The position numbers and the translations under genes were made by a program. 64,000 bases of DNA from Nocardia pneumoniae NBRC 100136 (lineage in GTDB: Bacteria; Actinomycetota; Actinomycetes; Mycobacteriales; Mycobacteriaceae). Within the stretch, counting starts at the first letter, position 1; the number at the start of each line of letters is the position of its first letter. The notes under the pieces are model-generated. The model was not told where the DNA came from. It did no database searches and saw only the letters and a list, made by a program, of their open reading frames with translations. Where the stretch lies: positions 62,001-126,000 of the forward strand of contig NZ_BAGF01000075.1 of assembly GCF_000308755.1 (NCBI RefSeq), read 5' to 3'. Positions 1-64,000 of the stretch are shown here, piece by piece.

Positions 1-381
1 GTGGACATCCAGCTCACGTGCCAGTGCCGCGACGAACTCCACCGCCGCGATGGACGTGCCGCCCGCATCGAAGAAGTCGGTGTCCGCGTCCATGGTCGTC
101 GCGGTGAACCGATTCGCCACCACGGTGACGGCCGCGGCCAACGCCTCGGCGTCCATTGGCGTCGCGCGGGGTGCGGTGTCGGCCCGAGGCGCGCCGTCAC
201 CGTTTCCGGGCAGCGACCCACTTCCATCGGCTTCCGCCAGCGGGGCCGCGCCTTTGCCGCCCGCCCGGGCGAGCAGGGTGGCGACATCCAGTCCGACAGC
301 GCCCCGTTCGAGGGTTTCGCCGCGCACGCGACGGTCGACGCCCGGGTTGCGGACCTGCGTCGGCTCGTCAGGAACGGTCAC
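1..381 (-). CDS. Carrier-protein-containing protein, 3' part beyond window (partial)
   Basis: The reading frame starts at GTG 381 and is open to the window edge (127 codons). The GTG overlaps the stop codon of the giant synthase (GTGA), so the two are translationally coupled. The first 75 residues are Gly/Ala-rich and unassigned. Residues about 80-127 form a phosphopantetheine carrier domain, with the motif DFFDAGGTS and the modifiable Ser at residue 110. What follows is outside the window, so it could be a free carrier or the head of a larger NRPS/PKS. Because the preceding protein ends in an FkbH-like domain, which in known systems loads a glyceryl unit onto a carrier, this carrier is a natural candidate acceptor. 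That role is inference; the carrier motif and the overlap are seen directly. Confidence 0.8.
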   Translation of the reverse strand, partial: MTVPDEPTQVRNPGVDRRVRGETLERGAVGLDVATLLARAGGKGAAPLAEADGSGSLPGNGDGAPRADTAPRATPMDAEALAAAVTVVANRFTATTMDADTDFFDAGGTSIAAVEFVAALARELDVH

Positions 382-3300
382 CGTGTCACGTCCTCTCCAT
401 TCGCCGGTGTCTCCCAGGACCGGAACTTCCGCAGGCGATCGGGCGTCGCGGCCACGTCCAGCCGTTGATCGTCGGAGCTGCCGCCGAGCAGGCGCGCGGC
501 CAATCGGCGCGCGGGTGCATTGCGGACGGTGTGCTCGACCGACATCCGCACCGTGGAGCAGCCGAGCGCATCGGCCCGATCCGCCACCCAATTCAGCAGC
601 CGCTCCTCGACGCCGCGTCCGAGGGCCCGGCAGCTCAGTTGCCAGCCGCTGACCCACAGACTGTCCGCGTCCACCCGGAGTGCGAGTACCGAGATCAGGC
701 CGTAGTCGCCGAACCGGTCGCGCGCCGTCGCGGTCCATACCTCGCCCTCGTCGCGCCACCTGTCGAGGTCATCCGCGGCGACCTCGGCGAGGGTGAACTG
801 CGTGGTGCGCCGCACGAGTTGTCGCGCACGCTCCATGGTGGCATCGGTCAGCTGCTCGAGGTCGACGACGAGGTCCAGCTGCTCCAGGAATTCCGCGAAT
901 TCCGCGGTGGCGCGCGCATTGTCGCGCTCCTGCTCCTGGCGGTAGAAATCGGCCCGCGCACGATCCTCGGCCGTCGCGGCGATCGGCACCATCGGCCACA
1001 GTCGCGCCAGGAACGATTCGAGTTCACCGGCGGGAGGGCACGTCACCGACAGCACCTCGGGCAGCATCGCGCGCATGCGCGCCACTTCCACCGGGTTGTC
1101 GTCGAGATAGCAGAAGCTGTCCAGTCCCAGCCGCAGTGTGCGAGCAACCTCCTCCAGCCGCTCGGGTTTACCGCCCCAGCCCGCCGAGATGGCGGCGAAA
1201 TGCTCGCGCCGCAATGGGCTGTCGGACCGATTCAGGATGTCGCGGACGATATCATCGTCGTTGTTGGTCACTAGCACAAGCAGCGTTCCCGCCGCGCGCC
1301 ATTGCAACAGCCGCCGAGCCAGCGCCTGGCGGGGCTCATCGAAAGACACCGCGCCCGAGCCGATTTCGCCAGCGGTTCCGCTCCACAATGTGTCGTCGCC
1401 GTCGACGGCGATCACCTTCGGCGCGGGCTCGGTCACGGCCGCGGCGGTCGCGACGAGGGTGAGCGCGACCGCCGCCTGGAATTCCGGTGTGAACGGCAGG
1501 TGCGCCAGAATCTCGGTCCGGTCGTCGAACGGGTTGTCCACCGCGTGGTGGCGCGTCCACTCCCCTGGCTCCAGCACCGCGACGCCGGGAATGTCGCGCA
1601 GGCGTTCGGCGACGAGCCGCTCCCACGCGAGCAACCGTTCCTCCGGGCGGGCCGAGGGCAGGATGCCGACGATGACCGGCCGGTGCGCACGTTCGGCCAC
1701 CTCGCGCACGGCCGCCGGGTAGTCGGCGGCCAGCTCCGCGAGCAGGTGATCGGAGACCGCGCCGAAACGTTCCAGATCCGCCGCGCGCAGCAGCACGATG
1801 CCCAGTGCCGTCGACGGTTGCGCGAAGACGCCCGACGGGTCACGCAGGCAGGACAGCACATGGTGATACGGCGCCTGCGCGACGGTGATCGCCGTGGCAT
1901 CCGAGGACGCCGCCGCCATCAGCTCCGGCAGCCTGCCGAGCGCGAACGTCGCGCCCAGCGCCGCACGAAGGCCGGAAACCGGCCGCTCACTGGTTCCGGG
2001 CCGGGCGGGCGCCCCCGGGTCTGCGACCGCGGCCGCGACCGTCTTCAGGTATTCCGTGCCGAACTCGGTGCAGGTCCGGGCGTCGATGATGTCGCTGTTG
2101 TGGGTCAACCACACCTGGCCGGTATCCGGCAGCACCGCCACCATGAGGTCGAGATCGGAATAGCCGGTGCTCACCGGAACGATCGCGGCCCGCGTGACGG
2201 CGGAGTTTGCGCGCAGGTAGTTGAAGTACACCTCGATCAACGGCGCGTTCTCGCGGTACAGGCCCTCGGCGGCCAGCGCGGCGAGCGCATCCGCGAAGCC
2301 CGCGCCGGGCGCGAGCAGATTCCGCAGCCGCTCGCCGGTGCGGCGCAGCACGTCGCCGACGAGATCACCGTCCGCCACGGCGGCCGGGAACGGCACCGGC
2401 ACACCGAAATACCCGACCGCATCGGTCGCGTCGGCGTGCATCCGGGTGTCCACCGGGACCGCGAGGGCGAAGCGGTCGACCTGCTGCCGACGTGCCAGCA
2501 GGACGGTCAGCGCGCCGAGGAATACCGCGGCGGGGGTGACGCCGAGGTCGCGGGCCCGGTCCGCGACCCGGTCGTGCAATCCGGGCGGCATGTCCAGCGC
2601 GATCGATCCCGCACCGTAGCTGCGCTGGGCCGGACGCGGCCGCGCCAAGGTCAACTCGAGTCGGCGAGATCCGGAGAAGGCGTCGCGCCACCGGGTGCTC
2701 GCGGTGTCTGCGCCGTCGCGGCTGCTCGACTGCGCGGCGAGCAGTTGGTGCATATCGCGGTTGGTGACGGCGTCATCGAGCTGCGTGCCCGACAGTTCCG
2801 CGGCGAGTTCGCCCGCGACCAGCAGCATCGACTGCACGTCGCTCATGCTGTGGTGCGCGCCGAAAAGCAATACCGGATCGGCGGATTCGGCATGGAGAAG
2901 CTCGAAGCGCCACAGCGGGCCCGTCGCCAGATCGAACGGCAGCGCCATCAGCTCCCGGAAGCGCTCCTGCACGACGGCGTCATCGAGTCGGTCCAGATCG
3001 CGCCAACCGGCCAGCGCGCCGGGTTCACGGCGGATCTCCAGCTGACGTCCGTGCTCCTGGCTGGGCTGGATAGTCGTGCGCAGCGCCGCATGTCGGCGGG
3101 CCAGCCGCGCCAGCGCCTGCTCCAGCCGCGGCCGGGTGACCGGCGCGGGCAGCCGCACGGCGACGCCGCCGGTCTGCGCGGCGGCGGGGATACCGAGTTG
3201 CTCGGTCCGCAGCAGACGCATCATGTCCCGGGTCACCGGAAGCACCTCGACCTCGGGCACTTCGGTGGCCGCGGCATCCGGCGCGTCGGCGTCGGACTGC

Positions 3301-6300
3301 CGCAGCAGCTCACCGACGAGATGATCGGCGAGGTCGGTGAGACTCTGCCCGGCCAGCATCGTGCCGAGCGGCACCGAGATTCCGGTGTGCTCGCGCACCT
3401 TGTTGCGCAGTTCGACCGCCATCAACGAGTCCAGGCCCAGACTCTGGAAGGACTCCTCGGCCGCGACCGTCTCGGTGCCCGCATGACCGAGCACCTCCCC
3501 CGTCCACTCGGCCACCGCGGCGAGCACCAGGGCGGTGGCCTCCGCGCGCGGTACGGCCCGCAGTTGTTCGGCGAAGCGCGATCCCACCGCCACGTCGACG
3601 GTCGCGCGGTCGGCCACGGCTCGGCGTGGCACGCGGCGCACGAGTCCGCGCAACAGCGGCGGCACGGCCGGTGCGCGGCGCAGCACGTCGGTGTCGAGCA
3701 GCAACGGGACCAGCAGCGGATCACCAGCCCGCAGCGCGGCATCGAAACACGCCATCCCCTCCGGCACCGAGAATGCGCGGATGCCGGCGCGCGCGATGCG
3801 CCGGATATCGGCCTGCGCCATGTGGTCGTGCATATCGACCTCCCACGCACCCCAGGCCAGCGACTGTGCGGGGAGACCGAGCGACCTGCGATGCAGCGCC
3901 AGCGCGTCGAGATAGGCGTTGGCAGCCGCGTAGTTGGCCTGCCCTGGTGTCCCGAACAGACTCCCTGCCGCGGAGAACAGCACGAAGATCGACAGCTCCC
4001 GATCCGCCGTCAGCGCGTGCAGATGGTGTGCCGCATCGACTTTCGGACGCAGCACGGCGTCGAGCTGCGCTGGCGTCAACGAGCCGAGTGTGCTGTCGTC
4101 GAGTACGCACGCCGCGTGGACCACACCGGCCAGCGGCATGCCGTCGAGCAGCTGCGCCAGAGCCGAGCGGTCGCTGACATCGCAACGCGCGAATCGCACG
4201 CGCACCCCGCGGCTCTCCAGCTCATCCCGCAATCCGGTGCCGCCGGGACCATCGATACCGCGGCGACTGACCAGCACCAAGTCTCGGGCCCCGTACGCGT
4301 CGGCCAGGTGACGGGCCAGCGCCGACCCCAGCCGCCCCGGCGCCCCGGTGACCAGCACGGCGCCCTCGCCGAGCGATACCCTGCCTTCCGATACGCGCCC
4401 CGCCGTCTCCGGCAGCCGGGCCAGCCGTGGCACGAACGCCACTCCGTCACGCACGGCCACCTGCTGTTCCCTCGCGGCGAGAAGCGCGGCGACATCCACC
4501 TCGGGGTCGGCGGTGTCGACCAGCACGATCCGGCCGGGATTCTCCGACTGCGCCGAGCGCACCAGCCCCCACACCACCGCGCCTGCCGGATCCGGGCTGT
4601 CCTCACCGGGCAGCGCTACCGCGCGGCGGGTACGCACGACCAGCGTCGCCTGCTCGAATCGACTGTCGGCGAGGATCGTTTGCAGCGCCGCCAGAATCTG
4701 CTGGGCGGTGTCGTGTACGTGTCTCGGCGACTCGCCTTCGGGCACCGGCAGCACGATCACGTCAGCGGGCATCGGGACCGCGGAATCCCATTCGGCCAGC
4801 GTGAGCGTCCGGTCCGGCGCGGGCAGCGGAAGCTGCGCCCAGTCCATCCGGAACAAACGACGGTACGCGGGCGCGATCGATGCGGCATTCCACTGCGCGG
4901 CGGCGACCGCACGCGACAGCACCGAACCCACCGACACCACCGGACGTCCGGTCCGGTCGGTCGCGGACATGGTGACGGTGTCGGGCCCCGACCGGGTGAG
5001 CCGCACCCGGAGCGCGGTGGCACCGGAGGCCCACAGCGCGACATCGCTCCACACGAACGGCAGCAGGGCGTTCTCGTCGTCGGCGGCGAACAGCGCGGTG
5101 GCGTGCAACGCGGCATCCAGCAAGGCCGGATGGATACCGAATCTCGCGGCATCGCGATGAGCGGATTCGGCCAGTTCGACCTCGACGAAGATTTCGTCAT
5201 CACGTCGCCACGCCGCCCGCATCGCCTTGAACAGCGGGCCATAGTGGTGCCCGCGCGTGAACAGCTCGGCGTACAGGTCGTCGACATCGACGCGCACCGC
5301 TTCCGCTGGCGGCCATGCCGACGAATCGATTTGCGCCGGAAGGTATTCCGACTGTTCGGCCAGTGTGCCGTCGGCATGCAGCGTCCACTGGGCATCCGGA
5401 TCGTGTTCATCACGGGCGTAGACGCGCACCGTGCGGCGGTTGCCGGCGTCGGCGCCACCGACCACCACCTGGATCTGCAAAGCTCCGCGATCGGGGACGA
5501 GCATCGGGGCGCGCAACACCAGCTCCCGTACCACCGGGCTGTCCACCTCGTCACCGGCGCGGACGGCCAGTTCGACCAACGCCGCGCCGGGCACCAGCAC
5601 CGCGTTCGGGCCCGCGTGATCGGCCACCCACGGCTGCTGCTGACGCGACAGCCGCCCGGTCAGTGTGATGCCACCCGAATCCGGCTGCGGCACACCCGCA
5701 CCGAGAATGGGGTGGGCGACGTCCTGAAGCCCGAGCGAAACGGTGTCGCGGTTGACCGGGTCGGTCCAGAACCGCCGCTCGTCGAAGGCATAGGTGGGCA
5801 GGTCCACCCGCCCGCATTCGGGAACCAGCCGGGTCCAGTCGAGTTCGTGGCCCGCGACATACAGTTCGGCCTGCGACCTGGCCAGGCAGGTGGGTCCGTC
5901 CTGGTCCCGTACCAGCGAACCCACGGCCACCACCTCGCGCGCGAGCTCCTCCGCGACCGTCCGGACGGCCGCGGTCAGCGACGGGTGCACGCCGAGTTCG
6001 ACGAAATACCGGAACCCGTCGGCGATCATGCGCTCGATCGTGGCCGCGAACCGCACGGTCTCGCGCGCGTTCCGATACCAGTAGCCGGGTCCGATCGGCT
6101 CGTTCGTCATCAATTCGCCCGACACCGTCGAATACCACGGAGTCGCAGGCGAATTCGCCGACATACTCGCTAGTTCCGTCGTCAACGGATCGCGGATGGA
6201 CTCGATCAACCGGCAGTGCCCGGCGAACCCGGGACCGGCCGCGCCGAGCCGTGTGTAGATTCCCGCACTGTCCATCGCGGCCAGGAGTTCTTCCACCGCG

Positions 6301-9300
6301 GCCTGCTCGCCCGCCACGATCGTCGAGCGACGCACATTGACCGCCGCGATCGACACCCGGCCGCCGAACTCCGCCAGCCGTCGGCCGACCTCGGCCTCGG
6401 GCAGGCCGATCATCGCCATCGCGCCCGGGGCGGTGATGCCCTGCATCAGGCGGCTGCGGGTCATGACGATCCGTGCGGCATCGCTCAATTCGAGGACACC
6501 GGCGCAGTAGGCGGCGGCGATCTCCCCCTGACTGTGGCCGACGACCGCATCCGGGGTGACGCCCGCCGCCCGCCAGGCGGCCGCGAGCGCGGCCATGGTC
6601 GCGAACAGCAGGGGCTGCACGACGGGGAAATCAGCGAGGTCCGCGGCGGTCATGGTGGTCAACCGGTCGCTCAGCGACCAGTCGAGGTGTGCGCTGAAAG
6701 CCTTGTCGCACTTCTCGAATTCGGTGCGGAACTCCTCGCAACTGGCGAGCATGTCGCGCGCCATGCCGACCCACTGCGTCCCCTGCCCCGGGAAGACGAA
6801 TGCGGTTTTGGCGTTGGTGAGCACCGGACCGGCGCCGACGACGGCATTCGGCGAGGGTTTGCCGTCCACCAGATCGCGCAGCGCACGCACCATCTCGTCC
6901 CGATCGCCCGCCACCACGACCGCACGTCGCTCGAACTGAGTGCGCTGCAACGCCAATGCACGCGCGACCGGACCAGGCTCCAGCCGCGGATCGGCGACCA
7001 CCAGGTCGAGCAGCCGTTCGGCCTGGCCGTGCAGCGACGGCTGACTGCGGGCCGAGATCGGCAGCAGCGCCACGCTTCGGTCGTCCACCGTGTCCGGTAC
7101 GACCACGGGTTCGGGCGGAGCCTCCTCGAGAATCACGTGCGCGTTCGTGCCGCTGAGCCCGAAGGCGCTCACCCCGGCGCGTCGCGGCCGATCCGACCTC
7201 GGCCACGGCATGGGCTCGGCCTGCACTGTCACACCGCTGCGCTCCCAGTCGACCTGGGGCGACGGCACACCCGCGTTCAGGGTGGCGGGGATTCGTTCGT
7301 GGTGCAGTGCGAGCACCAGCTTCATGACGCTGGCCACGCCTGCCGCAGCCTGGGTGTGCCCTACGTTGGACTTCAGCGACCCGATGCCCAGCGGCCGGGC
7401 CGGGTCACGATCCGGCCCGAACACCCGCGCCAGTGCGCGCGCCTCGATCGGATCGCCCAGCGCCGTGCCCGTGCCGTGCGCCTCGACATAGTCGATATCG
7501 TGCGGAGCCAGACCCGCGACACGCAGTGCCGAACGCAGGACCTGCTCCTGGGCAGCGCCGTTGGGCGCACTCAACCCCTGACTGCGGCCGTCCTGGTTGA
7601 CCGCGGAACCCCGAATGACCGCGAGGATACGGTCCCCGCTTCGACGTGCGTCGCCGAGACGCTTCAAAAGCAGCAGACCGGCGCCTTCCGCCCACACGGT
7701 TCCGTCGCCGTCGGCGGAGAACGGCGCGCACCGGCCCGTCGGCGACAGCACACCCAACCGGCACAATTCGATATGGGCGGTCGGTGACATCAGCAGCGTC
7801 GCGCCGCCCGCCAAGGCGAGATCGCACTCCCCCGCGCGCAGTGCCTGCATCGCCAGGTGCATCGCGACAATCGACGAGGAACACGCCGTGTCCAGGGTGA
7901 CCGCCGGACCGTGCAGCCCCAGCGTGTAGGCGATCCGGCCGGACGCGACACTCGGTGAGAGTCCCGTTCCCACCTGGCCGTTCAGCTGCTCCGGTGCCGG
8001 GTCGGCCAGATAGCCGGTGCTGTACACGCCGAGATAGACGCCGGTCGCACTGCCGTGCAGGGTGCGTGGATCGCGTCCCGACCGCTCGATCGCCTCCCAG
8101 CTGAGCTGCAACATCATGCGCTGCTGCGGATCCATCACCGCGGCCTCGCGCGGGCCGATGCCGAAGAAAGCGGCATCGAAGCGATCGATGCCGTCGACGT
8201 ATCCGCCGCGGAAGGTGTACGCCTTGCCCGGCGCGGAGGTGTCGGGGTCGTACAGCCCGTCGATGTCCCAACGGCCCGCGGGTACCTCGGTGAGCGCGTC
8301 ACCGTTGCCGTCCAGCAGCCGCCACAATGCCTCGGGCGAATCCGCGCCGCCGGGGAATCGGCAGGACATCGACAGGATCGCGATCGCGTCGTCGTCCGCG
8401 TCGTCGGCCGCGGCCGCATCCGTCTCGACCGCCTCGACACCGGCCTGGCCCGGCGCGTTCGGCGCGGCGGGCGCCAGTGCCGTGGCGACCTCGTCGATCG
8501 TGGGATGGTCGAAGAACAGATTCGTGTCGATGAAGCGTCCGAGGAACTCCGACAGGTCGACCACCAGCTCCACCAAATCAGCCGAGCCCAAACCGAATTC
8601 GACCATCGGGCGGTGCACATCGATGCGTTCCGGATCCAGCGCGGCCTGCCGTGCGATCGCCGTCACCAGCCAGGACCGGACCGCCTCCGCGGACGGCTCG
8701 GCCGCGGACGCCTCGTTCAGCGTGTCCGCTTCGTAGTCGTCCAGCTCGTCCTCCGGCGACCGCACCGGACCCGCCGACAGCGCGATCAACTCGCCGGACA
8801 GATACGCCGCCCGGCACGCCGCACGCTGGATCTTCCCACTGCTGGTCTTGTAGATCGTGCCCGGCCGGATCAGCAGCACGGCCGCGAGCGTGAGACCGTG
8901 GTCGGTCGCCACCGCCGCACGCACGGCGCCCTCGATCTCGGCCAACTCGCCGGGATCCGCGCCGCGCACCTCGGCCACCACGACCGGCTGCTCGCCGCCC
9001 ACTCCCACGTCCGCGGAAAACGCCGCGACGCATCCGGCCCGGACATTCTCGTGCGCCGCCTCGACGGTCAACTCGATGTCCTGCGGATAATGATTGCGGC
9101 CGTCGACGATCATCAGATCCTTGTGTCTTCCGGTGACGAACAGCTCACCACCGGAAAGGAACCCGAGGTCCCCGGTACGGAGGTACCGGCGATCGTCGCC
9201 GGGCAGCGTCGCGCCGAACATCTCGGCGGTGGCCTGCTCGTCACGGAAATATCCCGCGGCAACGCTGTCGCCCGCGACCCAGATCTCGCCTTCGTCCCCG

Positions 9301-10469
9301 TCGGCACGCTCGGTGCCGTGCTCAGGATCGACGACCGCTATCGAGATTCCCTCAGGCGGCTGTCCGACACCGACCAAATCCGCATTGCGAGTGCGGTTGC
9401 CGTCACCGGATCGCCCGGCGACCTCCAACACTGTCGGCGTCCCGGTGGTGGACGACGCGGTCACGATCAAGGTGGCTTCGGCCAGACCATAGACCGGCCG
9501 GAGGGATTCGGCGCGGAAGCCGGCGCGAGCGAATGTCTCGGTGAACCGCCGCACCGTCGCGGCGCGCACGGGCTCGGAGCCATTGAACGCCACCCGCCAT
9601 CGGCTCAGGTCGAGCCGCTCGATCCGCTCCGGCGACATCCGGCGCAGGCACAGTTCGTAGGCGAAGTTGGGGCCGCCGCTGGTGTGGGCGCGGTAGGTCG
9701 AGATCGCCTGCAGCCACCGCTCGGGGCGCTGCAGGAAATGCAGCGGCGACATCAGCACCGAATTCCCACCGAGATAGACCGTCTGCAGTATCGGCGCGAT
9801 GAGCCCCATGTCGTGGTACATCGGCAGCCAGCTGGCGAACAGCGCACCGTCCCAGGACTCGATCACCGCGCGGTCGTGGCCGAGCCCCGCGGCGATCGCA
9901 CGCTGGTTGTGCAGCAGATTCCCATGGGTGAGCAGCACACCCCTCGGCGCGCTGGTCGAGCCGGAGGTGTACTGGATGAACGCGACCGAGTCGGGTCCGA
10001 GATCCGGCTCCCGCCACCGCGATGCCCATTCGTCGGCCATCTCGTCGGTGGCCAGCCACGGCAAGGGGGCCAGCTCGGGAATCTGCGCATGCAGTGCGGC
10101 CGAATCCGCGACGATACGCCGCGAGGCCAGCACCACATCGACATCCGCGTGCGCCACCATCCGCCGCAGCCGATGCATCGACCGGTTCTCCCATTCCGGC
10201 AGCGGCGCGGGGACGGCCACCACTCCGGCCGCCAGGCACCCGAAGAACGCCTCGATGAACTCCGGACCGGCCGGATACAGCAACAGCGCCCGCCGCGGCA
10301 TCGAATCCTGGAGTGCGGCGCCGATCGCCCGAGCACGGACACCCAGGTCGGCGTACCGCATTTCGCGGACCACACCGTCGACGTCACCGCTGTCCAGGAA
10401 CCGGTACACCAACTCGGTCGGCCGATTCTCGACTTGGGCGAAGAGTGTCTCGACGAAAGTGTTGTGCAC
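378..10469 (-). CDS. FAAL-PKS-condensation-FkbH hybrid megasynthase
   Basis: 3363 residues, GTG start with a GAGGAAG ribosome site. Domains in order: fatty acyl-AMP ligase 1-580 (YTSGSTSAPRG at 167-177); carrier about 597-668 (LGSADL); ketosynthase about 693-1115 (Cys863, His998, His1038); acyltransferase about 1222-1520 (GHSQGE, Ser1313); dehydratase about 1585-1860 (His1618, Asp1785); ketoreductase about 1900-2260 (TGAPGRLG at 2041, Ser2166, Tyr2180, LDD motif of B-type reductases); carrier (Ser2348); condensation-like domain 2408-2820 (AHHSMSD at 2538-2544); FkbH-like region 2850-3350 with HAD motif VDGDDT (Asp3023, Asp3025). There is no enoylreductase. The order implies that a free fatty acid is adenylated, extended once and reduced/dehydrated, then joined by the C domain to another unit, possibly glyceryl. 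The AT specificity tetrad is F-A-G-H rather than YASH or HAFH. The product is unknown to me. Confidence 0.93.
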   Translation of the reverse strand: MHNTFVETLFAQVENRPTELVYRFLDSGDVDGVVREMRYADLGVRARAIGAALQDSMPRRALLLYPAGPEFIEAFFGCLAAGVVAVPAPLPEWENRSMHRLRRMVAHADVDVVLASRRIVADSAALHAQIPELAPLPWLATDEMADEWASRWREPDLGPDSVAFIQYTSGSTSAPRGVLLTHGNLLHNQRAIAAGLGHDRAVIESWDGALFASWLPMYHDMGLIAPILQTVYLGGNSVLMSPLHFLQRPERWLQAISTYRAHTSGGPNFAYELCLRRMSPERIERLDLSRWRVAFNGSEPVRAATVRRFTETFARAGFRAESLRPVYGLAEATLIVTASSTTGTPTVLEVAGRSGDGNRTRNADLVGVGQPPEGISIAVVDPEHGTERADGDEGEIWVAGDSVAAGYFRDEQATAEMFGATLPGDDRRYLRTGDLGFLSGGELFVTGRHKDLMIVDGRNHYPQDIELTVEAAHENVRAGCVAAFSADVGVGGEQPVVVAEVRGADPGELAEIEGAVRAAVATDHGLTLAAVLLIRPGTIYKTSSGKIQRAACRAAYLSGELIALSAGPVRSPEDELDDYEADTLNEASAAEPSAEAVRSWLVTAIARQAALDPERIDVHRPMVEFGLGSADLVELVVDLSEFLGRFIDTNLFFDHPTIDEVATALAPAAPNAPGQAGVEAVETDAAAADDADDDAIAILSMSCRFPGGADSPEALWRLLDGNGDALTEVPAGRWDIDGLYDPDTSAPGKAYTFRGGYVDGIDRFDAAFFGIGPREAAVMDPQQRMMLQLSWEAIERSGRDPRTLHGSATGVYLGVYSTGYLADPAPEQLNGQVGTGLSPSVASGRIAYTLGLHGPAVTLDTACSSSIVAMHLAMQALRAGECDLALAGGATLLMSPTAHIELCRLGVLSPTGRCAPFSADGDGTVWAEGAGLLLLKRLGDARRSGDRILAVIRGSAVNQDGRSQGLSAPNGAAQEQVLRSALRVAGLAPHDIDYVEAHGTGTALGDPIEARALARVFGPDRDPARPLGIGSLKSNVGHTQAAAGVASVMKLVLALHHERIPATLNAGVPSPQVDWERSGVTVQAEPMPWPRSDRPRRAGVSAFGLSGTNAHVILEEAPPEPVVVPDTVDDRSVALLPISARSQPSLHGQAERLLDLVVADPRLEPGPVARALALQRTQFERRAVVVAGDRDEMVRALRDLVDGKPSPNAVVGAGPVLTNAKTAFVFPGQGTQWVGMARDMLASCEEFRTEFEKCDKAFSAHLDWSLSDRLTTMTAADLADFPVVQPLLFATMAALAAAWRAAGVTPDAVVGHSQGEIAAAYCAGVLELSDAARIVMTRSRLMQGITAPGAMAMIGLPEAEVGRRLAEFGGRVSIAAVNVRRSTIVAGEQAAVEELLAAMDSAGIYTRLGAAGPGFAGHCRLIESIRDPLTTELASMSANSPATPWYSTVSGELMTNEPIGPGYWYRNARETVRFAATIERMIADGFRYFVELGVHPSLTAAVRTVAEELAREVVAVGSLVRDQDGPTCLARSQAELYVAGHELDWTRLVPECGRVDLPTYAFDERRFWTDPVNRDTVSLGLQDVAHPILGAGVPQPDSGGITLTGRLSRQQQPWVADHAGPNAVLVPGAALVELAVRAGDEVDSPVVRELVLRAPMLVPDRGALQIQVVVGGADAGNRRTVRVYARDEHDPDAQWTLHADGTLAEQSEYLPAQIDSSAWPPAEAVRVDVDDLYAELFTRGHHYGPLFKAMRAAWRRDDEIFVEVELAESAHRDAARFGIHPALLDAALHATALFAADDENALLPFVWSDVALWASGATALRVRLTRSGPDTVTMSATDRTGRPVVSVGSVLSRAVAAAQWNAASIAPAYRRLFRMDWAQLPLPAPDRTLTLAEWDSAVPMPADVIVLPVPEGESPRHVHDTAQQILAALQTILADSRFEQATLVVRTRRAVALPGEDSPDPAGAVVWGLVRSAQSENPGRIVLVDTADPEVDVAALLAAREQQVAVRDGVAFVPRLARLPETAGRVSEGRVSLGEGAVLVTGAPGRLGSALARHLADAYGARDLVLVSRRGIDGPGGTGLRDELESRGVRVRFARCDVSDRSALAQLLDGMPLAGVVHAACVLDDSTLGSLTPAQLDAVLRPKVDAAHHLHALTADRELSIFVLFSAAGSLFGTPGQANYAAANAYLDALALHRRSLGLPAQSLAWGAWEVDMHDHMAQADIRRIARAGIRAFSVPEGMACFDAALRAGDPLLVPLLLDTDVLRRAPAVPPLLRGLVRRVPRRAVADRATVDVAVGSRFAEQLRAVPRAEATALVLAAVAEWTGEVLGHAGTETVAAEESFQSLGLDSLMAVELRNKVREHTGISVPLGTMLAGQSLTDLADHLVGELLRQSDADAPDAAATEVPEVEVLPVTRDMMRLLRTEQLGIPAAAQTGGVAVRLPAPVTRPRLEQALARLARRHAALRTTIQPSQEHGRQLEIRREPGALAGWRDLDRLDDAVVQERFRELMALPFDLATGPLWRFELLHAESADPVLLFGAHHSMSDVQSMLLVAGELAAELSGTQLDDAVTNRDMHQLLAAQSSSRDGADTASTRWRDAFSGSRRLELTLARPRPAQRSYGAGSIALDMPPGLHDRVADRARDLGVTPAAVFLGALTVLLARRQQVDRFALAVPVDTRMHADATDAVGYFGVPVPFPAAVADGDLVGDVLRRTGERLRNLLAPGAGFADALAALAAEGLYRENAPLIEVYFNYLRANSAVTRAAIVPVSTGYSDLDLMVAVLPDTGQVWLTHNSDIIDARTCTEFGTEYLKTVAAAVADPGAPARPGTSERPVSGLRAALGATFALGRLPELMAAASSDATAITVAQAPYHHVLSCLRDPSGVFAQPSTALGIVLLRAADLERFGAVSDHLLAELAADYPAAVREVAERAHRPVIVGILPSARPEERLLAWERLVAERLRDIPGVAVLEPGEWTRHHAVDNPFDDRTEILAHLPFTPEFQAAVALTLVATAAAVTEPAPKVIAVDGDDTLWSGTAGEIGSGAVSFDEPRQALARRLLQWRAAGTLLVLVTNNDDDIVRDILNRSDSPLRREHFAAISAGWGGKPERLEEVARTLRLGLDSFCYLDDNPVEVARMRAMLPEVLSVTCPPAGELESFLARLWPMVPIAATAEDRARADFYRQEQERDNARATAEFAEFLEQLDLVVDLEQLTDATMERARQLVRRTTQFTLAEVAADDLDRWRDEGEVWTATARDRFGDYGLISVLALRVDADSLWVSGWQLSCRALGRGVEERLLNWVADRADALGCSTVRMSVEHTVRNAPARRLAARLLGGSSDDQRLDVAATPDRLRKFRSWETPANGEDVTR

Positions 10470-10628
10470 GAACTACTTCCTCTACCGGTGAAACTGGAGA
10501 TTCAGCCGGTCTTGGTTCCCCGGCGTACGGAGGAACGGCAGGCGGCGCGTTCCTATTGACAGCGCACACAATATAGCCGTCGTTACGCCTCTTACCCGGG
10601 CAGGCAATATCAACGTCGTCATCGTGTG

Positions 10629-10648
10629 TGCCCCTAATTCTGGGGGCA
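10629..10648. promoter_or_regulatory. Inverted repeat in divergent synthase/P450 promoter region
   Basis: The 255-bp gap between the divergent synthase and P450 genes contains TGCCCC, seven bases, then GGGGCA (one extra G precedes the right arm). It lies 77 bp before the P450 start and about 160 bp before the synthase start. It could be a regulator site or a hairpin; no adjacent regulator gene identifies a binder. Confidence 0.3.
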
Positions 10649-10724
10649 GTAGCCGCCCGACACGCCTTGCGGCTGTGGGAATTTCACATTTGCGAGTCGT
10701 CGTGCGGGCAGTGAGGATGGCTAC

Positions 10725-12050
10725 GTGTCACACACCCCCGTATCGCTGCGCGAACTTCCCCGGCTACGCAACCGTCACATCGCGCGGATCGGTGGACTGA
10801 TGCGCCCTGGCACCCACCGCTCCCCCTTGCTCGAATTCGGGGATCGGTTCGTCGTCTCGCCGCCGGGATTTCCCACCATGCTGGTCACCCACGACATGGA
10901 CGATGTACGAGAACTGTTCGCCAACCACGACGACTTCTCGATCGGGCAGGTGCTGAGTCGGCTCTCCAGCCACGACGTGATGTTCGGCAAGCAGACGTTG
11001 ATCTTCCTCGACGGTGACGACCATCGCCGCGAGCGGCGGCGGTTCGCTCCGCCGTTCCAGCACAAGGCGCTGCGGTCCTACGAGGATCTCATGGTGGAGG
11101 TGGTCGAGCGCGAACTTCCCACCTGGCCGGTCGGGGAGCCGTTCGAGTTCCTGAAGGTGGGCTATGACCTGGCCATCGGTGTCCTGCTCGGCGTCGTCTT
11201 CGGCGATGTGGCCCCGGCCCGCAGGGACCGGCTGAAGCAGGCGGTGAGCCGGTGGTTCGGGGAGATCGAAAGCCGCGGATTTCTTGCCGTCACTTTGCTC
11301 ACCCCGCTTCTCGGCGGCTACACGCCGCCCTACCCGCCGCTCAGTCGCCGCCAGTCCGATGTCGACGCCATCATCATCGAGGAGATCGCCGCACGCCGAG
11401 CCACGCCAGGGGCCGGTGACCGGAAAGACGTGCTGTCCCGGTATGTCGGCACCGAACTGGATCAGCACGACGACGCCGCGCTGGCCCGCAACATGCGCGG
11501 CGTCCTGCTGGGCGCCTACGAGACCACCGCGATCACACTCGGCTGGATCGCCGCCATGCTGGCCGGCCACCCGCAGGCCATGGCCGAAGTGGACGCGGCG
11601 GCCGACGCGGGCGACCATGCCCGGCTCGACGCGTACCTCGACGCGGTGGTCGCCGAGACGATGCGGCTGCGTCCGGTGTCCCCGTTCACCGGACGGCGAG
11701 CGCTGCGTGACACCGTGATCAACGGTGTCCACATCCCCAAGGGCGCCATCGTCATAGTCCCGATCCTGCTCATTCACGAATCACCGCGGCACTACTCGGA
11801 TCCGATGGTCTTCCGCCCCGAGCGTTTTCTCGACGAGCGACCCAAGGCCAACACCTGGCTGACCTTCGGTGCCGGCGCGCATCGCTGCCTCGGCGCCAAC
11901 TTCGCGCTCCTGGAAGCGCGCATCCTCTTCCGCACCGTCCTCCAGCACCGCCGCATCGACGCCACCCCCGGATCCGTCGAACCACCGCGCCGGTATCACA
12001 CCGGACTCAGCCCCGCGCACAACGCCCGGATCACACTCCGCCCGCGCTGA
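10725..12050 (+). CDS. Cytochrome P450
   Basis: 441 residues from a GTG start. A complete P450: I-helix AYETT at 264-268, ExxR as ETMR at 311-314, and the heme loop FGAGAHRCLG with the thiolate ligand at Cys388. Its general features recall the membrane-lipid-active CYP135/138-like P450s of mycobacteria more than the CYP105/107 group, but this is a family impression only. It is divergent from the FAAL-PKS gene across a 255-bp gap, so it is a reasonable candidate for oxidising that enzyme's lipid product. No ferredoxin or reductase gene lies beside it, so electrons must come from elsewhere. Confidence 0.9.
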   Translation: MSHTPVSLRELPRLRNRHIARIGGLMRPGTHRSPLLEFGDRFVVSPPGFPTMLVTHDMDDVRELFANHDDFSIGQVLSRLSSHDVMFGKQTLIFLDGDDHRRERRRFAPPFQHKALRSYEDLMVEVVERELPTWPVGEPFEFLKVGYDLAIGVLLGVVFGDVAPARRDRLKQAVSRWFGEIESRGFLAVTLLTPLLGGYTPPYPPLSRRQSDVDAIIIEEIAARRATPGAGDRKDVLSRYVGTELDQHDDAALARNMRGVLLGAYETTAITLGWIAAMLAGHPQAMAEVDAAADAGDHARLDAYLDAVVAETMRLRPVSPFTGRRALRDTVINGVHIPKGAIVIVPILLIHESPRHYSDPMVFRPERFLDERPKANTWLTFGAGAHRCLGANFALLEARILFRTVLQHRRIDATPGSVEPPRRYHTGLSPAHNARITLRPR

Positions 12051-12082
12051 GGTATCCACGAGAGGTCGATGCGTTTCTCGCC

Positions 12083-13333
12083 CTAGAGCCTGCTCAGGTC
12101 GATGACCGCGGCCATGGCGGCGTATCCGGCCGGGCTGGGATGCAGATGGTCGCCGCTGTCATAGGTCGGGTCCAGTGCGTCGGCGTCCGTCCTTGACACC
12201 AGCGCGCGTTCGAAGTCGGCGACGGCGTCGAATTCTCCGGATTCGCGGATCCAGGAGTTGACCGCCTCGCGGATGGCTTCGCCGCGTTCGCTGTAGTACC
12301 GAGCTCCCTTGTACGGCAGGAGCGTGCCACCGATGATGCGGACACCGTGGGCGCGTGCCAGGGCGATGAGATCGCGATATTCGGCGATCAGATGGTCCGC
12401 GGTGACTTCCGGGCTCGGTTCCAACCGTGGATCGCCGAGTTCGCTGGTCCCGATGTCGTTGATACCGGAGAGCAGGATCACCGTGCCCACGCCCTTCTTG
12501 TCGAGCACGTCCCGCCGGAATCGGGTGAGAGCGCGCTGACCAACGTAGACCGAATCGGACACCACCCGGTTCCCTCCGATTCCCGCATTCAAGACTGCCC
12601 GCGATTCGCCTGCGGCGGCGAGTCTTTCGGCCAGGACGTCCGGATAGCGGTTGTCGACGTCCATGGTGGCTCCCGCTCCGTCGGTGAGGGAGTCGCCGAA
12701 AGCGACCACACCTCGCCTACTCCCGGTGCCGCTGACCTCGACGTCGGACACGTAATACCAGGACCGGGACGACTCGGTGAACGACGCGCCGCCGGTGTCG
12801 GCGGCGTGATCGCCGACAGCGCGGTACGAGGTGGCGTTGCCTAGGAAGTGGAAGGTCGCCGGCCCGGTGTGATCCGCGAGGTAGAGCGTCACCGTGATCG
12901 GATGCAGCGCCGGAATCGACAGGTCGACCGCGTCACTGGTCTGCTCCGTGCCCGCCGGGATCTCCGTCCGCTGCGAGTGGCCGAAGAGCAGTTGGCGCAG
13001 GGTGCCCGGCAGCACCGCGGCCGGTCCCGCGGTGATGCCGACTGTCGCGGCCGTGATCCGCAACGGCCGGTCGCCGAATCTGTTGGAGAGGGTGATGCGG
13101 ACCCGGTCGCCGCCGATGGTTGGGCGAAATGACTGCCGCACAGAGTGATTCGAGAAACCGGCCGTCGACCAGTTCGGCCCCCACACGTCCGCGGCGGCCG
13201 TCTGGGACGACGACCAACTACCGAGCCAATGGCGCTGCTCGCTCGAAGGGTTGCCGCAGGCCGCGGCACCCAGGACGAGTAGTGCCGTCACCGATGCCGA
13301 CGCCAGTTCGGCTGTTCGAGTCTTCATCCGCAC
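12083..13333 (-). CDS. Secreted SGNH/GDSL-family esterase, probable lipoprotein
   Basis: 416 residues with a signal sequence ending in LGAAAC (Cys26), which fits a lipobox, so the enzyme is probably lipid-anchored outside the membrane. An unassigned beta-rich region fills residues 30-205. The SGNH hydrolase domain follows: GDSL with Ser215, GIGGN near 252-256, SGIND with Asn292, and D395-H-L-H398 as the acid and base. The arrangement resembles actinomycete GDSL lipases with an N-terminal accessory domain. The substrate is unknown. A second in-frame ATG two codons downstream (13327) is equally possible as start. It converges with the P450 gene. Confidence 0.88.
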   Translation of the reverse strand: MRMKTRTAELASASVTALLVLGAAACGNPSSEQRHWLGSWSSSQTAAADVWGPNWSTAGFSNHSVRQSFRPTIGGDRVRITLSNRFGDRPLRITAATVGITAGPAAVLPGTLRQLLFGHSQRTEIPAGTEQTSDAVDLSIPALHPITVTLYLADHTGPATFHFLGNATSYRAVGDHAADTGGASFTESSRSWYYVSDVEVSGTGSRRGVVAFGDSLTDGAGATMDVDNRYPDVLAERLAAAGESRAVLNAGIGGNRVVSDSVYVGQRALTRFRRDVLDKKGVGTVILLSGINDIGTSELGDPRLEPSPEVTADHLIAEYRDLIALARAHGVRIIGGTLLPYKGARYYSERGEAIREAVNSWIRESGEFDAVADFERALVSRTDADALDPTYDSGDHLHPSPAGYAAMAAVIDLSRL

Positions 13334-13462
13334 TCCGCTCGTGATACTTCGGTTGAAGTGAAGCTACGAGCTGAAAGTGAGCGTTGGAATGGCTGTTCGG
13401 CTCATATCAATGCCCGAATGACTCTGCAACGACACGGCCATGCCGACTTGGTCAGAGAGAGG

Positions 13463-13963
13463 TCAGATCCTCGAAACGGTGTGCAGTATTACCTGGCTCA
13501 GCTCACCGGAATGTATTCGGGCGGTCAGGTAGGTGTGATGCGGCTGTCGGCGTCGATCCGTCGGCGAGCCGGGATTGAGCAGCCGCAACCCGGTGTCGGT
13601 GACGCTGTCCCACGGGATGTGACTATGCCCGAAGACCAGCACGTCGGTGTCCGGGAAGTTTCGCGCGCACCGCTGCTCACGGCCCTTCGCGGGGCCGGTC
13701 TCGTGTACCACCGCCAGCCGCAGGCCGTCCAGTTCGGCGCGGGCGATCTCGGGTAGCCGGGCACGTAGTTCGGGTCCGTCGTTGTTGCCGTATACGCCGA
13801 TCAGGCGCTCGGCGCGCGCTTCGAGCCGGTCCAGCAGCGCGACCTCCACCCAATCGCCCGCGTGCACGACAACGTCGGCGGCGTCGACCTCGTTCCATAC
13901 GACCTGCGGCAGATCCCGCGCGCGCTTGGGCACGTGGGTATCGGAGATGATCAGCAGCCGCAC
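13463..13963 (-). CDS. YfcE/MJ0936-type metallophosphoesterase
   Basis: 166 residues, the usual size for the small single-domain phosphodiesterases of the calcineurin superfamily. All metal-binding blocks are present: SDTH at 7-10, HAGD, GNND and FGHSH. The family binds two metals and hydrolyses phosphodiesters in the cytosol; the natural substrate cannot be read from the sequence. It stands alone between the GDSL lipase and a VOC protein, all on the minus strand but with gaps that do not demand an operon. Confidence 0.87.
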   Translation of the reverse strand: MRLLIISDTHVPKRARDLPQVVWNEVDAADVVVHAGDWVEVALLDRLEARAERLIGVYGNNDGPELRARLPEIARAELDGLRLAVVHETGPAKGREQRCARNFPDTDVLVFGHSHIPWDSVTDTGLRLLNPGSPTDRRRQPHHTYLTARIHSGELSQVILHTVSRI

Positions 13964-14051
13964 GGACTCCGGTGTACCACGACGCTGAGGCCGCCCCGCG
14001 CCGAAACGCAGCGTGGTGCGCGAAGTGTCTGCACAGGTGAGCCCACTCGGC

Positions 14052-14471
14052 TTACGTCACACAGAACTCGTTGCCCTCGGGGTCGGCCATGGTCACCCAG
14101 GTGTACGGCCCCTGCCGCCCCTCGTGCAGGACTTTCGCTCCGATGCCGACCAGACGCTCGACCTCCGCCAATCGGTGCTCGTTACCCACCCGAATGTCCA
14201 GATGCATGCGGTTCTTGACCGTCTTGGATTCGGGGACGAGCTGGAAGAGGACACGCGGCCGGTCAGGATGGCGGATCGCCGTCCCTACCTTCCACACAAG
14301 CTTGCCCCGATGCGTGGTGGTGTCTTCCTCCGACGCCCGCCCCTGAGCGACCATGCTGCGGATGAACTCCTCGTCTTGGGGCTCCACCTCCCAGCCCAGC
14401 GCCTCCGCCCACCAGTCGGCGAGCGTGTGGGGGTCGGCACAGTCGAGGACGACCTGGAACTCGTATCCCAT
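14052..14471 (-). CDS. VOC (glyoxalase-like) family protein
   Basis: 139 residues. It begins YEFQVVLDCADPH and contains the typical ADWWAEALGWEVE, HLDIRVG and DPEGNEFCV segments of actinobacterial Glyoxalase-like domain proteins. These have the paired beta-alpha-beta-beta-beta fold that binds a metal or a small hydrophobic ligand. Members of this subgroup are often uncharacterised. No partner gene suggests the ligand. Confidence 0.82.
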   Translation of the reverse strand: MGYEFQVVLDCADPHTLADWWAEALGWEVEPQDEEFIRSMVAQGRASEEDTTTHRGKLVWKVGTAIRHPDRPRVLFQLVPESKTVKNRMHLDIRVGNEHRLAEVERLVGIGAKVLHEGRQGPYTWVTMADPEGNEFCVT

Positions 14472-14556
14472 ACCCGGAACCTTAGACCCCGCCTACGACA
14501 ACTCCATGGTGCCTGCATGGGATGTGTGTCATCGACCGGTCCCGGCCTGGTGCGGC

Positions 14557-16125
14557 CTACTTCACCGTGATCGTGATCGTCTTCGACTGCGTCTTGGCGG
14601 GCAACTTGGTGGTGTCGATCATCAGTACCTCGCCCGAGTCCTGCACGCCGTTGACGAGGGTCTTGGCCTTCAGTCCGAACGGCGGCTGCTCACCGGTGGC
14701 GGCCTCGATGCCGAAGTCGCTGTCGTTGGCGATGTAGAGGGTCTTGCCGCCGTCGCGGGTGGCGACGCCCTCGATCTTGTCGTGGCCGAAGAACGTGCCG
14801 TCGGCGTTCAGGCCGTCCAGCAGGCCGCCGAGGTCCAGGTGGGACTTCTTGGTGACGGGGGTGATGCCCGCCTTCTGTAGCGTGGCGACGCCGTCGGCGG
14901 TGGGCACGGCGCCGACGAGCAGTTCCAGCGGCTTACCGTCGACCAGGAGGCCCTTCTCCGGATCATATTGCGCGCCCTGGACTTTCGCCTGCGGGCCGAC
15001 ATCGGTGGCGCCGGTGATGTCGATGGTCCACAGCTTCTTGTCGGCCTTGGGCGTCTTGTTGCCGTCGCGCTCATCGACGAGGAAGGTGGTGTTGCTCAAC
15101 GCCGTGATCTCGGAGACCGCGAGCTTTCGCTTCGGGTCCTCCAGCGGATACACGAATTCCTTGACGTCCCGGGTCTTCAGATCCACGGTGACGATCCGGG
15201 TCATCGGGACCTCACGCGCCGACGCGACACCCGGCTGGCTCAGTGCGCTCTGCATGATGCCGACCAGCGTGTTGCCGTCCGGCGTAATGGTGAGCCCCTC
15301 CATGCCCTGGTTGGGAGTGCGCAACGAAAGCTCCATGGGCAGCCCGCGTCCCGGTGACAGCCGCTCCAACTCGGTGCCCTTGGCGTCGAAGTGCACGAGG
15401 AACGGCCCGTACTCGTCGGACACCCAGAAGGTGCCGTCGGGCATCGCGACCAGGCCTTCGGTGTCGATGCCGTGATCGGTGGGCGGCAGGACGTTTCCGT
15501 TGAGGTCGCGGATGGTCTCGCCGGTGCTCGCGGAGATGTCGACCTGGCCGTTGAACGGCTGACCGGCCGGGTTCTTCAGGGGGATGGCGGTTTCCAGCAC
15601 CGCCGTGGAGCCGACGAGCTCGAACTTGCCGATGGCGGGCGTGAACGTCGGCACGGGCGCGAGTTTCTCGTTCTTGGTCTTGCCGTCCACGTTCGGACCG
15701 CGGTCGGTGAGACCGTAGAACTCGTCGGTCGATCCGGGTACCGGCGTAAACGCCGACCCGTACCCGCTGGCCTGCAGGCTAACGTCGCCGAAGTCGCCGA
15801 GCGGCGGCATATCGGTGGTGAACAGCCGCACGGCGTCGGTCGTGGTCACGGTGATGCTGTCGGACCCGGTGTACCCGGCCGCCGGGGTGTACACCACCGC
15901 ACCGTCGGTGCGCCGGGTGATCGTGCCGTGCCGCGGATCTGCGATCGCGACCGCGGCGCTGCCGCCGGTCTCGGCCAGCAGATCATCCAGCGAGATCACC
16001 AGCGGCTGATCCTTGGTGGCGGTGAAGTCCCCGCCCGAACTCGACGACGAGCAGGCGGACAGAACAGCGGTCGCGCACACGGCAACCGTGACGAGTGCGC
16101 TTCGGGTACTGCGGCGAATTCTCAC
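14557..16125 (-). CDS. Esterase-like activity of phytase family lipoprotein
   Basis: 522 residues with a lipoprotein signal (LSACSSSSS near residue 25), so it is probably anchored on the outer face of the membrane. Residues about 35-105 look like a cadherin/Ig-like repeat (ITRRTDGAVVYTPAAGYTG). The rest, from GDFGDVSLQASGYGSAF on, matches the beta-propeller-like domain known as esterase-like activity of phytase (GLTDRGPNVDGK, EGLVAMPDGTFWVSDEYGP, EGLTITPDG). The family is thought to hydrolyse phosphoesters or carboxyl esters outside the cell, but the substrate here is not known. A fusion of an adhesive repeat and a secreted hydrolase suits cell-surface nutrient scavenging. Confidence 0.85.
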   Translation of the reverse strand: MRIRRSTRSALVTVAVCATAVLSACSSSSSGGDFTATKDQPLVISLDDLLAETGGSAAVAIADPRHGTITRRTDGAVVYTPAAGYTGSDSITVTTTDAVRLFTTDMPPLGDFGDVSLQASGYGSAFTPVPGSTDEFYGLTDRGPNVDGKTKNEKLAPVPTFTPAIGKFELVGSTAVLETAIPLKNPAGQPFNGQVDISASTGETIRDLNGNVLPPTDHGIDTEGLVAMPDGTFWVSDEYGPFLVHFDAKGTELERLSPGRGLPMELSLRTPNQGMEGLTITPDGNTLVGIMQSALSQPGVASAREVPMTRIVTVDLKTRDVKEFVYPLEDPKRKLAVSEITALSNTTFLVDERDGNKTPKADKKLWTIDITGATDVGPQAKVQGAQYDPEKGLLVDGKPLELLVGAVPTADGVATLQKAGITPVTKKSHLDLGGLLDGLNADGTFFGHDKIEGVATRDGGKTLYIANDSDFGIEAATGEQPPFGLKAKTLVNGVQDSGEVLMIDTTKLPAKTQSKTITITVK

Positions 16126-16231
16126 CAGCGATACTTACCATCCGAGCTCGACCACCAGTTGACGTCGAGCCGAACAGGCACCGCTCGATCCCCGCGACCA
16201 TCCATCGGCGCCGGGCGGCCGCCCGTGCCGA

Positions 16232-16446
16232 TATGAGTGCGCCGACGAACCCGCGGAGCGCGACGACATCGTGCTGACCGCACGGGAGCGGCAAGTGGCC
16301 GAAGTCGTCGCGCAGGGCCTCGGCAACCGGCAGATCGTCGCCTGACTGCACTCTCCCACCAAGGGCGGTAGCCAAGGTCACCGTGAAATACGCGGGCCCA
16401 GCGGCGAAGGCGGGTACCACCGGCCGATCAGAAGGCCGTGGCATCG
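16232..16446 (+). pseudogene. Remnant of a LuxR-type HTH regulator
   Basis: A plus-strand frame through 16271 reads LTARERQVAEVVAQGLGNRQ then IVA and a TGA at 16343. This is the first half of a LuxR/GerE helix-turn-helix (compare LTxREREVLxLVAxGLSNxEIA). After the stop, removing one base near 16361 gives SPTKAVAKVTVKYAG, which resembles the recognition helix. Nothing of the receiver or sensor part remains upstream. So this is a broken 3' fragment with a stop and a probable frameshift. The HTH match is clear; the frameshift half is my reconstruction. Confidence 0.6.
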
Positions 16447-16545
16447 GATGGTTGCACGCGGCGGTGGCGACTCCGGACCGGAAACGCGGAATCCTGCGCA
16501 CCACGGACAGTCTCCCCACCGCCGCGTGCAATTCGGGTCAGCTGG

Positions 16546-16719
16546 TTACAGGCAGATGCTGAGCTCGATTTGGCCGACGGGGATGGGGAGGCACACTTCC
16601 ACGGAGCCCGAGACGGGAGTGGCCGTGGTGGCATCCGCGGAGGCGATGCCGCCGCTGAGAGCGGTGGCGGAGAGCGCGAGCGCGGTGACCGCGAGCGGAC
16701 GGATAATTCTGGAGGTCAT
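16546..16719 (-). CDS. Small secreted protein
   Basis: 57 residues from ATG 16719, preceded by a GAGG ribosome site. It has a positive start (MTSRIIRP), a hydrophobic stretch and a signal peptidase site near GGIASADA. The mature part is only about 30 residues and ends in PIPVGQIELSICL, with two cysteines that could form one disulfide. Small exported proteins of this shape are common in Nocardia. I do not recognise a family. Confidence 0.6.
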   Translation of the reverse strand: MTSRIIRPLAVTALALSATALSGGIASADATTATPVSGSVEVCLPIPVGQIELSICL

Positions 16720-16909
16720 GCAATCATCCTCGGTTGTACTTTGTGACGCGTCCCGGATTCGGAACGTGCCGATCACATCACGGGGCCGTGGACTGGGGCT
16801 TCGCCATCTGGAACATTCAGGGTTTTTCAAATCGTTATATGCAGACTGTGACGAATTAATGGTGAATGTTCACAAACAACGTCATGAATATGCACAATAA
16901 TCCGGTCGA

Positions 16910-17113
16910 TTAATCGCTGTTCTTTCGTCGCCCGACATCGAGTACTGCGCGGGCGTTGACCGCGGCGTCCGCGGCCAGATCGAGGTCGGCGTCGGGCAGG
17001 ATCACCGTGTGGTTCTTCGCGCCGCCGAGGGCTTGGACTCGCGGCCAGCGAGGTGTCGCGCCAGCTCGGGAATGCTGCCGAGGCCGCGTCGATAGCGGTG
17101 CGGACGTCGGCCG
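16910..17113 (-). pseudogene. iolA: Deletion remnant of methylmalonate-semialdehyde dehydrogenase (iolA/mmsA)
   Basis: Directly after the iolB stop, the minus strand reads DVRTAIDAASAAFPSWRDTS, which matches an N-proximal part of CoA-acylating methylmalonate-semialdehyde dehydrogenase. After a junction near 17028-17042 it continues in another frame with LGGAKNHTVILPDADLDLAA and ends at TAA 16910. The second piece lies some 150-200 residues further on in the intact family, just before the catalytic Cys segment, which is missing. So the start, a middle block and everything after the Cys are gone. In inositol loci iolA completes the pathway, and its place beside iolB supports the call. Confidence 0.8.
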
Positions 17114-17114
17114 A

Positions 17115-18017
17115 TTACGCGCGGTTGCCCTCGATGTAGTCGGTGGTGTGCAAGGGAAGCCGCGGGTCGACGGCCATGTCGGCCCAGGTATGGCGCAACC
17201 ACGCGTGGGCCGGGTCGTCGCTGATCCGCCAGGCGCGCTCCGGGCCGGGACCCGCCATGACGTTCAGGTAGTACATGTGGTGGCCGGGGGCGGCGATGGA
17301 CGGCCCGTGGTAGCCGTGTGGCACCAGCACGACGTCGCCGTCGCGGACCTCCTCGAGCACATCGATGGGGCGCTCGGGCGTGCCGTAGACCCGGTGGTAG
17401 CCGAACCCCGGCGAGCCGTCCGCGCCGCGCGCGATTTCGAAGTAGTAGATCTCTTCCAACGGGGTCTCGGTCTCGGTGAGCTCGTCGTGCTTGTGCGGCG
17501 GATACGACGACCAGTTCCCGCCTGGGGTGATCACCTCGCAGGCGATGATCGACTCGGCGTCGAAGGTGTCGGCGGTGGCGAAGTTGTGCACCTGGCGGCT
17601 GCAGTTCCCGGCGCCACGCAGCTCCACTGCCACATCCGCCGCGGCGACATACCGGAACGGCAATTGCCGGTGTGCGCGGGCGCCGCCGAGTGCGAAACGC
17701 CCCCCGGCCGGGCTGGAGATCGTGTAGGAGCTGCCGCACCCGATATACGCGAAATCGGTCGGTCCATCGAAAACGCTTGTACGGCCATGCAATTCAAATG
17801 ATTCACTGCCGCAGGCCACGCTGCACGAGCCGGATAGCGGAACCACGACGACCTCATCGTGGTCGGTATCGGCCCGATACGACCCTTCGGCGCCGAGTTC
17901 GATGACGTGCAGGCTGGTGTGGTCCCAACCGGCGGATTCGGGCGTCACCGCGACGAGATGCGGGGCGCTCGCGGCGCTGCGGGCCGGTAGGTAGTGCGTG
18001 CCGCGCATCGCGATCAC
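17115..18017 (-). CDS. iolB: 5-deoxy-glucuronate isomerase
   Basis: 300 residues, the normal IolB length, with the two-lobed cupin fold. Diagnostic segments are GNWSSYPPHKHDE with the metal-binding histidines, EEIYYFEI, VPHGYHGP and GHHMYYLN. IolB converts 5-deoxy-glucuronate to 2-deoxy-5-keto-gluconate in cytosolic myo-inositol breakdown. Its ATG overlaps the stop of the upstream aldolase gene by four bases, so the two are co-translated. The next gene downstream, iolA, is a remnant, and iolC, iolD and iolE are not in this window. The pathway may therefore be incomplete or continued elsewhere. Confidence 0.92.
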   Translation of the reverse strand: MIAMRGTHYLPARSAASAPHLVAVTPESAGWDHTSLHVIELGAEGSYRADTDHDEVVVVPLSGSCSVACGSESFELHGRTSVFDGPTDFAYIGCGSSYTISSPAGGRFALGGARAHRQLPFRYVAAADVAVELRGAGNCSRQVHNFATADTFDAESIIACEVITPGGNWSSYPPHKHDELTETETPLEEIYYFEIARGADGSPGFGYHRVYGTPERPIDVLEEVRDGDVVLVPHGYHGPSIAAPGHHMYYLNVMAGPGPERAWRISDDPAHAWLRHTWADMAVDPRLPLHTTDYIEGNRA

Positions 18018-18937
18018 CGTACCAAGGACACGGCTGTGTCGACGGCTCCGGCGACGTCGCCGTCGCGTGGATACAACAGTGCGCGACCGACGATCAGCCC
18101 CCGAACACCGGGCAGCGCAAGGGCTTTCGCCCAGCGGGCGTAGGTCTCCTCGGGCGCGGTCTGCGGGTCGCCGCCGAGCAGCAGAGTGGGCAAGGTTGTC
18201 GCGTCCATGACGCGTTCCATCTGCTCGGCGGCGGGCAGCTTCAACCAGGTGTAGGCCGAGGTGGAGCCGAGTCCCTGCGCCAAGTGGATACTCTTGATCA
18301 CCGCGTCCGGCGACAGGTCGTTGACGACCTTGCTGCCCGGACCTGCGGGGCGGTGCGACATGAACGGCTCCAGCATCGCGACCAATCCGTGCGCGGCGAG
18401 TTCATCGATGGCGGCCGCGCTCGCGGTCATCATCGACAGGGTGCCGGGGTCGGTGAGATCGAACCGATTGAGCATCTTGGCGCCGTTGAGGCCCGCCGCC
18501 GCGGTGGCGGCAGCCGTGTAGGCGGTCATCCGGTCGTCGATTTCGAAGTCCGCGCCCGCGAGGCCGCCGCGATTCATCGAGCCGAACACGACCTTGTCTT
18601 CCAGCGCTCCGAGCAGCAGCAGATCCTCGATGATGTCGGCGGTACCGAGCACGCCGTCGACTCCCGGCCGGTGCAAGGCCGTGACCAAGCGGTCCAGCAG
18701 GTCTTTGCGATCGCTCATGGCATGCGGGTCGCCGGAGGCCGACAGGGCTCCGCGTGCAGGATGGTCCGCGGCGATGATCATCAATCGGCCGTCGCCGCGC
18801 ACCAGTTCGCGGCGTTTGCGCGCTGCGAACGCCCGTGCGATCGCCCCGGGATCGGCGGCGCGGACCTCGGTCAGTTCGGCATACGACCGGATCGGCGGCG
18901 TGCTCCTGGGTGGAGCGGTCAGCGTGGCTTCGGTCAT
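18014..18937 (-). CDS. Cgl0158-type (beta/alpha)8 aldolase of the inositol pathway
   Basis: 307 residues. The sequence DGRLMIIAADHPARGALSA with DHP, then GSMNRGGLAGADFEIDDRMT, GAKMLNR and MLEPFMSHR, matches the Cgl0158-like aldolase group that sits in actinobacterial iol operons. It probably takes the place of IolJ, splitting 2-deoxy-5-keto-gluconate-6-phosphate; this role is inferred from family and context. The first gene of the two-gene unit, it lies divergent from a GntR regulator with a palindrome in between. Confidence 0.85.
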   Translation of the reverse strand: MTEATLTAPPRSTPPIRSYAELTEVRAADPGAIARAFAARKRRELVRGDGRLMIIAADHPARGALSASGDPHAMSDRKDLLDRLVTALHRPGVDGVLGTADIIEDLLLLGALEDKVVFGSMNRGGLAGADFEIDDRMTAYTAAATAAAGLNGAKMLNRFDLTDPGTLSMMTASAAAIDELAAHGLVAMLEPFMSHRPAGPGSKVVNDLSPDAVIKSIHLAQGLGSTSAYTWLKLPAAEQMERVMDATTLPTLLLGGDPQTAPEETYARWAKALALPGVRGLIVGRALLYPRDGDVAGAVDTAVSLVR

Positions 18938-19052
18938 CGGATCAGGCCTTTCCAGTCAGCGACGGCGCGAGCTCCGGGTTCGGGTGGGCACGAGGACGGG
19001 CGTCTCCGCCTGGTCCGACTGTGCGTCACGACATCGACGGCTGTCAATGCTT

Positions 19053-19062
19053 TGTCCGGACA
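19053..19062. promoter_or_regulatory. Palindrome TGTCCGGACA, probable GntR operator
   Basis: A perfect 10-bp palindrome in the 214-bp gap between the aldolase/iolB unit and the divergent GntR gene. A possible -35 (TTGACT, 19065) and weak -10 (TACGGC, 19088) for the GntR gene follow directly, so binding could block both directions. GTCCGGAC occurs again at 19903-19910 just after the GntR gene. HutC-type GntR proteins usually bind short palindromes of this kind. Confidence 0.5.
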
Positions 19063-19151
19063 TATTGACTTAATGACGTCCTTACGCTACGGCGTCCAGC
19101 AAGGCCTACGATGAAAGTGCCGGAGCCGACCGTTTCCCGAGGAGCCTTCCG

Positions 19152-19886
19152 ATGCCCGCGCCCTTGGATATCCCCGTCGACCGGAACAGCCCGGTACCGA
19201 TGTACTTCCAGCTCCAGCAGGCCATCGAGCAAGCGATCACCGAGGGTCGGCTGACGCCGGGCGACCGGATCGAAAACGAGATCGCGCTGGCCAAGCGCCT
19301 CAATGTGTCGCGCCCGACGGTCCGCCAAGCGGTCCAGGCCTTGGTCGACAAGGGGCTGCTGGCGCGCAGGCGCGGGGTGGGCACCCAGGTGGTGCAGAAC
19401 CGAGTTCACCGCCCCGTCGAGCTGACCAGCCTCTACGACGACCTGCTCACCGCGGGCCAGGAGCCGACCACCGAATTGCTCGATTACCAGCTCGGTGCAC
19501 CGGACGCCGATATCGCCAAGGAGCTGGGTGTAGCGGCGGACGCGCGCTTGGTGACCTTTCGCCGCCTGCGTCGTGCGGGCAGTGAACCACTGGCGATCAT
19601 GACCAATCACGTGCCCGCGGAATACGCACCGGCACCCGACCAGCTCGAAGCGCACGGGTTCTATGAGTGCCTGCGCGCCAAGGGAATCCACATCACGATC
19701 GCGAGGCAGCGGATCGGCGCACGCAGCGCCACCCGCGCGGAGGCGCAGCTACTGGACGAGCGCACCAATGCGCCTTTGCTGACTATGCAGCGCGTCGCGT
19801 TCGACGATTCGGGGCGGCCGGTCGAGCTGGGTCGCCACGTGTATCGCGCCTCCCGGCACTTCTTCGACACCACGGTCCGGCACTGA
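19152..19886 (+). CDS. GntR/HutC-family transcriptional regulator
   Basis: 244 residues, ATG with GAGGAG upstream. The N-terminal winged helix (residues about 12-76, MYFQLQQAIEQAI...NVSRPTVRQAVQALVDKGLL) is followed by a UTRA ligand domain (about 95-238, FRRLRRAGSEPLAIMTNHVP). This is the HutC subfamily that senses sugars and other small metabolites. Divergent from the aldolase-iolB unit, it is most likely the local inositol-pathway repressor. The effector would then be an inositol breakdown product. That is inference from position. Confidence 0.88.
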   Translation: MPAPLDIPVDRNSPVPMYFQLQQAIEQAITEGRLTPGDRIENEIALAKRLNVSRPTVRQAVQALVDKGLLARRRGVGTQVVQNRVHRPVELTSLYDDLLTAGQEPTTELLDYQLGAPDADIAKELGVAADARLVTFRRLRRAGSEPLAIMTNHVPAEYAPAPDQLEAHGFYECLRAKGIHITIARQRIGARSATRAEAQLLDERTNAPLLTMQRVAFDDSGRPVELGRHVYRASRHFFDTTVRH

Positions 19887-19928
19887 GACGTTCGGCGAAT
19901 TCGTCCGGACAAAGCTCCGCGCCCGTGG

Positions 19929-20744
19929 TCACCCGGTAGGCAAATCGGCGATCGGATCGCTCAGGGTTCTCTCGTTGCCGCGAACCGGCAGCAGGTCGGG
20001 CCGCTTGGCGGTGCGGCCGTCGCCGGAGGACCGTCCCGTGAGGCGGCGTCCTATCCAAGGTCCGAGAAAAGTCGCGGCCCAGCGCAGTTCGTCGGCCAAC
20101 GAGCCGCTCGCGGCGAGCGGTGGCTCCAGGGGCCGACTCCAGCTGTCATCGCTGCCGGGCAGTCGCAGAGCGTGCGCGAGCGCGTCGGCGATGCGCTGAT
20201 GGCCCAGCGGGCTGGCGTGCAGCCGATCCGGACTCCACAGCCGTGGATCGGTGACGACCGCATGGCGGGCGGTGTCGGCGACGATGACGCGGTGGCGTGC
20301 GGCGGATGCTCGAATCCGCTGGTTGAGTGCCCTGACGCGGCCGCTGATCGGACGGGCGAGCGGGGTGATCCGCGCGAGCTCCGGAAATGTCACGGTGGCC
20401 ACGACCGCACCGTGGGCGGTGAGCTCGGCGAACATCGCGTCCAGATGACCGGCGACCTCGTCGGCGTCGAACCCGGGGCGTAACAGGTCGTTGACACCGG
20501 CGGCGACGGTGGCCAGATCCGGGCGCAGCCGCAGTGCGGCGTCGAGTTGCTCGGAACGGACCTGTCCGGCGAGCTTGCCGCGAACGGCGAGGTTGGCATA
20601 CCGCAGCTCGGGGTTCGACGCGGCGAGGCGTTCCGCCAGGCGGTCGGCCAAGCCACGCAACCCGGTTCGGTCGTCGCCGTCACCGACGCCTTCGGTTTGG
20701 CTGTCACCGAGAGCGACGTATCGCGAGTACGTGCCGCTGGTCAT
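19929..20744 (-). CDS. Cytosolic SGNH/GDSL hydrolase
   Basis: 271 residues without a signal peptide. It carries GDSQTEG (Ser15), a central GVND, and DRLHASPLGH near residues 190-200, the full SGNH set. It is close to actinobacterial SGNH hydrolases that act on small esters. The C-terminal 60 residues are Arg/Ser-rich and unassigned. An AT-rich imperfect repeat (AAATAAGACA at 20790 and TTGTCTATTT at 20811) lies about 45 bp upstream and may be its promoter or operator. Confidence 0.85.
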   Translation of the reverse strand: MTSGTYSRYVALGDSQTEGVGDGDDRTGLRGLADRLAERLAASNPELRYANLAVRGKLAGQVRSEQLDAALRLRPDLATVAAGVNDLLRPGFDADEVAGHLDAMFAELTAHGAVVATVTFPELARITPLARPISGRVRALNQRIRASAARHRVIVADTARHAVVTDPRLWSPDRLHASPLGHQRIADALAHALRLPGSDDSWSRPLEPPLAASGSLADELRWAATFLGPWIGRRLTGRSSGDGRTAKRPDLLPVRGNERTLSDPIADLPTG

Positions 20745-20858
20745 GCGGCCGGGGCCGTTGGGTGCTGGTGATCGGCTGGCATGCGACTAAAATAAGACAC
20801 AGAGAACTATTTGTCTATTTTGGGTCGGCCTACGGACGACGCGCCTGAGGTTGGTTCG

Positions 20859-21074
20859 CTACGGACTGGGCTGGGGCACGTTGCAATCCGTGATCTTGGG
20901 ATTCAGGCCCAGGTAGTTCAGTGGACCGGCGACTACCGTCAGCGCGATCGTGCCGAAGCCCGCGCAGTTGATCGGGCCGCTGTCGAAGTAGTCGCGCTGG
21001 CCCGCCGCGATTATCCCGATGATCAGCCAGGCCAGGATCAGCAGACTGCCGAGGCTCATGTTCTTCACGTGCAT
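20859..21074 (-). CDS. Small membrane protein
   Basis: 71 residues from ATG 21074, with AGAAGGACC upstream as ribosome site. Two hydrophobic segments, about 8-25 (GSLLILAWLIIGIIAAG) and 40-56 (FGTIALTVVAGPLNYLG), predict a two-pass membrane protein. A Cys sits before the second helix and another near the C-terminus. Short proteins with YFDSGPxNCAGFGTIA are conserved in actinobacteria but have no known function. Confidence 0.65.
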   Translation of the reverse strand: MHVKNMSLGSLLILAWLIIGIIAAGQRDYFDSGPINCAGFGTIALTVVAGPLNYLGLNPKITDCNVPQPSP

Positions 21075-21358
21075 CGTTCCGGTCCTTCTTGCGTGGATGA
21101 GCCGAGTATCCGTCCCAACCGGCGACACGCCCGCGACTTCGCACACCGATTGCGTGCCGCTGCGCCTGCGCTGCGATCCGATGTAGCGCCGGTGGTTCCC
21201 GTATTGCAGGTTCGACGTCCGGAGCAACCGACCAACAGGTACGTTCAGGTGCGAGACCGCTGCACAGCGGGTGCGGCGACGAAATCGGGAATGGTGGCGG
21301 GCAGGTCGCGCGGGTATCGAAGGGAAGTTTTCCGAAGAACAAGGAGGTGCGTGCAGCA

Positions 21359-22330
21359 GTGAACGACACAGATCCCGCGCCCCGGCTGGCGTGGCCCGCA
21401 TTGCGAGTCGACGATTGGACTCCGACACGCGAAACCTTGCATATGTGGACGCAGATTGTCGGAAAGATCCGACTCTCCCACGCTCCCCTGGTCAATCACT
21501 GGTGGCAAGTCACGTTCTACGTCAGCCCCCGGGGACTGACCACCTCCGCTATCCCGCATGCGGCGGGTTCATTCGACATCGAGTTCGATTTCATCGACCA
21601 TCAACTCCACATCCGTTCCAGCGATGGCCGGAACCGGCACGTTGCGCTGGCACCCAAACCGGTCGCTGCCTTCTATGCCGAAACCACTAACGCACTTGAA
21701 GAACTCGGAATTGCGGTGCGGATCCAAGCCAAACCCAACGAGGTCGATCCGGCGATCCCCTTCGCCGACGACTACGAGCATCGATCCTATGATGCCGCGG
21801 CCGCCACGATGTTCTGGCAGCAATTGATTGCCGCCGACCGCGTCATGCACGAGTTCCGATCGCGTTTCATCGGCAAGGTGAGCCCGGTGCATTTCTTCTG
21901 GGGAGCGATGGATCTGGCGTGTACCAGGTTCTCCGGGCGGACCGCACCGCGGCATCCTGGCGGTGCTCCCAACTGCGGTGACTGGGTGATGGTGGAGGGT
22001 TACTCCCATGAATTGAGCAGCTGCGGCTTCTGGCCGGGGGGTGGTGCGGAGGGCGCCTTCTACGCCTACGCCTATCCGGAACCCGACGGATTCGCCGATT
22101 ACCGCGTCGGACCGCGGGACGCCTTCTACAGCAAAGACTACCGACAGTTTCTGCTGCCGTACGAGGCGGTGCGCACCGCCGCGGAGCCGGAGCAGGCGCT
22201 ACTCGAATTCCTCGACACAACATATGCGGCCGCCGCCGAACTCGGCGACTGGGATCGCGCGGCCCTCGAGGCAGACCCGGGACGTTGGAATCACGTGCGC
22301 CGAATCAACGCATCCCAGCAGCGTCCGTGA
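21359..22330 (+). CDS. DUF5996-family protein
   Basis: 323 residues from GTG 21359, placed 11 bases after a strong AAGGAGG; an earlier GTG at 21347 would overlap that site. The sequence has the features of DUF5996: WPALRVDDW, TRETLHMWTQIVGKIRL, NHWWQVTFYVSPRGLTT, KVSPVHFFWGAMDLACTRF and SHELSSCGFWPGGG. The family is widespread in bacteria, cytosolic and without known activity. It stands alone here, divergent from the small membrane protein across a 285-bp gap in which I see no other gene. Confidence 0.85.
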   Translation: MNDTDPAPRLAWPALRVDDWTPTRETLHMWTQIVGKIRLSHAPLVNHWWQVTFYVSPRGLTTSAIPHAAGSFDIEFDFIDHQLHIRSSDGRNRHVALAPKPVAAFYAETTNALEELGIAVRIQAKPNEVDPAIPFADDYEHRSYDAAAATMFWQQLIAADRVMHEFRSRFIGKVSPVHFFWGAMDLACTRFSGRTAPRHPGGAPNCGDWVMVEGYSHELSSCGFWPGGGAEGAFYAYAYPEPDGFADYRVGPRDAFYSKDYRQFLLPYEAVRTAAEPEQALLEFLDTTYAAAAELGDWDRAALEADPGRWNHVRRINASQQRP

Positions 22331-22469
22331 CCGACCGCCCAGACGTATCAGCCACCGAGTGTTACCACGGATGGCGTGTCCGGGAACTCGGACTCGACTC
22401 GCCCACCCGCCGGGCGAGCCGCTCCCTCGCCCGCACATGTGTACCCGCGCCGGAGATTCGAACGTCCGG

Positions 22470-22862
22470 TCATTCGGTGCCTCCACAGTCGGCACGGTCG
22501 ATCTCGGCCATGTGTTCCTCGGCCCACGCGCGCAGCGCCGCGAGCGGAACGTCCAGGGACAGACCGAGATCGGTGAGCCGATAGTGCACGCGCGGCGGCA
22601 CGGTGGGCTCGACGCGGCGTGCGACCAGTCCGTCGCGAGTCAAGTTCCGCAGCGTCACGGAGAGCATTTTCTGCGACACACCGGGCATGCGCCGCTGGAG
22701 TTCGGCGAAGCGCACCTCGCCCGGCGCGGCCTCGGCGAGCAGTTTCACCACCATCGAGACCCATTTCGTGCCGACGCGGTCGAGCAGCCGCCGGGTCGGA
22801 CAGGCCGGATCGAACAGATCGCCGCGTGCCTCGGCGGGCTTACGCATGGGACCGGTAGTCAC
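22470..22862 (-). CDS. HxlR-family regulator
   Basis: 130 residues from GTG 22862; an ATG five codons later (22847) is an alternative start. It has the winged-helix pattern of HxlR/MarR-like proteins: DPACPTRRLLDRVGTKWV, FAELQRRMPGVSQKMLSVTL and RVHYRLTDLG. CPTRxxLDxVGxKW is typical of the thiol- or electrophile-responsive HxlR group. Divergent from an alpha/beta hydrolase gene, which is its probable target. The start codon lies within one of two GTCACCTGG repeats. Confidence 0.87.
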   Translation of the reverse strand: MTTGPMRKPAEARGDLFDPACPTRRLLDRVGTKWVSMVVKLLAEAAPGEVRFAELQRRMPGVSQKMLSVTLRNLTRDGLVARRVEPTVPPRVHYRLTDLGLSLDVPLAALRAWAEEHMAEIDRADCGGTE

Positions 22863-22922
22863 CTGGAACTCACCACCTGATTCGAACGTGCGGTCTTGGC
22901 AACGCCCAGCAGCCTACCTACG

Positions 22923-22945
22923 GTCACCTGGTAACGAAAAGTGAC
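22923..22945. promoter_or_regulatory. Inverted repeat and direct repeats in HxlR/hydrolase promoter
   Basis: GTCAC (22923) and GTGAC (22941) form an inverted pair 12 bp before the hydrolase start. The nonamer GTCACCTGG occurs at 22858-22866, over the HxlR start, and again at 22923-22931. Paired sites at both promoters fit autoregulation and control of the hydrolase by the HxlR protein. Confidence 0.45.
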
Positions 22946-22956
22946 TAGGAGTAGGT

Positions 22957-23862
22957 ATGACATCCACGTCTTCCGATATCTCGCTGCGCCGCGTCGCGAC
23001 CAACGGCATCCACGTCAATGTCGCGATCGCCGGACATGGGCCCGCGGTGCTGTTGCTGCACGGGTTTCCGCACACCTGGCAGCTGTGGCGCGAGGTGATC
23101 GGGCCGCTCGCCCAACGCCATCGGGTGATCGCACCGGACCTCCGTGGCCTAGGGGCCAGTACGCGAGCGACCGACGGCTATGACGCGGCGAATCTGGCCG
23201 TCGACGCCGAAGGGCTGCTGGACGCGCTCGGCGAGCCGACCGCGGTGGTGGTCGGGATCGACGCGGGCACGCCGCCCGCCTTCCTGCTGGCCATGCGGCG
23301 GCCCGACCGGGTGCGGCGCCTGATACTGATGGAATCGCTATTGGGGACACTGCCCGGCGCCGAGGACTTCCTGGCGAGCGGGCCGCCATGGTGGTTCGGA
23401 TTCCATGCGGTTCCCGGCCTCGCCGAGACGGTCCTCGCCGGAAACGAATCAGCCTATATCGACTGGTTTCTGACCGTCGGCACGCTCGGTCACGGTGTGC
23501 CAGGGCCGATTCGGGACGCCTTCGTCGACGCCTACGCCGACCCTGTGGCGCTGCGGTGCGCGTTCTCCTACTACCGCGCCATGCCGACCAGCGCCCAGCA
23601 GATCCGCGACGCCGTGGCGACCGCTCGGCTCACTGTGCCGACAATGGCCGTCGGCGCGCATCCGGTGGGTGACGCGCTGGCTCGGCAGTTGTCCCCCGTC
23701 ACCGATGAACTGATCCATCATGTGATCCCCGGCTGCGGGCACATCATTCCACTCGACGCACCGACAACGCTGCTTCCGCTGCTCACCGATTTCCTTGCCG
23801 TCGACAGTGCTCGAGAGCATTCTTCGGCTCGCACGGCACGCTGCGGTCTGTCCGCCGATTGA
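22957..23862 (+). CDS. Alpha/beta hydrolase, epoxide hydrolase-like
   Basis: 301 residues. HGFPHTW at 35-41 forms the oxyanion region and the nucleophile elbow reads VVGIDAG with Asp102, so the enzyme belongs with the Asp-nucleophile branch (epoxide hydrolases and haloalkane dehalogenases) and not the Ser esterases. The base lies in GCGHIIPLDAP near residue 262. The usual epoxide-hydrolase elbow is GHDWG; here it is GIDAG, so the substrate may differ. Controlled, by position, by the divergent HxlR regulator. Confidence 0.85.
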   Translation: MTSTSSDISLRRVATNGIHVNVAIAGHGPAVLLLHGFPHTWQLWREVIGPLAQRHRVIAPDLRGLGASTRATDGYDAANLAVDAEGLLDALGEPTAVVVGIDAGTPPAFLLAMRRPDRVRRLILMESLLGTLPGAEDFLASGPPWWFGFHAVPGLAETVLAGNESAYIDWFLTVGTLGHGVPGPIRDAFVDAYADPVALRCAFSYYRAMPTSAQQIRDAVATARLTVPTMAVGAHPVGDALARQLSPVTDELIHHVIPGCGHIIPLDAPTTLLPLLTDFLAVDSAREHSSARTARCGLSAD

Positions 23863-23868
23863 GTCGGT

Positions 23869-25026
23869 TCACACCGGGTCGGCTGCGTAATCTGCGGTTG
23901 AAGGGTTCGTGCTCTCTTCTGCTCTTCCTCGCGGCACCGTGAATATGGAGATTGCACAGAGAATTGCGACAATGAAGCACCCCAGCGTGTACCAGAGGTT
24001 CCCGATGGGATCTCCCTCGCTCGTGCGACCGTCGACGGCGCCGAGGAAGTCGGGTAACGCGGTGACCCACAGCAACGCCATGACGCACAGGTACACCACG
24101 CTGTACCACCGGGCAAAGCCGCTCGTGTAGCGGGGGACATCCGAGGTTTCCCGGCGCAGCCGCAACCATTGACGGGTCAGAATCGGAATCGCGACGAGCG
24201 TGACGATGACCAGTTCCGCCGCGTAGACGACTCCCCGGACGGTCGTGCTTCCCATGCCGAGGACAGTCGCCGGTAGCGGGAGGACGAACGTGCCCAGCGA
24301 GGCGAGGATACCGATCGCGACTGTCCGCCATACCAATTGGCGGCCGGAGAAGTGCTGTCCCTGGTCGACGTAGCGACCGACGAACAACTGGACGCAGAAT
24401 GCCAGCGACATCGGCCACAAAGCGGCGAACACCACCACGCTCGGCAGCGGGACCGAATCGAACATGGGTTGGTTGATCGGATTCGTTGTCGACCATTCCC
24501 ACCATCTCAACTGGGGGCCGATGTGGTCGAAGATCTCGTAGAACGCGTGGTGAACGAAGCCCGCGCAGACCGAACCCACGAGCACGCCGTGCCGCCGGAA
24601 GACGCCGAGCATCCGGACGATCTCGAAGGCCAGTGTGGCCATCAGCGGGTAGATCGCGATGATGTACAGCGGGAGCCTGCCCCAGAGGAAATCCACGGTG
24701 AACACATTGTGCGCGAACATCGTGTCCACGTGGTCTTCGATGCCGAAAGCCGCGGGAAAGTACAGCGGTGGTTCGATGATGAACAGGTATGCGGTGGCGC
24801 CGAACCAGAGCACCAGGTTGGTGGGATCGCCGTTGCGGCGCAGGCGCACGATGGCGAACACGAGCGCGAGCACCGAGCCCAGAACGATGGTGAACTCGAG
24901 GACCGGCAGGGTCCAGTTCTCCAACGCCAGCGGGTTGCGCACCTCGACGACTCCCCCGGCCTCCTGGCAGGAGAAGCCGAGTGCCGTCGCGAGCTGCTCG
25001 AAGGTGGGTGAGCAATGATCGGCCAT
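23869..25026 (-). CDS. Multi-pass membrane protein of unknown function
   Basis: 385 residues from ATG 25026, preceded by AGGAGG. About nine hydrophobic segments run through the protein (for example 40-59, 72-86, 113-131, 200-221, 240-262, 270-290, 315-335, 345-365). There are clusters of aromatic and acidic residues between the second and fifth helices (FGIEDHVDTMFAHNVFTVDF, GFVHHAFYEIFDHIGPQLRW). I do not recognise a named family with certainty. It lies 8 bp downstream of a predicted metal-dependent hydrolase and is surely in its operon, so the two may act together on a membrane-associated substrate. Confidence 0.75.
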   Translation of the reverse strand: MADHCSPTFEQLATALGFSCQEAGGVVEVRNPLALENWTLPVLEFTIVLGSVLALVFAIVRLRRNGDPTNLVLWFGATAYLFIIEPPLYFPAAFGIEDHVDTMFAHNVFTVDFLWGRLPLYIIAIYPLMATLAFEIVRMLGVFRRHGVLVGSVCAGFVHHAFYEIFDHIGPQLRWWEWSTTNPINQPMFDSVPLPSVVVFAALWPMSLAFCVQLFVGRYVDQGQHFSGRQLVWRTVAIGILASLGTFVLPLPATVLGMGSTTVRGVVYAAELVIVTLVAIPILTRQWLRLRRETSDVPRYTSGFARWYSVVYLCVMALLWVTALPDFLGAVDGRTSEGDPIGNLWYTLGCFIVAILCAISIFTVPRGRAEESTNPSTADYAADPV

Positions 25027-25034
25027 CGGTCCTC

Positions 25035-26027
25035 CTAGGATGCGGCCGCGTCGGCGGTGTACCAGTGCGTGACGTCGTAGCCGGACTCGTAGCGCTCGAA
25101 CCACACGTCGGCGAGGGCGGGCAGCTTCTCGTGGGCAGGGTTGTGCTTCGGCAACTGGCTGCGGATGATCCCGGCCAACGCGGTGAGTTGCTCGCCGAGC
25201 GGTAGATGGTCGAACGCGCGCTCCATCGGACCGTGGTCCTCCGCGCTGAGCAGCGGCAACCGCTTGCGCAGGCTCTGCTTACGCCGGTAGGACGCGAACA
25301 TCGACAGCGCATCGATCTTCCGATCCTCCAGCGGGACATGCTTGTTGAACCCCTCGCAGGCCAGTCTGATGACCTTCAAGACGTGCCGGAAGATGGATGG
25401 GGCCACCCGCATCCGGTACAAATCGCTGCCGACAACGGAATCGAAGATGATGAGCGCGGAACTCCGATGCTCGACTTCCTCGACGAAGTGCCAGATGAAC
25501 AGCGACGCCACCCGGTCGTCTCCGGGACGGAACAGAGTCGAATCGTGGTCCAGCATCAGCTTGAACACCGGCGTGAAAGTCGCCTCCAGGTCGGCGGTGT
25601 AGGCGAGCCGGTAGTTCAGCGGGGTCTCCTTGGTGAGCCGGTCGAACTCTCCGATGACGTCGTCGAGCGTCTCCTGCAGCCCCGGGTACCGCTTGATCAG
25701 GCCCTTGACATGCTGGCGGTGCGCGGCCGAGTGCTGTCCTTCCTGACGCATGAACGCATCCGCCTCCTCGGCGACCGCGGCGTCGGTGATCAGCGGCTTC
25801 GTTTGCAGAATCATCTTCACGATCATCTTTTCGAAGCCGATCGCCAGGAACGAGACCGCGTTGGCCATGCTCGAGAAGGCGGGATTCTCCGGGTTCCAGA
25901 GGAACGGCACGTCGTAGTCGGCGAACGCGAAACTCATCTTTCGGACATGAAGATCGGTCACTTTTCGATACCTCGTCGTACGGAAGTGGGCTGGTCGGCG
26001 GCCTTGTTCGGGATGCGCCGAAGCCAT
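25035..26027 (-). CDS. Metal-dependent hydrolase, PF10118-type
   Basis: 330 residues from ATG 26027; an in-frame ATG at 26048 falls inside the operator and is less likely. The sequence shows RRMEF-type helical architecture with conserved metal-ligand candidates: EADAFMRQEGQHSAAH, WHFVEEVEHRSSAL, and PENPAFSSMANAVS near the start. These fit the predicted metal-dependent hydrolases related to ferritin-like diiron proteins. The activity is not established. It is in one unit with the membrane protein downstream and divergent from a TetR regulator, with a perfect 30-bp palindrome over the promoter. Confidence 0.82.
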   Translation of the reverse strand: MASAHPEQGRRPAHFRTTRYRKVTDLHVRKMSFAFADYDVPFLWNPENPAFSSMANAVSFLAIGFEKMIVKMILQTKPLITDAAVAEEADAFMRQEGQHSAAHRQHVKGLIKRYPGLQETLDDVIGEFDRLTKETPLNYRLAYTADLEATFTPVFKLMLDHDSTLFRPGDDRVASLFIWHFVEEVEHRSSALIIFDSVVGSDLYRMRVAPSIFRHVLKVIRLACEGFNKHVPLEDRKIDALSMFASYRRKQSLRKRLPLLSAEDHGPMERAFDHLPLGEQLTALAGIIRSQLPKHNPAHEKLPALADVWFERYESGYDVTHWYTADAAAS

Positions 26028-26037
26028 GGTGGAGCTG

Positions 26038-26067
26038 ATCATACACATAGACGCGTTTGTGTATGAT
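26038..26067. promoter_or_regulatory. Perfect palindrome, TetR operator
   Basis: ATCATACACA (26038-26047) and TGTGTATGAT (26058-26067) are exact reverse complements around a 10-bp spacer. The left arm starts 11 bp before the metal-hydrolase start codon, and a TetR gene begins about 110-150 bp to the right. Length, symmetry and AT content are typical of a TetR-dimer operator. Confidence 0.8.
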
Positions 26068-26177
26068 AAGATTCGTCGTTACCGTCACCGATCGCACGAC
26101 CGGCCGCACGACCGCCCTGTGGTACCGTCAGGCCCCTGATCCGGAAAGTCGGCGGGCTTTCCCACGCGGAGGGCCGC

Positions 26178-26846
26178 GTGCGACCGAGATGGTTGGAGCC
26201 GAGGAAGCGGGCAGTGGCAGGAAGGCGCGGGTGGGGCGGGAGGCCGCCGGAGAACGACGAGGAAGCGTCCCGTCGGATCGTTGCCGCCGCGGTCGAGCTG
26301 ATCGGACGAACGGGTTCGGAGATCAGCATCGCCGACGTCGCGGAGTCCCTCGGCGTCATCCGTCAGACGGTGTACCGCTACTTTCCCAGTGCCGACGCTC
26401 TGATGAAGGCCGCGGCGATCGCGTCGGTCGACGGATTTCTCGACCGGCTGACACAGCAGGTCCGCGGCATCGAAGACCCGGTCGACGCGATGACCGAGGC
26501 AGTGGTCTACACGCTCACCGAGGTGCGCCGAACGCCGCACCTGGGGATTCTGCTGACCGGCACGTACTCGAGCGCCCATCACGACGGTATGACCTCCCAA
26601 GAGGCGCGAGCCTTCGGAATGACGATGATCAGGCGCTTCGACGTCGATTGGGAGAACTACGGCTACGACGACGCCTCTCTGCACGAGCTCGTCGAATATG
26701 TGCTGCGAACGATGCAGTCGTTCTTCATCTCCCCTGGCAATCCCCCGCGAAGCGACGATGAGCTACGGCGATACCTGCGCCGCTGGATGGGAACCGCAAT
26801 CACCGCGCAAATGCAGCCATCCGCGAGCGTTCCGAGGCCGCGGTGA
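26178..26846 (+). CDS. TetR/AcrR-family regulator
   Basis: 222 residues from GTG 26178. A second GTG at 26214 has a better ribosome site (GAGGAAG) and would give 210 residues. The HTH lies at about residues 30-75: SRRIVAAAVELIGRTG, ISIADVAESLGVIRQTVYRY, FPSADALMKAAA. The C-terminal ligand domain is unassigned. It is divergent from the metal-hydrolase/membrane-protein pair, and the perfect palindrome between them is the obvious operator for both. Confidence 0.88.
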   Translation: MRPRWLEPRKRAVAGRRGWGGRPPENDEEASRRIVAAAVELIGRTGSEISIADVAESLGVIRQTVYRYFPSADALMKAAAIASVDGFLDRLTQQVRGIEDPVDAMTEAVVYTLTEVRRTPHLGILLTGTYSSAHHDGMTSQEARAFGMTMIRRFDVDWENYGYDDASLHELVEYVLRTMQSFFISPGNPPRSDDELRRYLRRWMGTAITAQMQPSASVPRPR

Positions 26847-26943
26847 GCGCGTCGAGGTGATAGGGGCGGGTGCGGCCACCGTCTCACCGTCGCCGCGTCG
26901 TCCGGTTGCGAGAGCTCTCGCGGAGCGTCGTGCGACGGGCGAG

Positions 26944-27516
26944 TCAGCCGCCCGAGGTGGTTCGCCAGCCGTTTCGTTCGATGAGGTCCAAGACGAGAGC
27001 GGCGATATTCCAGGCATCGTCCTCGCCGCGATGGTGACGGCCCTCCAAGGGCAGCCCGGCAATCCGAAGGGCGCTCGCCATGCCCTGGCGGCGGTCCAGC
27101 CCGTACGCCTCGGAGAATACCTGCTTGGCATTCGTATGGCGGTGCCCGAAGGGATATTCGGCGCCGGTGGCGGCGCACTGCCGTTGGAACTGTTTGCGGT
27201 CGTAATCACCCCAGCTGGCCCACGGCCGAGGTCCGGCCTGGTGCTCGCTCGCCAGTAGGCGGCACGCGTCGGCGAACGCCATACCGGTATCGACTTCGGC
27301 CTGGGTGAGTCCGGTGAGCTCGGTGCAGAATTCGCTGACCGTGGAGCGGGCAGGCCGAACAACGATGCGGTGCTTGGCAATCCGAGCGCACGCGTCGAGA
27401 TCGACAACGGTCAGTCCGATCTCGATGATCTCGCTGACCGCTCCCACCGGTGCCTCGCCCTCCCAGCACGTCGCCTCCACGTCGACCACATTCAGCAGTC
27501 TGGAGTTGCCGTTCAT
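26944..27516 (-). CDS. KapD/ERI-1-like 3'-5' exonuclease
   Basis: 190 residues with a DEDDh exonuclease fold. Motif I is VVDVEATC (Asp12, Glu14), motif II lies in PWASWGDYDRKQF, and motif III in HHRGEDDAWNIAAL with the catalytic His and last Asp. Size and motif spacing match the 3' hExo/ERI-1-like bacterial proteins that trim structured RNA or DNA ends. It stands alone. The target nucleic acid cannot be told from sequence. Confidence 0.85.
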   Translation of the reverse strand: MNGNSRLLNVVDVEATCWEGEAPVGAVSEIIEIGLTVVDLDACARIAKHRIVVRPARSTVSEFCTELTGLTQAEVDTGMAFADACRLLASEHQAGPRPWASWGDYDRKQFQRQCAATGAEYPFGHRHTNAKQVFSEAYGLDRRQGMASALRIAGLPLEGRHHRGEDDAWNIAALVLDLIERNGWRTTSGG

Positions 27517-27658
27517 ACGCCGAGCCTAGGGATCGAGGTCTCCGGCCCTCAATCGGGTTTTCGGTCCCCGCACCATCTGCGCAACCGACAGTTGTCAATG
27601 GCTCGGCTGCCGCGACGAGACCTACCTCGTACCGTCGGCTCCACGGAACGACGAATCC

Positions 27659-27895
27659 TTAGGGCGCACGACATCCGAGGATGCCGGTAGGGTCGAATGC
27701 CTGGCTCGGTGCGAGCATGCCGGACTCAATGCCGTCGGCGGCGAGCCGGACCGCCGCGTCGGCCGCGGCAATTGCCGGGAACTGGTAAGTGTCGGTCCTC
27801 TCGACGACTCACACGATCGCAACTCCAGCGGAGGTTCGATACAAGCCGGGCTGATCGGCTGCAACGAAGATAGCTTCGAACTCGGCGGCGCGCAT
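27659..27895 (-). pseudogene. Broken reading frame downstream of XRE regulator
   Basis: An ATG at 27895, overlapping the end of the XRE gene, opens a 28-codon frame (MRAAEFEAIFVAADQPGLYR...) that stops at TGA 27809. The same frame continues beyond that stop with TDTYQFPAIAAADAAVRLAA and ends APSQAFDPTGILGCRAP before TAA 27659. Both parts look protein-like, so I read one former gene of about 78 codons with an in-frame stop, or a trimmed 3' end of a larger one. The second part recalls the C-terminus of saccharopine-dehydrogenase-like proteins, but I cannot prove it. Confidence 0.4.
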
Positions 27896-27897
27896 GG

Positions 27898-29124
27898 TCA
27901 CGCTGGCGTGCTGGCAAACAGTTCCGGTGCAGCCTTCCGCACTTTTCGCAGAACATTGGTTGCCCGTTCCGAGGACACCGCTGACAGAATAGGCAGGGCA
28001 GGCCGCCACATCGACACCGCATCGGCATGCTTGCCCAATTGCCAACGGAGAAGGCCGGTTTCGGCGGCAGTAAGCGCGTAGACCCGCGCATGTGTCTGTG
28101 GGCTCCAAATGGACGTAGCCAACTCGCAGAACTGTTCGGCCGCTGCCCGTTCACCCACCGCCCGAAACGTCTTCGCGGTCTGGTGGACCACGGTTGCCTT
28201 GTTCGGACACCAAAGCGACATCCAGCGAGGTTGCCCGTCGGTCATCTCCGGATTGAGATACGGCTCGGCCTGCCGCAGCATTGCCATCGCTTCGGCTTTG
28301 TTTCCAGACTCGGCGTGGCAGCGAGCTACACAGACAGTGAACAACGCCATCGCGTCAGGCCCGACGTGACCAGCGGCGCGGCGAACCGATTCTTCGGCTA
28401 GCGCGACGCTGAACTTGCTTTGTCGAATATCGGTTCCCTGCAAGGCCAGAATGCGAAACACGAAGCCGTCCTGCCCCGGCACTCCGGATTCCTCCGCGAG
28501 CCGCAACGCAGACAGGAAATACCGTTGCCCGATGCCATCTTCCCCGGCGTCGTGCGCTTTGAAACCAGCCAGATACGCCAGCTCGGCGGCGGCGCTGAAC
28601 GCGGAAGCCCGGACAGTCGAATCGGCGAATCGCGACCGCAGCAGCGACGCGACATCAGTACTCAGGAACTCGGCGACAGCGGTTCGACCGATACCGCCGC
28701 CCTTCACTTCGTCCAACCGCAGGAAAGCATCGGTGATGCCCTGTAAAGCGCGAACTTCCGCCATGCCGACTCGCGTGGAGTCCTCGACTCGGATCAATCG
28801 GGCCATGTCCGAGTGCGATGCCAGCGCGGTCGCAGACAGCGCCGCACTGTAGACAGACGTGCGTAGGAACGACCGCCGGTCGACATCTGCTCTGCCCAAC
28901 ACGCTCACCAGTGTGACAGGATCGCATGTCACTTCGCCGCAGGCATGCGTGTACGCGGCGACCACCTCGGCGCAGGCGGGACGCGTACCGGTCTCGATAT
29001 GGCCGAGGTAGCTACGCGAAAACGGTATCCGCGCAGCCAACTCGGCTAGCGAGAGCCCTGCCGCCTGCCTGGTGGCCCGCAAACGTTCCCCGATGTCCGC
29101 CGGCAAGCCGCCGTCAGTCCCCAT
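27898..29124 (-). CDS. XRE-family regulator with TPR-like C-terminus
   Basis: 408 residues from ATG 29124. The frame is open upstream, but that extension does not look like protein and covers the divergent gene. The HTH is at about 8-65 (IGERLRATRQAAGLSLAELA, IPFSRSYLGHIETG). Next comes DRRSFLRTSVYSAALSATAL, a twin-arginine-like stretch common in Streptomyces and Nocardia regulators of this type, and then helical repeats (150-400) that resemble TPRs. Such proteins usually control a small adjacent gene; here a 106-residue Cys-containing protein is divergent. Confidence 0.82.
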   Translation of the reverse strand: MGTDGGLPADIGERLRATRQAAGLSLAELAARIPFSRSYLGHIETGTRPACAEVVAAYTHACGEVTCDPVTLVSVLGRADVDRRSFLRTSVYSAALSATALASHSDMARLIRVEDSTRVGMAEVRALQGITDAFLRLDEVKGGGIGRTAVAEFLSTDVASLLRSRFADSTVRASAFSAAAELAYLAGFKAHDAGEDGIGQRYFLSALRLAEESGVPGQDGFVFRILALQGTDIRQSKFSVALAEESVRRAAGHVGPDAMALFTVCVARCHAESGNKAEAMAMLRQAEPYLNPEMTDGQPRWMSLWCPNKATVVHQTAKTFRAVGERAAAEQFCELATSIWSPQTHARVYALTAAETGLLRWQLGKHADAVSMWRPALPILSAVSSERATNVLRKVRKAAPELFASTPA

Positions 29125-29340
29125 ACGGGGGATGGTAGGCGGATCTGTAGACCCGCAGTAGCCGATTCCCCGGTCTCGCACGGAGATTTTCGAGCGACTC
29201 TTGGAGCCAGCACCCACCCGGCGGGCGCGTCCTCCATTGCCTCTCGAAGCGGACGCACCGCCAGCCGTGAGCGGCCCGCGGTGACCAATCACCCCGCCGG
29301 GTGGCGTGCACCCAACGACAAACGACGCAGCAGGGGTGAA

Positions 29341-29658
29341 ATGATGGCGTTCAACTGGTGGAGAGAAGCCGAGCAGGACGACACATCGCCGCAAGCGATC
29401 ATCGACCGCGTGCAGGCCGAATGGCGCGCCGGACGCCGACACGAACGGATTCGAGCTGAGCAGCCCGACATCGGACCGCGGCCGACCGGGTCGCCGCACG
29501 AGGCGCCCGACCATGAACTCAGTGTTTCCGAAGCGCACTGGATCATGCAGCGCCACAGGGGATGCCGCGCCGATCAGTGCCCCCTCAAGCAGGTGGCCCG
29601 CCGAACGTTGATCGACGCCGGTCGGATGCGACCGGATACCTCGCGGGAGCCGTACTGA
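29341..29658 (+). CDS. Small Cys-containing protein paired with XRE regulator
   Basis: 106 residues from ATG 29341 (a second ATG follows directly), with AGGGGTGA upstream. Hydrophilic, no signal peptide. The C-terminal half carries HRGCRADQCPLKQVARRTLI, a compact Cys pair with basic flanks seen in small actinobacterial proteins near XRE regulators. No enzymatic motif. Its divergent position opposite the XRE gene suggests a regulator/partner pair. Confidence 0.65.
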   Translation: MMAFNWWREAEQDDTSPQAIIDRVQAEWRAGRRHERIRAEQPDIGPRPTGSPHEAPDHELSVSEAHWIMQRHRGCRADQCPLKQVARRTLIDAGRMRPDTSREPY

Positions 29659-29845
29659 CGGGGCCGGGGCAGCTACCGCCGAACGGCCGAAATCCGGTGC
29701 TCCAGTGGTTTCCGGCGCGACGGCCGACGAGATGTGATCCGGCGATGGTGACCCGACCGGCACGATGCCGAGGGCGACCGAGCGGGCCGGGGTCGGCGGC
29801 CACAGGGAGTGAGTTGCGGCCTCCGATTCCCGCATCGCCGACGGC

Positions 29846-30252
<407 letters not shown>

Positions 30253-30256
<4 letters not shown>

Positions 30257-30305
30257 GGCAGTCACGCTAGACGGGGCTCGGAGGTGCGTGCTTCTCGATT
30301 CCTGA
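30253..30305. repeat. 53-bp direct repeat, copy 1 (AraC/VOC junction)
   Basis: This stretch covers the VOC start codon and the end of the AraC gene. A near-copy, about six mismatches in 53 bases and in the same orientation, lies at 33350-33402, on the other side of the UvrA-like gene. Confidence 0.85.
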
Positions 30306-30750
30306 TCGGTCTGGTCACCTGTTTCGCCACGCACGACGGCATCCCCGCCGTCGCGTCCGCCGCCTCGCGCTGATAGACGCTGGGCGGCACGCCGACCAGC
30401 TCGGTGAAGCGAGTGCTGAAGGTGCCCAGCGACTGGCAGCCGACCGCGAAACAGGCCTCGGTGACGCTGACGTCGCCGCGACGCAGCAGCGCCATCGCGC
30501 GCTCGATGCGCCGCGTCATCAGATAGGAGTACGGCGACTCGCCGTAGGCGAGCCGGAACTGGCGGCTGAGATGCCCGGCCGACATGTGCACGCCACGGGC
30601 GAGCGCCTCGACGTCCAGCGGCTGCGCGTACTCACGGTCGATCCGATCGCGAACACGGCGCAACAGCGCCAGGTCGCGCAGCTGCTGCGCCGAGTCGGCT
30701 CTCCGAGTCACATAGCGGATCCTACGTCGCTCCGCCGTTGCCGAGGGCAC
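30262..30750 (-). CDS. AraC-family regulator (HTH only)
   Basis: 162 residues, made almost wholly of the double HTH: LRRVRDRIDREYAQPLDVEA, LARGVHMSAGHLSRQFRLAY, GESPYSYLMTRRIERAMALL and FSTRFTELVGVPPSVYQ. There is no effector domain, as in SoxS/MarA-like members and in the small AraC genes beside VOC genes. A GTG 13 codons downstream (30711) may be the true start. Downstream by 5 bp is the VOC gene; upstream by 26 bp is the UvrA-like gene, all on one strand. Confidence 0.85.
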   Translation of the reverse strand: MPSATAERRRIRYVTRRADSAQQLRDLALLRRVRDRIDREYAQPLDVEALARGVHMSAGHLSRQFRLAYGESPYSYLMTRRIERAMALLRRGDVSVTEACFAVGCQSLGTFSTRFTELVGVPPSVYQREAADATAGMPSCVAKQVTRPIRNREARTSEPRLA

Positions 30751-30776
30751 TCATATCGGTGTGCTCCGGCACCTGG

Positions 30777-33173
<2,397 letters not shown>

Positions 33174-33310
33174 CGTGTCTCCCTCTGTTGCGGCGGGACT
33201 GCCTTCGCGGTCGCAGTGGGCGGCGCCTGGCTCGATCTAACCAGCTTCGAGCAGGACGTCCGGCCGTCCGTCGTCGGCGCGGCCGTGGCACGTCCCGTTG
33301 TGATGCCTGA

Positions 33311-33402
33311 CCTACCGCGCCGCCGGGCCGACGTCGTCGAACGTGTCGGCCATGGCAGTCACGCTAGGCGCGGCTCGGGGGCGGGCGCTTCTCGATTCCT
33401 GA
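33311..33402 (-). pseudogene. Remnant of a second AraC/VOC junction
   Basis: The minus strand ends one frame with RNREAPAPEPRLA and a stop, matching RNREARTSEPRLA at the end of the intact AraC protein, and then starts M-A-D-T-F-D-D at 33353 where the VOC gene would begin, with a stop after 13 codons. The nucleotide match to the intact junction at 30253-30305 covers 53 bp. So a duplicated AraC-VOC pair has been lost apart from its junction. Confidence 0.6.
33350..33402. repeat. 53-bp direct repeat, copy 2
   Basis: Same orientation as the copy at 30253-30305 and about 47 of 53 bases identical. It shares the block CATGGCAGTCACGCTAG and the block CTTCTCGATTCCTGA. The 3.1 kb between the copies is the UvrA-like gene and most of the AraC gene, so recombination between them could delete the resistance gene. 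Confidence 0.85.
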
Positions 33403-33491
33403 CCCGATCTCCTCGTAGCCCTTCCCCATATGGTGGACCATCATCTATCGTGTCGTTATCCAACGGTACGTTATACGACGGGAAATATGCC

Positions 33492-33752
33492 ATGGAGAAC
33501 GCAAAGAAGCGTCGCGCGGTACGTCGAGTGGTGGCCGCCACTCTGATCGGAGGCGCGCTGGTGACACCGGCCATCCTCTCGCCCGAACCGTTCGTGGCCG
33601 TCACCGCGGACAAGTACTCGCATGACCCTGCCGATCGGCGCGGCTCCGGCGTGGGCGAGCGCAGCCGCAGCAGCAACCATGGGGGGTACCGAGGTCGCAA
33701 CGAGCGACCCTGCCAGTACACCCCCGAGGGCTACTGCACCGGACGGCGCTGA
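33492..33752 (+). CDS. Small exported basic protein
   Basis: 86 residues from ATG 33492. Strongly basic start (KKRRAVRR), a hydrophobic stretch VVAATLIGGALVTPAIL, then a charged mature part with many Arg, Ser and Gly, ending PCQYTPEGYCTGRR with a Cys pair. It looks like a small secreted or wall-bound peptide. I see only a weak ribosome site (GGGAAATA) and no family match, so it may be non-coding. Confidence 0.45.
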   Translation: MENAKKRRAVRRVVAATLIGGALVTPAILSPEPFVAVTADKYSHDPADRRGSGVGERSRSSNHGGYRGRNERPCQYTPEGYCTGRR

Positions 33753-33764
33753 ATCGGTGACATC

Positions 33765-34874
33765 TCAGCCGGGTTGGAAGAATGCGAGCATTCTCCGGCT
33801 GGCGTCCGGCGACATCAGGATTTCCTGCATGCGTGCGGACATCCGGGCGGCAGCGCTGGTGCGTTCGAACATCTCGCGTTCGTATTCTTCGACGGCGGCG
33901 GGAAAGTCGTCCGGGTGCGCGGCCAGCGCGAGACCGAGCACGGCGCCGTCCAGCAGCGCCATGTTGGCGCCCTCGCCCACCGGCGGCATCAGGTGCGCGG
34001 CATCGCCGAGCAGCGTGATGCCTGGCGTCGACGGCCAGGTCAGCCCGACCGGGAGAGCGGTGATCGACCGCGGCACGACCGAGTCGTCGCAGGCCGCGAT
34101 CAGCGCGGTGAACCGTGCGTCCCAGCCGCTGAGCAGGTCGATCAGCCGCGCCCGGGCGGCGGGCGGGTCGTCGAACGGGATCCCGGTGGTGGCGAACCAG
34201 TTCTCGTCGGTGTTGTAGAAGCTGAGGCCGATGCGAACGCGGCCGTCGCCGTTGCGCTGCGCCGCCAGCGATAGTCCGTTGCCGAGCACCCAGTAGTTGC
34301 CTCGCCCGACCATCGCCGCGAGGTCGGGGTGCGTGCGGTCGATGTCGGGAATGCCGAGTTCGACGACGTTCTGGCCGATATGCGCCGGGCGGGCGTCGGT
34401 GAGCAGCGTGCGGACCCGGGACTGCGCGCCGTCGGCGCCGACCAGCAGGTCATACATAGCAGTGCTGCCGTCGGCGAAGTGCAGCAGGCCGTTGTCGGCG
34501 GATCTGAACGCGTGCCCCCAGCGCACCACGTCCTCGGGGAGGGACTCCAGCAGCAGGTTACGCAGATCGGCGCGGTCGACTTCGGGTCGCTCGAGCGGGG
34601 CGTCGTCGGGGGTGTCCTCCTGGAGCAGCAAGGTGCCGTCCGGCTCCAAAAGGCGCATGTCCTGCCCTTCGCCGCGGGCGATCCCGTGGAACTGGTCGAT
34701 CAGACCGGCCGCACGCAGCGCTCGCTGCCCGGAATGGATGTCGAGCATGCCGCCCTGACCGCGCGCGTCGCGCGAGGGTTCCCGTTCGTAGACGACGGCG
34801 TCGATGCCGTTCACATGCAGCACTCGGGCGAGGGTCAGGCCGCCCAGTCCGGCTCCGACGATCGCGATGTTCAT
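33765..34874 (-). CDS. FAD-dependent monooxygenase, TetX/PHBH-like
   Basis: 369 residues from ATG 34874. FAD-binding GAGLGG at 7-12 with the acidic end VVYEREP, the DG motif near LVGADGAQSRVRTLL, and the GD motif GDAAHLMPPVGEGANMAL near 290. This is a class A flavoprotein monooxygenase of the TetX/phenol hydroxylase type that hydroxylates aromatic or polyketide compounds with NAD(P)H. Divergent from a TetR regulator with a 32-bp palindrome between them, a layout typical of inducible antibiotic- or aromatic-inactivating enzymes. Confidence 0.9.
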   Translation of the reverse strand: MNIAIVGAGLGGLTLARVLHVNGIDAVVYEREPSRDARGQGGMLDIHSGQRALRAAGLIDQFHGIARGEGQDMRLLEPDGTLLLQEDTPDDAPLERPEVDRADLRNLLLESLPEDVVRWGHAFRSADNGLLHFADGSTAMYDLLVGADGAQSRVRTLLTDARPAHIGQNVVELGIPDIDRTHPDLAAMVGRGNYWVLGNGLSLAAQRNGDGRVRIGLSFYNTDENWFATTGIPFDDPPAARARLIDLLSGWDARFTALIAACDDSVVPRSITALPVGLTWPSTPGITLLGDAAHLMPPVGEGANMALLDGAVLGLALAAHPDDFPAAVEEYEREMFERTSAAARMSARMQEILMSPDASRRMLAFFQPG

Positions 34875-34884
34875 GGCCACCCTT

Positions 34885-34916
34885 CGATACAGCGTATTTG
34901 CCAATACACTGTATCG
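34885..34916. promoter_or_regulatory. 32-bp near-perfect palindrome, TetR operator
   Basis: CGATACAGcGTATT and AATACaCTGTATCG form 14-bp arms with one mismatch around a 4-bp centre. The site fills most of the 46-bp space between the monooxygenase start and the first possible TetR start, so one bound dimer pair would shut both promoters. Confidence 0.82.
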
Positions 34917-34941
34917 CACCATGCGATGTATGGTCAGCGGC

Positions 34942-35622
34942 ATGTTGGTGTGGGAGAGGCCGGAGCCGCCGGATCGACCGGCGCCTGCCCCACTGAGCCG
35001 GGAGCGGATCGTGCGAGCGGCGATCCGGCTGGCCGACGCGGACGGACTCGCGGCGGTGTCGTTACGCAAGGTTGCCGCCGCACTCGACGTCGGGCCGATG
35101 CGGCTGTACGGCTACATCGCCACCAAGGAGGAGTTGCTCGACCTGATGGTCGACGCGGTCTACGCCGAGATCCGACCGGCCGGAGAGGGGTGGCGAGAGG
35201 TGCTAAGGTCCCTTGCCGAAACCACCCGGCAGGCCGCTCACCAGCACGAATGGTTTGCCGACCTGATCGGTGGACGGCCCCAGCTCGGGCCGCACGCGAT
35301 GGCCAGAGGAGAGGCTGTGGTGGCCGCGATGGGCGACCTCGACGTGGACACCGTCATGCCGGTGGTCGACGCGGTCAACGCGTACGTGATCGGCGCGGTG
35401 CGCCGGGAGATCGCCGAGCTGCGGGCCGAGCGGGCCACCGGGATGGACAAGCAGCAGTGGCAGGCCGCCTTCGGGCCTTATCTGGAGCGAACCCTCGCAA
35501 CCGGCCGATTCCCCGCGCTGGCCACGGTCATCCGCGAGGGCGCCCACCTGGACGCCGACCAAACCTTCCGCACCGGCCTCGACTTCCTCCTCGACGGCAT
35601 CCAAGCCCGCATCTCGAGCTGA
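34942..35622 (+). CDS. TetR-family regulator with TetR_C-like domain
   Basis: 226 residues from ATG 34942; in-frame ATGs at 34921 and 34930 are possible, and 34921 lies 4 bp from the operator. HTH at about 20-65: LSRERIVRAAIRLADADG, LAAVSLRKVAAALDVGPMRL, YGYIATKEELLDLM. The rest has the TetR_C pattern of Tet repressor-like ligand domains (GWREVLRSLAE, HQHEWFADLIGG). The pairing with a TetX-like monooxygenase recalls drug-induced systems. Confidence 0.88.
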   Translation: MLVWERPEPPDRPAPAPLSRERIVRAAIRLADADGLAAVSLRKVAAALDVGPMRLYGYIATKEELLDLMVDAVYAEIRPAGEGWREVLRSLAETTRQAAHQHEWFADLIGGRPQLGPHAMARGEAVVAAMGDLDVDTVMPVVDAVNAYVIGAVRREIAELRAERATGMDKQQWQAAFGPYLERTLATGRFPALATVIREGAHLDADQTFRTGLDFLLDGIQARISS

Positions 35623-35736
35623 CGCGCGGCCCGAGTACCAGGCGAACGCCGCCCGTGGCACACGTTCGGCGCTGACGCGTCGCCATCGGCGCAGTAGATG
35701 CCCCTGGCGCCGCGAGGCGCAGAGCTGTCCCGCGAT

Positions 35737-38096
35737 TCATTCGGCGACGAATTCCGCCTCCCGCTCCACCGCCTCGATGGTCTGTTGCGGCACTTGGATC
35801 GGGCCGGGGGTGTAGGTGATCGCGCGTAGATCGCCGGTGTAGCGGAAGGTGCCGCGCGTTCGCGCAGATCCCAGGATACCGGGCCGCGGGCGTCGACGCC
35901 GACGGAGATGCCGGTCCACGGCGACATGCCGACCAACTGGACCTGATCGAGTAGCTGCGCGACCTGAACGCCGTCGATCTCGATGGCGAAATCCGAACGC
36001 AACCGAGGGCGCACTGCGGCGTGCACGGTGATCCGCTGCACGCCGTCCGCCAAGGGTTCCGTCGTGACCGTGTCGTAGCGGCCGTAGCTATTGAGACCGA
36101 AGGTCACCCGGCCGTTCTCGATGTAGAGCACGTAGCCGCCCAGCGGATCGCCGTGTGCGACAAGGACACCCTCGTCGCCCGCCTTGTAGGCGCCGAGTTG
36201 CGCCTCGATGGCGAAGTCCCGGTAGGCGATCAGTCGCTGCGAGCGATACCGTTCCAAGGTCGGCGTGCCGGGCAGCAGCCGGACCGGGGCGGAGAACCGG
36301 GACTCCTCAGGCCGTCGCCGAGCCAGATCCTGCCGCGTGGCCAGCGGGAAAACCGTATTGGCCCAGGCGGATTCGTCCCAGGCGGCGGCCAGCTCCGCGA
36401 CTTTCTCCGGAAACCGCTCGGACAGGTCGTGCAGCTCCGTCGGATCGGTGCGGACGTCGAACAGCTGCCACTTCGGCTTGTCGATATCGGTCCCCGGCTC
36501 ATACAGCGACAACAGTTTCCAGCCGTCACGGTAGAAGCCGCGGTTGCCCACCATCTCCGAGTACTGCTCGGTGTGCTCGGACACCGCCTCGGGATCGCGC
36601 AGCGTCCGCACCGCCGATACGCCGTCGAACTCCTTGGCGGGCAAGCCGCTACGGACGGTCGGCCGCCGCAACCCGGCAAGCTCCAGCAGCGTCGGCGCGA
36701 GATCGGTGACGTAGGTGTATTCGTGCCGGATGCCGTTGTCCCCTTCGGCGCGCGGCAGTCCTTTCGGCCAGGAGAGCAGGAACGGCACGCGTACGCCGCC
36801 CGCGAAGGTCTGGCCTTTGTAGAAGCGGAACGGCGTATTGGACGCCTGCCCCCAGCCGCGCGGATAGTGCACGCCCAGTTTCGCGGTGCCGATCAGCTCC
36901 TCGTCGTGCGGGACATCGCCGACCCAGTCCGGATCGGTGATGTGCGCGAACTCCGCGAAGTAGGTGCGGGTGCCCTCCGGCCCGCCTTCGGCGGTGCCGC
37001 CGTTGTCCGAGGTGAACACCACGATCGTGTTGTCCAGCTCGCCGAGCCGCTCGAGCGTGTCGAGGATGCGTCCCAGGCTCTGGTCGATGCTGTCGACCAT
37101 CGCCGCGTACACCTCCATGTACCGGGCGAATCGTCGCTGTTCCGCCGGGGTCAGCGAAGCCCATTCCGCCGCTTCGTATCCGGGTTCGGTGTTGCGCGGC
37201 TTCTGCCGTGTTCCCGGAGGGAACAGGCCCTGGGCGAGTTGGCTGGCGAACCGGCTGCGGCGCAGTTCGTCCCAGCCCTCGGCGTAGCGGCCACGGTATT
37301 TGGCCAGATCCCGCGGCTTGGCCTGCAACGGACCGTGCATGGCGACGTGGGCGAAGTACAGGAAGAACGGCTTGGTGGCGTCGTGCGCGCGCAGATCCTT
37401 GACGTAGGCGATGGCCTTATCGGTCAGATCGTCGGTGAGGTAGTAGCCCTCCGGGTATTCCTCGATATCGACGACCGAGGAGTCCGAGACCAGCTGGTTC
37501 GGGTAGTAGAAGGAGTTGAGCCCCTCCAGTGAGCCGTAGTACCGGTCGAAGCCGCGCTGGGTCGGCCACGAATCCCTATGTGCCGCGGGGTTCATCGTGG
37601 CGTCGCGCACTAAGTGCCACTTGCCGACCGCGTAGGTGGCGTAGCCGTTGTCGCGCAGAATCTCCGGCAGCGTCAGCACATCGTCCGCGAGTTCCAAGCG
37701 CAGACCCGGATAGCCGGGATCGGCATTGGCGACGAACCCGAAACCAGCGCGGTGGGCATTGATGCCGGTAAGCAGCGACGCGCGCGACGGCGAGCACAAC
37801 GGGGTGGTGTGGTAGTTCGTCAGCCGAAGACCGGTGGCGGCCAGCCGGTCCAGCGTCGGCGTCTCGATCTCGGAGCCGAACGGGCCGATATCGCTGTATC
37901 CCATGTCATCGATCAGCACCACGACAATGTTCGGAGCGCCGTCGGGGGCGGTTGGTGGATAGGTCCATTCGGGGGTCGAATCGACGACGGTGCGACCGAC
38001 CGAGCCACCGAAATCTTCGTAACCGCGAGCATGAGAGGGAACAGGCACCCTTCCAGTCAAACCACACGCTCCGCAGATCACGACACTTTCGCGCAT
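35737..38096 (-). CDS. Arylsulfatase with a 3' frameshift
   Basis: Sulfatase family. LCSPSRASLLTG holds the Cys that is turned into formylglycine, DDMGYSDIGPFG binds the metal, and GKWHL, SDNGG and TYVTDLAPT are in place. The frame runs through GPVSWDLRER and then shifts near 35855. The expected ending RGTFRYTGDLRAITYTPGPI...EFVAE lies in another frame and stops at 35737. Without repair the frame goes on to 35478 with an alien tail, antisense to the end of the TetR gene. One missing base in a GC run explains it; sequencing error cannot be excluded. The 5' end is uncertain (ATG 38096 or 38150, GTG 38048). The enzyme removes sulfate from aryl or similar esters. Confidence 0.8.
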
Positions 38097-38150
38097 GGTG
38101 CGTCGAACCGGCAGCCGGTCCCCGTGCTCGTCCGGCTGACCTGCCGCCAT

Positions 38151-38962
38151 GGTTTCGGTCCCGCCGATGCTCCGCTCACCCACGTGTGGTGACGGCCGTT
38201 CGGATTCCTGTCGACGATGCCCGGCCAGGGCCGCACCGTTAGGTGCTGGAGCGCGCTTCATGCCGACCTTGCGTGACGGTTCGAGCTGATCCAGTGCGCA
38301 GCTGGGCGAATGCCCTGAGTGATCTCCTCGCCGAGCCGAATACCGAGGCGGGCGCTGGCGAATCGGCAGACAGGGCTGTTCGCCCGATCGGCGTGGGCAC
38401 GACATGGTCGGCCGGGTTCAGCAGAACGCCAGGTCATCGGCCCAGACCAAGTGTTTGTTTTCGTTCGGAATGAGTTGCAAGACTGTCTGTGGCACAATAC
38501 TTTTCGTGCGTCGGTCGACAAAAGGCAACTCTGCGGCAACGGCGATGTCGCAGTTCGGCGCGACCGTGCTATCGGCTCGGCAGCGTGTACACGTTGCCGC
38601 CCGGCCGATACGAACAGACCGCACGCCCCGCTGGCGGGACCGGAACGGGCGATCGCGGCTTTGGGAACCTTCCCTTGTGTTCCCGCGACTCCCCGACGGG
38701 TCGGCATGGGCGCGCGACCATTCCGTGGCGCAGTGCGCGAAACTCCGTGGCCGGGCAGCGGAACGAAACCTCACGTGAAGGTGTGTGGTGCATTGAGCTT
38801 TTGACAGGTGATCGTCCGGCTTCCTTGTCCCGGTCCCCGGCTGTGTCCGCGTGAACCCGCGGTAACCGCCGACTCCGGTGCGTCGAGGTTCGGCAGCGAT
38901 GGCCCGGGTATGCCCAACGGTTGACGAGTAACCGCTGGGATCGGAAATGGTAGGAGGCGGTT
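38151..38962. other. Long gap without recognisable gene
   Basis: About 800 bp between the arylsulfatase and the acyl-CoA oxidase-like gene. Short frames on both strands are not protein-like. A TTGCAA/TACTTT pair near 38475-38505 is a weak promoter candidate. The stretch 38440-38530 is somewhat AT-richer than its surroundings. Confidence 0.4.
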
Positions 38963-40747
38963 ATGGTTACGCACGCGGATACGGAACGCACATCGCTGGC
39001 CGAGCTTCTTCGGCACGGCGACCGAGAGTTCCACCAGCAGCTGCAGCAGATTCTGAGCAACCCGGACTTCGCCGTCACGGAGAAGCAGAGCCAGGAGCAG
39101 CGGCGGGAGAACGCGTATGATCAGTTGCGGTATCTGGTCAAGGAGATCGGCAGTACTCGCGCTGTCGCAACCGATCTCCCCCAGCTGTTCGCGGTGTTCG
39201 ACTGGTCCGCGGTGCTGGCGACGGATCTGATCCCGCTGATCTCCGGCCACTACAACTTGGCCTCGGGCAGCCTGGCCACCCTGACCGATCCAGAATCCGC
39301 CTCGCCGTATCTTCAGGACCTGGATGACGCTTCCAGCATCGGCGTCATGCTGCTGACCGAGTACGGGTGCGGCTCCAACATCGGATTCATGCAGACCACC
39401 GCGACATGGGACGGCAACGGGTTCGTGCTCAACACCCCGAACTCGCGGGCGCGGAAATTCATGCCCAGCGTCGGCATCCCGGTTGCCCGGGTCTGCGTCA
39501 TCGGTGCGCGGTTCATCGACGCGGCGGGCGTCGATCAGGGTGTGCACTTGTTCACGGCGCGACTACGCGACGCCAACGGCGACCCCTGCCCCGGCGTGAC
39601 GATCACCCAGCTCGACCATCAGCCGCTGGTCATCATGGACAACTCGGTGATCAGTTTCGACAACCTCCGGGTGGAACGGAATGCCTGGCTGAGCAACAAC
39701 CTGGCCACCATCGACGACAATGGTGTGCTGACCTGGCGCGACGAGACAAGCCGGAAGCGGGCGTTCGCCTCGGCGATCAGTCAACTGACCGTCGGGCGCT
39801 TGGCGCTCTCGTCCTGCCTCAACGCCGCGGCCCGCGCCTCGCTCTACATCGCGCTGCGCTACGCCACCAAGCGGGTGGTGCCGTTGACGCCAGCCGACGA
39901 ACCATTCATGTTCGACGTCCCGCACGTGCGCGACACCCTGCTCACCGACCTGGCCGGCACTGTCGCCCGGACCATCTACGGTAACGCGATCAAGACGTTC
40001 CTCGCGGACAGTGATCTCACCGACCGCGACACCGTCGTGTCGGTCATGTTGGCCAAGCACTTCATCCAGAAGCACGCCTTGGCCACAGTCACCGACTGTC
40101 GCATCAAGATGGCCGCGCAAGGGATGTTCAGCGCGAACCGGGTCGCCGACTACCTCGGAGTCTGCCATGCCGCCATCACCGGTGAGGGCGACATCTACGT
40201 TCTCGGTTCCGTCGCCGGTCGCGTACTGGCCAAACAACTCGCAGGCACACTGCCGCCCGAACCCACTGTCCACGATCCCGCCGACGCAGGAGACCGCGCG
40301 CGCTTGCTCAGCGCCCGCACTCTGACGATCGCGCAAGAAGCACAGCCAGCCTTGGGCAACCCAGGCCTGGAAGCTCGACTGGAGGTCATTCCGGACGCGC
40401 TCGAGCTCGCCGAGGCCTACTGCGCCGAACAGACCTTGCGGTTGCTCGACGAACACGCGGAACACCCCGAGATCGCGGCTGTGCGTGACGTGTTCGCTCT
40501 GGATCAGATCAACAAAGAGTCGACGTGGTACCTCACCCACGGTCTACTCGACATCGCCGGCGTGAACGCGGTGAAGCAGCAACTCCGCAAAGGGCTGCTC
40601 GCCCAAGCCATCGACAACCTCGCCGACAACCTGCCCGCACTGCTGGACGCCTTCGACTTCGACGACGAGGCACTGGGCGCGCCGGTCCTGTCCGATGATC
40701 TGCCCGCCGCGTGGGACTCCCGCTGCCACGACCCACGCCGTCTCTGA
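38963..40747 (+). CDS. Acyl-CoA oxidase-like acyl-CoA dehydrogenase
   Basis: 594 residues, ATG after TAGGAGG. Longer than standard acyl-CoA dehydrogenases (about 390) and close to acyl-CoA oxidases. It has SIGVMLLTEYGCGSNIGFMQ, with the flavin-region TEYGCGSN, and NTPNSRARKFMPS. The C-terminal half holds ALATVTDCRIKMAAQGMFSA, GEGDIYVLGSVAGRVLA, and a further 170-residue helical tail as in acyl-CoA oxidases. It should oxidise an acyl-CoA at C2-C3, passing electrons to oxygen or ETF. A strong hairpin follows the gene. Confidence 0.85.
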   Translation: MVTHADTERTSLAELLRHGDREFHQQLQQILSNPDFAVTEKQSQEQRRENAYDQLRYLVKEIGSTRAVATDLPQLFAVFDWSAVLATDLIPLISGHYNLASGSLATLTDPESASPYLQDLDDASSIGVMLLTEYGCGSNIGFMQTTATWDGNGFVLNTPNSRARKFMPSVGIPVARVCVIGARFIDAAGVDQGVHLFTARLRDANGDPCPGVTITQLDHQPLVIMDNSVISFDNLRVERNAWLSNNLATIDDNGVLTWRDETSRKRAFASAISQLTVGRLALSSCLNAAARASLYIALRYATKRVVPLTPADEPFMFDVPHVRDTLLTDLAGTVARTIYGNAIKTFLADSDLTDRDTVVSVMLAKHFIQKHALATVTDCRIKMAAQGMFSANRVADYLGVCHAAITGEGDIYVLGSVAGRVLAKQLAGTLPPEPTVHDPADAGDRARLLSARTLTIAQEAQPALGNPGLEARLEVIPDALELAEAYCAEQTLRLLDEHAEHPEIAAVRDVFALDQINKESTWYLTHGLLDIAGVNAVKQQLRKGLLAQAIDNLADNLPALLDAFDFDDEALGAPVLSDDLPAAWDSRCHDPRRL

Positions 40748-40757
40748 TCCCCCCAAC

Positions 40758-40803
40758 GCAAGCCGGATCGGGCGCCCCTGCAGCGGCGGCCGATCCGGCT
40801 TGC
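40758..40803 (+). terminator. Hairpin after acyl-CoA oxidase-like gene
   Basis: 14-bp perfect arms, GCAAGCCGGATCGG (40758) and CCGATCCGGCTTGC (40790), with an 18-nt loop, starting 11 bp after the stop codon. No T-run follows, as is usual in high-GC actinobacteria. Confidence 0.8.
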
Positions 40804-40937
40804 CGGGCTCAGGAGTACGAACCCCAGGCCGGACGGTCGAATCCTCTTGGAACGGAACAACATAACGACGCGGACGATCCTTCACTCGGACCCGGCCTTG
40901 GGTACTATGCTGCCGCAACCGATATCAAGGAGACTAC

Positions 40938-42188
40938 GTGAATCCGCAGCACACGCGTCGTGGTGCTACCGCCGACTCGATGTCGTCGATCGAGGTAGTA
41001 GGTCCTCGAATTCCGATTTACAGTGCAGAGTTCGCCGCCGATCCACACAGATTCTACCGCCGAATGCGGAGAGACTACGGACCGCTGGTGCCGGTCGAGA
41101 TGTGGCCAGGAGTGCCTGCAACCCTGGTTATCAAATATCGCACCGCCGTGCGCATTCTGAACGACTCCGACCGTTTTCCAGCCGATCCGAGTACCTGGCA
41201 GAAGACCGTACCCGCCGATATCCCGATCATGCCCATGGTCGAGGCCCGACCCAACGCAATACGCACCAGCGGCGCCGAGCACGCTCGCTACCGCAATGCT
41301 TTGAACGACGCCTTGGCCGGGATCGACCTGAACTCGCTGCGATCCATGGTGGAGAGATCCGCCATCCCGATCATCAACACGTTCTGCGCGGACGGGAATG
41401 CCGAACTGTTGAACCAGTACATCCTTCCGCTGGTCTTCTCGGTCTTCTGCCAGGTACTCGGCTGTCCACCGGATATCGGTGAGCGGGTCGCGGAGGCCAG
41501 TGCCGCGATGTTCGACGGTGTGGACACGGAGACGGTCAACGCGAGAATGGGTCAAGCGTTGCTCGACCTCACCACTCTGAAGCGCGCTCACCCGGCTGAC
41601 GACATCACCACGAGGCTGATCCAGCATCCCGCCGGGCTCTCCGACGAGGAGATGGTGCATCAGTTGGTCTTGCTGTTCGCGGCCGGTGTCGAACCGCCAC
41701 TGAACCTCATCGCCAACACCCTGCTGTTGATGCTGACCGATGCCCGTTTCACCAACGATGGCAATAGCCTGCACTTGTCGACCAAGACCGCACTCGATGA
41801 GCGGCTGGCAACCGACCCGCCAATGGCGAACTATTGCATTACTTATCCTCGCCAGCCAATTCTGATCGAGGACGTGTGGCTGCCGGCGAATCAGCCCGTC
41901 ATCATCAGCATGGCCGCCTGTAATACCGACCCGGAGATGAACACAGGCGAATTCCTGGACAATGGATGGCATCTGGCGTTCAGCACCGGCCCGCACGCCT
42001 GTCCTGCGCACGCCCGGCCGTACGGGTATCTGCTCGCGCAGGACGTCATCGATCAACTCCTGGACACTCTTCCGGAACTGAAACTAGCGGTGTCCCAAAA
42101 GGATCTCGTGTGGCGTCCCGGCCCATTTCACCGAGCATTGACCGCGTTGCCGGTTGTGTTCCCGCCTTCTTCTCCGTTGTATCTCTGA
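40938..42188 (+). CDS. CYP157-like cytochrome P450, orphan from a conservon
   Basis: 416 residues, GTG after AAGGAG. The sequence fits the P450s that close conservon (cvn) operons: VEPPLNLIANTLLLMLTD, a region ending DPPMANYCITYP, VIISMAACNTDPE and the heme loop FSTGPHACPA with Cys355. As in that subfamily, the ExxR motif is degenerate: Glu288-R-L-Ala291, with no Arg. Conservons also have a sensor kinase, a roadblock protein, a DUF742 protein and a small GTPase. None of these is beside it. The gene may be a stray of such an operon, and its activity is uncertain. Confidence 0.82.
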   Translation: MNPQHTRRGATADSMSSIEVVGPRIPIYSAEFAADPHRFYRRMRRDYGPLVPVEMWPGVPATLVIKYRTAVRILNDSDRFPADPSTWQKTVPADIPIMPMVEARPNAIRTSGAEHARYRNALNDALAGIDLNSLRSMVERSAIPIINTFCADGNAELLNQYILPLVFSVFCQVLGCPPDIGERVAEASAAMFDGVDTETVNARMGQALLDLTTLKRAHPADDITTRLIQHPAGLSDEEMVHQLVLLFAAGVEPPLNLIANTLLLMLTDARFTNDGNSLHLSTKTALDERLATDPPMANYCITYPRQPILIEDVWLPANQPVIISMAACNTDPEMNTGEFLDNGWHLAFSTGPHACPAHARPYGYLLAQDVIDQLLDTLPELKLAVSQKDLVWRPGPFHRALTALPVVFPPSSPLYL

Positions 42189-42578
42189 AGGTGTAGCTCG
42201 TTTGTGGCACTGTTGGTTCATCCGGTGGGAGCCGCGGGGCCGAGTCCGGCAGTACGTGACCGGGTCGGCCCCGGGCCTCGGGTAGGTTGCCGCTCCTGGA
42301 AAGGACCATCAGTCCCCCGATGCGCCGGCAAGTCGAACCGTCCAGGACCATCCGCCGACACCGAACCGGCTCCGGACGACAGAAGACCAGCCGACAGAAG
42401 CGTCACCACGGCAGCCGCTGCCCACCTCCGCTGTACTGTTCCATCCCGCCGCTCACCGACCGGATCGGAGTGAGGCATCGGTGAACTGGTTTGCGCACTC
42501 GAAGCCGACCTGACACGGCGCGACCAGGTCGGCGGCGAGTCTTCGACGGGGCCTGCTCACGCCTATAAGATCAGGTAG
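42189..42578. other. 390-bp gap, possible small exported protein on minus strand
   Basis: A minus-strand frame from ATG 42478 to 42218 (86 residues) has RRWAAAAVVTLLSAGLLSSG followed by VSADG, which is signal-peptide-like. The rest is low-complexity Pro/Arg/Gly and there is no ribosome site. It may be the start of a lost secreted protein. No other gene is seen. Confidence 0.3.
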
Positions 42579-43331
42579 GTGGACCCGCTATCGGCGCAGC
42601 GGGAGTTCTCCGCGTACGGGCCGTCGCACTGGGTGGTGCTGGCGGTGTTCGCGGTCGGGGCGGCGTCGGCCGTCCGCGTCGGGCGCGCACACCGTAGCCC
42701 CGACAGCGCGCGTCGATTCGGGCGAGTCTGCGGCGCCGCGATAATCGCGCTGTACCTGGCGATCTACCTCTCCACGATGGCCCCTCCGACGGTCGGCGGC
42801 TCGGTTCCGCTGCGACTGACCGATCTCGCGACCATGGCCGCCGCGTACGCGCTGTGGTCACACCGGCACTGGGCGTATGCCCTGACCTATTACTGGTGCC
42901 TCACCTTGAGTACGCAGGCGCTCATCTCCCCCGCGCTGCACAGCCCGGATTTCCCGCACTACGAATTCCTGGCCTTCTGGGCCATTCACCTGGTCGTGGT
43001 CTGGGCGGCGATCTACTTGACCTGGGGCATCGGCATGCACCCCGACTGGCGCAGCTACCGGATCGCCGTGACAGTCACCCTGGTGTGGGTGGCGGTGACG
43101 TTCGTCTTCAACGCCATCGCCGACACCAACTATGGCTTCGTCAACGGGAAACCCTCGACTCCCTCGTTGCTCGATGTGCTCGGCCCTTGGCCCTGGTACC
43201 TGGTCACCGTGGCCGTCCTCCTCCTCGCCGTGTGGGCCATGATGACCTGGCCCTGGACTCGTCAGCCCCGCACGCCGCCGAGGTTGACCGGCACCGAAAG
43301 CGGGCCGATCGTGAAGAAGGACGGCGAGTAG
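42579..43331 (+). CDS. TIGR02206/YwaF-type membrane protein
   Basis: 250 residues from GTG 42579. About six membrane helices; the helical blocks FSAYGPSHWVVLAVFAVGAA, VPLRLTDLATMAAAYALWS, YALTYYWCLTLSTQALISPA, FWAIHLVVVWAAIYLTWG and NYGFVNGKPSTPSLLDVLGP mark the YwaF family. Function is not known. Its last 70 bases overlap tail-to-tail with the P450 gene on the other strand, so both ends are fixed by that overlap. Confidence 0.85.
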   Translation: MDPLSAQREFSAYGPSHWVVLAVFAVGAASAVRVGRAHRSPDSARRFGRVCGAAIIALYLAIYLSTMAPPTVGGSVPLRLTDLATMAAAYALWSHRHWAYALTYYWCLTLSTQALISPALHSPDFPHYEFLAFWAIHLVVVWAAIYLTWGIGMHPDWRSYRIAVTVTLVWVAVTFVFNAIADTNYGFVNGKPSTPSLLDVLGPWPWYLVTVAVLLLAVWAMMTWPWTRQPRTPPRLTGTESGPIVKKDGE

Positions 43332-44485
43332 GCGATGTCCTTCGGGTCGATCGCGAGGGTGAGTTCGGGCAGCCGCCGATACAGCGAGGCGAGCGCGAGC
43401 CTGCCCTCCAGCCGGGCCAGCCCGGCGCCGATGCAGTACCGCGGACCGTGGCCGAACCCGAGATGTCCGGACCGCTGCTTGCGGGTGATGTCGAACTCGT
43501 TCGCCGTCTCGCCGTACTCGGCCGGGTCGATGCCACACGCCTGGTAGGCCACGCCGACCGCGTTGCCCTTGGGGATGGTCACGCCCGCGATGGTGACGTC
43601 GGTCAGCGTGAACCGCCAACTGGTCATCATCACCGAATGGCGGTACCGCACGGTCTCTTCGACCACGTCGGCCCAGAGATCGTCGGCCTTGGCCAGCGCG
43701 AGTTGATCGGGGTGTTGTGACAGCGCCAGGATGGCCTGGCCGAGCATGTGGACCGTGGTCTCGTGGCCGGCGACCAGCATGATCCACAGCACGGCGACCA
43801 GTTCCTCGGACGTGAGCTTGTCGTCCTGGTCGCGGGCCTGCACCAGACCCGTGGTGAGGTCGTCGCCGGGCTCGCGCTGCTTGCGCTCCGCCAGTTCGTA
43901 CAGGTACGCCATGAGCGCCTTCTGCGTCGCGAACGCCTCCTCGGGAGGAGTCGTGTGCGCCAGGAGGGTAGCGGTCCAACGCCGCAGCCGATCCCGTTCC
44001 GGCTCCGGCACGCCGAAGAGTTCGCAGATCACCGCCATCGGCAGCGCTTCGGTGAAGGTGGGTACCAGGTCGACACCGTCCCCGGCGGCCACCACGTCGT
44101 CCAGCAAGCCGTCGATGATCTGCTGGATCCGCGGCTCCAGCGCCTGTACCCGGCCCGGGGTGAACGCTTTGCTGATCAGGCCACGGAGGCGCCGATGGTC
44201 GTCGCCGTCCTTGGTGGACAAGTGGTCGCCCTGGACGACGGCCCGCAGGGGCCAGTCCTCCGGAATGGAACCGTCGTACAGGGCGGGCCAGTGCTTCGGT
44301 TCCCGGGCGAACGTCTTGTTGTCCCCGGCGAGAATCTCACGGACGGCGTCGTACGTCAGCGCGAGGTAGGCGGGCACGCCGCCGGGGAACTCCACCTCGA
44401 CCACGGGCGCGATCTCCCGGAGCCGGATGCAGGTGTCGAGCAGGTCCTCGTTCGGGGCGGGGAATGCGGGCAGGCTGGTTGTCAT
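43262..44485 (-). CDS. Cytochrome P450
   Basis: 407 residues. I-helix AGHETT at 239-244, ExxR as ETVR at 277-280, heme loop FGHGPRYCIG with Cys351. A class I soluble P450 of the CYP105/107-like type from actinomycete secondary metabolism. It lies 126 bp downstream of an MBL-fold hydrolase gene on the same strand; the gap holds a 22-codon frame (GTG 44615) overlapping the MBL stop, of doubtful meaning. No ferredoxin gene adjoins. Substrate unknown. Confidence 0.9.
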   Translation of the reverse strand: MTTSLPAFPAPNEDLLDTCIRLREIAPVVEVEFPGGVPAYLALTYDAVREILAGDNKTFAREPKHWPALYDGSIPEDWPLRAVVQGDHLSTKDGDDHRRLRGLISKAFTPGRVQALEPRIQQIIDGLLDDVVAAGDGVDLVPTFTEALPMAVICELFGVPEPERDRLRRWTATLLAHTTPPEEAFATQKALMAYLYELAERKQREPGDDLTTGLVQARDQDDKLTSEELVAVLWIMLVAGHETTVHMLGQAILALSQHPDQLALAKADDLWADVVEETVRYRHSVMMTSWRFTLTDVTIAGVTIPKGNAVGVAYQACGIDPAEYGETANEFDITRKQRSGHLGFGHGPRYCIGAGLARLEGRLALASLYRRLPELTLAIDPKDIAYSPSFFTIGPLSVPVNLGGVRG

Positions 44486-44611
44486 GAGCTTTCCCTTCTG
44501 GCGCGTAACCCGTCAGGGCTGTCTGGTGGCGGGTCGTGCACGAGTATCACGGCGAGCCCGCCCAGGAGACGATCGCATCGGCGAATCCTGCCGCCAACCA
44601 GAAGCCGTCCG

Positions 44612-45571
44612 TCACAAACCGAAAGGGCTGAACGGCGCCCATCGTTCGACCGCGAACGCGCTGCCTTCGCGGCGCACCAGCGCGCCGCCCGGGCCGGGCA
44701 GGTGAGCGGGCAGCACCAATGCGTTGGTGTGGGCGGCTCGTTCCAGAAAACGGCGTCGTTGCCGCGCGGCCGCCGGCTCGTCCTCGCTCAGGCATGCCTC
44801 GCACTCCGGTTCCACGAATTGCAGCGGAGTGTGCAGGAGATCCCCGATGAACAGAGCCCGGTCACCTCGCGACTCCAGCACCAGTACGGCCGAGCCGGGC
44901 GTGTGGCCGGGCGCGGGTTCCAGCACCAAGTTCTCGTCGATGCGGTAGGAGTCCTCCCACAGCACCGCCTTACCGTGCTCGTGTACCGGCAGCACGCTGT
45001 CTTCGAACATGTTCTGGTTGCCGAGCGCGCCGCTGATGCCGCCCAGCGAACCACGCTTGGGGTATCCGTTGACCGGGTTCCAGAACTCGAAGTCCGCCCG
45101 CGCGATCAGGTACTCCGCGTTCGGGAACGTCGGTACCCATTCGCGATCCACCAAGCGGGTGTTCCAGCCGACGTGGTCGGCGTGCACGTGGGTGTTGACG
45201 ACGACGTCCACGTCCTCAGGCTCGACACCGGCAGCCGCGAGACGGCTCAGGAAGTCGGTGTCCAGATGCGACCACACTCGCATATAGGGGCGTTCCTTGT
45301 CGTTGCCGACGCCGGTGTCGACGAGGATAGTGCGGCCTGCGCTTCGCAGTACCCAGGTTTGGGTGTATGCCTTGAAAAAAGTGGTCTCCGGATCCCAGAA
45401 GTGCGGTGCCAGCCAGTCCTGATGGGACCGCCACATCTGCTCGGTGCTGCCGGGGAACACCGCCGCTGCCGGCGCGATCGGAGCATGCCATTCCACGACG
45501 CGGGTGATCCGGACGTCCCCGAGCTCCATGGTGTCCACCGCGATGTTCTCGCCTGTGTTCGCCGTACTCAT
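44612..45571 (-). CDS. MBL-fold metallo-hydrolase
   Basis: 319 residues from ATG 45571 with AGGAAACAC upstream. The dinuclear metal site is complete: THVHADH with His128, His130, Asp132 and His133, then later HTPGSAV and GDLLH. The sequence resembles the AttM/AhlD-type lactonases and related methyl parathion hydrolases. Cytosolic, no signal. It is divergent from an AraC regulator 146 bp away and precedes a P450 on the same strand. The group may degrade or process a lactone or ester; this is inference from family and position. Confidence 0.85.
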   Translation of the reverse strand: MSTANTGENIAVDTMELGDVRITRVVEWHAPIAPAAAVFPGSTEQMWRSHQDWLAPHFWDPETTFFKAYTQTWVLRSAGRTILVDTGVGNDKERPYMRVWSHLDTDFLSRLAAAGVEPEDVDVVVNTHVHADHVGWNTRLVDREWVPTFPNAEYLIARADFEFWNPVNGYPKRGSLGGISGALGNQNMFEDSVLPVHEHGKAVLWEDSYRIDENLVLEPAPGHTPGSAVLVLESRGDRALFIGDLLHTPLQFVEPECEACLSEDEPAAARQRRRFLERAAHTNALVLPAHLPGPGGALVRREGSAFAVERWAPFSPFGL

Positions 45572-45717
45572 GTGTTTCCTCGCTTTCCTTGCGCCGCAAT
45601 GGAAGTCGTGCGGCGACACCCACGCTATGAGCTCCGAACGGTCGCATCCATGCTTCGACGGACCCGGAAAATACGCGAAAAGACCACGGACTGGCTGCTT
45701 CTCGTAAGCTCGAGATC

Positions 45718-46671
45718 GTGGACGTCTTCAGCGAGGTCATCGCTACCGTGCGCACCGGTCAGGCGAAATTCACCCGCTCGCGACGCACCGGAGCATGGGG
45801 CAACCGGTTCGGCCCCTACCCCGGCGCCGGATTCCATGTGCTGCTGCACGGATCGTGCTGGCTCACTCCACCCGCGGGCGAACCCATCCCTTTGCACGCG
45901 GGTGATGTCGTCTTCCTGCCGCACGGCGCGGTGCACGGCATGAGTGACCGCCCCGATCGAGGCATCGAGGAACTGCCGCCGGAGCCGCCCGGCGGATCGG
46001 ACGAAGGCCCCGACAACCCGGCCGCCATCCGCGCGCACCTGCTCTGCGGCGCCTACCGACTCCATCGCGGACAAGCGCATCCGTTTCTGCGCACCCTGCC
46101 GGATGTCGTGCACCTGCGTGCCTCGTCGGGCCACCACGATCTGCGGGCCGCCGTCGATCTCCTCGGTGCGGAACTGGCCAACCCCCGCCCCGGCGCCTAC
46201 TCCGCGCTACCCGCTCTGATGGACCTGCTGCTGGTGTACCTACTGCGCGCATGGCTGGACGAGGAGGCCACCCGCAGGCCCGACCGAGGCTGGCCCGCGG
46301 CACTGACCGACCCGCTGCTGGCCGCGGCGCTCAACCAGATCCACACCGATCCGGCCCGCCGTTGGACAGTGCGCGACCTCGGTGCCGAGATCGGTCTGTC
46401 CAAGACCGCTTTCGCGCGCAAGTTCACCGCCATGGTCGGCCAGCCACCCATGGCCTACCTGACGTGGTGGCGGCTCAGCAGCGGGGCCCGACTGCTGCGC
46501 GACACCGACGCGCCGCTCGCCGCCATCGCCACCCAGGTCGGGTACGCCTCGGAATTCGGCTTCGCCAACGCCTTCCGCCGAGAATTCGGCGTCGCGCCGG
46601 GCCGCTTCCGCCGCGATTCGCGTTCGGCCGGAAGCGGCGAACGCCAAGTGCCGGAGGCCGGTGCGGGATAG
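45718..46671 (+). CDS. AraC-family regulator with cupin domain
   Basis: 317 residues from GTG 45718. An N-terminal cupin-type ligand domain (5-195; PYPGAGFHVLLHGSCWLTPP, LHAGDVVFLPHGAVHGMSD) of the AraC cupin_6 type, and a C-terminal double HTH (LAAALNQIHTDPARRWTVRD, LSKTAFARKFTAMVGQPPM, AIATQVGYASEFGFANAFRR). Divergent from the MBL hydrolase/P450 genes, it is their likely regulator. Confidence 0.87.
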   Translation: MDVFSEVIATVRTGQAKFTRSRRTGAWGNRFGPYPGAGFHVLLHGSCWLTPPAGEPIPLHAGDVVFLPHGAVHGMSDRPDRGIEELPPEPPGGSDEGPDNPAAIRAHLLCGAYRLHRGQAHPFLRTLPDVVHLRASSGHHDLRAAVDLLGAELANPRPGAYSALPALMDLLLVYLLRAWLDEEATRRPDRGWPAALTDPLLAAALNQIHTDPARRWTVRDLGAEIGLSKTAFARKFTAMVGQPPMAYLTWWRLSSGARLLRDTDAPLAAIATQVGYASEFGFANAFRREFGVAPGRFRRDSRSAGSGERQVPEAGAG

Positions 46672-46744
46672 CTCGTGACCAGAGCGATCTCGCGACACGC
46701 GGATTTCGACAATCTGAAAGTGAGTATCCGGTTACCCTGAGTCG

Positions 46745-48094
46745 ATGCGATCCAGGTTCCGTCGGTACGTCCTGGCCGCGCTCGCCGCCGCGGCGTCGAC
46801 CCTGCTACTGTGCACCCAGTCCCCGGCAATGCCACCGATACGGTCGGCCGCCACCTTGCCGCCGCTGGACGCGGGATTCCTCTGGGGTGTCGCGGCCTCC
46901 GGATTCCAGTCCGAAGGTCATGCCCCCGACAGCAATTGGACGCGTTACATCGCCGCGAACCCCGAGTACGACGAACTGCGGGATTCGGTCGACTTCTACG
47001 ACCGTTACGCATCGGACATCCGCCTGGCGGCCGACCTGGGCGTGCGGGTGTTCCGAATCGGGATCGAATGGGCCCGGCTACAGCCGTCGCCGGGGGTCTG
47101 GGACGCGGGCGCGTTCCGCTTCTACGACGCGGTCATCGCCAGTATCGAGCAGGCGGGCATGCGGCCGATGATCACACTGGACCACTGGGTGTACCCCGGC
47201 TGGGCCGTCGACCGCGGCGGCTGGCGCAATCCGGGCATGGTCGAGGACTGGCTGGTCAACATGCGCAGGGTCGTCGACCGGTACGCATCGCATGATCCGC
47301 TGTGGGTCACCGTGAACGAGCCGGTCGCCTATATCGTGCACGAGGTCCGCAGGGGCGCCGCCGACGCGGGCCAGATGGAGGAGCGGATTGCGCAGGCGCA
47401 CAACGCCATCTACGACTACATCCACCAGGTCCAGCCCGGAGCCCAGGTGACCAGCAACGTCGGCTATGTCGCCGGATCGGACGCCCAGGTCAACGGCGCG
47501 GTCGTCGACCGCATCGCGGACCGTCTCGACTATGTCGGCGTCGACTACTACTTCGCCTACGATCCGGCGCAGGCGCTGCTCGATTCCATCGTGCGGGCCA
47601 GTGGGTCGGCGATGCCGAACCTGCCGGGGCCGCGCATATGGGAGCTGCCGTTGCGGACGGAAGGCATCTACTATGCGCTGCAACACTATTCGCGCCGTTT
47701 CCCGAACAAACCGATTTACATCGTCGAGAACGGAATGCCCACGGAGAACGGGCTTCCCCGCGCCGACGGCTACAGTCGCGGCGATCATCTTCGTGACACC
47801 GTCTACTGGATCCAGCGCGCCAAGGCCGACGGCATCGACGTCATCGGCTACAACTACTGGAGCCTCACCGACAACTACGAATGGGGCAGCTACACACCAC
47901 GATTCGGCCTCTACACGGTCAACGTGCGCACCGACCCGACGCTCACCCGCCATCCCACCGACGGTGTCGGCGCCTACACCCAGATCGTGGCCGCGGGCGG
48001 AGTCCCCGCTGACTACCGCCCCACCCGCGGCCCGGCCATCTGCTTCCTCGTCGATCCACCAGCCAGCTGCCTGAACCCGGTTGCGGGCCCGTAG
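46745..48094 (+). CDS. Exported GH1-family glycosidase
   Basis: 449 residues with an N-terminal signal (YVLAALAAAASTLLLC, Cys23). The GH1 catalytic pair is present: TVNEP with acid/base Glu192 and YIVENG with nucleophile Glu328. FLWGVAASGFQSEGH, FRIGIEWARLQP and NYWSLTDNYEW are also GH1 markers. The enzyme should hydrolyse a beta-glucoside-like bond outside the cell. GH1 enzymes are mostly cytosolic, so an exported one is less common. It ends 67 bp before a convergent KAS III-like gene. Confidence 0.9.
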   Translation: MRSRFRRYVLAALAAAASTLLLCTQSPAMPPIRSAATLPPLDAGFLWGVAASGFQSEGHAPDSNWTRYIAANPEYDELRDSVDFYDRYASDIRLAADLGVRVFRIGIEWARLQPSPGVWDAGAFRFYDAVIASIEQAGMRPMITLDHWVYPGWAVDRGGWRNPGMVEDWLVNMRRVVDRYASHDPLWVTVNEPVAYIVHEVRRGAADAGQMEERIAQAHNAIYDYIHQVQPGAQVTSNVGYVAGSDAQVNGAVVDRIADRLDYVGVDYYFAYDPAQALLDSIVRASGSAMPNLPGPRIWELPLRTEGIYYALQHYSRRFPNKPIYIVENGMPTENGLPRADGYSRGDHLRDTVYWIQRAKADGIDVIGYNYWSLTDNYEWGSYTPRFGLYTVNVRTDPTLTRHPTDGVGAYTQIVAAGGVPADYRPTRGPAICFLVDPPASCLNPVAGP

Positions 48095-48161
48095 CCGCCG
48101 GGAGCCTGCTCCACCCGATCAGGCTGAGGAGATGACGACTTTCAGGGATCAGCGTTCGCGC

Positions 48162-49094
48162 TCACCCACGCGCCAGAAGCGGCTGGCGGGTAGGCGACGC
48201 CACCCGCGGGTGGTAGGCGAGGCAGGCTGCCGATGCGCCGTCCACGGCCAGGAAGATCACGGTGCGCACGGTATCGAGCAGGCCCGCATTCAGTGCGTGC
48301 AGGTAAGCGTGCACCGGTGCGGCGGTGTAGGGATCTCCGATCGAGGGCTCGAAACCGACGACCGACTGCGACGGGATGGCGAGTGCGTCCGCCAAGCGGG
48401 CGGGGAATCCGAGCGCTTGCGCGGGGGCAAGCAGCACCGCGCGCCCTTCGGCGAAATCGCCGCCGTCGATTCCTTCTTCGTCCAGGCAGGCGCGTACCAC
48501 CGCCGTGGCCAGATCGACCGGGTCGTCGTCACCGGCACGGACGGACATGACAGAACGGCCGTTGGCCCCTGCTTCGCCCAGCGCCACCCAGGCGATCGGC
48601 TCGTCCGAGCCGGTGGTGTGGCAGCTGTGCAGCTGCCCGAAACCCCCTGCGGTAGGCGAGCTTCCGAGGAGTAGTGCGGCGCCGCCGGTGCTGTACGGGA
48701 AACCCGCGACGTCGCGCATGGTCGAGGGGTGGGCGTCGCCCGCGACGAGCAACGCGTACTCCACCGCGCCGGTGACGAGGAAGGATTCGGCGGTCACGAT
48801 GGCGTGCAGCAGGCCGGTCGCGCCCTGCATCAGGTCGAAAGAGAAAGTGGGCGCACGCCCGGCCTCATAGGAGAGCCCCAGGCCGATCCGCTTCTGAATG
48901 AGCGCCGCCACCGCGGGCTCGGAGATGTTGCTGTCCCGGAAGACGCCCGCGTTGATCAGCATTCCGATCTCGTCGAGACCGACGTCGGAGCGCTCCACAC
49001 AGGTGCGCGCCGCCCGGGCGGCCAGTTCGAAGTAGCTGCCGGTGTCGGGGTCGGAGTTCGTCGCGGCGGAGATGATCGTCGTTGCCATGCTCAT
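48162..49094 (-). CDS. KAS III-like subunit lacking the catalytic triad
   Basis: 310 residues with thiolase-fold features (FELAARAARTCVERSDVGLD, GAVEYALLVAGDA, YSTGGAALLLG). Where the active KAS III has its Cys, this protein has Ala92 (FDLMQGATG against FDVSNACAG). The His position is Ala225 and the Asn position Asp254 (GDPYTAA against GNTASTS), so it cannot condense acyl chains. Its ATG overlaps the stop of the active KAS III gene by four bases. That gives an active/inactive pair in the manner of PqsB and PqsC of Pseudomonas, where the inactive chain is needed for function. Heterodimer formation here is inference. Confidence 0.8.
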   Translation of the reverse strand: MSMATTIISAATNSDPDTGSYFELAARAARTCVERSDVGLDEIGMLINAGVFRDSNISEPAVAALIQKRIGLGLSYEAGRAPTFSFDLMQGATGLLHAIVTAESFLVTGAVEYALLVAGDAHPSTMRDVAGFPYSTGGAALLLGSSPTAGGFGQLHSCHTTGSDEPIAWVALGEAGANGRSVMSVRAGDDDPVDLATAVVRACLDEEGIDGGDFAEGRAVLLAPAQALGFPARLADALAIPSQSVVGFEPSIGDPYTAAPVHAYLHALNAGLLDTVRTVIFLAVDGASAACLAYHPRVASPTRQPLLARG

Positions 49095-50140
49095 GCCTCC
49101 AAACGGGAGATGGTCGCGGCGAGATATCCGGAGACGATTCCCGACGCCGCCGGGACCATGAGGATCTTCGACCCTTTGGGGATCTTCTGTTGTCTCAGAT
49201 GCTCGTGCAGCACCAGGAAATGCGAGGTCGACGCCGTATTGCCGTAGTCGCGCAGCACGTTGAGAGCCTGCGGCATCGGCGTGCCGAAATGCCGTTCGGT
49301 CAGATCCGAGATGTACTCGATGGCGGGCGCGCTGAATTGATGATGAATCCAGTAATCGTACTTCTCACTCTCCCAGGTGCGCCCGGTCTCGGCGAGAAAA
49401 TCCGCCATGCGGTCGATGGCCCGCTGGTAGCGGGCTTCGTTCTGCATGGCGCGATTGTCGGTGTACATCGCGATCCCGCTGCCGCGGTCACTGGGCATAC
49501 CGATGCAGTGCTCGGCGCCGTCGGCGGAGGTCATGAGTTCGACGTAGTGGATCTCGTCGCTGTCGTCGCCGCGGTTGTCGAGTACGACGGCGACCGCCGC
49601 GTCCCCCACCGTCAACGCCGCGAATTGCGGGTCGTAGGGCTCGCTGATCTCACGCACGGCCGTCTCGGCGATCGGTGTGATCTGCTCGCCGCTGACCACC
49701 AGGCCGTTGCGCACCACGCCGGCCTTGATCATGCGGTCCAAGACCATCACCCCGGTGATCATGCCCGCACACGCGTTAGACACATCGAAATGCCGTGCCG
49801 TGTTCGCGCCGATCGCATTGCCCAGCATTGACGCGAAAGACGGTGCGTAACAGAAGATTTCCTTGCCCCGGGTGCGGGTGATGGAGGTCGAAATGATGAC
49901 GTCCAGCTCGTCGGCCGCGTAGCCGGAATGCTGTAGACAGTCCTCGATCGCCCGCAACGCCAGCTCGAAGGACGACTCGTACCGGTCCGGATCAGAGTCG
50001 TAGACGCGCCGATTCCTGATACCGGTGATGCGCTCCAGGTCCAATGACCTCGGCACGGCCAGCGAGGCGATCAGATCCTCGGTAGAACGGATGGTCGTCG
50101 GTGTGTACGAGCCGATCGACTCGAAACGAGTACGAAGCAT
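49091..50140 (-). CDS. Beta-ketoacyl-ACP synthase III-like condensing enzyme
   Basis: 349 residues, the usual KAS III length. Full triad: FDVSNACAGM with Cys124, WIHHQ with His267 and GNTAS with Asn301. Substrate-region segments are not those of FabH of fatty acid synthesis, and the sequence fits the family of KAS III-like enzymes in natural product pathways. It probably joins an acyl-CoA with another thioester or nucleophile. The gene downstream overlaps by four bases and codes an inactive homologue; upstream by 85 bp on the same strand is an SDR gene. Confidence 0.88.
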   Translation of the reverse strand: MLRTRFESIGSYTPTTIRSTEDLIASLAVPRSLDLERITGIRNRRVYDSDPDRYESSFELALRAIEDCLQHSGYAADELDVIISTSITRTRGKEIFCYAPSFASMLGNAIGANTARHFDVSNACAGMITGVMVLDRMIKAGVVRNGLVVSGEQITPIAETAVREISEPYDPQFAALTVGDAAVAVVLDNRGDDSDEIHYVELMTSADGAEHCIGMPSDRGSGIAMYTDNRAMQNEARYQRAIDRMADFLAETGRTWESEKYDYWIHHQFSAPAIEYISDLTERHFGTPMPQALNVLRDYGNTASTSHFLVLHEHLRQQKIPKGSKILMVPAASGIVSGYLAATISRLEA

Positions 50141-50225
50141 GGACCCCTGCTTTCTGCTTCAGTCGGCGACGAAGGTTGTGTGGTGCTGGACGACAACGGT
50201 GCCGTGGACTGCGAGACCGCCGCCG

Positions 50226-51080
50226 CTACCCGGACAGTCCGACCAAGGCCGCGCTGACGTCGCACAGCTGCTGTCCGACCGCGTCGTCCTGCGCGAGGCG
50301 CGACGGAGTCTTGACGCGGTTCTTCTGGAAGTAGTGGCCGCTGACCGCGGCGACTTCGGGATCGGCGGCCAGGTAGGTGAGTGCCCGGCCTCCCTCGGCG
50401 GCCGAGATCATGAACACCCGCTTGGCGACCGCGACCAAGGGCTGTCCGAACCACGGCATCGAGTCCCAGATTCCGGTCGCCACCGCACCGGGGTGGAACG
50501 CGTTGACCGTCACCCCGGTCCCCTCGAGCCGCCGCGCCAGCGCGCGGGTGTAGAGGATGTTCGCCAGCTTGGAGCGGCTGTAGGCCTTCTCACCCGAATA
50601 ACCCTGTCGAAAGCCGAGATCCGCGAAATCCATGGTGGCACCGAAATGCATGACCGACGAGGTGAACACGATGCGCGACGGGGCGCTGCGCACCATCAAA
50701 TCGGTGAGCAGTTCGGTGAGGAGGAACCCCCCGAGATGATTGACCGCGAACGTGGCTTCGATGCCATCCTCGGTTTCGACGCGAGTCTTGTAGTAGCCGC
50801 CTGCGTTGTTGGCCAGCACATCCAACCGGTCATACCCGGCCAGAACCGCTTTCGCCAGTTGGCGGACCGACGACTGCGAGGCGAAATCGCACTCCAGCGT
50901 GTCGACGCCCGCTGCCCCCGCGGACCGAACCAGCGCCGCCGTATCGGCGAGCTTCTCCGGATTCCGTCCGACCAAGACAAGCCGGTTCCCGTCCGCGGCC
51001 AGTTGCCGAGCGGATTCGAGACCGATACCCGATGTCGCCCCCGTGATCAGGATTGTCTTCATAGCCGACCACCCTGCCAT
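50226..51080 (-). CDS. Short-chain dehydrogenase/reductase, retinol dehydrogenase-like
   Basis: 284 residues from ATG 51080, chosen because GAGGAAAC precedes it; ATG 51062 also possible. TGATSGIG for NAD(P) binding, NNAG, catalytic Ser in FTSSVMHFG and YSRSK with Tyr and Lys, then FHPGAVATGIW. This matches the WWOX/retinol dehydrogenase-like SDRs. First gene of a probable three-gene set with the KAS III pair, so it may reduce their keto product. That role is inferred from order. Confidence 0.87.
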   Translation of the reverse strand: MAGWSAMKTILITGATSGIGLESARQLAADGNRLVLVGRNPEKLADTAALVRSAGAAGVDTLECDFASQSSVRQLAKAVLAGYDRLDVLANNAGGYYKTRVETEDGIEATFAVNHLGGFLLTELLTDLMVRSAPSRIVFTSSVMHFGATMDFADLGFRQGYSGEKAYSRSKLANILYTRALARRLEGTGVTVNAFHPGAVATGIWDSMPWFGQPLVAVAKRVFMISAAEGGRALTYLAADPEVAAVSGHYFQKNRVKTPSRLAQDDAVGQQLCDVSAALVGLSG

Positions 51081-51310
51081 AGAAGTTTCCTCGCGGATTG
51101 CTGACACGAGTCGCCGGGACCAAAATTCCCGATCGCATCCGAACGCAAGGTGCCGGAACATAATCGGACGACCGCTCAGATCGGCGGAACGCGGCGCGCA
51201 TCGGCATAGTACAGCGCCGCGGCAATCGGTGTGGTGATCATGCACCGCTGTCCCTACCGCAGGCGCGATGATGGAGTCGAACCGACAAACGAGCATCGGA
51301 AGGATCGACT

Positions 51311-52510
51311 GTGGACGGTCCGAGGCGTTGTCTGGTCGCGGTCCTCGTCCTCTTGGGTGCCGTCACCGGATGCGGAAGCCCCGAGCACAGGCAGCAGCAG
51401 GACCGGGGCGAGATCGTGTCGACCACTTCTCTGCTCGGTCTACCGGCCGACCGAACCGCGGCGCTGTTGGCCGACGGCGGGATCAGTACTCCTGTCCGCA
51501 ACGGTGTCGACGCGGTTCGCGTCGAGTACCGAACGATCACTCCGCAGGGCGAACCGACCACCGCCAGCGGGTTGGTGGTGCTGCCGCGCAGCGATTCGCG
51601 CCGATTGCGGGTGGTCAGCTACGAGCACGGGACCATGGTGCTGAAGAGTGACGCACCATCGGTCGATACCCGCAACCTGCCCGACCGGCTGCGAACGGTG
51701 ATGTTCGCGGCCGCGGGCTACGCGGCGGTCGCACCGGACTACCTGGGCCTCGGCACCGGCCCGGGATGGCATCCGTACACCCATGCGCCGTCCGAGGTCA
51801 GCGCCTCCGCCGACCTGTTACGCGCCGCTGCCGCACTGGCCGCGCGGCAAGGTCGCGAGTTCGACCCGAACGTGCTGGTGACCGGCTTCTCCCAGGGCGG
51901 TCACGCCGCGATGGCGCTGGGCAGGGCGCTGCAGGGCGGCGCGGTCCCGAGCTTCGGGGTCGCCGCCCTGGCCCCGATCAGCGGTCCATACGACCTGCGG
52001 CACGTTCAGACGCCCGCCGCGCTGGACGGGAGCATCACTCCGGGCGCCGCGGTCCTGTTCCTCGCCTACTGGATCACATCGATGAATCGGATCCACCACC
52101 TCTACGACAATCCGGCCGAGGCCTTTCACCAGCCTTACGCCGACCGCGTCGAACAGCTCTTCGACGGCACCAAGAGCGAGATCACGATCGTGACCTCGTT
52201 GGCGATCACCCCGCTGCGGCTGCTGACCCCTCGCTTTCTCGAGTGGGCCGCCAACCCGACCGGCGCTGCCGAGAAGGCGCTCGCCGACAGCGATGGCACC
52301 TGTGACTGGACTCCGCGCGTGCCCGTCCACCTCTACGCCGCCACCGGTGACCATGCCGTCCCCTACACCAACGCCGAGCACTGCCTGCTGGCCCTGCGCA
52401 GTGACAACGTCACGCTGCACAATCTGGGCGACGTGGACCACTCCGGCACGGCCAGGGTCGCCCTTCCAGAGATCCTCCGCTGGTTTCAGCAGCAATTCGC
52501 GCCGAGCTGA
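51311..52510 (+). CDS. Secreted lipoprotein lipase, LIP family
   Basis: 399 residues, signal sequence ending GAVTGC (Cys21), so a probable lipoprotein. Alpha/beta hydrolase of the secretory lipase (LIP) family: SYEHGTMV near 103, PDYLGLGTGPGWHPYTHAP, nucleophile GFSQGG with Ser194, Asp in YAATGDHAVPY and His in DVDHSGTA. It likely cleaves host or environmental lipid esters at the cell surface. Divergent from the SDR gene; convergent with a cutinase-like gene. Confidence 0.88.
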   Translation: MDGPRRCLVAVLVLLGAVTGCGSPEHRQQQDRGEIVSTTSLLGLPADRTAALLADGGISTPVRNGVDAVRVEYRTITPQGEPTTASGLVVLPRSDSRRLRVVSYEHGTMVLKSDAPSVDTRNLPDRLRTVMFAAAGYAAVAPDYLGLGTGPGWHPYTHAPSEVSASADLLRAAAALAARQGREFDPNVLVTGFSQGGHAAMALGRALQGGAVPSFGVAALAPISGPYDLRHVQTPAALDGSITPGAAVLFLAYWITSMNRIHHLYDNPAEAFHQPYADRVEQLFDGTKSEITIVTSLAITPLRLLTPRFLEWAANPTGAAEKALADSDGTCDWTPRVPVHLYAATGDHAVPYTNAEHCLLALRSDNVTLHNLGDVDHSGTARVALPEILRWFQQQFAPS

Positions 52511-52630
52511 CCGGCACCGTTGACCGCGGAGTATGTCGATGGCGCCGCAACCGGTGGTGGTCGCCGAGCCGCGGATCGCGAACGGTCGCCTCGCGGCTAC
52601 GCTCGCGATCCAACGCCTCCGGTGCGGCGG

Positions 52631-54307
52631 TCAATTCGATGTTCTCGGGCTGGCGGTCGTGGTGGTCGGCGCCGCCGGTCCGGTTGTCGTGGTAGTCGGC
52701 TCCGTGGTCGTGGTGGGCGCCGCGACCGAAGCGGAAGCCTGCGAGGTCGCCACCGGCGCGGTGACCGTCGTGCTCGGCGTCTGGGACGGCGACGCCGAAG
52801 TCGTCGGGACCGGGCTGGTCGGCGCGCTGCTGACCTGGGCCTTCGCCGGGACGGCGGTGGTGGTCGGTGACGCGGTCGTGCTCGTGGCCGGTTGACTTGT
52901 CGGCGCCGCCGAGGAGGTCGCCGCCGCCTTGTACGCGGCGGCGAGGTCCGCCGCTTCCGGCTTGGCTGTCGGGTCGACGGGCTCGCCCGCCTGCGCTTGC
53001 TGCGCCAGGTGGGTCAGCCAGGCAGCCGCGTACTCGGCGGAGGTCAGCGGTTTGCCATTGGCCGGATCGGCGTCATGCCAGTAGTCGAAGTGGTGACCGG
53101 TGTGGTTCGGTCCCAGCGTGAGCTGGTACGGGTCGCTCATGATCACCGGGATCGTGTTCTGGTTGGTCAGGATGAGGCCGATGATCTCGTTCAGCACCTT
53201 CTGCGGCAGGTAGGCCAGCGGCGACATCGCGTTGGTCGAGATCGCCTCCGCCTTCGCCGGAGTCTTCGGCGGCTCACCCGGCTTGTATGCCGGGTCCGAC
53301 ACCCTCAGCAGGACCTGGAGGAACGTCTCGTCGCTCTGCATCCAGTTCGGCTGCGACTGGATGTCCGCGAACGCCGCGAGCGCGATACGGCTGAGCACAA
53401 CAGCGACGTCCTGCCCGGTGGCCGGGGTGAGCCCGTCTTTCTCGAGAGCGTCGACGTTCAACTGCCGCCCCACGTTGACCACCAACTGCAGCAAGGAGAT
53501 GTTCTCCGGCGCCGAGCAGGTGAGATCGCCGTCGGAGCAGAACGACGCCACCTTGCCGTTCAGCGCACCGAAGTCACCGCTGGTCCCCGGAAGCGCACCC
53601 TGACCGGGGACGGGATTCGCGCCGTTCTGGTACTGCTGGTCGAAGCCATCGGGACTGCCGAAGGGGTCCTTCGCGCCGGGGAACGGCCCGTCCCCCGCTG
53701 ATCGACCCGAGTCGGCGAGGATGACGACACCGACGACGTCGGCCGGATCCACGATCCCGTATTCGCCATCCTGGCCCGGCTCCTGATGACCGATCTGCAT
53801 CGCGACGCGGCGGACGACGTCGGCGCCTTCGCTGTATCCGACGATGGAGAACTTGGTGTCGGGGCAAGCCTGCGCTATCTCCCGCATGACCCGTTCGGTG
53901 TTCGCGACACCGGTCGTGACCGCGTCTTCGTAGCTGGCCATGTTCGCCGGGTACGCGATGTAGACAGCGGCATACGAGCCCGGATCCACGGCGTCGCCCG
54001 GCGCGTTGACGACCGGATCGACCCACTCGCTGCTGTGGTCACCGGACAGCGCGGCGGGCAATGCGTTGCCGTTGGCGTCGACAAGCATCTTCGTGGTGCC
54101 CTCGACCGGAGTGTCGCCGCGACCGGCGACCGAGATGGTCACCATGTCGTGGCACTCGGTCACGGATGCCGTGAGGTGCGTGTCCTCGGTGTGCGGCGTG
54201 GATGTCAGTGCCCATGAGGCGGCGACGACCGCCGTAACCCCCAACACTGCTGGCGCGACAACGGCCGAAGCGATTCGATGTCGCGCGAAGAATTCGCGGA
54301 AAGCCAC
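52631..54307 (-). CDS. Cutinase-like exported protein with Thr/Ser/Pro tail
   Basis: 558 residues. A single N-terminal hydrophobic segment (12-34) serves as signal or anchor. The cutinase-type hydrolase domain has IVGYSEGA with Ser159, and continues with GVVILADSGRSAGDGPFPGA as in mycobacterial cutinase-like proteins. A helical region covers about 280-420. The last 120 residues are almost only Thr, Ser, Pro and Ala and would be a wall-spanning or glycosylated stalk. The opposite strand over this tail looks like a Val/Gly-rich frame, which is only an artefact of that composition. Confidence 0.85.
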   Translation of the reverse strand: MAFREFFARHRIASAVVAPAVLGVTAVVAASWALTSTPHTEDTHLTASVTECHDMVTISVAGRGDTPVEGTTKMLVDANGNALPAALSGDHSSEWVDPVVNAPGDAVDPGSYAAVYIAYPANMASYEDAVTTGVANTERVMREIAQACPDTKFSIVGYSEGADVVRRVAMQIGHQEPGQDGEYGIVDPADVVGVVILADSGRSAGDGPFPGAKDPFGSPDGFDQQYQNGANPVPGQGALPGTSGDFGALNGKVASFCSDGDLTCSAPENISLLQLVVNVGRQLNVDALEKDGLTPATGQDVAVVLSRIALAAFADIQSQPNWMQSDETFLQVLLRVSDPAYKPGEPPKTPAKAEAISTNAMSPLAYLPQKVLNEIIGLILTNQNTIPVIMSDPYQLTLGPNHTGHHFDYWHDADPANGKPLTSAEYAAAWLTHLAQQAQAGEPVDPTAKPEAADLAAAYKAAATSSAAPTSQPATSTTASPTTTAVPAKAQVSSAPTSPVPTTSASPSQTPSTTVTAPVATSQASASVAAPTTTTEPTTTTTGPAAPTTTTASPRTSN

Positions 54308-54489
54308 GTCCTGATCCCCATTCCATCAATTAGCAAAAGGACAGGCCCCCCGACGAAGCCATGTGCCACCAGAGACGTCGTGGTTGGGCAGGCGGGCGTT
54401 ACCGGCGCGAATTGTCGGTCTCGCGACAGCATCGGCGGGCCACCGCTGTAACCGGGCGGGTAGGGCGTCCGATCACTGCCACCGAGCAG

Positions 54490-54518
54490 TTGAATTCGAA
54501 GTCAACTTCAAGTAACGT
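54490..54518 (+). promoter_or_regulatory. Promoter with regulon operator, MFS gene
   Basis: -35 TTGAAT (54490-54495), 17-bp spacer, -10 TAACGT (54513-54518). The spacer holds GAAGTCAACTTC, an inverted repeat, and the whole element matches the sites at 59213, 61628, 62583 and 62632. It drives the MFS gene starting at 54578. Confidence 0.72.
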
Positions 54519-54577
54519 GCCGCGCACTGATGGTGACCAGCGTCACATCAGCTTCGCCCTCTACTTGGAGATTAGGT

Positions 54578-55933
54578 ATGACTCCGAACACGGATTCCGG
54601 CACAACGGATCAGAAGAAATTACGGCGGCTCATGGCCGCTGCCCTGGTGGGAAGTTCGATCGAATGGTACGACTTCTTCATCTACGGAACGGCTGCTGCC
54701 CTGGTGTTCGGCAAGCTGTTCTTTCCCCATTCATCGCCACTGATGGGTACATTGCTGTCCTTCAGCACGTTCTGGGCGGGTTTCATCGCCCGTCCGCTGG
54801 GCGGACTGCTGTTCGGGCATATCGGCGACACGTTCGGCCGGAAACCGGCATTGGTCTCCTGCCTGATCCTCGTCGCGGCGTCCACCTGCGCGATCGGCCT
54901 GCTGCCGACCGCCGCGTCGCTCGGGATGGCCGCGCCGATTCTGCTGGTGACGTTGCGGTTCCTCCAGGGCATCGCTGTGGGTGGCCAGTGGGGCGGCGTC
55001 ACCCTGCTGCTCACCGAAACGACCAGGCCCAACCGCAAAGGTCAAGCGGGAACCTTCGGCCAGATGGGCGTGCCGTTCGGCCTGCTGCTCGGCACGGGCG
55101 CGTTTCTTCTGGTCGGCGCACTGGTCAAGAAGTCCGACTTCCTGGCCTGGGGTTGGCGCGTCCCATTTCTGGCCAGCGCCGTCCTGTTCATAGTGGTTCT
55201 GTTCATCCAACTCCGCATCGAGGACTCGCCGGAATTCCGTCGGCTCCAGAAGCGCGCCGATGAAGCCACGAACACGATCGCGCAGGCGCCGATCCTCGAA
55301 GTGCTGAAGAAGCATTCGAAGCAGGTTCTCCTCGGCGCCGGCCTCCTGTTCGGAACGAACGCCGTCTTCTACATCAGCGTCGCGGGCGTCCTCGACTACG
55401 GTGTCCGGGAACTCGGGCTGGGCCGCAACGGCTTGTTGGCGGTCTCGCTGATCTCCTCCGCCGTCAGCGTGCCCGTCATCTATCTGTCCGGCTCGCTGTC
55501 CGACCGCGTGGGTCGCCGCCCCCTGATGCTCACCGGCGCGGCGATCATGGCACTCTGGGCCTTCCCCTTCTTCTGGCTGGTCAACACCGGTTCGCTCGCT
55601 GCGATTCTGATCGCGACCACGGTCGGCAGCGGCATCGGCTCGGGACTGGTGTACGGCCCGCTGGCGGCGTACCTCGCTGAACTGTTCGAGCCCCGAATTC
55701 GCTATTCGGGCATAACGCTGGCCTATCAGCTGGCCGCGATCCTGGTCAGTGGTGGCACCCCATTCCTCATGACCGCGCTGCTCGCGTCGACGGGATCGAC
55801 CGCGGCGGTCTCCACCTTCATGATGATCATGGCGCTGTGCACGCTCGGCAGCGCCTGGGTCCTGCCGGAAACCGTGTCATCGGAGCAGTCCGTGACGACC
55901 GACGGGCATGCGTCCGCCTCCGTCCCATCCTGA
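54578..55933 (+). CDS. MFS transporter, metabolite:H+ symporter type
   Basis: 451 residues from ATG 54578 (GGAG upstream); an ATG at 54530 is too close to the promoter's expected start site. Twelve helices. The loop GRKPALVSCLIL after helix 2, SSIEWYDFFIYG at the start, GGQWGGVTLLL in helix 4 to 5 and LSDRVGRRPLML are typical of the MHS branch (ProP/ShiA-like), which brings organic acids, betaines or aromatic acids in with protons. Its regulated promoter groups it with acyl-CoA genes downstream, so the substrate may be a carboxylate. That is inference. Confidence 0.9.
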   Translation: MTPNTDSGTTDQKKLRRLMAAALVGSSIEWYDFFIYGTAAALVFGKLFFPHSSPLMGTLLSFSTFWAGFIARPLGGLLFGHIGDTFGRKPALVSCLILVAASTCAIGLLPTAASLGMAAPILLVTLRFLQGIAVGGQWGGVTLLLTETTRPNRKGQAGTFGQMGVPFGLLLGTGAFLLVGALVKKSDFLAWGWRVPFLASAVLFIVVLFIQLRIEDSPEFRRLQKRADEATNTIAQAPILEVLKKHSKQVLLGAGLLFGTNAVFYISVAGVLDYGVRELGLGRNGLLAVSLISSAVSVPVIYLSGSLSDRVGRRPLMLTGAAIMALWAFPFFWLVNTGSLAAILIATTVGSGIGSGLVYGPLAAYLAELFEPRIRYSGITLAYQLAAILVSGGTPFLMTALLASTGSTAAVSTFMMIMALCTLGSAWVLPETVSSEQSVTTDGHASASVPS

Positions 55934-55945
55934 CCGATCTCGAAT

Positions 55946-55976
55946 GAGCCGGCGATGTCGTGGACATCGCCGGCTC
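55946..55976 (+). terminator. Terminator hairpin after the MFS gene
   Basis: GAGCCGGCGATGTC, three loop bases, GACATCGCCGGCTC: perfect 14-bp stem beginning 12 bp after the MFS stop codon. It separates the MFS gene from the TetR gene downstream. Confidence 0.85.
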
Positions 55977-56050
55977 GCCATCTCGGCGGTGTTCCGGCGG
56001 GGTGCGCGGGCGCCGCGGCCGGCGAACGCCACACGCGCAGGTGAGAGACT

Positions 56051-56677
56051 ATGCGGGTGACCGATGCCGAGGACCGCCCACGCGCGGACGAAACCCGTGC
56101 TCGACTACTCGAGGCCGCCGCGACTGCGTTCGCCCAACGAGGCTTCCACGGGTCGACGACGCGCGATATCACTTCTCTCGCAGGTTTGAGCACCGCGGCC
56201 ATTTACGTGCACCACCGTTCCAAGGAAGAACTGCTCTATCAGATCTCGAAGACCGGTCACCAGGCCACGCTGGATCTCGTGCGCGCCGCCGTCGGCTCGG
56301 CCGAGGACCCGATCGGTCAATTGATCGCGGTCATGCACGACTTCGCCGAACACCACGCCAAGGCCCACGTCGTCGCCCGCGTCGTGAACTACGAGATCGC
56401 CGCACTCGCCGCGCCGCATCAGCAGGAGATCAAGGACCTCCGCCGCGATATCCACGGCGAGCTCCGCACCCTGATCGAGCGTGGCACCGAGACCGGCGTC
56501 TTCAATACACCGGATGCGCATATGGCCGCTACTGCCCTTTTGTCACTCGGCATCGATATCGCTCGCTGGTATCACGAGGACGGCTCTTGGTCTCCCGAGG
56601 ACATAGCGAATTTCTATGCGGACCTCGCGCTGCGCATTGTCGGCGCACCTCGTCCAAGTGACGCGACTTCCGCCTAG
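56051..56677 (+). CDS. TetR-family regulator
   Basis: 208 residues from ATG 56051. HTH: TRARLLEAAATAFAQRGFHG, STTRDITSLAGLSTAAIYVH, HRSKEELLYQ. The C-terminal part (NYEIAALAAPHQQEIKDLRR, GIDIARWYHEDGSWSPEDIA) resembles regulators beside acyl-CoA dehydrogenase genes, close in type to the KstR2-like group that bind acyl-CoA esters, but I cannot assign it to one. It is convergent with the oxidoreductase gene and has no TTGAA-type promoter of its own in front. Confidence 0.87.
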   Translation: MRVTDAEDRPRADETRARLLEAAATAFAQRGFHGSTTRDITSLAGLSTAAIYVHHRSKEELLYQISKTGHQATLDLVRAAVGSAEDPIGQLIAVMHDFAEHHAKAHVVARVVNYEIAALAAPHQQEIKDLRRDIHGELRTLIERGTETGVFNTPDAHMAATALLSLGIDIARWYHEDGSWSPEDIANFYADLALRIVGAPRPSDATSA

Positions 56678-56727
56678 ATTCACATTCCCGAGCGGCCGCA
56701 CGAGGAGGGCCGGTGATCTGCGCCAGA

Positions 56728-56782
56728 ACGACGTCGCGGTGCAGAAGACGGGCCTTGCCGCCATTCTGCACCGCGATGTCGT
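56728..56782. terminator. Long hairpin between convergent genes
   Basis: 19-bp arms with one mismatch (56728-56746 and 56764-56782; core GCGGTGCAGAA and TTCTGCACCGC) and a 17-nt loop. It lies between the convergent TetR and oxidoreductase genes and can stop transcription from both sides. Confidence 0.8.
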
Positions 56783-56833
56783 CAGTAGTTGTAGAGCAAA
56801 TTCACGCCACGACAGACCCCGTGGGCAGCCGCA

Positions 56834-57835
56834 TCACACAGCGAGTACGAGCTTTCCCGTATTCGCTCCAGTGAACAGCATGTCGAGTGTCTCGCCGAAC
56901 CGCGTGACTCCGCCCTCGACGACGTGCTCCCTGCTCTTGACGCGGCCGTCGGCCAGCCACTCGGAAATCTGGCTGATCGCCTCACCGTAGCGATCGGCAT
57001 AGTCGAACACCACGAACCCGGTCATCGATGCCCGGAAGACCAGCAGGGACATATACCGCGATGGCCCCGGCGGCAGCTTCTCCGCGTTGTACGCCGATAT
57101 CGCACCGCAGATCACCACTCGGGCGCCGCGTCGAAGATTGGCGAGCGCGGCATCGAGGATATCTCCGCCGACGTTGTCGAAGTACACATCGATCCCGTCG
57201 GGCGCGACTTCGCGCAGCCGTTGGAGGACGTCCTCGTTGCGGTAGTCGATCGCGGCGTCGAACCCGAGTTCTTCGGTCAGCACACGGCATTTGTCCTCGC
57301 CGCCCGCGATACCGATGACCCTCGCACCCTTGGCCTTGGCGATCTGGCCTGCGACGCTGCCGACCGCCCCGGCCGCCGCGGACACCACGACCGTGTCACC
57401 GGCGCGCAACTTGCCGACCTCGAGCAGGCCGAAATACGCGGTCATCCCGGGCATTCCGAGTGTGCCGAGCCAGGTCGGCCCCGGTGCGACGCCCAGATCG
57501 ACCCGCTGCACATTCCGGCCGTCACTGATCGCGTACTCGGTCACTCCGAACGTGCCGCTCACGGTGTCCCCGACCGCGAAGTCCGGATGCGCGGACTCGA
57601 CGACGGTCGCGATGTCCAGTGATCGCATGACCTCGCCGATACCCACCGGCGGCACATACGAACGCACATCGTTCAACCAGCCGCGCATGGCCGGGTCGAG
57701 GGAGATGTAGTCGACCTTCACCAGAATCTGACCGGCCGTGATGGCGGGAAGCTCCTCGGTCGTCAGACTCCAGGTATCCGCATCGATTTTCCCGGTGGGC
57801 CTTTTGGCAAGCCGCACCTGTTGGGTCTTGGTCAC
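56834..57835 (-). CDS. NADP-dependent oxidoreductase, CurA/LTB4DH-like MDR
   Basis: 333 residues from GTG 57835, with GAGGAAAC upstream. Zinc-free medium-chain reductase: LDPAMRGWLNDVRSYVPP near the start, GMPGMTAYFGLLEVG, cofactor region SAAAGAVGSVAGQIAKAKGA and FDNVGGDILDAALA. This group reduces the double bond of alpha,beta-unsaturated ketones or acyl compounds. It follows the acyl-CoA dehydrogenase gene by 23 bp on the same strand, forming an operon with it. Confidence 0.9.
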   Translation of the reverse strand: MTKTQQVRLAKRPTGKIDADTWSLTTEELPAITAGQILVKVDYISLDPAMRGWLNDVRSYVPPVGIGEVMRSLDIATVVESAHPDFAVGDTVSGTFGVTEYAISDGRNVQRVDLGVAPGPTWLGTLGMPGMTAYFGLLEVGKLRAGDTVVVSAAAGAVGSVAGQIAKAKGARVIGIAGGEDKCRVLTEELGFDAAIDYRNEDVLQRLREVAPDGIDVYFDNVGGDILDAALANLRRGARVVICGAISAYNAEKLPPGPSRYMSLLVFRASMTGFVVFDYADRYGEAISQISEWLADGRVKSREHVVEGGVTRFGETLDMLFTGANTGKLVLAV

Positions 57836-57858
57836 GTGTTTCCTCTCGTTGCCGGTGG

Positions 57859-59082
57859 TTACGCGCTCCGGCCCCAAGCGGGGTTCCGGCGTCGCAATTC
57901 CATCTGCGCGATCGTGCGCTTGTGGACCTCGTCGGGACCGTCGGCCAGGCGTAAAGTCCGTTGGTGGGCGTACATGTTCGCCAACGGGAAGTCGTCGGAA
58001 ACGCCACCGCCGCCGTGCACCTGTATCGCACGGTCGATCACCTTCAGCGCGACCTGCGGCGCGGCCACCTTGATCGCCGCGATCTCGATGCGCGCGTTGC
58101 GATTTCCCACGGTGTCCATCAGGTATGCCGCCTTCAGGGTCAGCAGGCGCGCCATTTCGATCTCGACACGCGACTCGGCGATCCAGTCCTGGATATTGGC
58201 GCGGTTGGCCACCGGCTCACCGAAAGTCGTTCGCGCCTGCGCGCGATCGATCATCAGATCCAGCGCGCGTTCGGCCATGCCGATCGACCGCATGCAGTGG
58301 TGGATCCGGCCGGGCCCCAGTCGCGCCTGGCTGATCATGAACCCGTCACCCTCACCGGCCAGCAGCGCCGTCCGCGGCACCCGGACATTCTCGAACACGA
58401 CCTCCGCGTGCCCTTCCCGGTCCTGGTATCCGAATACCGGAAGGTTGCGCAGGACGGTGACTCCGGGCGTATCGATCGGAACGACCATCATGCTCTGCTG
58501 GCGATGCGGTGGCGCCGCGGGATCGGTTTTGCCCATCACGATGAGCACCTTGCAGTTCTTGTGCAGGGCGTTGGACGTCCACCACTTCCGGCCGTTGAGG
58601 ACGTATTCGTCCCCGTCGCGCTCCATCCGCAACTGGATGTTGGTGGCGTCCGAGCTGGCGACTTCCGGCTCGGTCATCGCGAACGCCGACGCGATCGTGC
58701 CGTCCAGCAGCGGCTGAAGCCACGTCTGTTTGTGTTCGGCGGTGCCGAAAAGGGTCAGCACCTCCATGTTGCCGGTGTCCGGGGCATTGCAGTTGGTGGC
58801 CTCGGGAGCCAAGTGCGCACTGCGGCCCATGATTTCGGCCAGCGGCGCGTACTCCAGATTGGTCAGGCCGGGGCCCCATTCCGGATGCGGGTGAAACAGA
58901 TTCCACAGACCGCGCTTCCTCGCCTCGGCCTTGAGCTCTTCCAGGATCGGCGGGTGGAAATGCGGATCACCCGACTCCTTCATCTGCGCTTCGTAGACCG
59001 CTTCGGCGGGGTAGACGTGCTCGTCCATGAAGGCGAGCAGATCCTCCTGATACTTGCGGGCTCTCTCGGAAAGCTCGAACAT
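57859..59082 (-). CDS. Acyl-CoA dehydrogenase, FadE-type
   Basis: 407 residues. Signature segments: [77 protein letters not shown] and [14 protein letters not shown]. This is the ACAD10/11-type long FadE that is often paired with an aminoglycoside-phosphotransferase-like protein, as here. It oxidises an acyl-CoA, possibly after a kinase step on a hydroxy group as known for ACAD10/11. The promoter at 59213-59241 lies 131 bp upstream. Confidence 0.92.
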
Positions 59083-59212
59083 CGGGCTCCTTCGATCGAT
59101 GGTGGTTCCGCACTGCTGCGGCGATGACGTCGCGGATTACCTCGGCGCTGCCCGGTTGCTGTGCCGCGATCCGAGCCCTCCCCTTGGCCTGGCAGGCAGG
59201 GATCCGATTCGC

Positions 59213-59241
59213 ACCCTAATTGAATCCGGCGTCAACTTCAA
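59213..59241 (-). promoter_or_regulatory. Promoter with regulon operator, acyl-CoA dehydrogenase operon
   Basis: On the minus strand: -35 TTGAAG (59241-59236), 17-bp spacer, -10 TAGGGT (59218-59213). The spacer and flanks match the same TTGAA...TCAACTTCAA element as in the MFS promoter; the plus strand reads TTGAATCC then GTCAACTTCAA. It faces the acyl-CoA dehydrogenase gene at 59082. Confidence 0.72.
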
Positions 59242-59278
59242 TTCGCCGATCCGGTGCGCATCGTCGCGGACCGGGTCG

Positions 59279-60319
59279 TCAGCGATGATCTTGCGTCAGA
59301 TACCCGATTCCGGCCTGCAACAGCGGTTCGACCGCGTCTCCCAGCTTCTCGAAGCCGGGACCCACGGTCTTGCCCTGGAGATGGCGGTAATGGATCCCCT
59401 CGCAGATCACGGCGAGCTTGAACGCGGCCAGCCCGAGATAGAATCCGATCCGGGTCAGGTCGCGGCGGCTTCGCTGCGCGTACCGCTCCAGCAACGCCGA
59501 TTCGTCAGGGAATCCCGGGGCCGACGCGACATCGGTGACCACAGGAATGCCCAGCTCGCCGGAACGCAGGTAGACCATGAGCAAAGCCACATCGGTGAGC
59601 GGATCGCCGATGGTAGCCATCTCCCAGTCGATGACGGCGGTCACTCGGTCGCGCGAGTCGACGAGGATATTGTCGAGCCGGTAATCGCCGTGCACGATCC
59701 CGGCGGGTGATTGCCCCGGCTGGTGCCGCGCGAGCAGATCGTGCAATTCCGCCGCCGCGGGAAGGTCTCGGCTTCGCGACGCGTCCAGCTGGTTCTTCCA
59801 ACGCCGGACCTGCCTTTCGAGGAACCCCTCGGGCCGCCCGAAATCATCGAGTCCGACGGCGGCGGGGTCGACCGCGTGGAGAGCGGCGAGGGTGTCGATC
59901 ATGCCCGTCGCGATCGCACGGGTCCGGTCGACGCCCAGGGCCGCCAATTCGGTCGACGAGCGGTAGGGCGTACCGTCGACGCGCTCCATGACGTAGAACG
60001 GCGCACCGATGACGTCCGCATCCGCACACCGGGCGTAGGTGATCGGTACCGGGACCTCGGTGTCGGCCAGCGCGTTCATGACGCGGTATTCCCGCCCCAT
60101 GTCGTGCGCGGTCGCGAGCACATGGCCGAGCGGTGGACGCCGCACGATCCAGTTCGATACTCCGTCGGTGACCTCGTAAGTGAGATTCGATCTCCCTCCG
60201 GCGACCAGATGCCCGTGCAGTGAGCCCGCGACGAGACCCGGAGCGGCGTCGGCGAGCCATGCCGCCAAGCGGTCCAGGTCGAGGCCGGGTAGATGCGAGG
60301 AGTCGTGTCCGGTGGTCAT
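59279..60319 (-). CDS. Phosphotransferase-family protein (FadE36-like, ACAD11 kinase-type)
   Basis: 346 residues with the aminoglycoside phosphotransferase fold. Gly-rich SLHGHLVAGGRSNLTYEV, catalytic HGDYRLDNILVD and metal-binding DWEMATIGDP. In this family the relatives next to acyl-CoA dehydrogenases phosphorylate 4-hydroxyacyl-CoAs, in parallel to human ACAD10/11, and do not act on antibiotics. Its ATG overlaps the stop of the MaoC remnant (TGATG), so it once lay inside a longer operon. It is 196 bp upstream of the dehydrogenase gene. Confidence 0.87.
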   Translation of the reverse strand: MTTGHDSSHLPGLDLDRLAAWLADAAPGLVAGSLHGHLVAGGRSNLTYEVTDGVSNWIVRRPPLGHVLATAHDMGREYRVMNALADTEVPVPITYARCADADVIGAPFYVMERVDGTPYRSSTELAALGVDRTRAIATGMIDTLAALHAVDPAAVGLDDFGRPEGFLERQVRRWKNQLDASRSRDLPAAAELHDLLARHQPGQSPAGIVHGDYRLDNILVDSRDRVTAVIDWEMATIGDPLTDVALLMVYLRSGELGIPVVTDVASAPGFPDESALLERYAQRSRRDLTRIGFYLGLAAFKLAVICEGIHYRHLQGKTVGPGFEKLGDAVEPLLQAGIGYLTQDHR

Positions 60320-60441
60320 CAGGGCACCAACACCGCGACGGTCTCGGCTACGCAGGCGGGTTTGTTGGAGCGCCAGTCGCTGTACCCGAGATGGGTTCCG
60401 ACCGCGGACTCCAGCTCGGTCAAGCCGTGGAATATACGCAT
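60319..60441 (-). pseudogene. MaoC dehydratase with large internal deletion
   Basis: A 40-codon frame, ATG 60441 to TGA 60319. It starts MRIFHGLTELESAVGTHLGY SDW, the exact opening of MaoC-type enoyl-CoA hydratases, and jumps to NKPACVAETVAVLVP, which is their C-terminus. Some 110 residues between, including the catalytic Asp/His loop, are gone, yet the frame, start and TGATG coupling to the phosphotransferase gene are kept. Confidence 0.82.
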
Positions 60442-60460
60442 GGTGGGTGTTCCTTCCGTG

Positions 60461-60592
60461 TCAGTTCCGCGGTCCGCCCGCGACGTAGGTCACCTGGCCG
60501 GACACAAAACCGGTGCCGTCGCCGACCAGGAACGACACCGCACGCGCGATGCCCGTCTTCACGGGTGAGTCCTTCCCAGCGCCATGACCCAT
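60461..60592 (-). pseudogene. C-terminal remnant of a FabG-like SDR
   Basis: A 43-codon frame whose second part reads IARAVSFLVGDGTGFVSGQV then TYVAGGPRN and a stop. This is the C-terminus of beta-ketoacyl reductase-like SDRs. The Rossmann fold and the catalytic Ser/Tyr/Lys are absent. It lies 20 bp before the MaoC remnant, as expected of an SDR-MaoC-phosphotransferase-FadE operon. Confidence 0.75.
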
Positions 60593-60615
60593 GCCCTGAC
60601 CGCACCTTCGGGGCA

Positions 60616-60636
60616 ACTTACTGAGCGCTTACTTAG
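60616..60636. promoter_or_regulatory. Candidate operator around AGCGCT
   Basis: ACTTACTGAGCGCTTACTTA contains the palindromic core AGCGCT with partly symmetric flanks, just upstream of the decayed SDR/MaoC genes. Such TnAGCGCTnA sites are common for TetR regulators of acyl-CoA genes. Weak evidence. The 250 bp up to the TetR gene hold a minus-strand frame (ends at TAA near 60638) that I do not recognise. Confidence 0.35.
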
Positions 60637-60843
60637 CCCTCGACACCATGCTGGATGGCTTGCGCAGTGGTCAAGGCCACCACCGATTCAGCCTGTATGA
60701 CGTGAGTCACAGTGCCGTGGATTGCCTGCTTCACGGGCGCGACCGGCGACGCGACATCCCGCTGTTCATGCGCGACCCAGGTACGCGGTGATGGCAGCGG
60801 CGACTCGGTTATATCGAGTGCAGCGCGGTCACCTGCCGCACGC

Positions 60844-61524
60844 TCAGCTGGCGGCCTCGTCGATTTTCAGCGCGTTGGCCCACAGCCGCGTAGCTGTGCG
60901 GACGAGCTCGTCGAGCGAGGTCTCCTCTTCGAGGGCGAACGCGTAGTACGCCATCCGGCCGACCATGCCCGACAGCGCACGTGCCGCGGTATGCGGATCG
61001 AGTTCCCGGTCGGCGAGGCCTCGTTCCTGGAGATCCCGGATGGAGCGAGCGTTGCGGTCGGCGAAGGCACGGGCTCGGCGCCGACGCAGTTCGCGGAACT
61101 TCGGATCGATCGCGGCGACCTGATCGAGGATCAGCATCAATTTCGCGTTCCGCTTGTAGGCCTCGAAGTAGGCACGGTTGCTCGCCTCGATGACGGCTAC
61201 CGGGGATGCCTCGTCGGCGCTCAGGCGTGGCATCCCGGGGTGCAGCATGTCGTGCTGGGACGCTTCGAGCACCGCTTGGAGGATTTCCTCTTTGCTGGAG
61301 AAATACGTATAGAAGCTACCCGTGGAGCATTTCGCCTCGGCCGTGATATCCGACAGCCTCGCGTCGAGGTAGCCGTCGCGTTCGAACACCACTCGGGCCG
61401 CGGCCACCAGCGCCGCGCGCGTGCGGACACCGCGGGCGGTGAGCGGGGGCTCCCGGAGGATGGAGGTATCGACGAGCGACGGGATCTCCGCCAGTGCCGC
61501 TTCGTCGTCGACCGTCCCGGCCAT
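60844..61524 (-). CDS. TetR-family regulator, probable master of the TTGAA regulon
   Basis: 227 residues from ATG 61524 with GGGAGGG upstream. HTH: RTRAALVAAARVVFERDGYL, DARLSDITAEAKCSTGSFYT, YFSSKEEILQAV. The ligand domain (EASNRAYFEAYKRNAKLMLI, ARALSGMVGRMAYYAFALEE) is of the fatty acid-related kind. Its own promoter (61628-61656) has the regulon element, which supports autoregulation. That it binds all five sites is inference; the other TetR at 56051 is the alternative. Confidence 0.87.
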   Translation of the reverse strand: MAGTVDDEAALAEIPSLVDTSILREPPLTARGVRTRAALVAAARVVFERDGYLDARLSDITAEAKCSTGSFYTYFSSKEEILQAVLEASQHDMLHPGMPRLSADEASPVAVIEASNRAYFEAYKRNAKLMLILDQVAAIDPKFRELRRRRARAFADRNARSIRDLQERGLADRELDPHTAARALSGMVGRMAYYAFALEEETSLDELVRTATRLWANALKIDEAAS

Positions 61525-61627
61525 CCACACCCTCCCTGTCTGCCCCGGCTGCCCGGAGTGATCGTCGCATATGTGTCGACGATCTGCGCTCAGCCGGGCC
61601 GCGCCTGCGTCCGCCGGTCGAAATTCG

Positions 61628-61656
61628 AAGTTAGCCGAATATGATTCCAGCTTCAA
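61628..61656 (-). promoter_or_regulatory. Promoter with regulon operator, TetR gene
   Basis: Minus strand: -35 TTGAAG (61656-61651), 17-bp spacer, -10 TAACTT (61633-61628). The spacer begins CTGGAATCA, as in the site at 62632. About 100 bp before the TetR start codon. Confidence 0.7.
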
Positions 61657-61668
61657 GTTTCGCGGAGG

Positions 61669-61706
61669 GTCCTGCCCGGCCCCAGTGGGAACCGGCCGGG
61701 CAGGAC
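61669..61706 (-). terminator. Terminator hairpin after secreted protein gene
   Basis: GTCCTGCCCGGCC and GGCCGGGCAGGAC, perfect 13-bp arms and a 12-nt loop, lying 37 bp past the stop of the secreted protein gene and before the TetR promoter. Confidence 0.82.
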
Positions 61707-61742
61707 AATTGCCTCACGGGATCGAGGACGCGGGTGTCGGCG

Positions 61743-62441
61743 TCACTTCGCCGGGGACGGCATCGGCTGGTTGATCGTCGTGAAGTACTGGACGGCCGCC
61801 ATGATCGCGACCGGAGCGGTGATGAGCAGCTGGCCTGCCACTGCCCCGAGCGGACCGAGGGCCATGATTCCACCCAGGCATCCGATGGCGGCCGCGGGAA
61901 TGAAGGCTCCGAACAGGCCGATGATCGCCGCGGAAGCGACGGTTGCCCCGGCGATGCCACCCAGCACGCAGCCGACCGCCGCGCCGCCGATGCCACCGAC
62001 GGCGGTGCCGATCGTCGCGCCCATGAGGATCGTCGAGGACAAGCGCGCCCAGGCGGCTTGCTCGCGGTCGTACTGGGTCTTCCAGGGAGCCTGATCTTCG
62101 TAGGGCAGGGCCACCGGCTTGTAGGCCGCGTGCTCGATGTCGAACTGTGGCGTCAAAGTAACAGTGCGATCGCGGATGTCAGCGGCGATCGGGAAGACGA
62201 AATCGTCCACCCGGAAGGACAATTCGGAACCGGCCAGTACCATGCCACCGGGCGCTTTGATCTTCAATGCCCCGTCTTCGACGGCAAGCGAGCCGGCATC
62301 GACATCGATCACTGTCGATCGCTCTCCGACCGATACCTTGTACCCCACCGCACCAGCGTGGTCCGGTGCGGCCGACGCCGTTCCGGCCGTCACGCCGAGC
62401 GTCGAGACGAGCAGCGTCGCTGCTGCAAGCGTTTTCCTCAT
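61743..62441 (-). CDS. Secreted Nocardia-type protein with glycine-zipper C-terminus
   Basis: 232 residues from ATG 62441 with AGAAGGAAACAG upstream. Cleavable signal (MRKTLAAATLLVSTLGVTAG, TASAAPD). Mature part: a beta-rich domain about 30-125 (VIDVDAGSLAVEDGALKIKA, FRVDDFVFPIAADIRD), then a long hydrophobic Gly/Ala-rich segment 160-215 (GATIGTAVGGIGGAAVGCVL) like a glycine zipper that can enter membranes. This architecture is widely duplicated in Nocardia, without known function. Its promoter carries the regulon element, linking it to the acyl-CoA genes. Confidence 0.82.
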   Translation of the reverse strand: MRKTLAAATLLVSTLGVTAGTASAAPDHAGAVGYKVSVGERSTVIDVDAGSLAVEDGALKIKAPGGMVLAGSELSFRVDDFVFPIAADIRDRTVTLTPQFDIEHAAYKPVALPYEDQAPWKTQYDREQAAWARLSSTILMGATIGTAVGGIGGAAVGCVLGGIAGATVASAAIIGLFGAFIPAAAIGCLGGIMALGPLGAVAGQLLITAPVAIMAAVQYFTTINQPMPSPAK

Positions 62442-62582
62442 CTGTTTCCTTCTTCTCTGTGCCTCGAACCTCACGTTCGAGAACCTTCGAACCACGCCGA
62501 CTTCGACCGCGATCGGTGAGGTCATGCGGTTTCCCTTGATCGAGATGCGGTCCGGATCCAGCTGCGGTGAGCTGCCGGACCC

Positions 62583-62611
62583 GGGTTAATTGAAGCTGAA
62601 CTCAATCTCAA
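62583..62611 (-). promoter_or_regulatory. Promoter with regulon operator, secreted protein gene
   Basis: Minus strand: -35 TTGAGA (62611-62606), 17-bp spacer, -10 TAACCC (62588-62583). A weaker copy of the element. It faces the secreted protein gene starting at 62441. Confidence 0.62.
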
Positions 62612-62631
62612 AATGTGATCTGCGTCAAGTC

Positions 62632-62660
62632 TTGAATCTGGAATCAACTTCACTTACGGT
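62632..62660 (+). promoter_or_regulatory. Promoter with regulon operator, rightward
   Basis: -35 TTGAAT (62632-62637), 17-bp spacer with GGAATCAACTTCAC, -10 TACGGT (62655-62660). Downstream, AAGGAGG at about 62738 is a strong ribosome site but is followed by no usable start codon. The first likely gene begins only at 62826. A gene may have been lost here. Confidence 0.65.
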
Positions 62661-62825
62661 CCAACCGCGACAGGTGGAAGGTGCCCCATCGCCGTGCGGG
62701 GCGCGGCATGTTCGCGCGTCCGAATCCCGCACTGCCCAAGGAGGAACGACTGCTGACTGTTTGACCGCCTTCAGCCGGGGTAGGCGATCGAGCGGACAGG
62801 CAAGGCGACGAGGTGAGGAGTGGAT

Positions 62826-63068
62826 ATGGCCGAGCGCCAAGAAACCGGGACCATCACGGGCACCCGCGACAAGGACTACAACCTGATCTGGTTTGTCGAG
62901 GCATCGCTGGAGAACGCGTTGCGTTTGGACACGTTCATCCAGGACGCGGAACGGGACGGAGACAGCGAGCTCGTGGAGTTCTTCCGTAAAGCACAGGCCG
63001 AGAGCCGAAAAGGCGGGCGCCTAGGAAAGGAACTGCTGGCCCAGCGCCTCGCGAAGTCGGACATGTGA
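62826..63068 (+). CDS. Small conserved hydrophilic protein
   Basis: 80 residues from ATG 62826 (GTG 62820 possible), preceded by GAGGTGAGGAG. Highly charged and helical: YNLIWFVEASLENALRLDTF, IQDAERDGDSELVEFFRKAQ, KGGRLGKELLAQRLAKSD. No signal and no catalytic motif. Similar small proteins occur in mycobacteria and Nocardia and are of unknown role, possibly stress-related. Its upstream region holds a regulon-type promoter. Confidence 0.7.
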   Translation: MAERQETGTITGTRDKDYNLIWFVEASLENALRLDTFIQDAERDGDSELVEFFRKAQAESRKGGRLGKELLAQRLAKSDM

Positions 63069-63177
63069 TCACGTAGCGCCATCGGGACAGGCGGGAGCGT
63101 TGCGCTTGGGTGCGTTGTTCCACACCGAACAACTCACCCGACGCAACGCTTCGGCCTGTGCCGACTTCCCCTGGAAG

Positions 63178-63375
63178 TTATTCCGGCTCGGTGATCTGCG
63201 GTGGACGTTCGGTTCGTTGCACTCGTTCGTTGATGAGCGCGTCGTCATCAGCCGGCGGCTCGGGATCGTGCCATTCCTCCGCGCGGCTGGATCGGTTGCC
63301 GCGCAAAGTCCCCTCCAACTCATGGGCCAGTTCGTCGTCGCGTAGCGGACCATGCTTGCTGTTTCCGCGTTCCAT
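63178..63375 (-). CDS. Small acidic protein of unknown function
   Basis: 65 residues from ATG 63375 after a good AGGAGG. Very hydrophilic, with many Glu, Asp and Arg: LRDDELAHELEGTLRGNRSS, RAEEWHDPEPPADDDALINE. It is probably disordered. Such short acidic proteins are frequent in actinobacteria. It converges with the small hydrophilic gene and is divergent from the epimerase. Confidence 0.6.
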   Translation of the reverse strand: MERGNSKHGPLRDDELAHELEGTLRGNRSSRAEEWHDPEPPADDDALINERVQRTERPPQITEPE

Positions 63376-63547
63376 AGTGTCCTCCTGGCTCGGTAACTCG
63401 CTATTCGGGGCGTACCCCGACTGCCATCGCTGACGCAGACGCACCAGCAGCCGACGAGGAGCCACCGACCGCATGGCTCGGAAGTGTCGTTGCCGAGACC
63501 GGGGGTAAGTCGGTTACGAATCCCGCCGACGAGCGAAGGAGCGGACA

Positions 63548-64000
63548 ATGCGGGTTGTTGTCGTCGGTGCCACCGGAAACGTCGGAACGAGCATGCTCGA
63601 GGCGTTGTCGGATGGAGCGGGGGTCAGTTCGATCGTGGGTATCGCTCGGCGAGTGCCGGGCAAGCCTCGCGACGGCGTCGAATGGGTGCGCGCGGATGTG
63701 CGCACCGACGACCTGGAATCCCACTTTCACGGCGCCGATGTGGTGGTCCACCTGGCATGGCTGTTCCAGCCCACCCATCAGCCCTTGGCCACCTGGCATG
63801 CCAATGTCGGCGGCACCGAACGCGTGCTGCGCGCGGTAGCGGCGGCGCAGGTCCCCGCCTTGGTGTACGCCTCGTCGGTCGGCGCCTACTCCCCCGGTCG
63901 CGACGACGAGCCGGTGCCGGAGAGTTGGCCCACCGACGGTTGGCCTCCCGCGGCGTATACGCGTGAGAAGGCCTATGTCGAGCGGCTGTTGGACCGATTC
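63548..64000 (+). CDS. NAD-dependent epimerase/dehydratase (partial, runs off window)
   Basis: ATG 63548; 151 codons to the window end with no stop. Extended SDR: VVVGATGNVGTSMLEAL at the N-terminus (GxxGxxG), VRADVRTDDLESHFHGADVV, HANVGGTERVLRAVAAAQVP, SSVGAY with the catalytic Ser region, and YTREK with Tyr and Lys. It should act on a nucleotide sugar or a related carbonyl compound. The C-terminal substrate domain is not in the window. Confidence 0.85.
   Translation, partial: MRVVVVGATGNVGTSMLEALSDGAGVSSIVGIARRVPGKPRDGVEWVRADVRTDDLESHFHGADVVVHLAWLFQPTHQPLATWHANVGGTERVLRAVAAAQVPALVYASSVGAYSPGRDDEPVPESWPTDGWPPAAYTREKAYVERLLDRF

Follow-up and report, generated by a model that had tools for sequence, protein, structure and literature searches.

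The gene cluster that extends across the left edge of the analysed window, a stretch of 64,000 nucleotides from Nocardia pneumoniae, can tentatively be considered an acyl-glyceryl assembly line resembling those of foxicin and vioprolide, which would esterify an acyl chain to glyceryl-S-ACP, release it reductively and hand it over for glycosylation. This is the best explanation of the data, at a probability somewhat short of even, and its support is drawn from sequence features, namely the domain content, the conservation of catalytic motifs and of the operon, and phylogeny. The features located in the window are listed below.

378–10469, minus strand: megasynthase with the domain order FAAL-ACP-KS-AT-DH-KR-ACP-C-FkbH (ORF, translation, Pfam, NCBIfam)
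8781–10469, minus strand: FAAL (fatty acyl-AMP ligase), residues 1–563 (PF00501, PF23024 and FAAL-family NCBIfam models)
8475–8687, minus strand: ACP1, about residues 595–665 (estimated limits), Ser630 (PF00550, which matches two stretches)
7095–8390, minus strand: KS, about residues 694–1125 (PF00109/PF02801)
5847–6800, minus strand: AT, residues 1224–1541 (PF00698)
4896–5714, minus strand: DH, residues 1586–1858 (PF21089, PF14765)
3840–4364, minus strand: catalytic half of KR, residues 2036–2210 (PF08659)
3318–3500, minus strand: ACP2, residues 2324–2384 (PF00550)
2016–3161, minus strand: condensation (C) domain, residues 2437–2818, with HHSMSD (PF00668)
489–1919, minus strand: FkbH-type HAD domain with its N-terminal subdomain (TIGR01686, core 489–1427)
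1–381, minus strand: beginning of the next gene (first 127 aa of its product, with the Ser motif of the ACP), which continues left to C78:60081
10878–12050, plus strand: divergent cytochrome P450 gene (PF00067)

The megasynthase gene is a single unbroken ORF of 3363 aa, and the Pfam and NCBIfam calls bear out the earlier note's description of one protein with FAAL, PKS, C and terminal FkbH domains; the domain list given there, FAAL/ACP/KS/AT/KR/ACP/C/FkbH, was correct in what it contained and lacked the DH. The reading frame is not a chance one, since its C-FkbH part is 58–91% identical to 21 other Nocardia proteins. Among the 21 one-module Nocardia loci the FAAL motif QYTSGSTSAPRG is identical in 19 and differs by a single residue in two, and FGLGS of ACP1, the Cys and both His of KS, (L/M)DSLMA of ACP2 and HHxxxD of the C domain, located directly before FkbH, are kept in all. 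The AT specificity motif reads (A/G)GH, neither YASH nor HAFH. In the DH the His and Asp are retained and the Gly of HxxxGxxxxP is substituted. The KR retains LDD and Tyr and carries Ala2168 at the position 13 residues before the catalytic Tyr, normally that of the catalytic Ser. This Ser-to-Ala change occurs in 17 of the 21 one-module loci (the window and 16 others), the other four retaining Ser within the same architecture; in the Streptomyces loci L159 and L171 the KR motif pattern found no match. Thus, of the proposal that the chain is extended and reduced once, the PKS module with its KR stands and the single reduction is unsure. The FkbH domain scores 316 bits with TIGR01686 against a cut-off of 147, and contains DGDDTLW with Asp3024 and Asp3026 as well as Cys3281 in SCR, which we assume to be the catalytic Cys. 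Motif I, DGDDTLW, is kept in all 21 one-module proteins, and motif IV and the SCR Cys in 20, the remaining protein being cut by a stop; a PDB sequence search with FkbH found only 3slr.

The megasynthase gene overlaps the next one by four bases (GTGA). The latter had been described as a separate carrier gene; the overlap holds, and the leftward extension proposed in the same note resolves the gene as C78:60081–62381, encoding not a carrier alone but a 766-aa ACP-thioester reductase-X protein, with only 381 bases inside the window. Its first domain is the carrier that directly follows FkbH, in trans. The thioester reductase (TR) has GxxGFLG and YxxxK intact in 25 of 25 sequences. An alpha/beta hydrolase gene follows, with Cys as the nucleophile in all 33 aligned sequences and Asn at the position where, we presume, the catalytic acid is usually found. 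In the fold comparison of the hydrolase, made within a huge superfamily and with a model of mean pLDDT 66, monoacylglycerol lipases rank first, which would lend weak backing to the acyl-glyceryl line. The scan of named genomes confirmed 122 loci and retained the 80 best; among these, TR, X and hydrolase matches are present in all 67 loci with room downstream, and they occur in that order in the named-locus table. The X domain has no Pfam match, and its assignment to a known enzyme was abandoned: the AlphaFold model (mean pLDDT 69) contains a barrel of eight strands, which resembles PDB entries only in a generic way, the best Foldseek E value being 1.5e-3 and the best VIA Z score 11.1, to unrelated barrels. 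In a further genome of the order an X-like domain (E 7.7e-4) is located behind a GMC oxidoreductase, an observation that gives no function.

In the proposed route the FAAL would activate a fatty acid and load it onto ACP1, and the one PKS module would add an extender unit and may reduce the beta-keto group. By the chemistry of its family and its conserved residues, FkbH would dephosphorylate 1,3-bisphosphoglycerate and load the glyceryl unit onto the ACP of the next protein, where the C domain may esterify the acyl chain of ACP2 onto a hydroxyl of glyceryl-S-ACP. The TR, with its SDR motifs intact, would then release acyl-glyceraldehyde, or acylglycerol after a second reduction. From their co-occurrence with the cluster, the Cys-nucleophile hydrolase is expected to move or trim the acyl group, and GT28 and GT4 glycosyltransferases to add sugars, yielding a glycolipid.

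The closest precedent for the esterification is the loading region of vioprolide VioA, given as FAAL-ACP-C-FkbH-T in the relevant passages of PMC8949500 and PMC10099666, where the C domain is reported to form a glycerate ester; the corramycin line is described as beginning in the same way. As in VioA, a FAAL and an ACP are followed in the Nocardia line by a C domain adjoining FkbH adjoining a carrier; unlike in VioA as described there, a PKS module lies between the ACP and the C domain, the carrier belongs to the following protein, and a thioester reductase rather than NRPS modules comes after it. Another known C-FkbH line has the same order around C-FkbH without the intervening PKS module and continues as NRPS-PKS. 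The Nocardia sequences share these features of the vioprolide-type C-FkbH-T module: an intact HHxxxD, the HAD nucleophile and Cys, and a carrier after FkbH. The joining of an acyl chain to a glycerate-derived C3 unit, put forward in the earlier note, is thereby partly supported and would be the best reading of this arrangement; of the two linkages suggested, an ester is likelier than a C-C bond because of the vioprolide precedent.

The second relative is the foxicin cluster of Streptomyces diastatochromogenes Tu6028, in which, according to the sections of PMC5318452 on the cluster, disruption of foxBII abolishes foxicins. The statement that no characterised pathway has this order was therefore too strong, given vioprolide, corramycin and a cluster tied to its product. 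The fox order is FAAL / ACP-KS-AT-DH-KR-ACP-KS-AT-DH-KR-ACP-C-FkbH / ACP-TR, and homologues of FoxBI, the C-FkbH part of FoxBII, FoxBIII and FoxEI stand in the same order in Nocardia, with 49–64% identity in the compared segments (PKS-C-FkbH, ACP-TR-X and the hydrolase FoxEI) and 53% in the FAAL. In contrast to the window protein, with one KS and a fused FAAL, fox has two PKS modules and a separate FAAL gene. In the passages of PMC5318452 on these genes, FoxBI is labelled an A domain and FoxBIII a PCP-TE, and the cluster is reported in no other genus; the HMM matches instead identify FoxBI as a FAAL and place a thioester reductase, rather than a TE, in FoxBIII (945 aa).

Against the acyl-glyceryl reading stands foxicin A, the one compound found to be linked by gene disruption to a homologous cluster: in the same paper's account it is an acylamino-benzoquinone without a glyceryl unit, and in foxicins the acyl chain from the PKS is present as an amide. 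The glyceryl might thus be transient, or an amine might receive the chain on release. A foxicin-like outcome in Nocardia, with the chain passed to an amine, the glyceryl serving as a transient handle or being consumed, and an acyl amide or other conjugate rather than a glycerolipid as the product, is unlikely, the shared gene order and the foxBII result notwithstanding. FoxEII, next to FoxEI in fox, matched 25 of 47 Streptomyces loci (some incomplete) and none of 32 Nocardia loci at E 1e-20; it is absent beside the hydrolase, and the contig stretch of the window has only 24–29% matches, far from the cluster. Furthermore, the Nocardia clade has glycosyltransferases, whereas the gene table passages of PMC5318452 list none.

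A further point against the main reading is that the ester might be taken off again by the hydrolase. Such a cut after release, leaving a free C3 product with the fatty acid as a protecting group only, has a precedent in the fatty-acid-linked precursor and later ester cleavage proposed, in the parts of the reports at hand, for vioprolide and corramycin maturation, and the hydrolase is constant in the loci scanned; on the other hand, nothing peptide-like is built past the glyceryl, the next domain being the release domain, and the Cys nucleophile with Asn at the acid position is odd for a simple esterase, so that we consider this improbable. Still less probable is a tetronate, in which a beta-keto acyl ester of glyceryl-S-ACP would be cyclised by Dieckmann release on the reductase-like domain. 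In the clade of the window the KR change might result in a beta-ketoacyl chain; in four one-module loci of identical architecture, however, the Ser of the KR is present. Redox-dead R* (Dieckmann) domains lose the SDR Tyr, whereas YxxxK and the nucleotide motif of the TR are intact in 25 of 25. In the glycerate-utilisation operon of tetromadurin, as presented in sections of PMC7489565, an FkbH-like enzyme is assigned to glyceryl loading on an ACP, and tetronate formation is the task of a FabH-like enzyme; the 16 neighbouring Nocardia gene products scanned included nothing FabH-like. Least credible is that C and FkbH are relics in a line with a fatty aldehyde or alcohol as its sole product: this region is interrupted by an in-frame stop in one relative and by a frameshift in another, against intact motifs and 58–91% identity across 21 other proteins.

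The search for the C-FkbH pairing, as the earlier note had advised, found both domains in 33 of 118 Nocardia genomes (about a quarter). The synteny table covers the window locus and 20 of the other 32 positive genomes. Of 25 loci located, alignment A1 took 23 and A2 22, the latter leaving out the in-frame-stop locus, the frameshift locus and one that a contig end truncates; the tree leaves out L132 and L166 (short segments). GT28-type and GT4-type glycosyltransferases accompany the cluster in all 21 one-module Nocardia loci; in four of these GT28 lies upstream of the PKS, not downstream, so the association is not mere synteny. Two-module forms are present in other Nocardia, and Streptomyces has the one-module form at two loci (L159, L171). 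Some two-module forms have a GT28 relative (39–41%) nearby: this is so in one Nocardia genome, in one Streptomyces and in two of the three Rhodococcus plasmid loci that were compared. No GT28/GT4 match occurs in the stretch examined of most Streptomyces loci, of several two-module Nocardia and of Amycolatopsis, which places glycosylation outside the shared core. A Rhodococcus pyridinivorans plasmid operon (NZ_CP040721 and four related records) shares FAAL-PKS-C-FkbH, TR-X and the hydrolase, and differs from the window in its two PKS modules, ccrA, a PMT-type (GT39) transferase and a PF00756 esterase. The P450 is an optional partner, being present in only 15 of the 21 one-module loci. No methoxymalonyl-ACP set (two dehydrogenases and an O-methyltransferase beside FkbH) occurs among the 16 neighbouring products. 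A long GAPDH gene lies 12 kb to the left of the glycosyltransferases and was considered, then rejected, as a conserved link to the supply of 1,3-bisphosphoglycerate: it adjoins the FAAL in Tu6028 and is not beside the cluster in 16 other Nocardia genomes, where, within the view that draft contigs allow, it is on the same contig about 65–90 kb off in two and more than 0.6 Mb off in three; six have it on a different contig, and in five there is a short GAPDH only.

What is new here is the one-module form with a fused FAAL, the recognition that the following protein would release the chain reductively, and the constant company of glycosyltransferases. In the open-access library searched no paper was found that describes assembly-line synthesis of acylglycerol-type lipids from a glycolytic intermediate, that treats FkbH with glycolipid, or that combines Nocardia with FAAL, glycolipid, PKS and glycosyltransferase, and only a software paper on FkbH with thioester reductase. 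A broader and more doubtful proposal is that Nocardia and its relatives use a PKS/NRPS-like line to derive the glycerol backbone of a glycolipid directly from 1,3-bisphosphoglycerate: C-FkbH would build acyl-glyceryl-ACP, to be reduced to acylglycerol and glycosylated, bypassing glycerol-3-phosphate acyltransferases; the same core, accompanied by other glycosyltransferases, would recur on plasmids of Rhodococcus, and the Fox model as published would have to be revised to match. The re-annotation of FoxBI as a FAAL and of FoxBIII as a thioester reductase changes the proposed foxicin route. If the acyl-glyceryl assembly line is real, a glycolytic intermediate can be turned into acylglycerol-type lipids by an assembly line, and a conserved orphan cluster of a genus with clinical members would gain a function.

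The window covers contig positions 62001-126000 in a genome of 7.6 Mb, and its megasynthase has a single PKS module ahead of the C and FkbH domains. Its domains, assigned with Pfam and NCBIfam profiles, are as follows:

378-10469, minus strand: megasynthase, 3363 aa (ORF call and translation)
Residues 1-563: FAAL
Between FAAL and KS: ACP1
About residues 694-1125: KS
Residues 1224-1541: AT
Residues 1586-1858: DH
Residues 2036-2210: KR
Residues 2324-2384: ACP2
Residues 2437-2818: Condensation
Residues 3015-3327: FkbH (TIGR01686, 316 bits)

The FAAL, C and FkbH domains named in an earlier note are thus present, together with a DH omitted there. A GTGA overlap joins the megasynthase gene to the next one downstream, and the neighbourhood reads:

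Next gene, past the window's left edge: ACP-TR-X protein, 766 aa (ACP, 93-143; thioester reductase, TR, TIGR01746; domain X)
After it, with an ATGA overlap: alpha/beta hydrolase, 358 aa
After the hydrolase gene, opposite strand: Gfo/Idh oxidoreductase
Beyond Gfo/Idh: GT28/EryCIII-like and GT4 glycosyltransferases
Beyond these, left of the cluster: ATP synthase genes
Right of the megasynthase, divergent: P450

The TR scores 255 bits against the TIGR01746 cut-off of 213, and X, about 260 aa at the C-terminus of the same protein, has no Pfam match. The earlier note had described a separate carrier gene; with the sequence extended leftward the carrier is found, not standing alone but heading the 766-aa protein, so that it would serve a release protein as its loading site. 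To the right of the P450 lie unrelated-looking genes, in order GDSL lipase, phosphoesterase, glyoxalase, phytase-like, IolB-like and Cgl0159-like; the last two (17115-18937, minus strand) adjoin a GntR regulator and probably serve sugar or inositol catabolism. The gene table of the foxicin (fox) cluster, as excerpted from PMC5318452, contains two entries comparable to these in size, one a sugar isomerase and the other an aldolase.

According to the available parts of the same paper, foxicins were tied to foxBII by gene disruption, FoxBII is ACP-KS-AT-DH-KR-ACP-KS-AT-DH-KR-ACP-C-FkbH, FoxBI is taken for an A domain, the architecture given for FoxBIII is PCP-TE, and the cluster is reported in no genus besides its own. 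The fox locus was recognized in Streptomyces sp. Tue6028 (L149) by 945-aa and 259-aa ORFs, the exact lengths of FoxBIII and FoxEII. HMM scores instead identify FoxBI as a fatty acyl-AMP ligase (FAAL), not an A domain, while FoxBIII, annotated with a TE, scores as a thioester reductase (TIGR01746, 243 bits; L149/L176). Identity between fox and the Nocardia cluster is 49-64% for the C, FkbH, TR, X and hydrolase segments, and the fox FAAL homologue, directly upstream of FoxBII judging by the published length of the latter, is 53% identical to the window's; the Nocardia cluster is therefore related to fox. Fox-type clusters do occur also in Nocardia, Amycolatopsis (L156) and Rhodococcus plasmids. 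Nocardia hits to foxicin at "4%" by antiSMASH appear, in the parts available without analysis, in two 2026 papers, one of the hits being in N. crassostreae NBRC 100342, whose genome contains one of the compared loci (L103).

Matches to C plus FkbH were found in 33 of 118 Nocardia genomes, the source included; in three of them a frameshift or the end of a contig interrupts the match. The C-FkbH of L025 has an in-frame stop and that of L041 a frameshift, reflecting either decay or sequencing error. Among the best 80 of 122 loci from one scan, the closest named relatives, at 89-91% across C-FkbH, come from N. amamiensis and N. beijingensis, and TR, X and hydrolase matches accompany all 67 named loci with downstream room. 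The window's locus and 20 other one-module loci were compared together with their flanks: all 21 carry TR, X, hydrolase, GT28 and GT4, 19 carry Gfo/Idh and 15 carry P450; GT28 lies upstream of the PKS in four, yet inside the cluster. Two PKS modules were found in two Nocardia relatives. By profile (E 1e-5) X is rare, occurring in 3 of 396 genomes sampled across the phylum, the source included. In a different taxonomic family of the same order, an X-like barrel domain follows a GMC oxidoreductase (PF05199, PF00732) at L175 (1195-3207, minus strand), and a giant NRPS (L087/L088, G105:C4), its open frame listed at 11,103 aa, carries an FkbH domain 45-47% identical to the window's.

In the midpoint-rooted C-FkbH tree (79 rows, two dropped) the clade that holds the window has 26 rows, all from Nocardia (SH-aLRT 99): 25 are one-module and the remaining one is truncated where its contig ends; GT28 is present in all members except two, both also at contig ends. 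The neighbours of this clade are Nocardia rows with two modules plus a single Streptomyces row, the remaining Streptomyces rows and the Amycolatopsis row lying on the opposite side of the root. In two of those Streptomyces loci (L159, L171) just one KS comes after the FAAL, and GT28 is absent; the one-module form is therefore not exclusive to Nocardia.

Five Rhodococcus plasmids (L184, L188-L191; R. pyridinivorans and Rhodococcus sp.) match C-FkbH across most of the query, and all five regions read carry TR, hydrolase and ccrA; in L191 an IS3 element interrupts the TR-X gene. Four of these regions continue with GT39 and then a second glycosyltransferase, the fifth breaking off at an IS element where the record also ends. 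L184 was additionally found to encode a PF00756 esterase. In two of three loci compared the second glycosyltransferase is related to GT28 (39-40%), and GT28 relatives also lie close to two-module forms in one Nocardia and one Streptomyces. In the stretches compared, the other two-module Nocardia loci gave no GT28/GT4 match except a partial GT4 in L141, and the other Streptomyces loci and Amycolatopsis gave none. By this distribution, glycosylation marks the clade of the window together with some relatives rather than the family as a whole.

The FAAL motif, KS Cys/His/His, ACP Ser, C HHxxxD and FkbH DGDDTLW are intact in 21/21 one-module proteins, and FkbH LDDN and SCR in 20 (the exception is truncated by a stop). 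The TR retains its nucleotide motif and YxxxK in 25/25. The AT Ser context is GHSQGE in 20 of the 21 one-module proteins and VHSQGE in one. Malonyl-specific ATs carry HAFH and methylmalonyl-specific ones YASH; here the motif is (A/G)GH, neither of the two. The DH retains His and Asp, the Gly of HxxxGxxxxP being lost. Thirteen positions before its Tyr the KR has Ala in 17/21 proteins, the window's included, and Ser in the other four, as in all 13 outgroup motifs found; given SDR chemistry, Ala may weaken or abolish reduction. The earlier statement that the chain is reduced once is in doubt. These several departures in KR, DH and AT, like those of the hydrolase, count against a textbook reading. 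The hydrolase nucleophile is Cys in 33/33 aligned sequences, with Asn at the usual position of the catalytic acid, a sequence pattern that may point to acyl transfer no less than to hydrolysis.

On the proposed reading the C domain would make an ester on glyceryl-S-ACP, the TR would release the product reductively, and glycosylation would follow release; this chemistry would employ every conserved part. What the analysis itself establishes is anatomy, conservation and phylogeny, and the chemical steps are inferred from them. A precedent for the ester is the vioprolide start, described in the available parts of the papers as FAAL-ACP plus C-FkbH-T forming a glycerate ester (PMC8949500, PMC10099666), the first two modules of corramycin being the same (PMC10099666). 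The main counter-evidence is foxicin A, in the available text an acylamino-benzoquinone without a glyceryl unit (PMC5318452): in fox, the glyceryl ester must then be short-lived, or else release by the C domain must be onto an amine. Two observations argue against a tetronate product: the TR Tyr is intact, and the neighbours scanned include no FabH-like gene. The Nocardia cluster can be considered a new, conserved, one-module form of the vioprolide/fox kind, and probably a glycosylating one.
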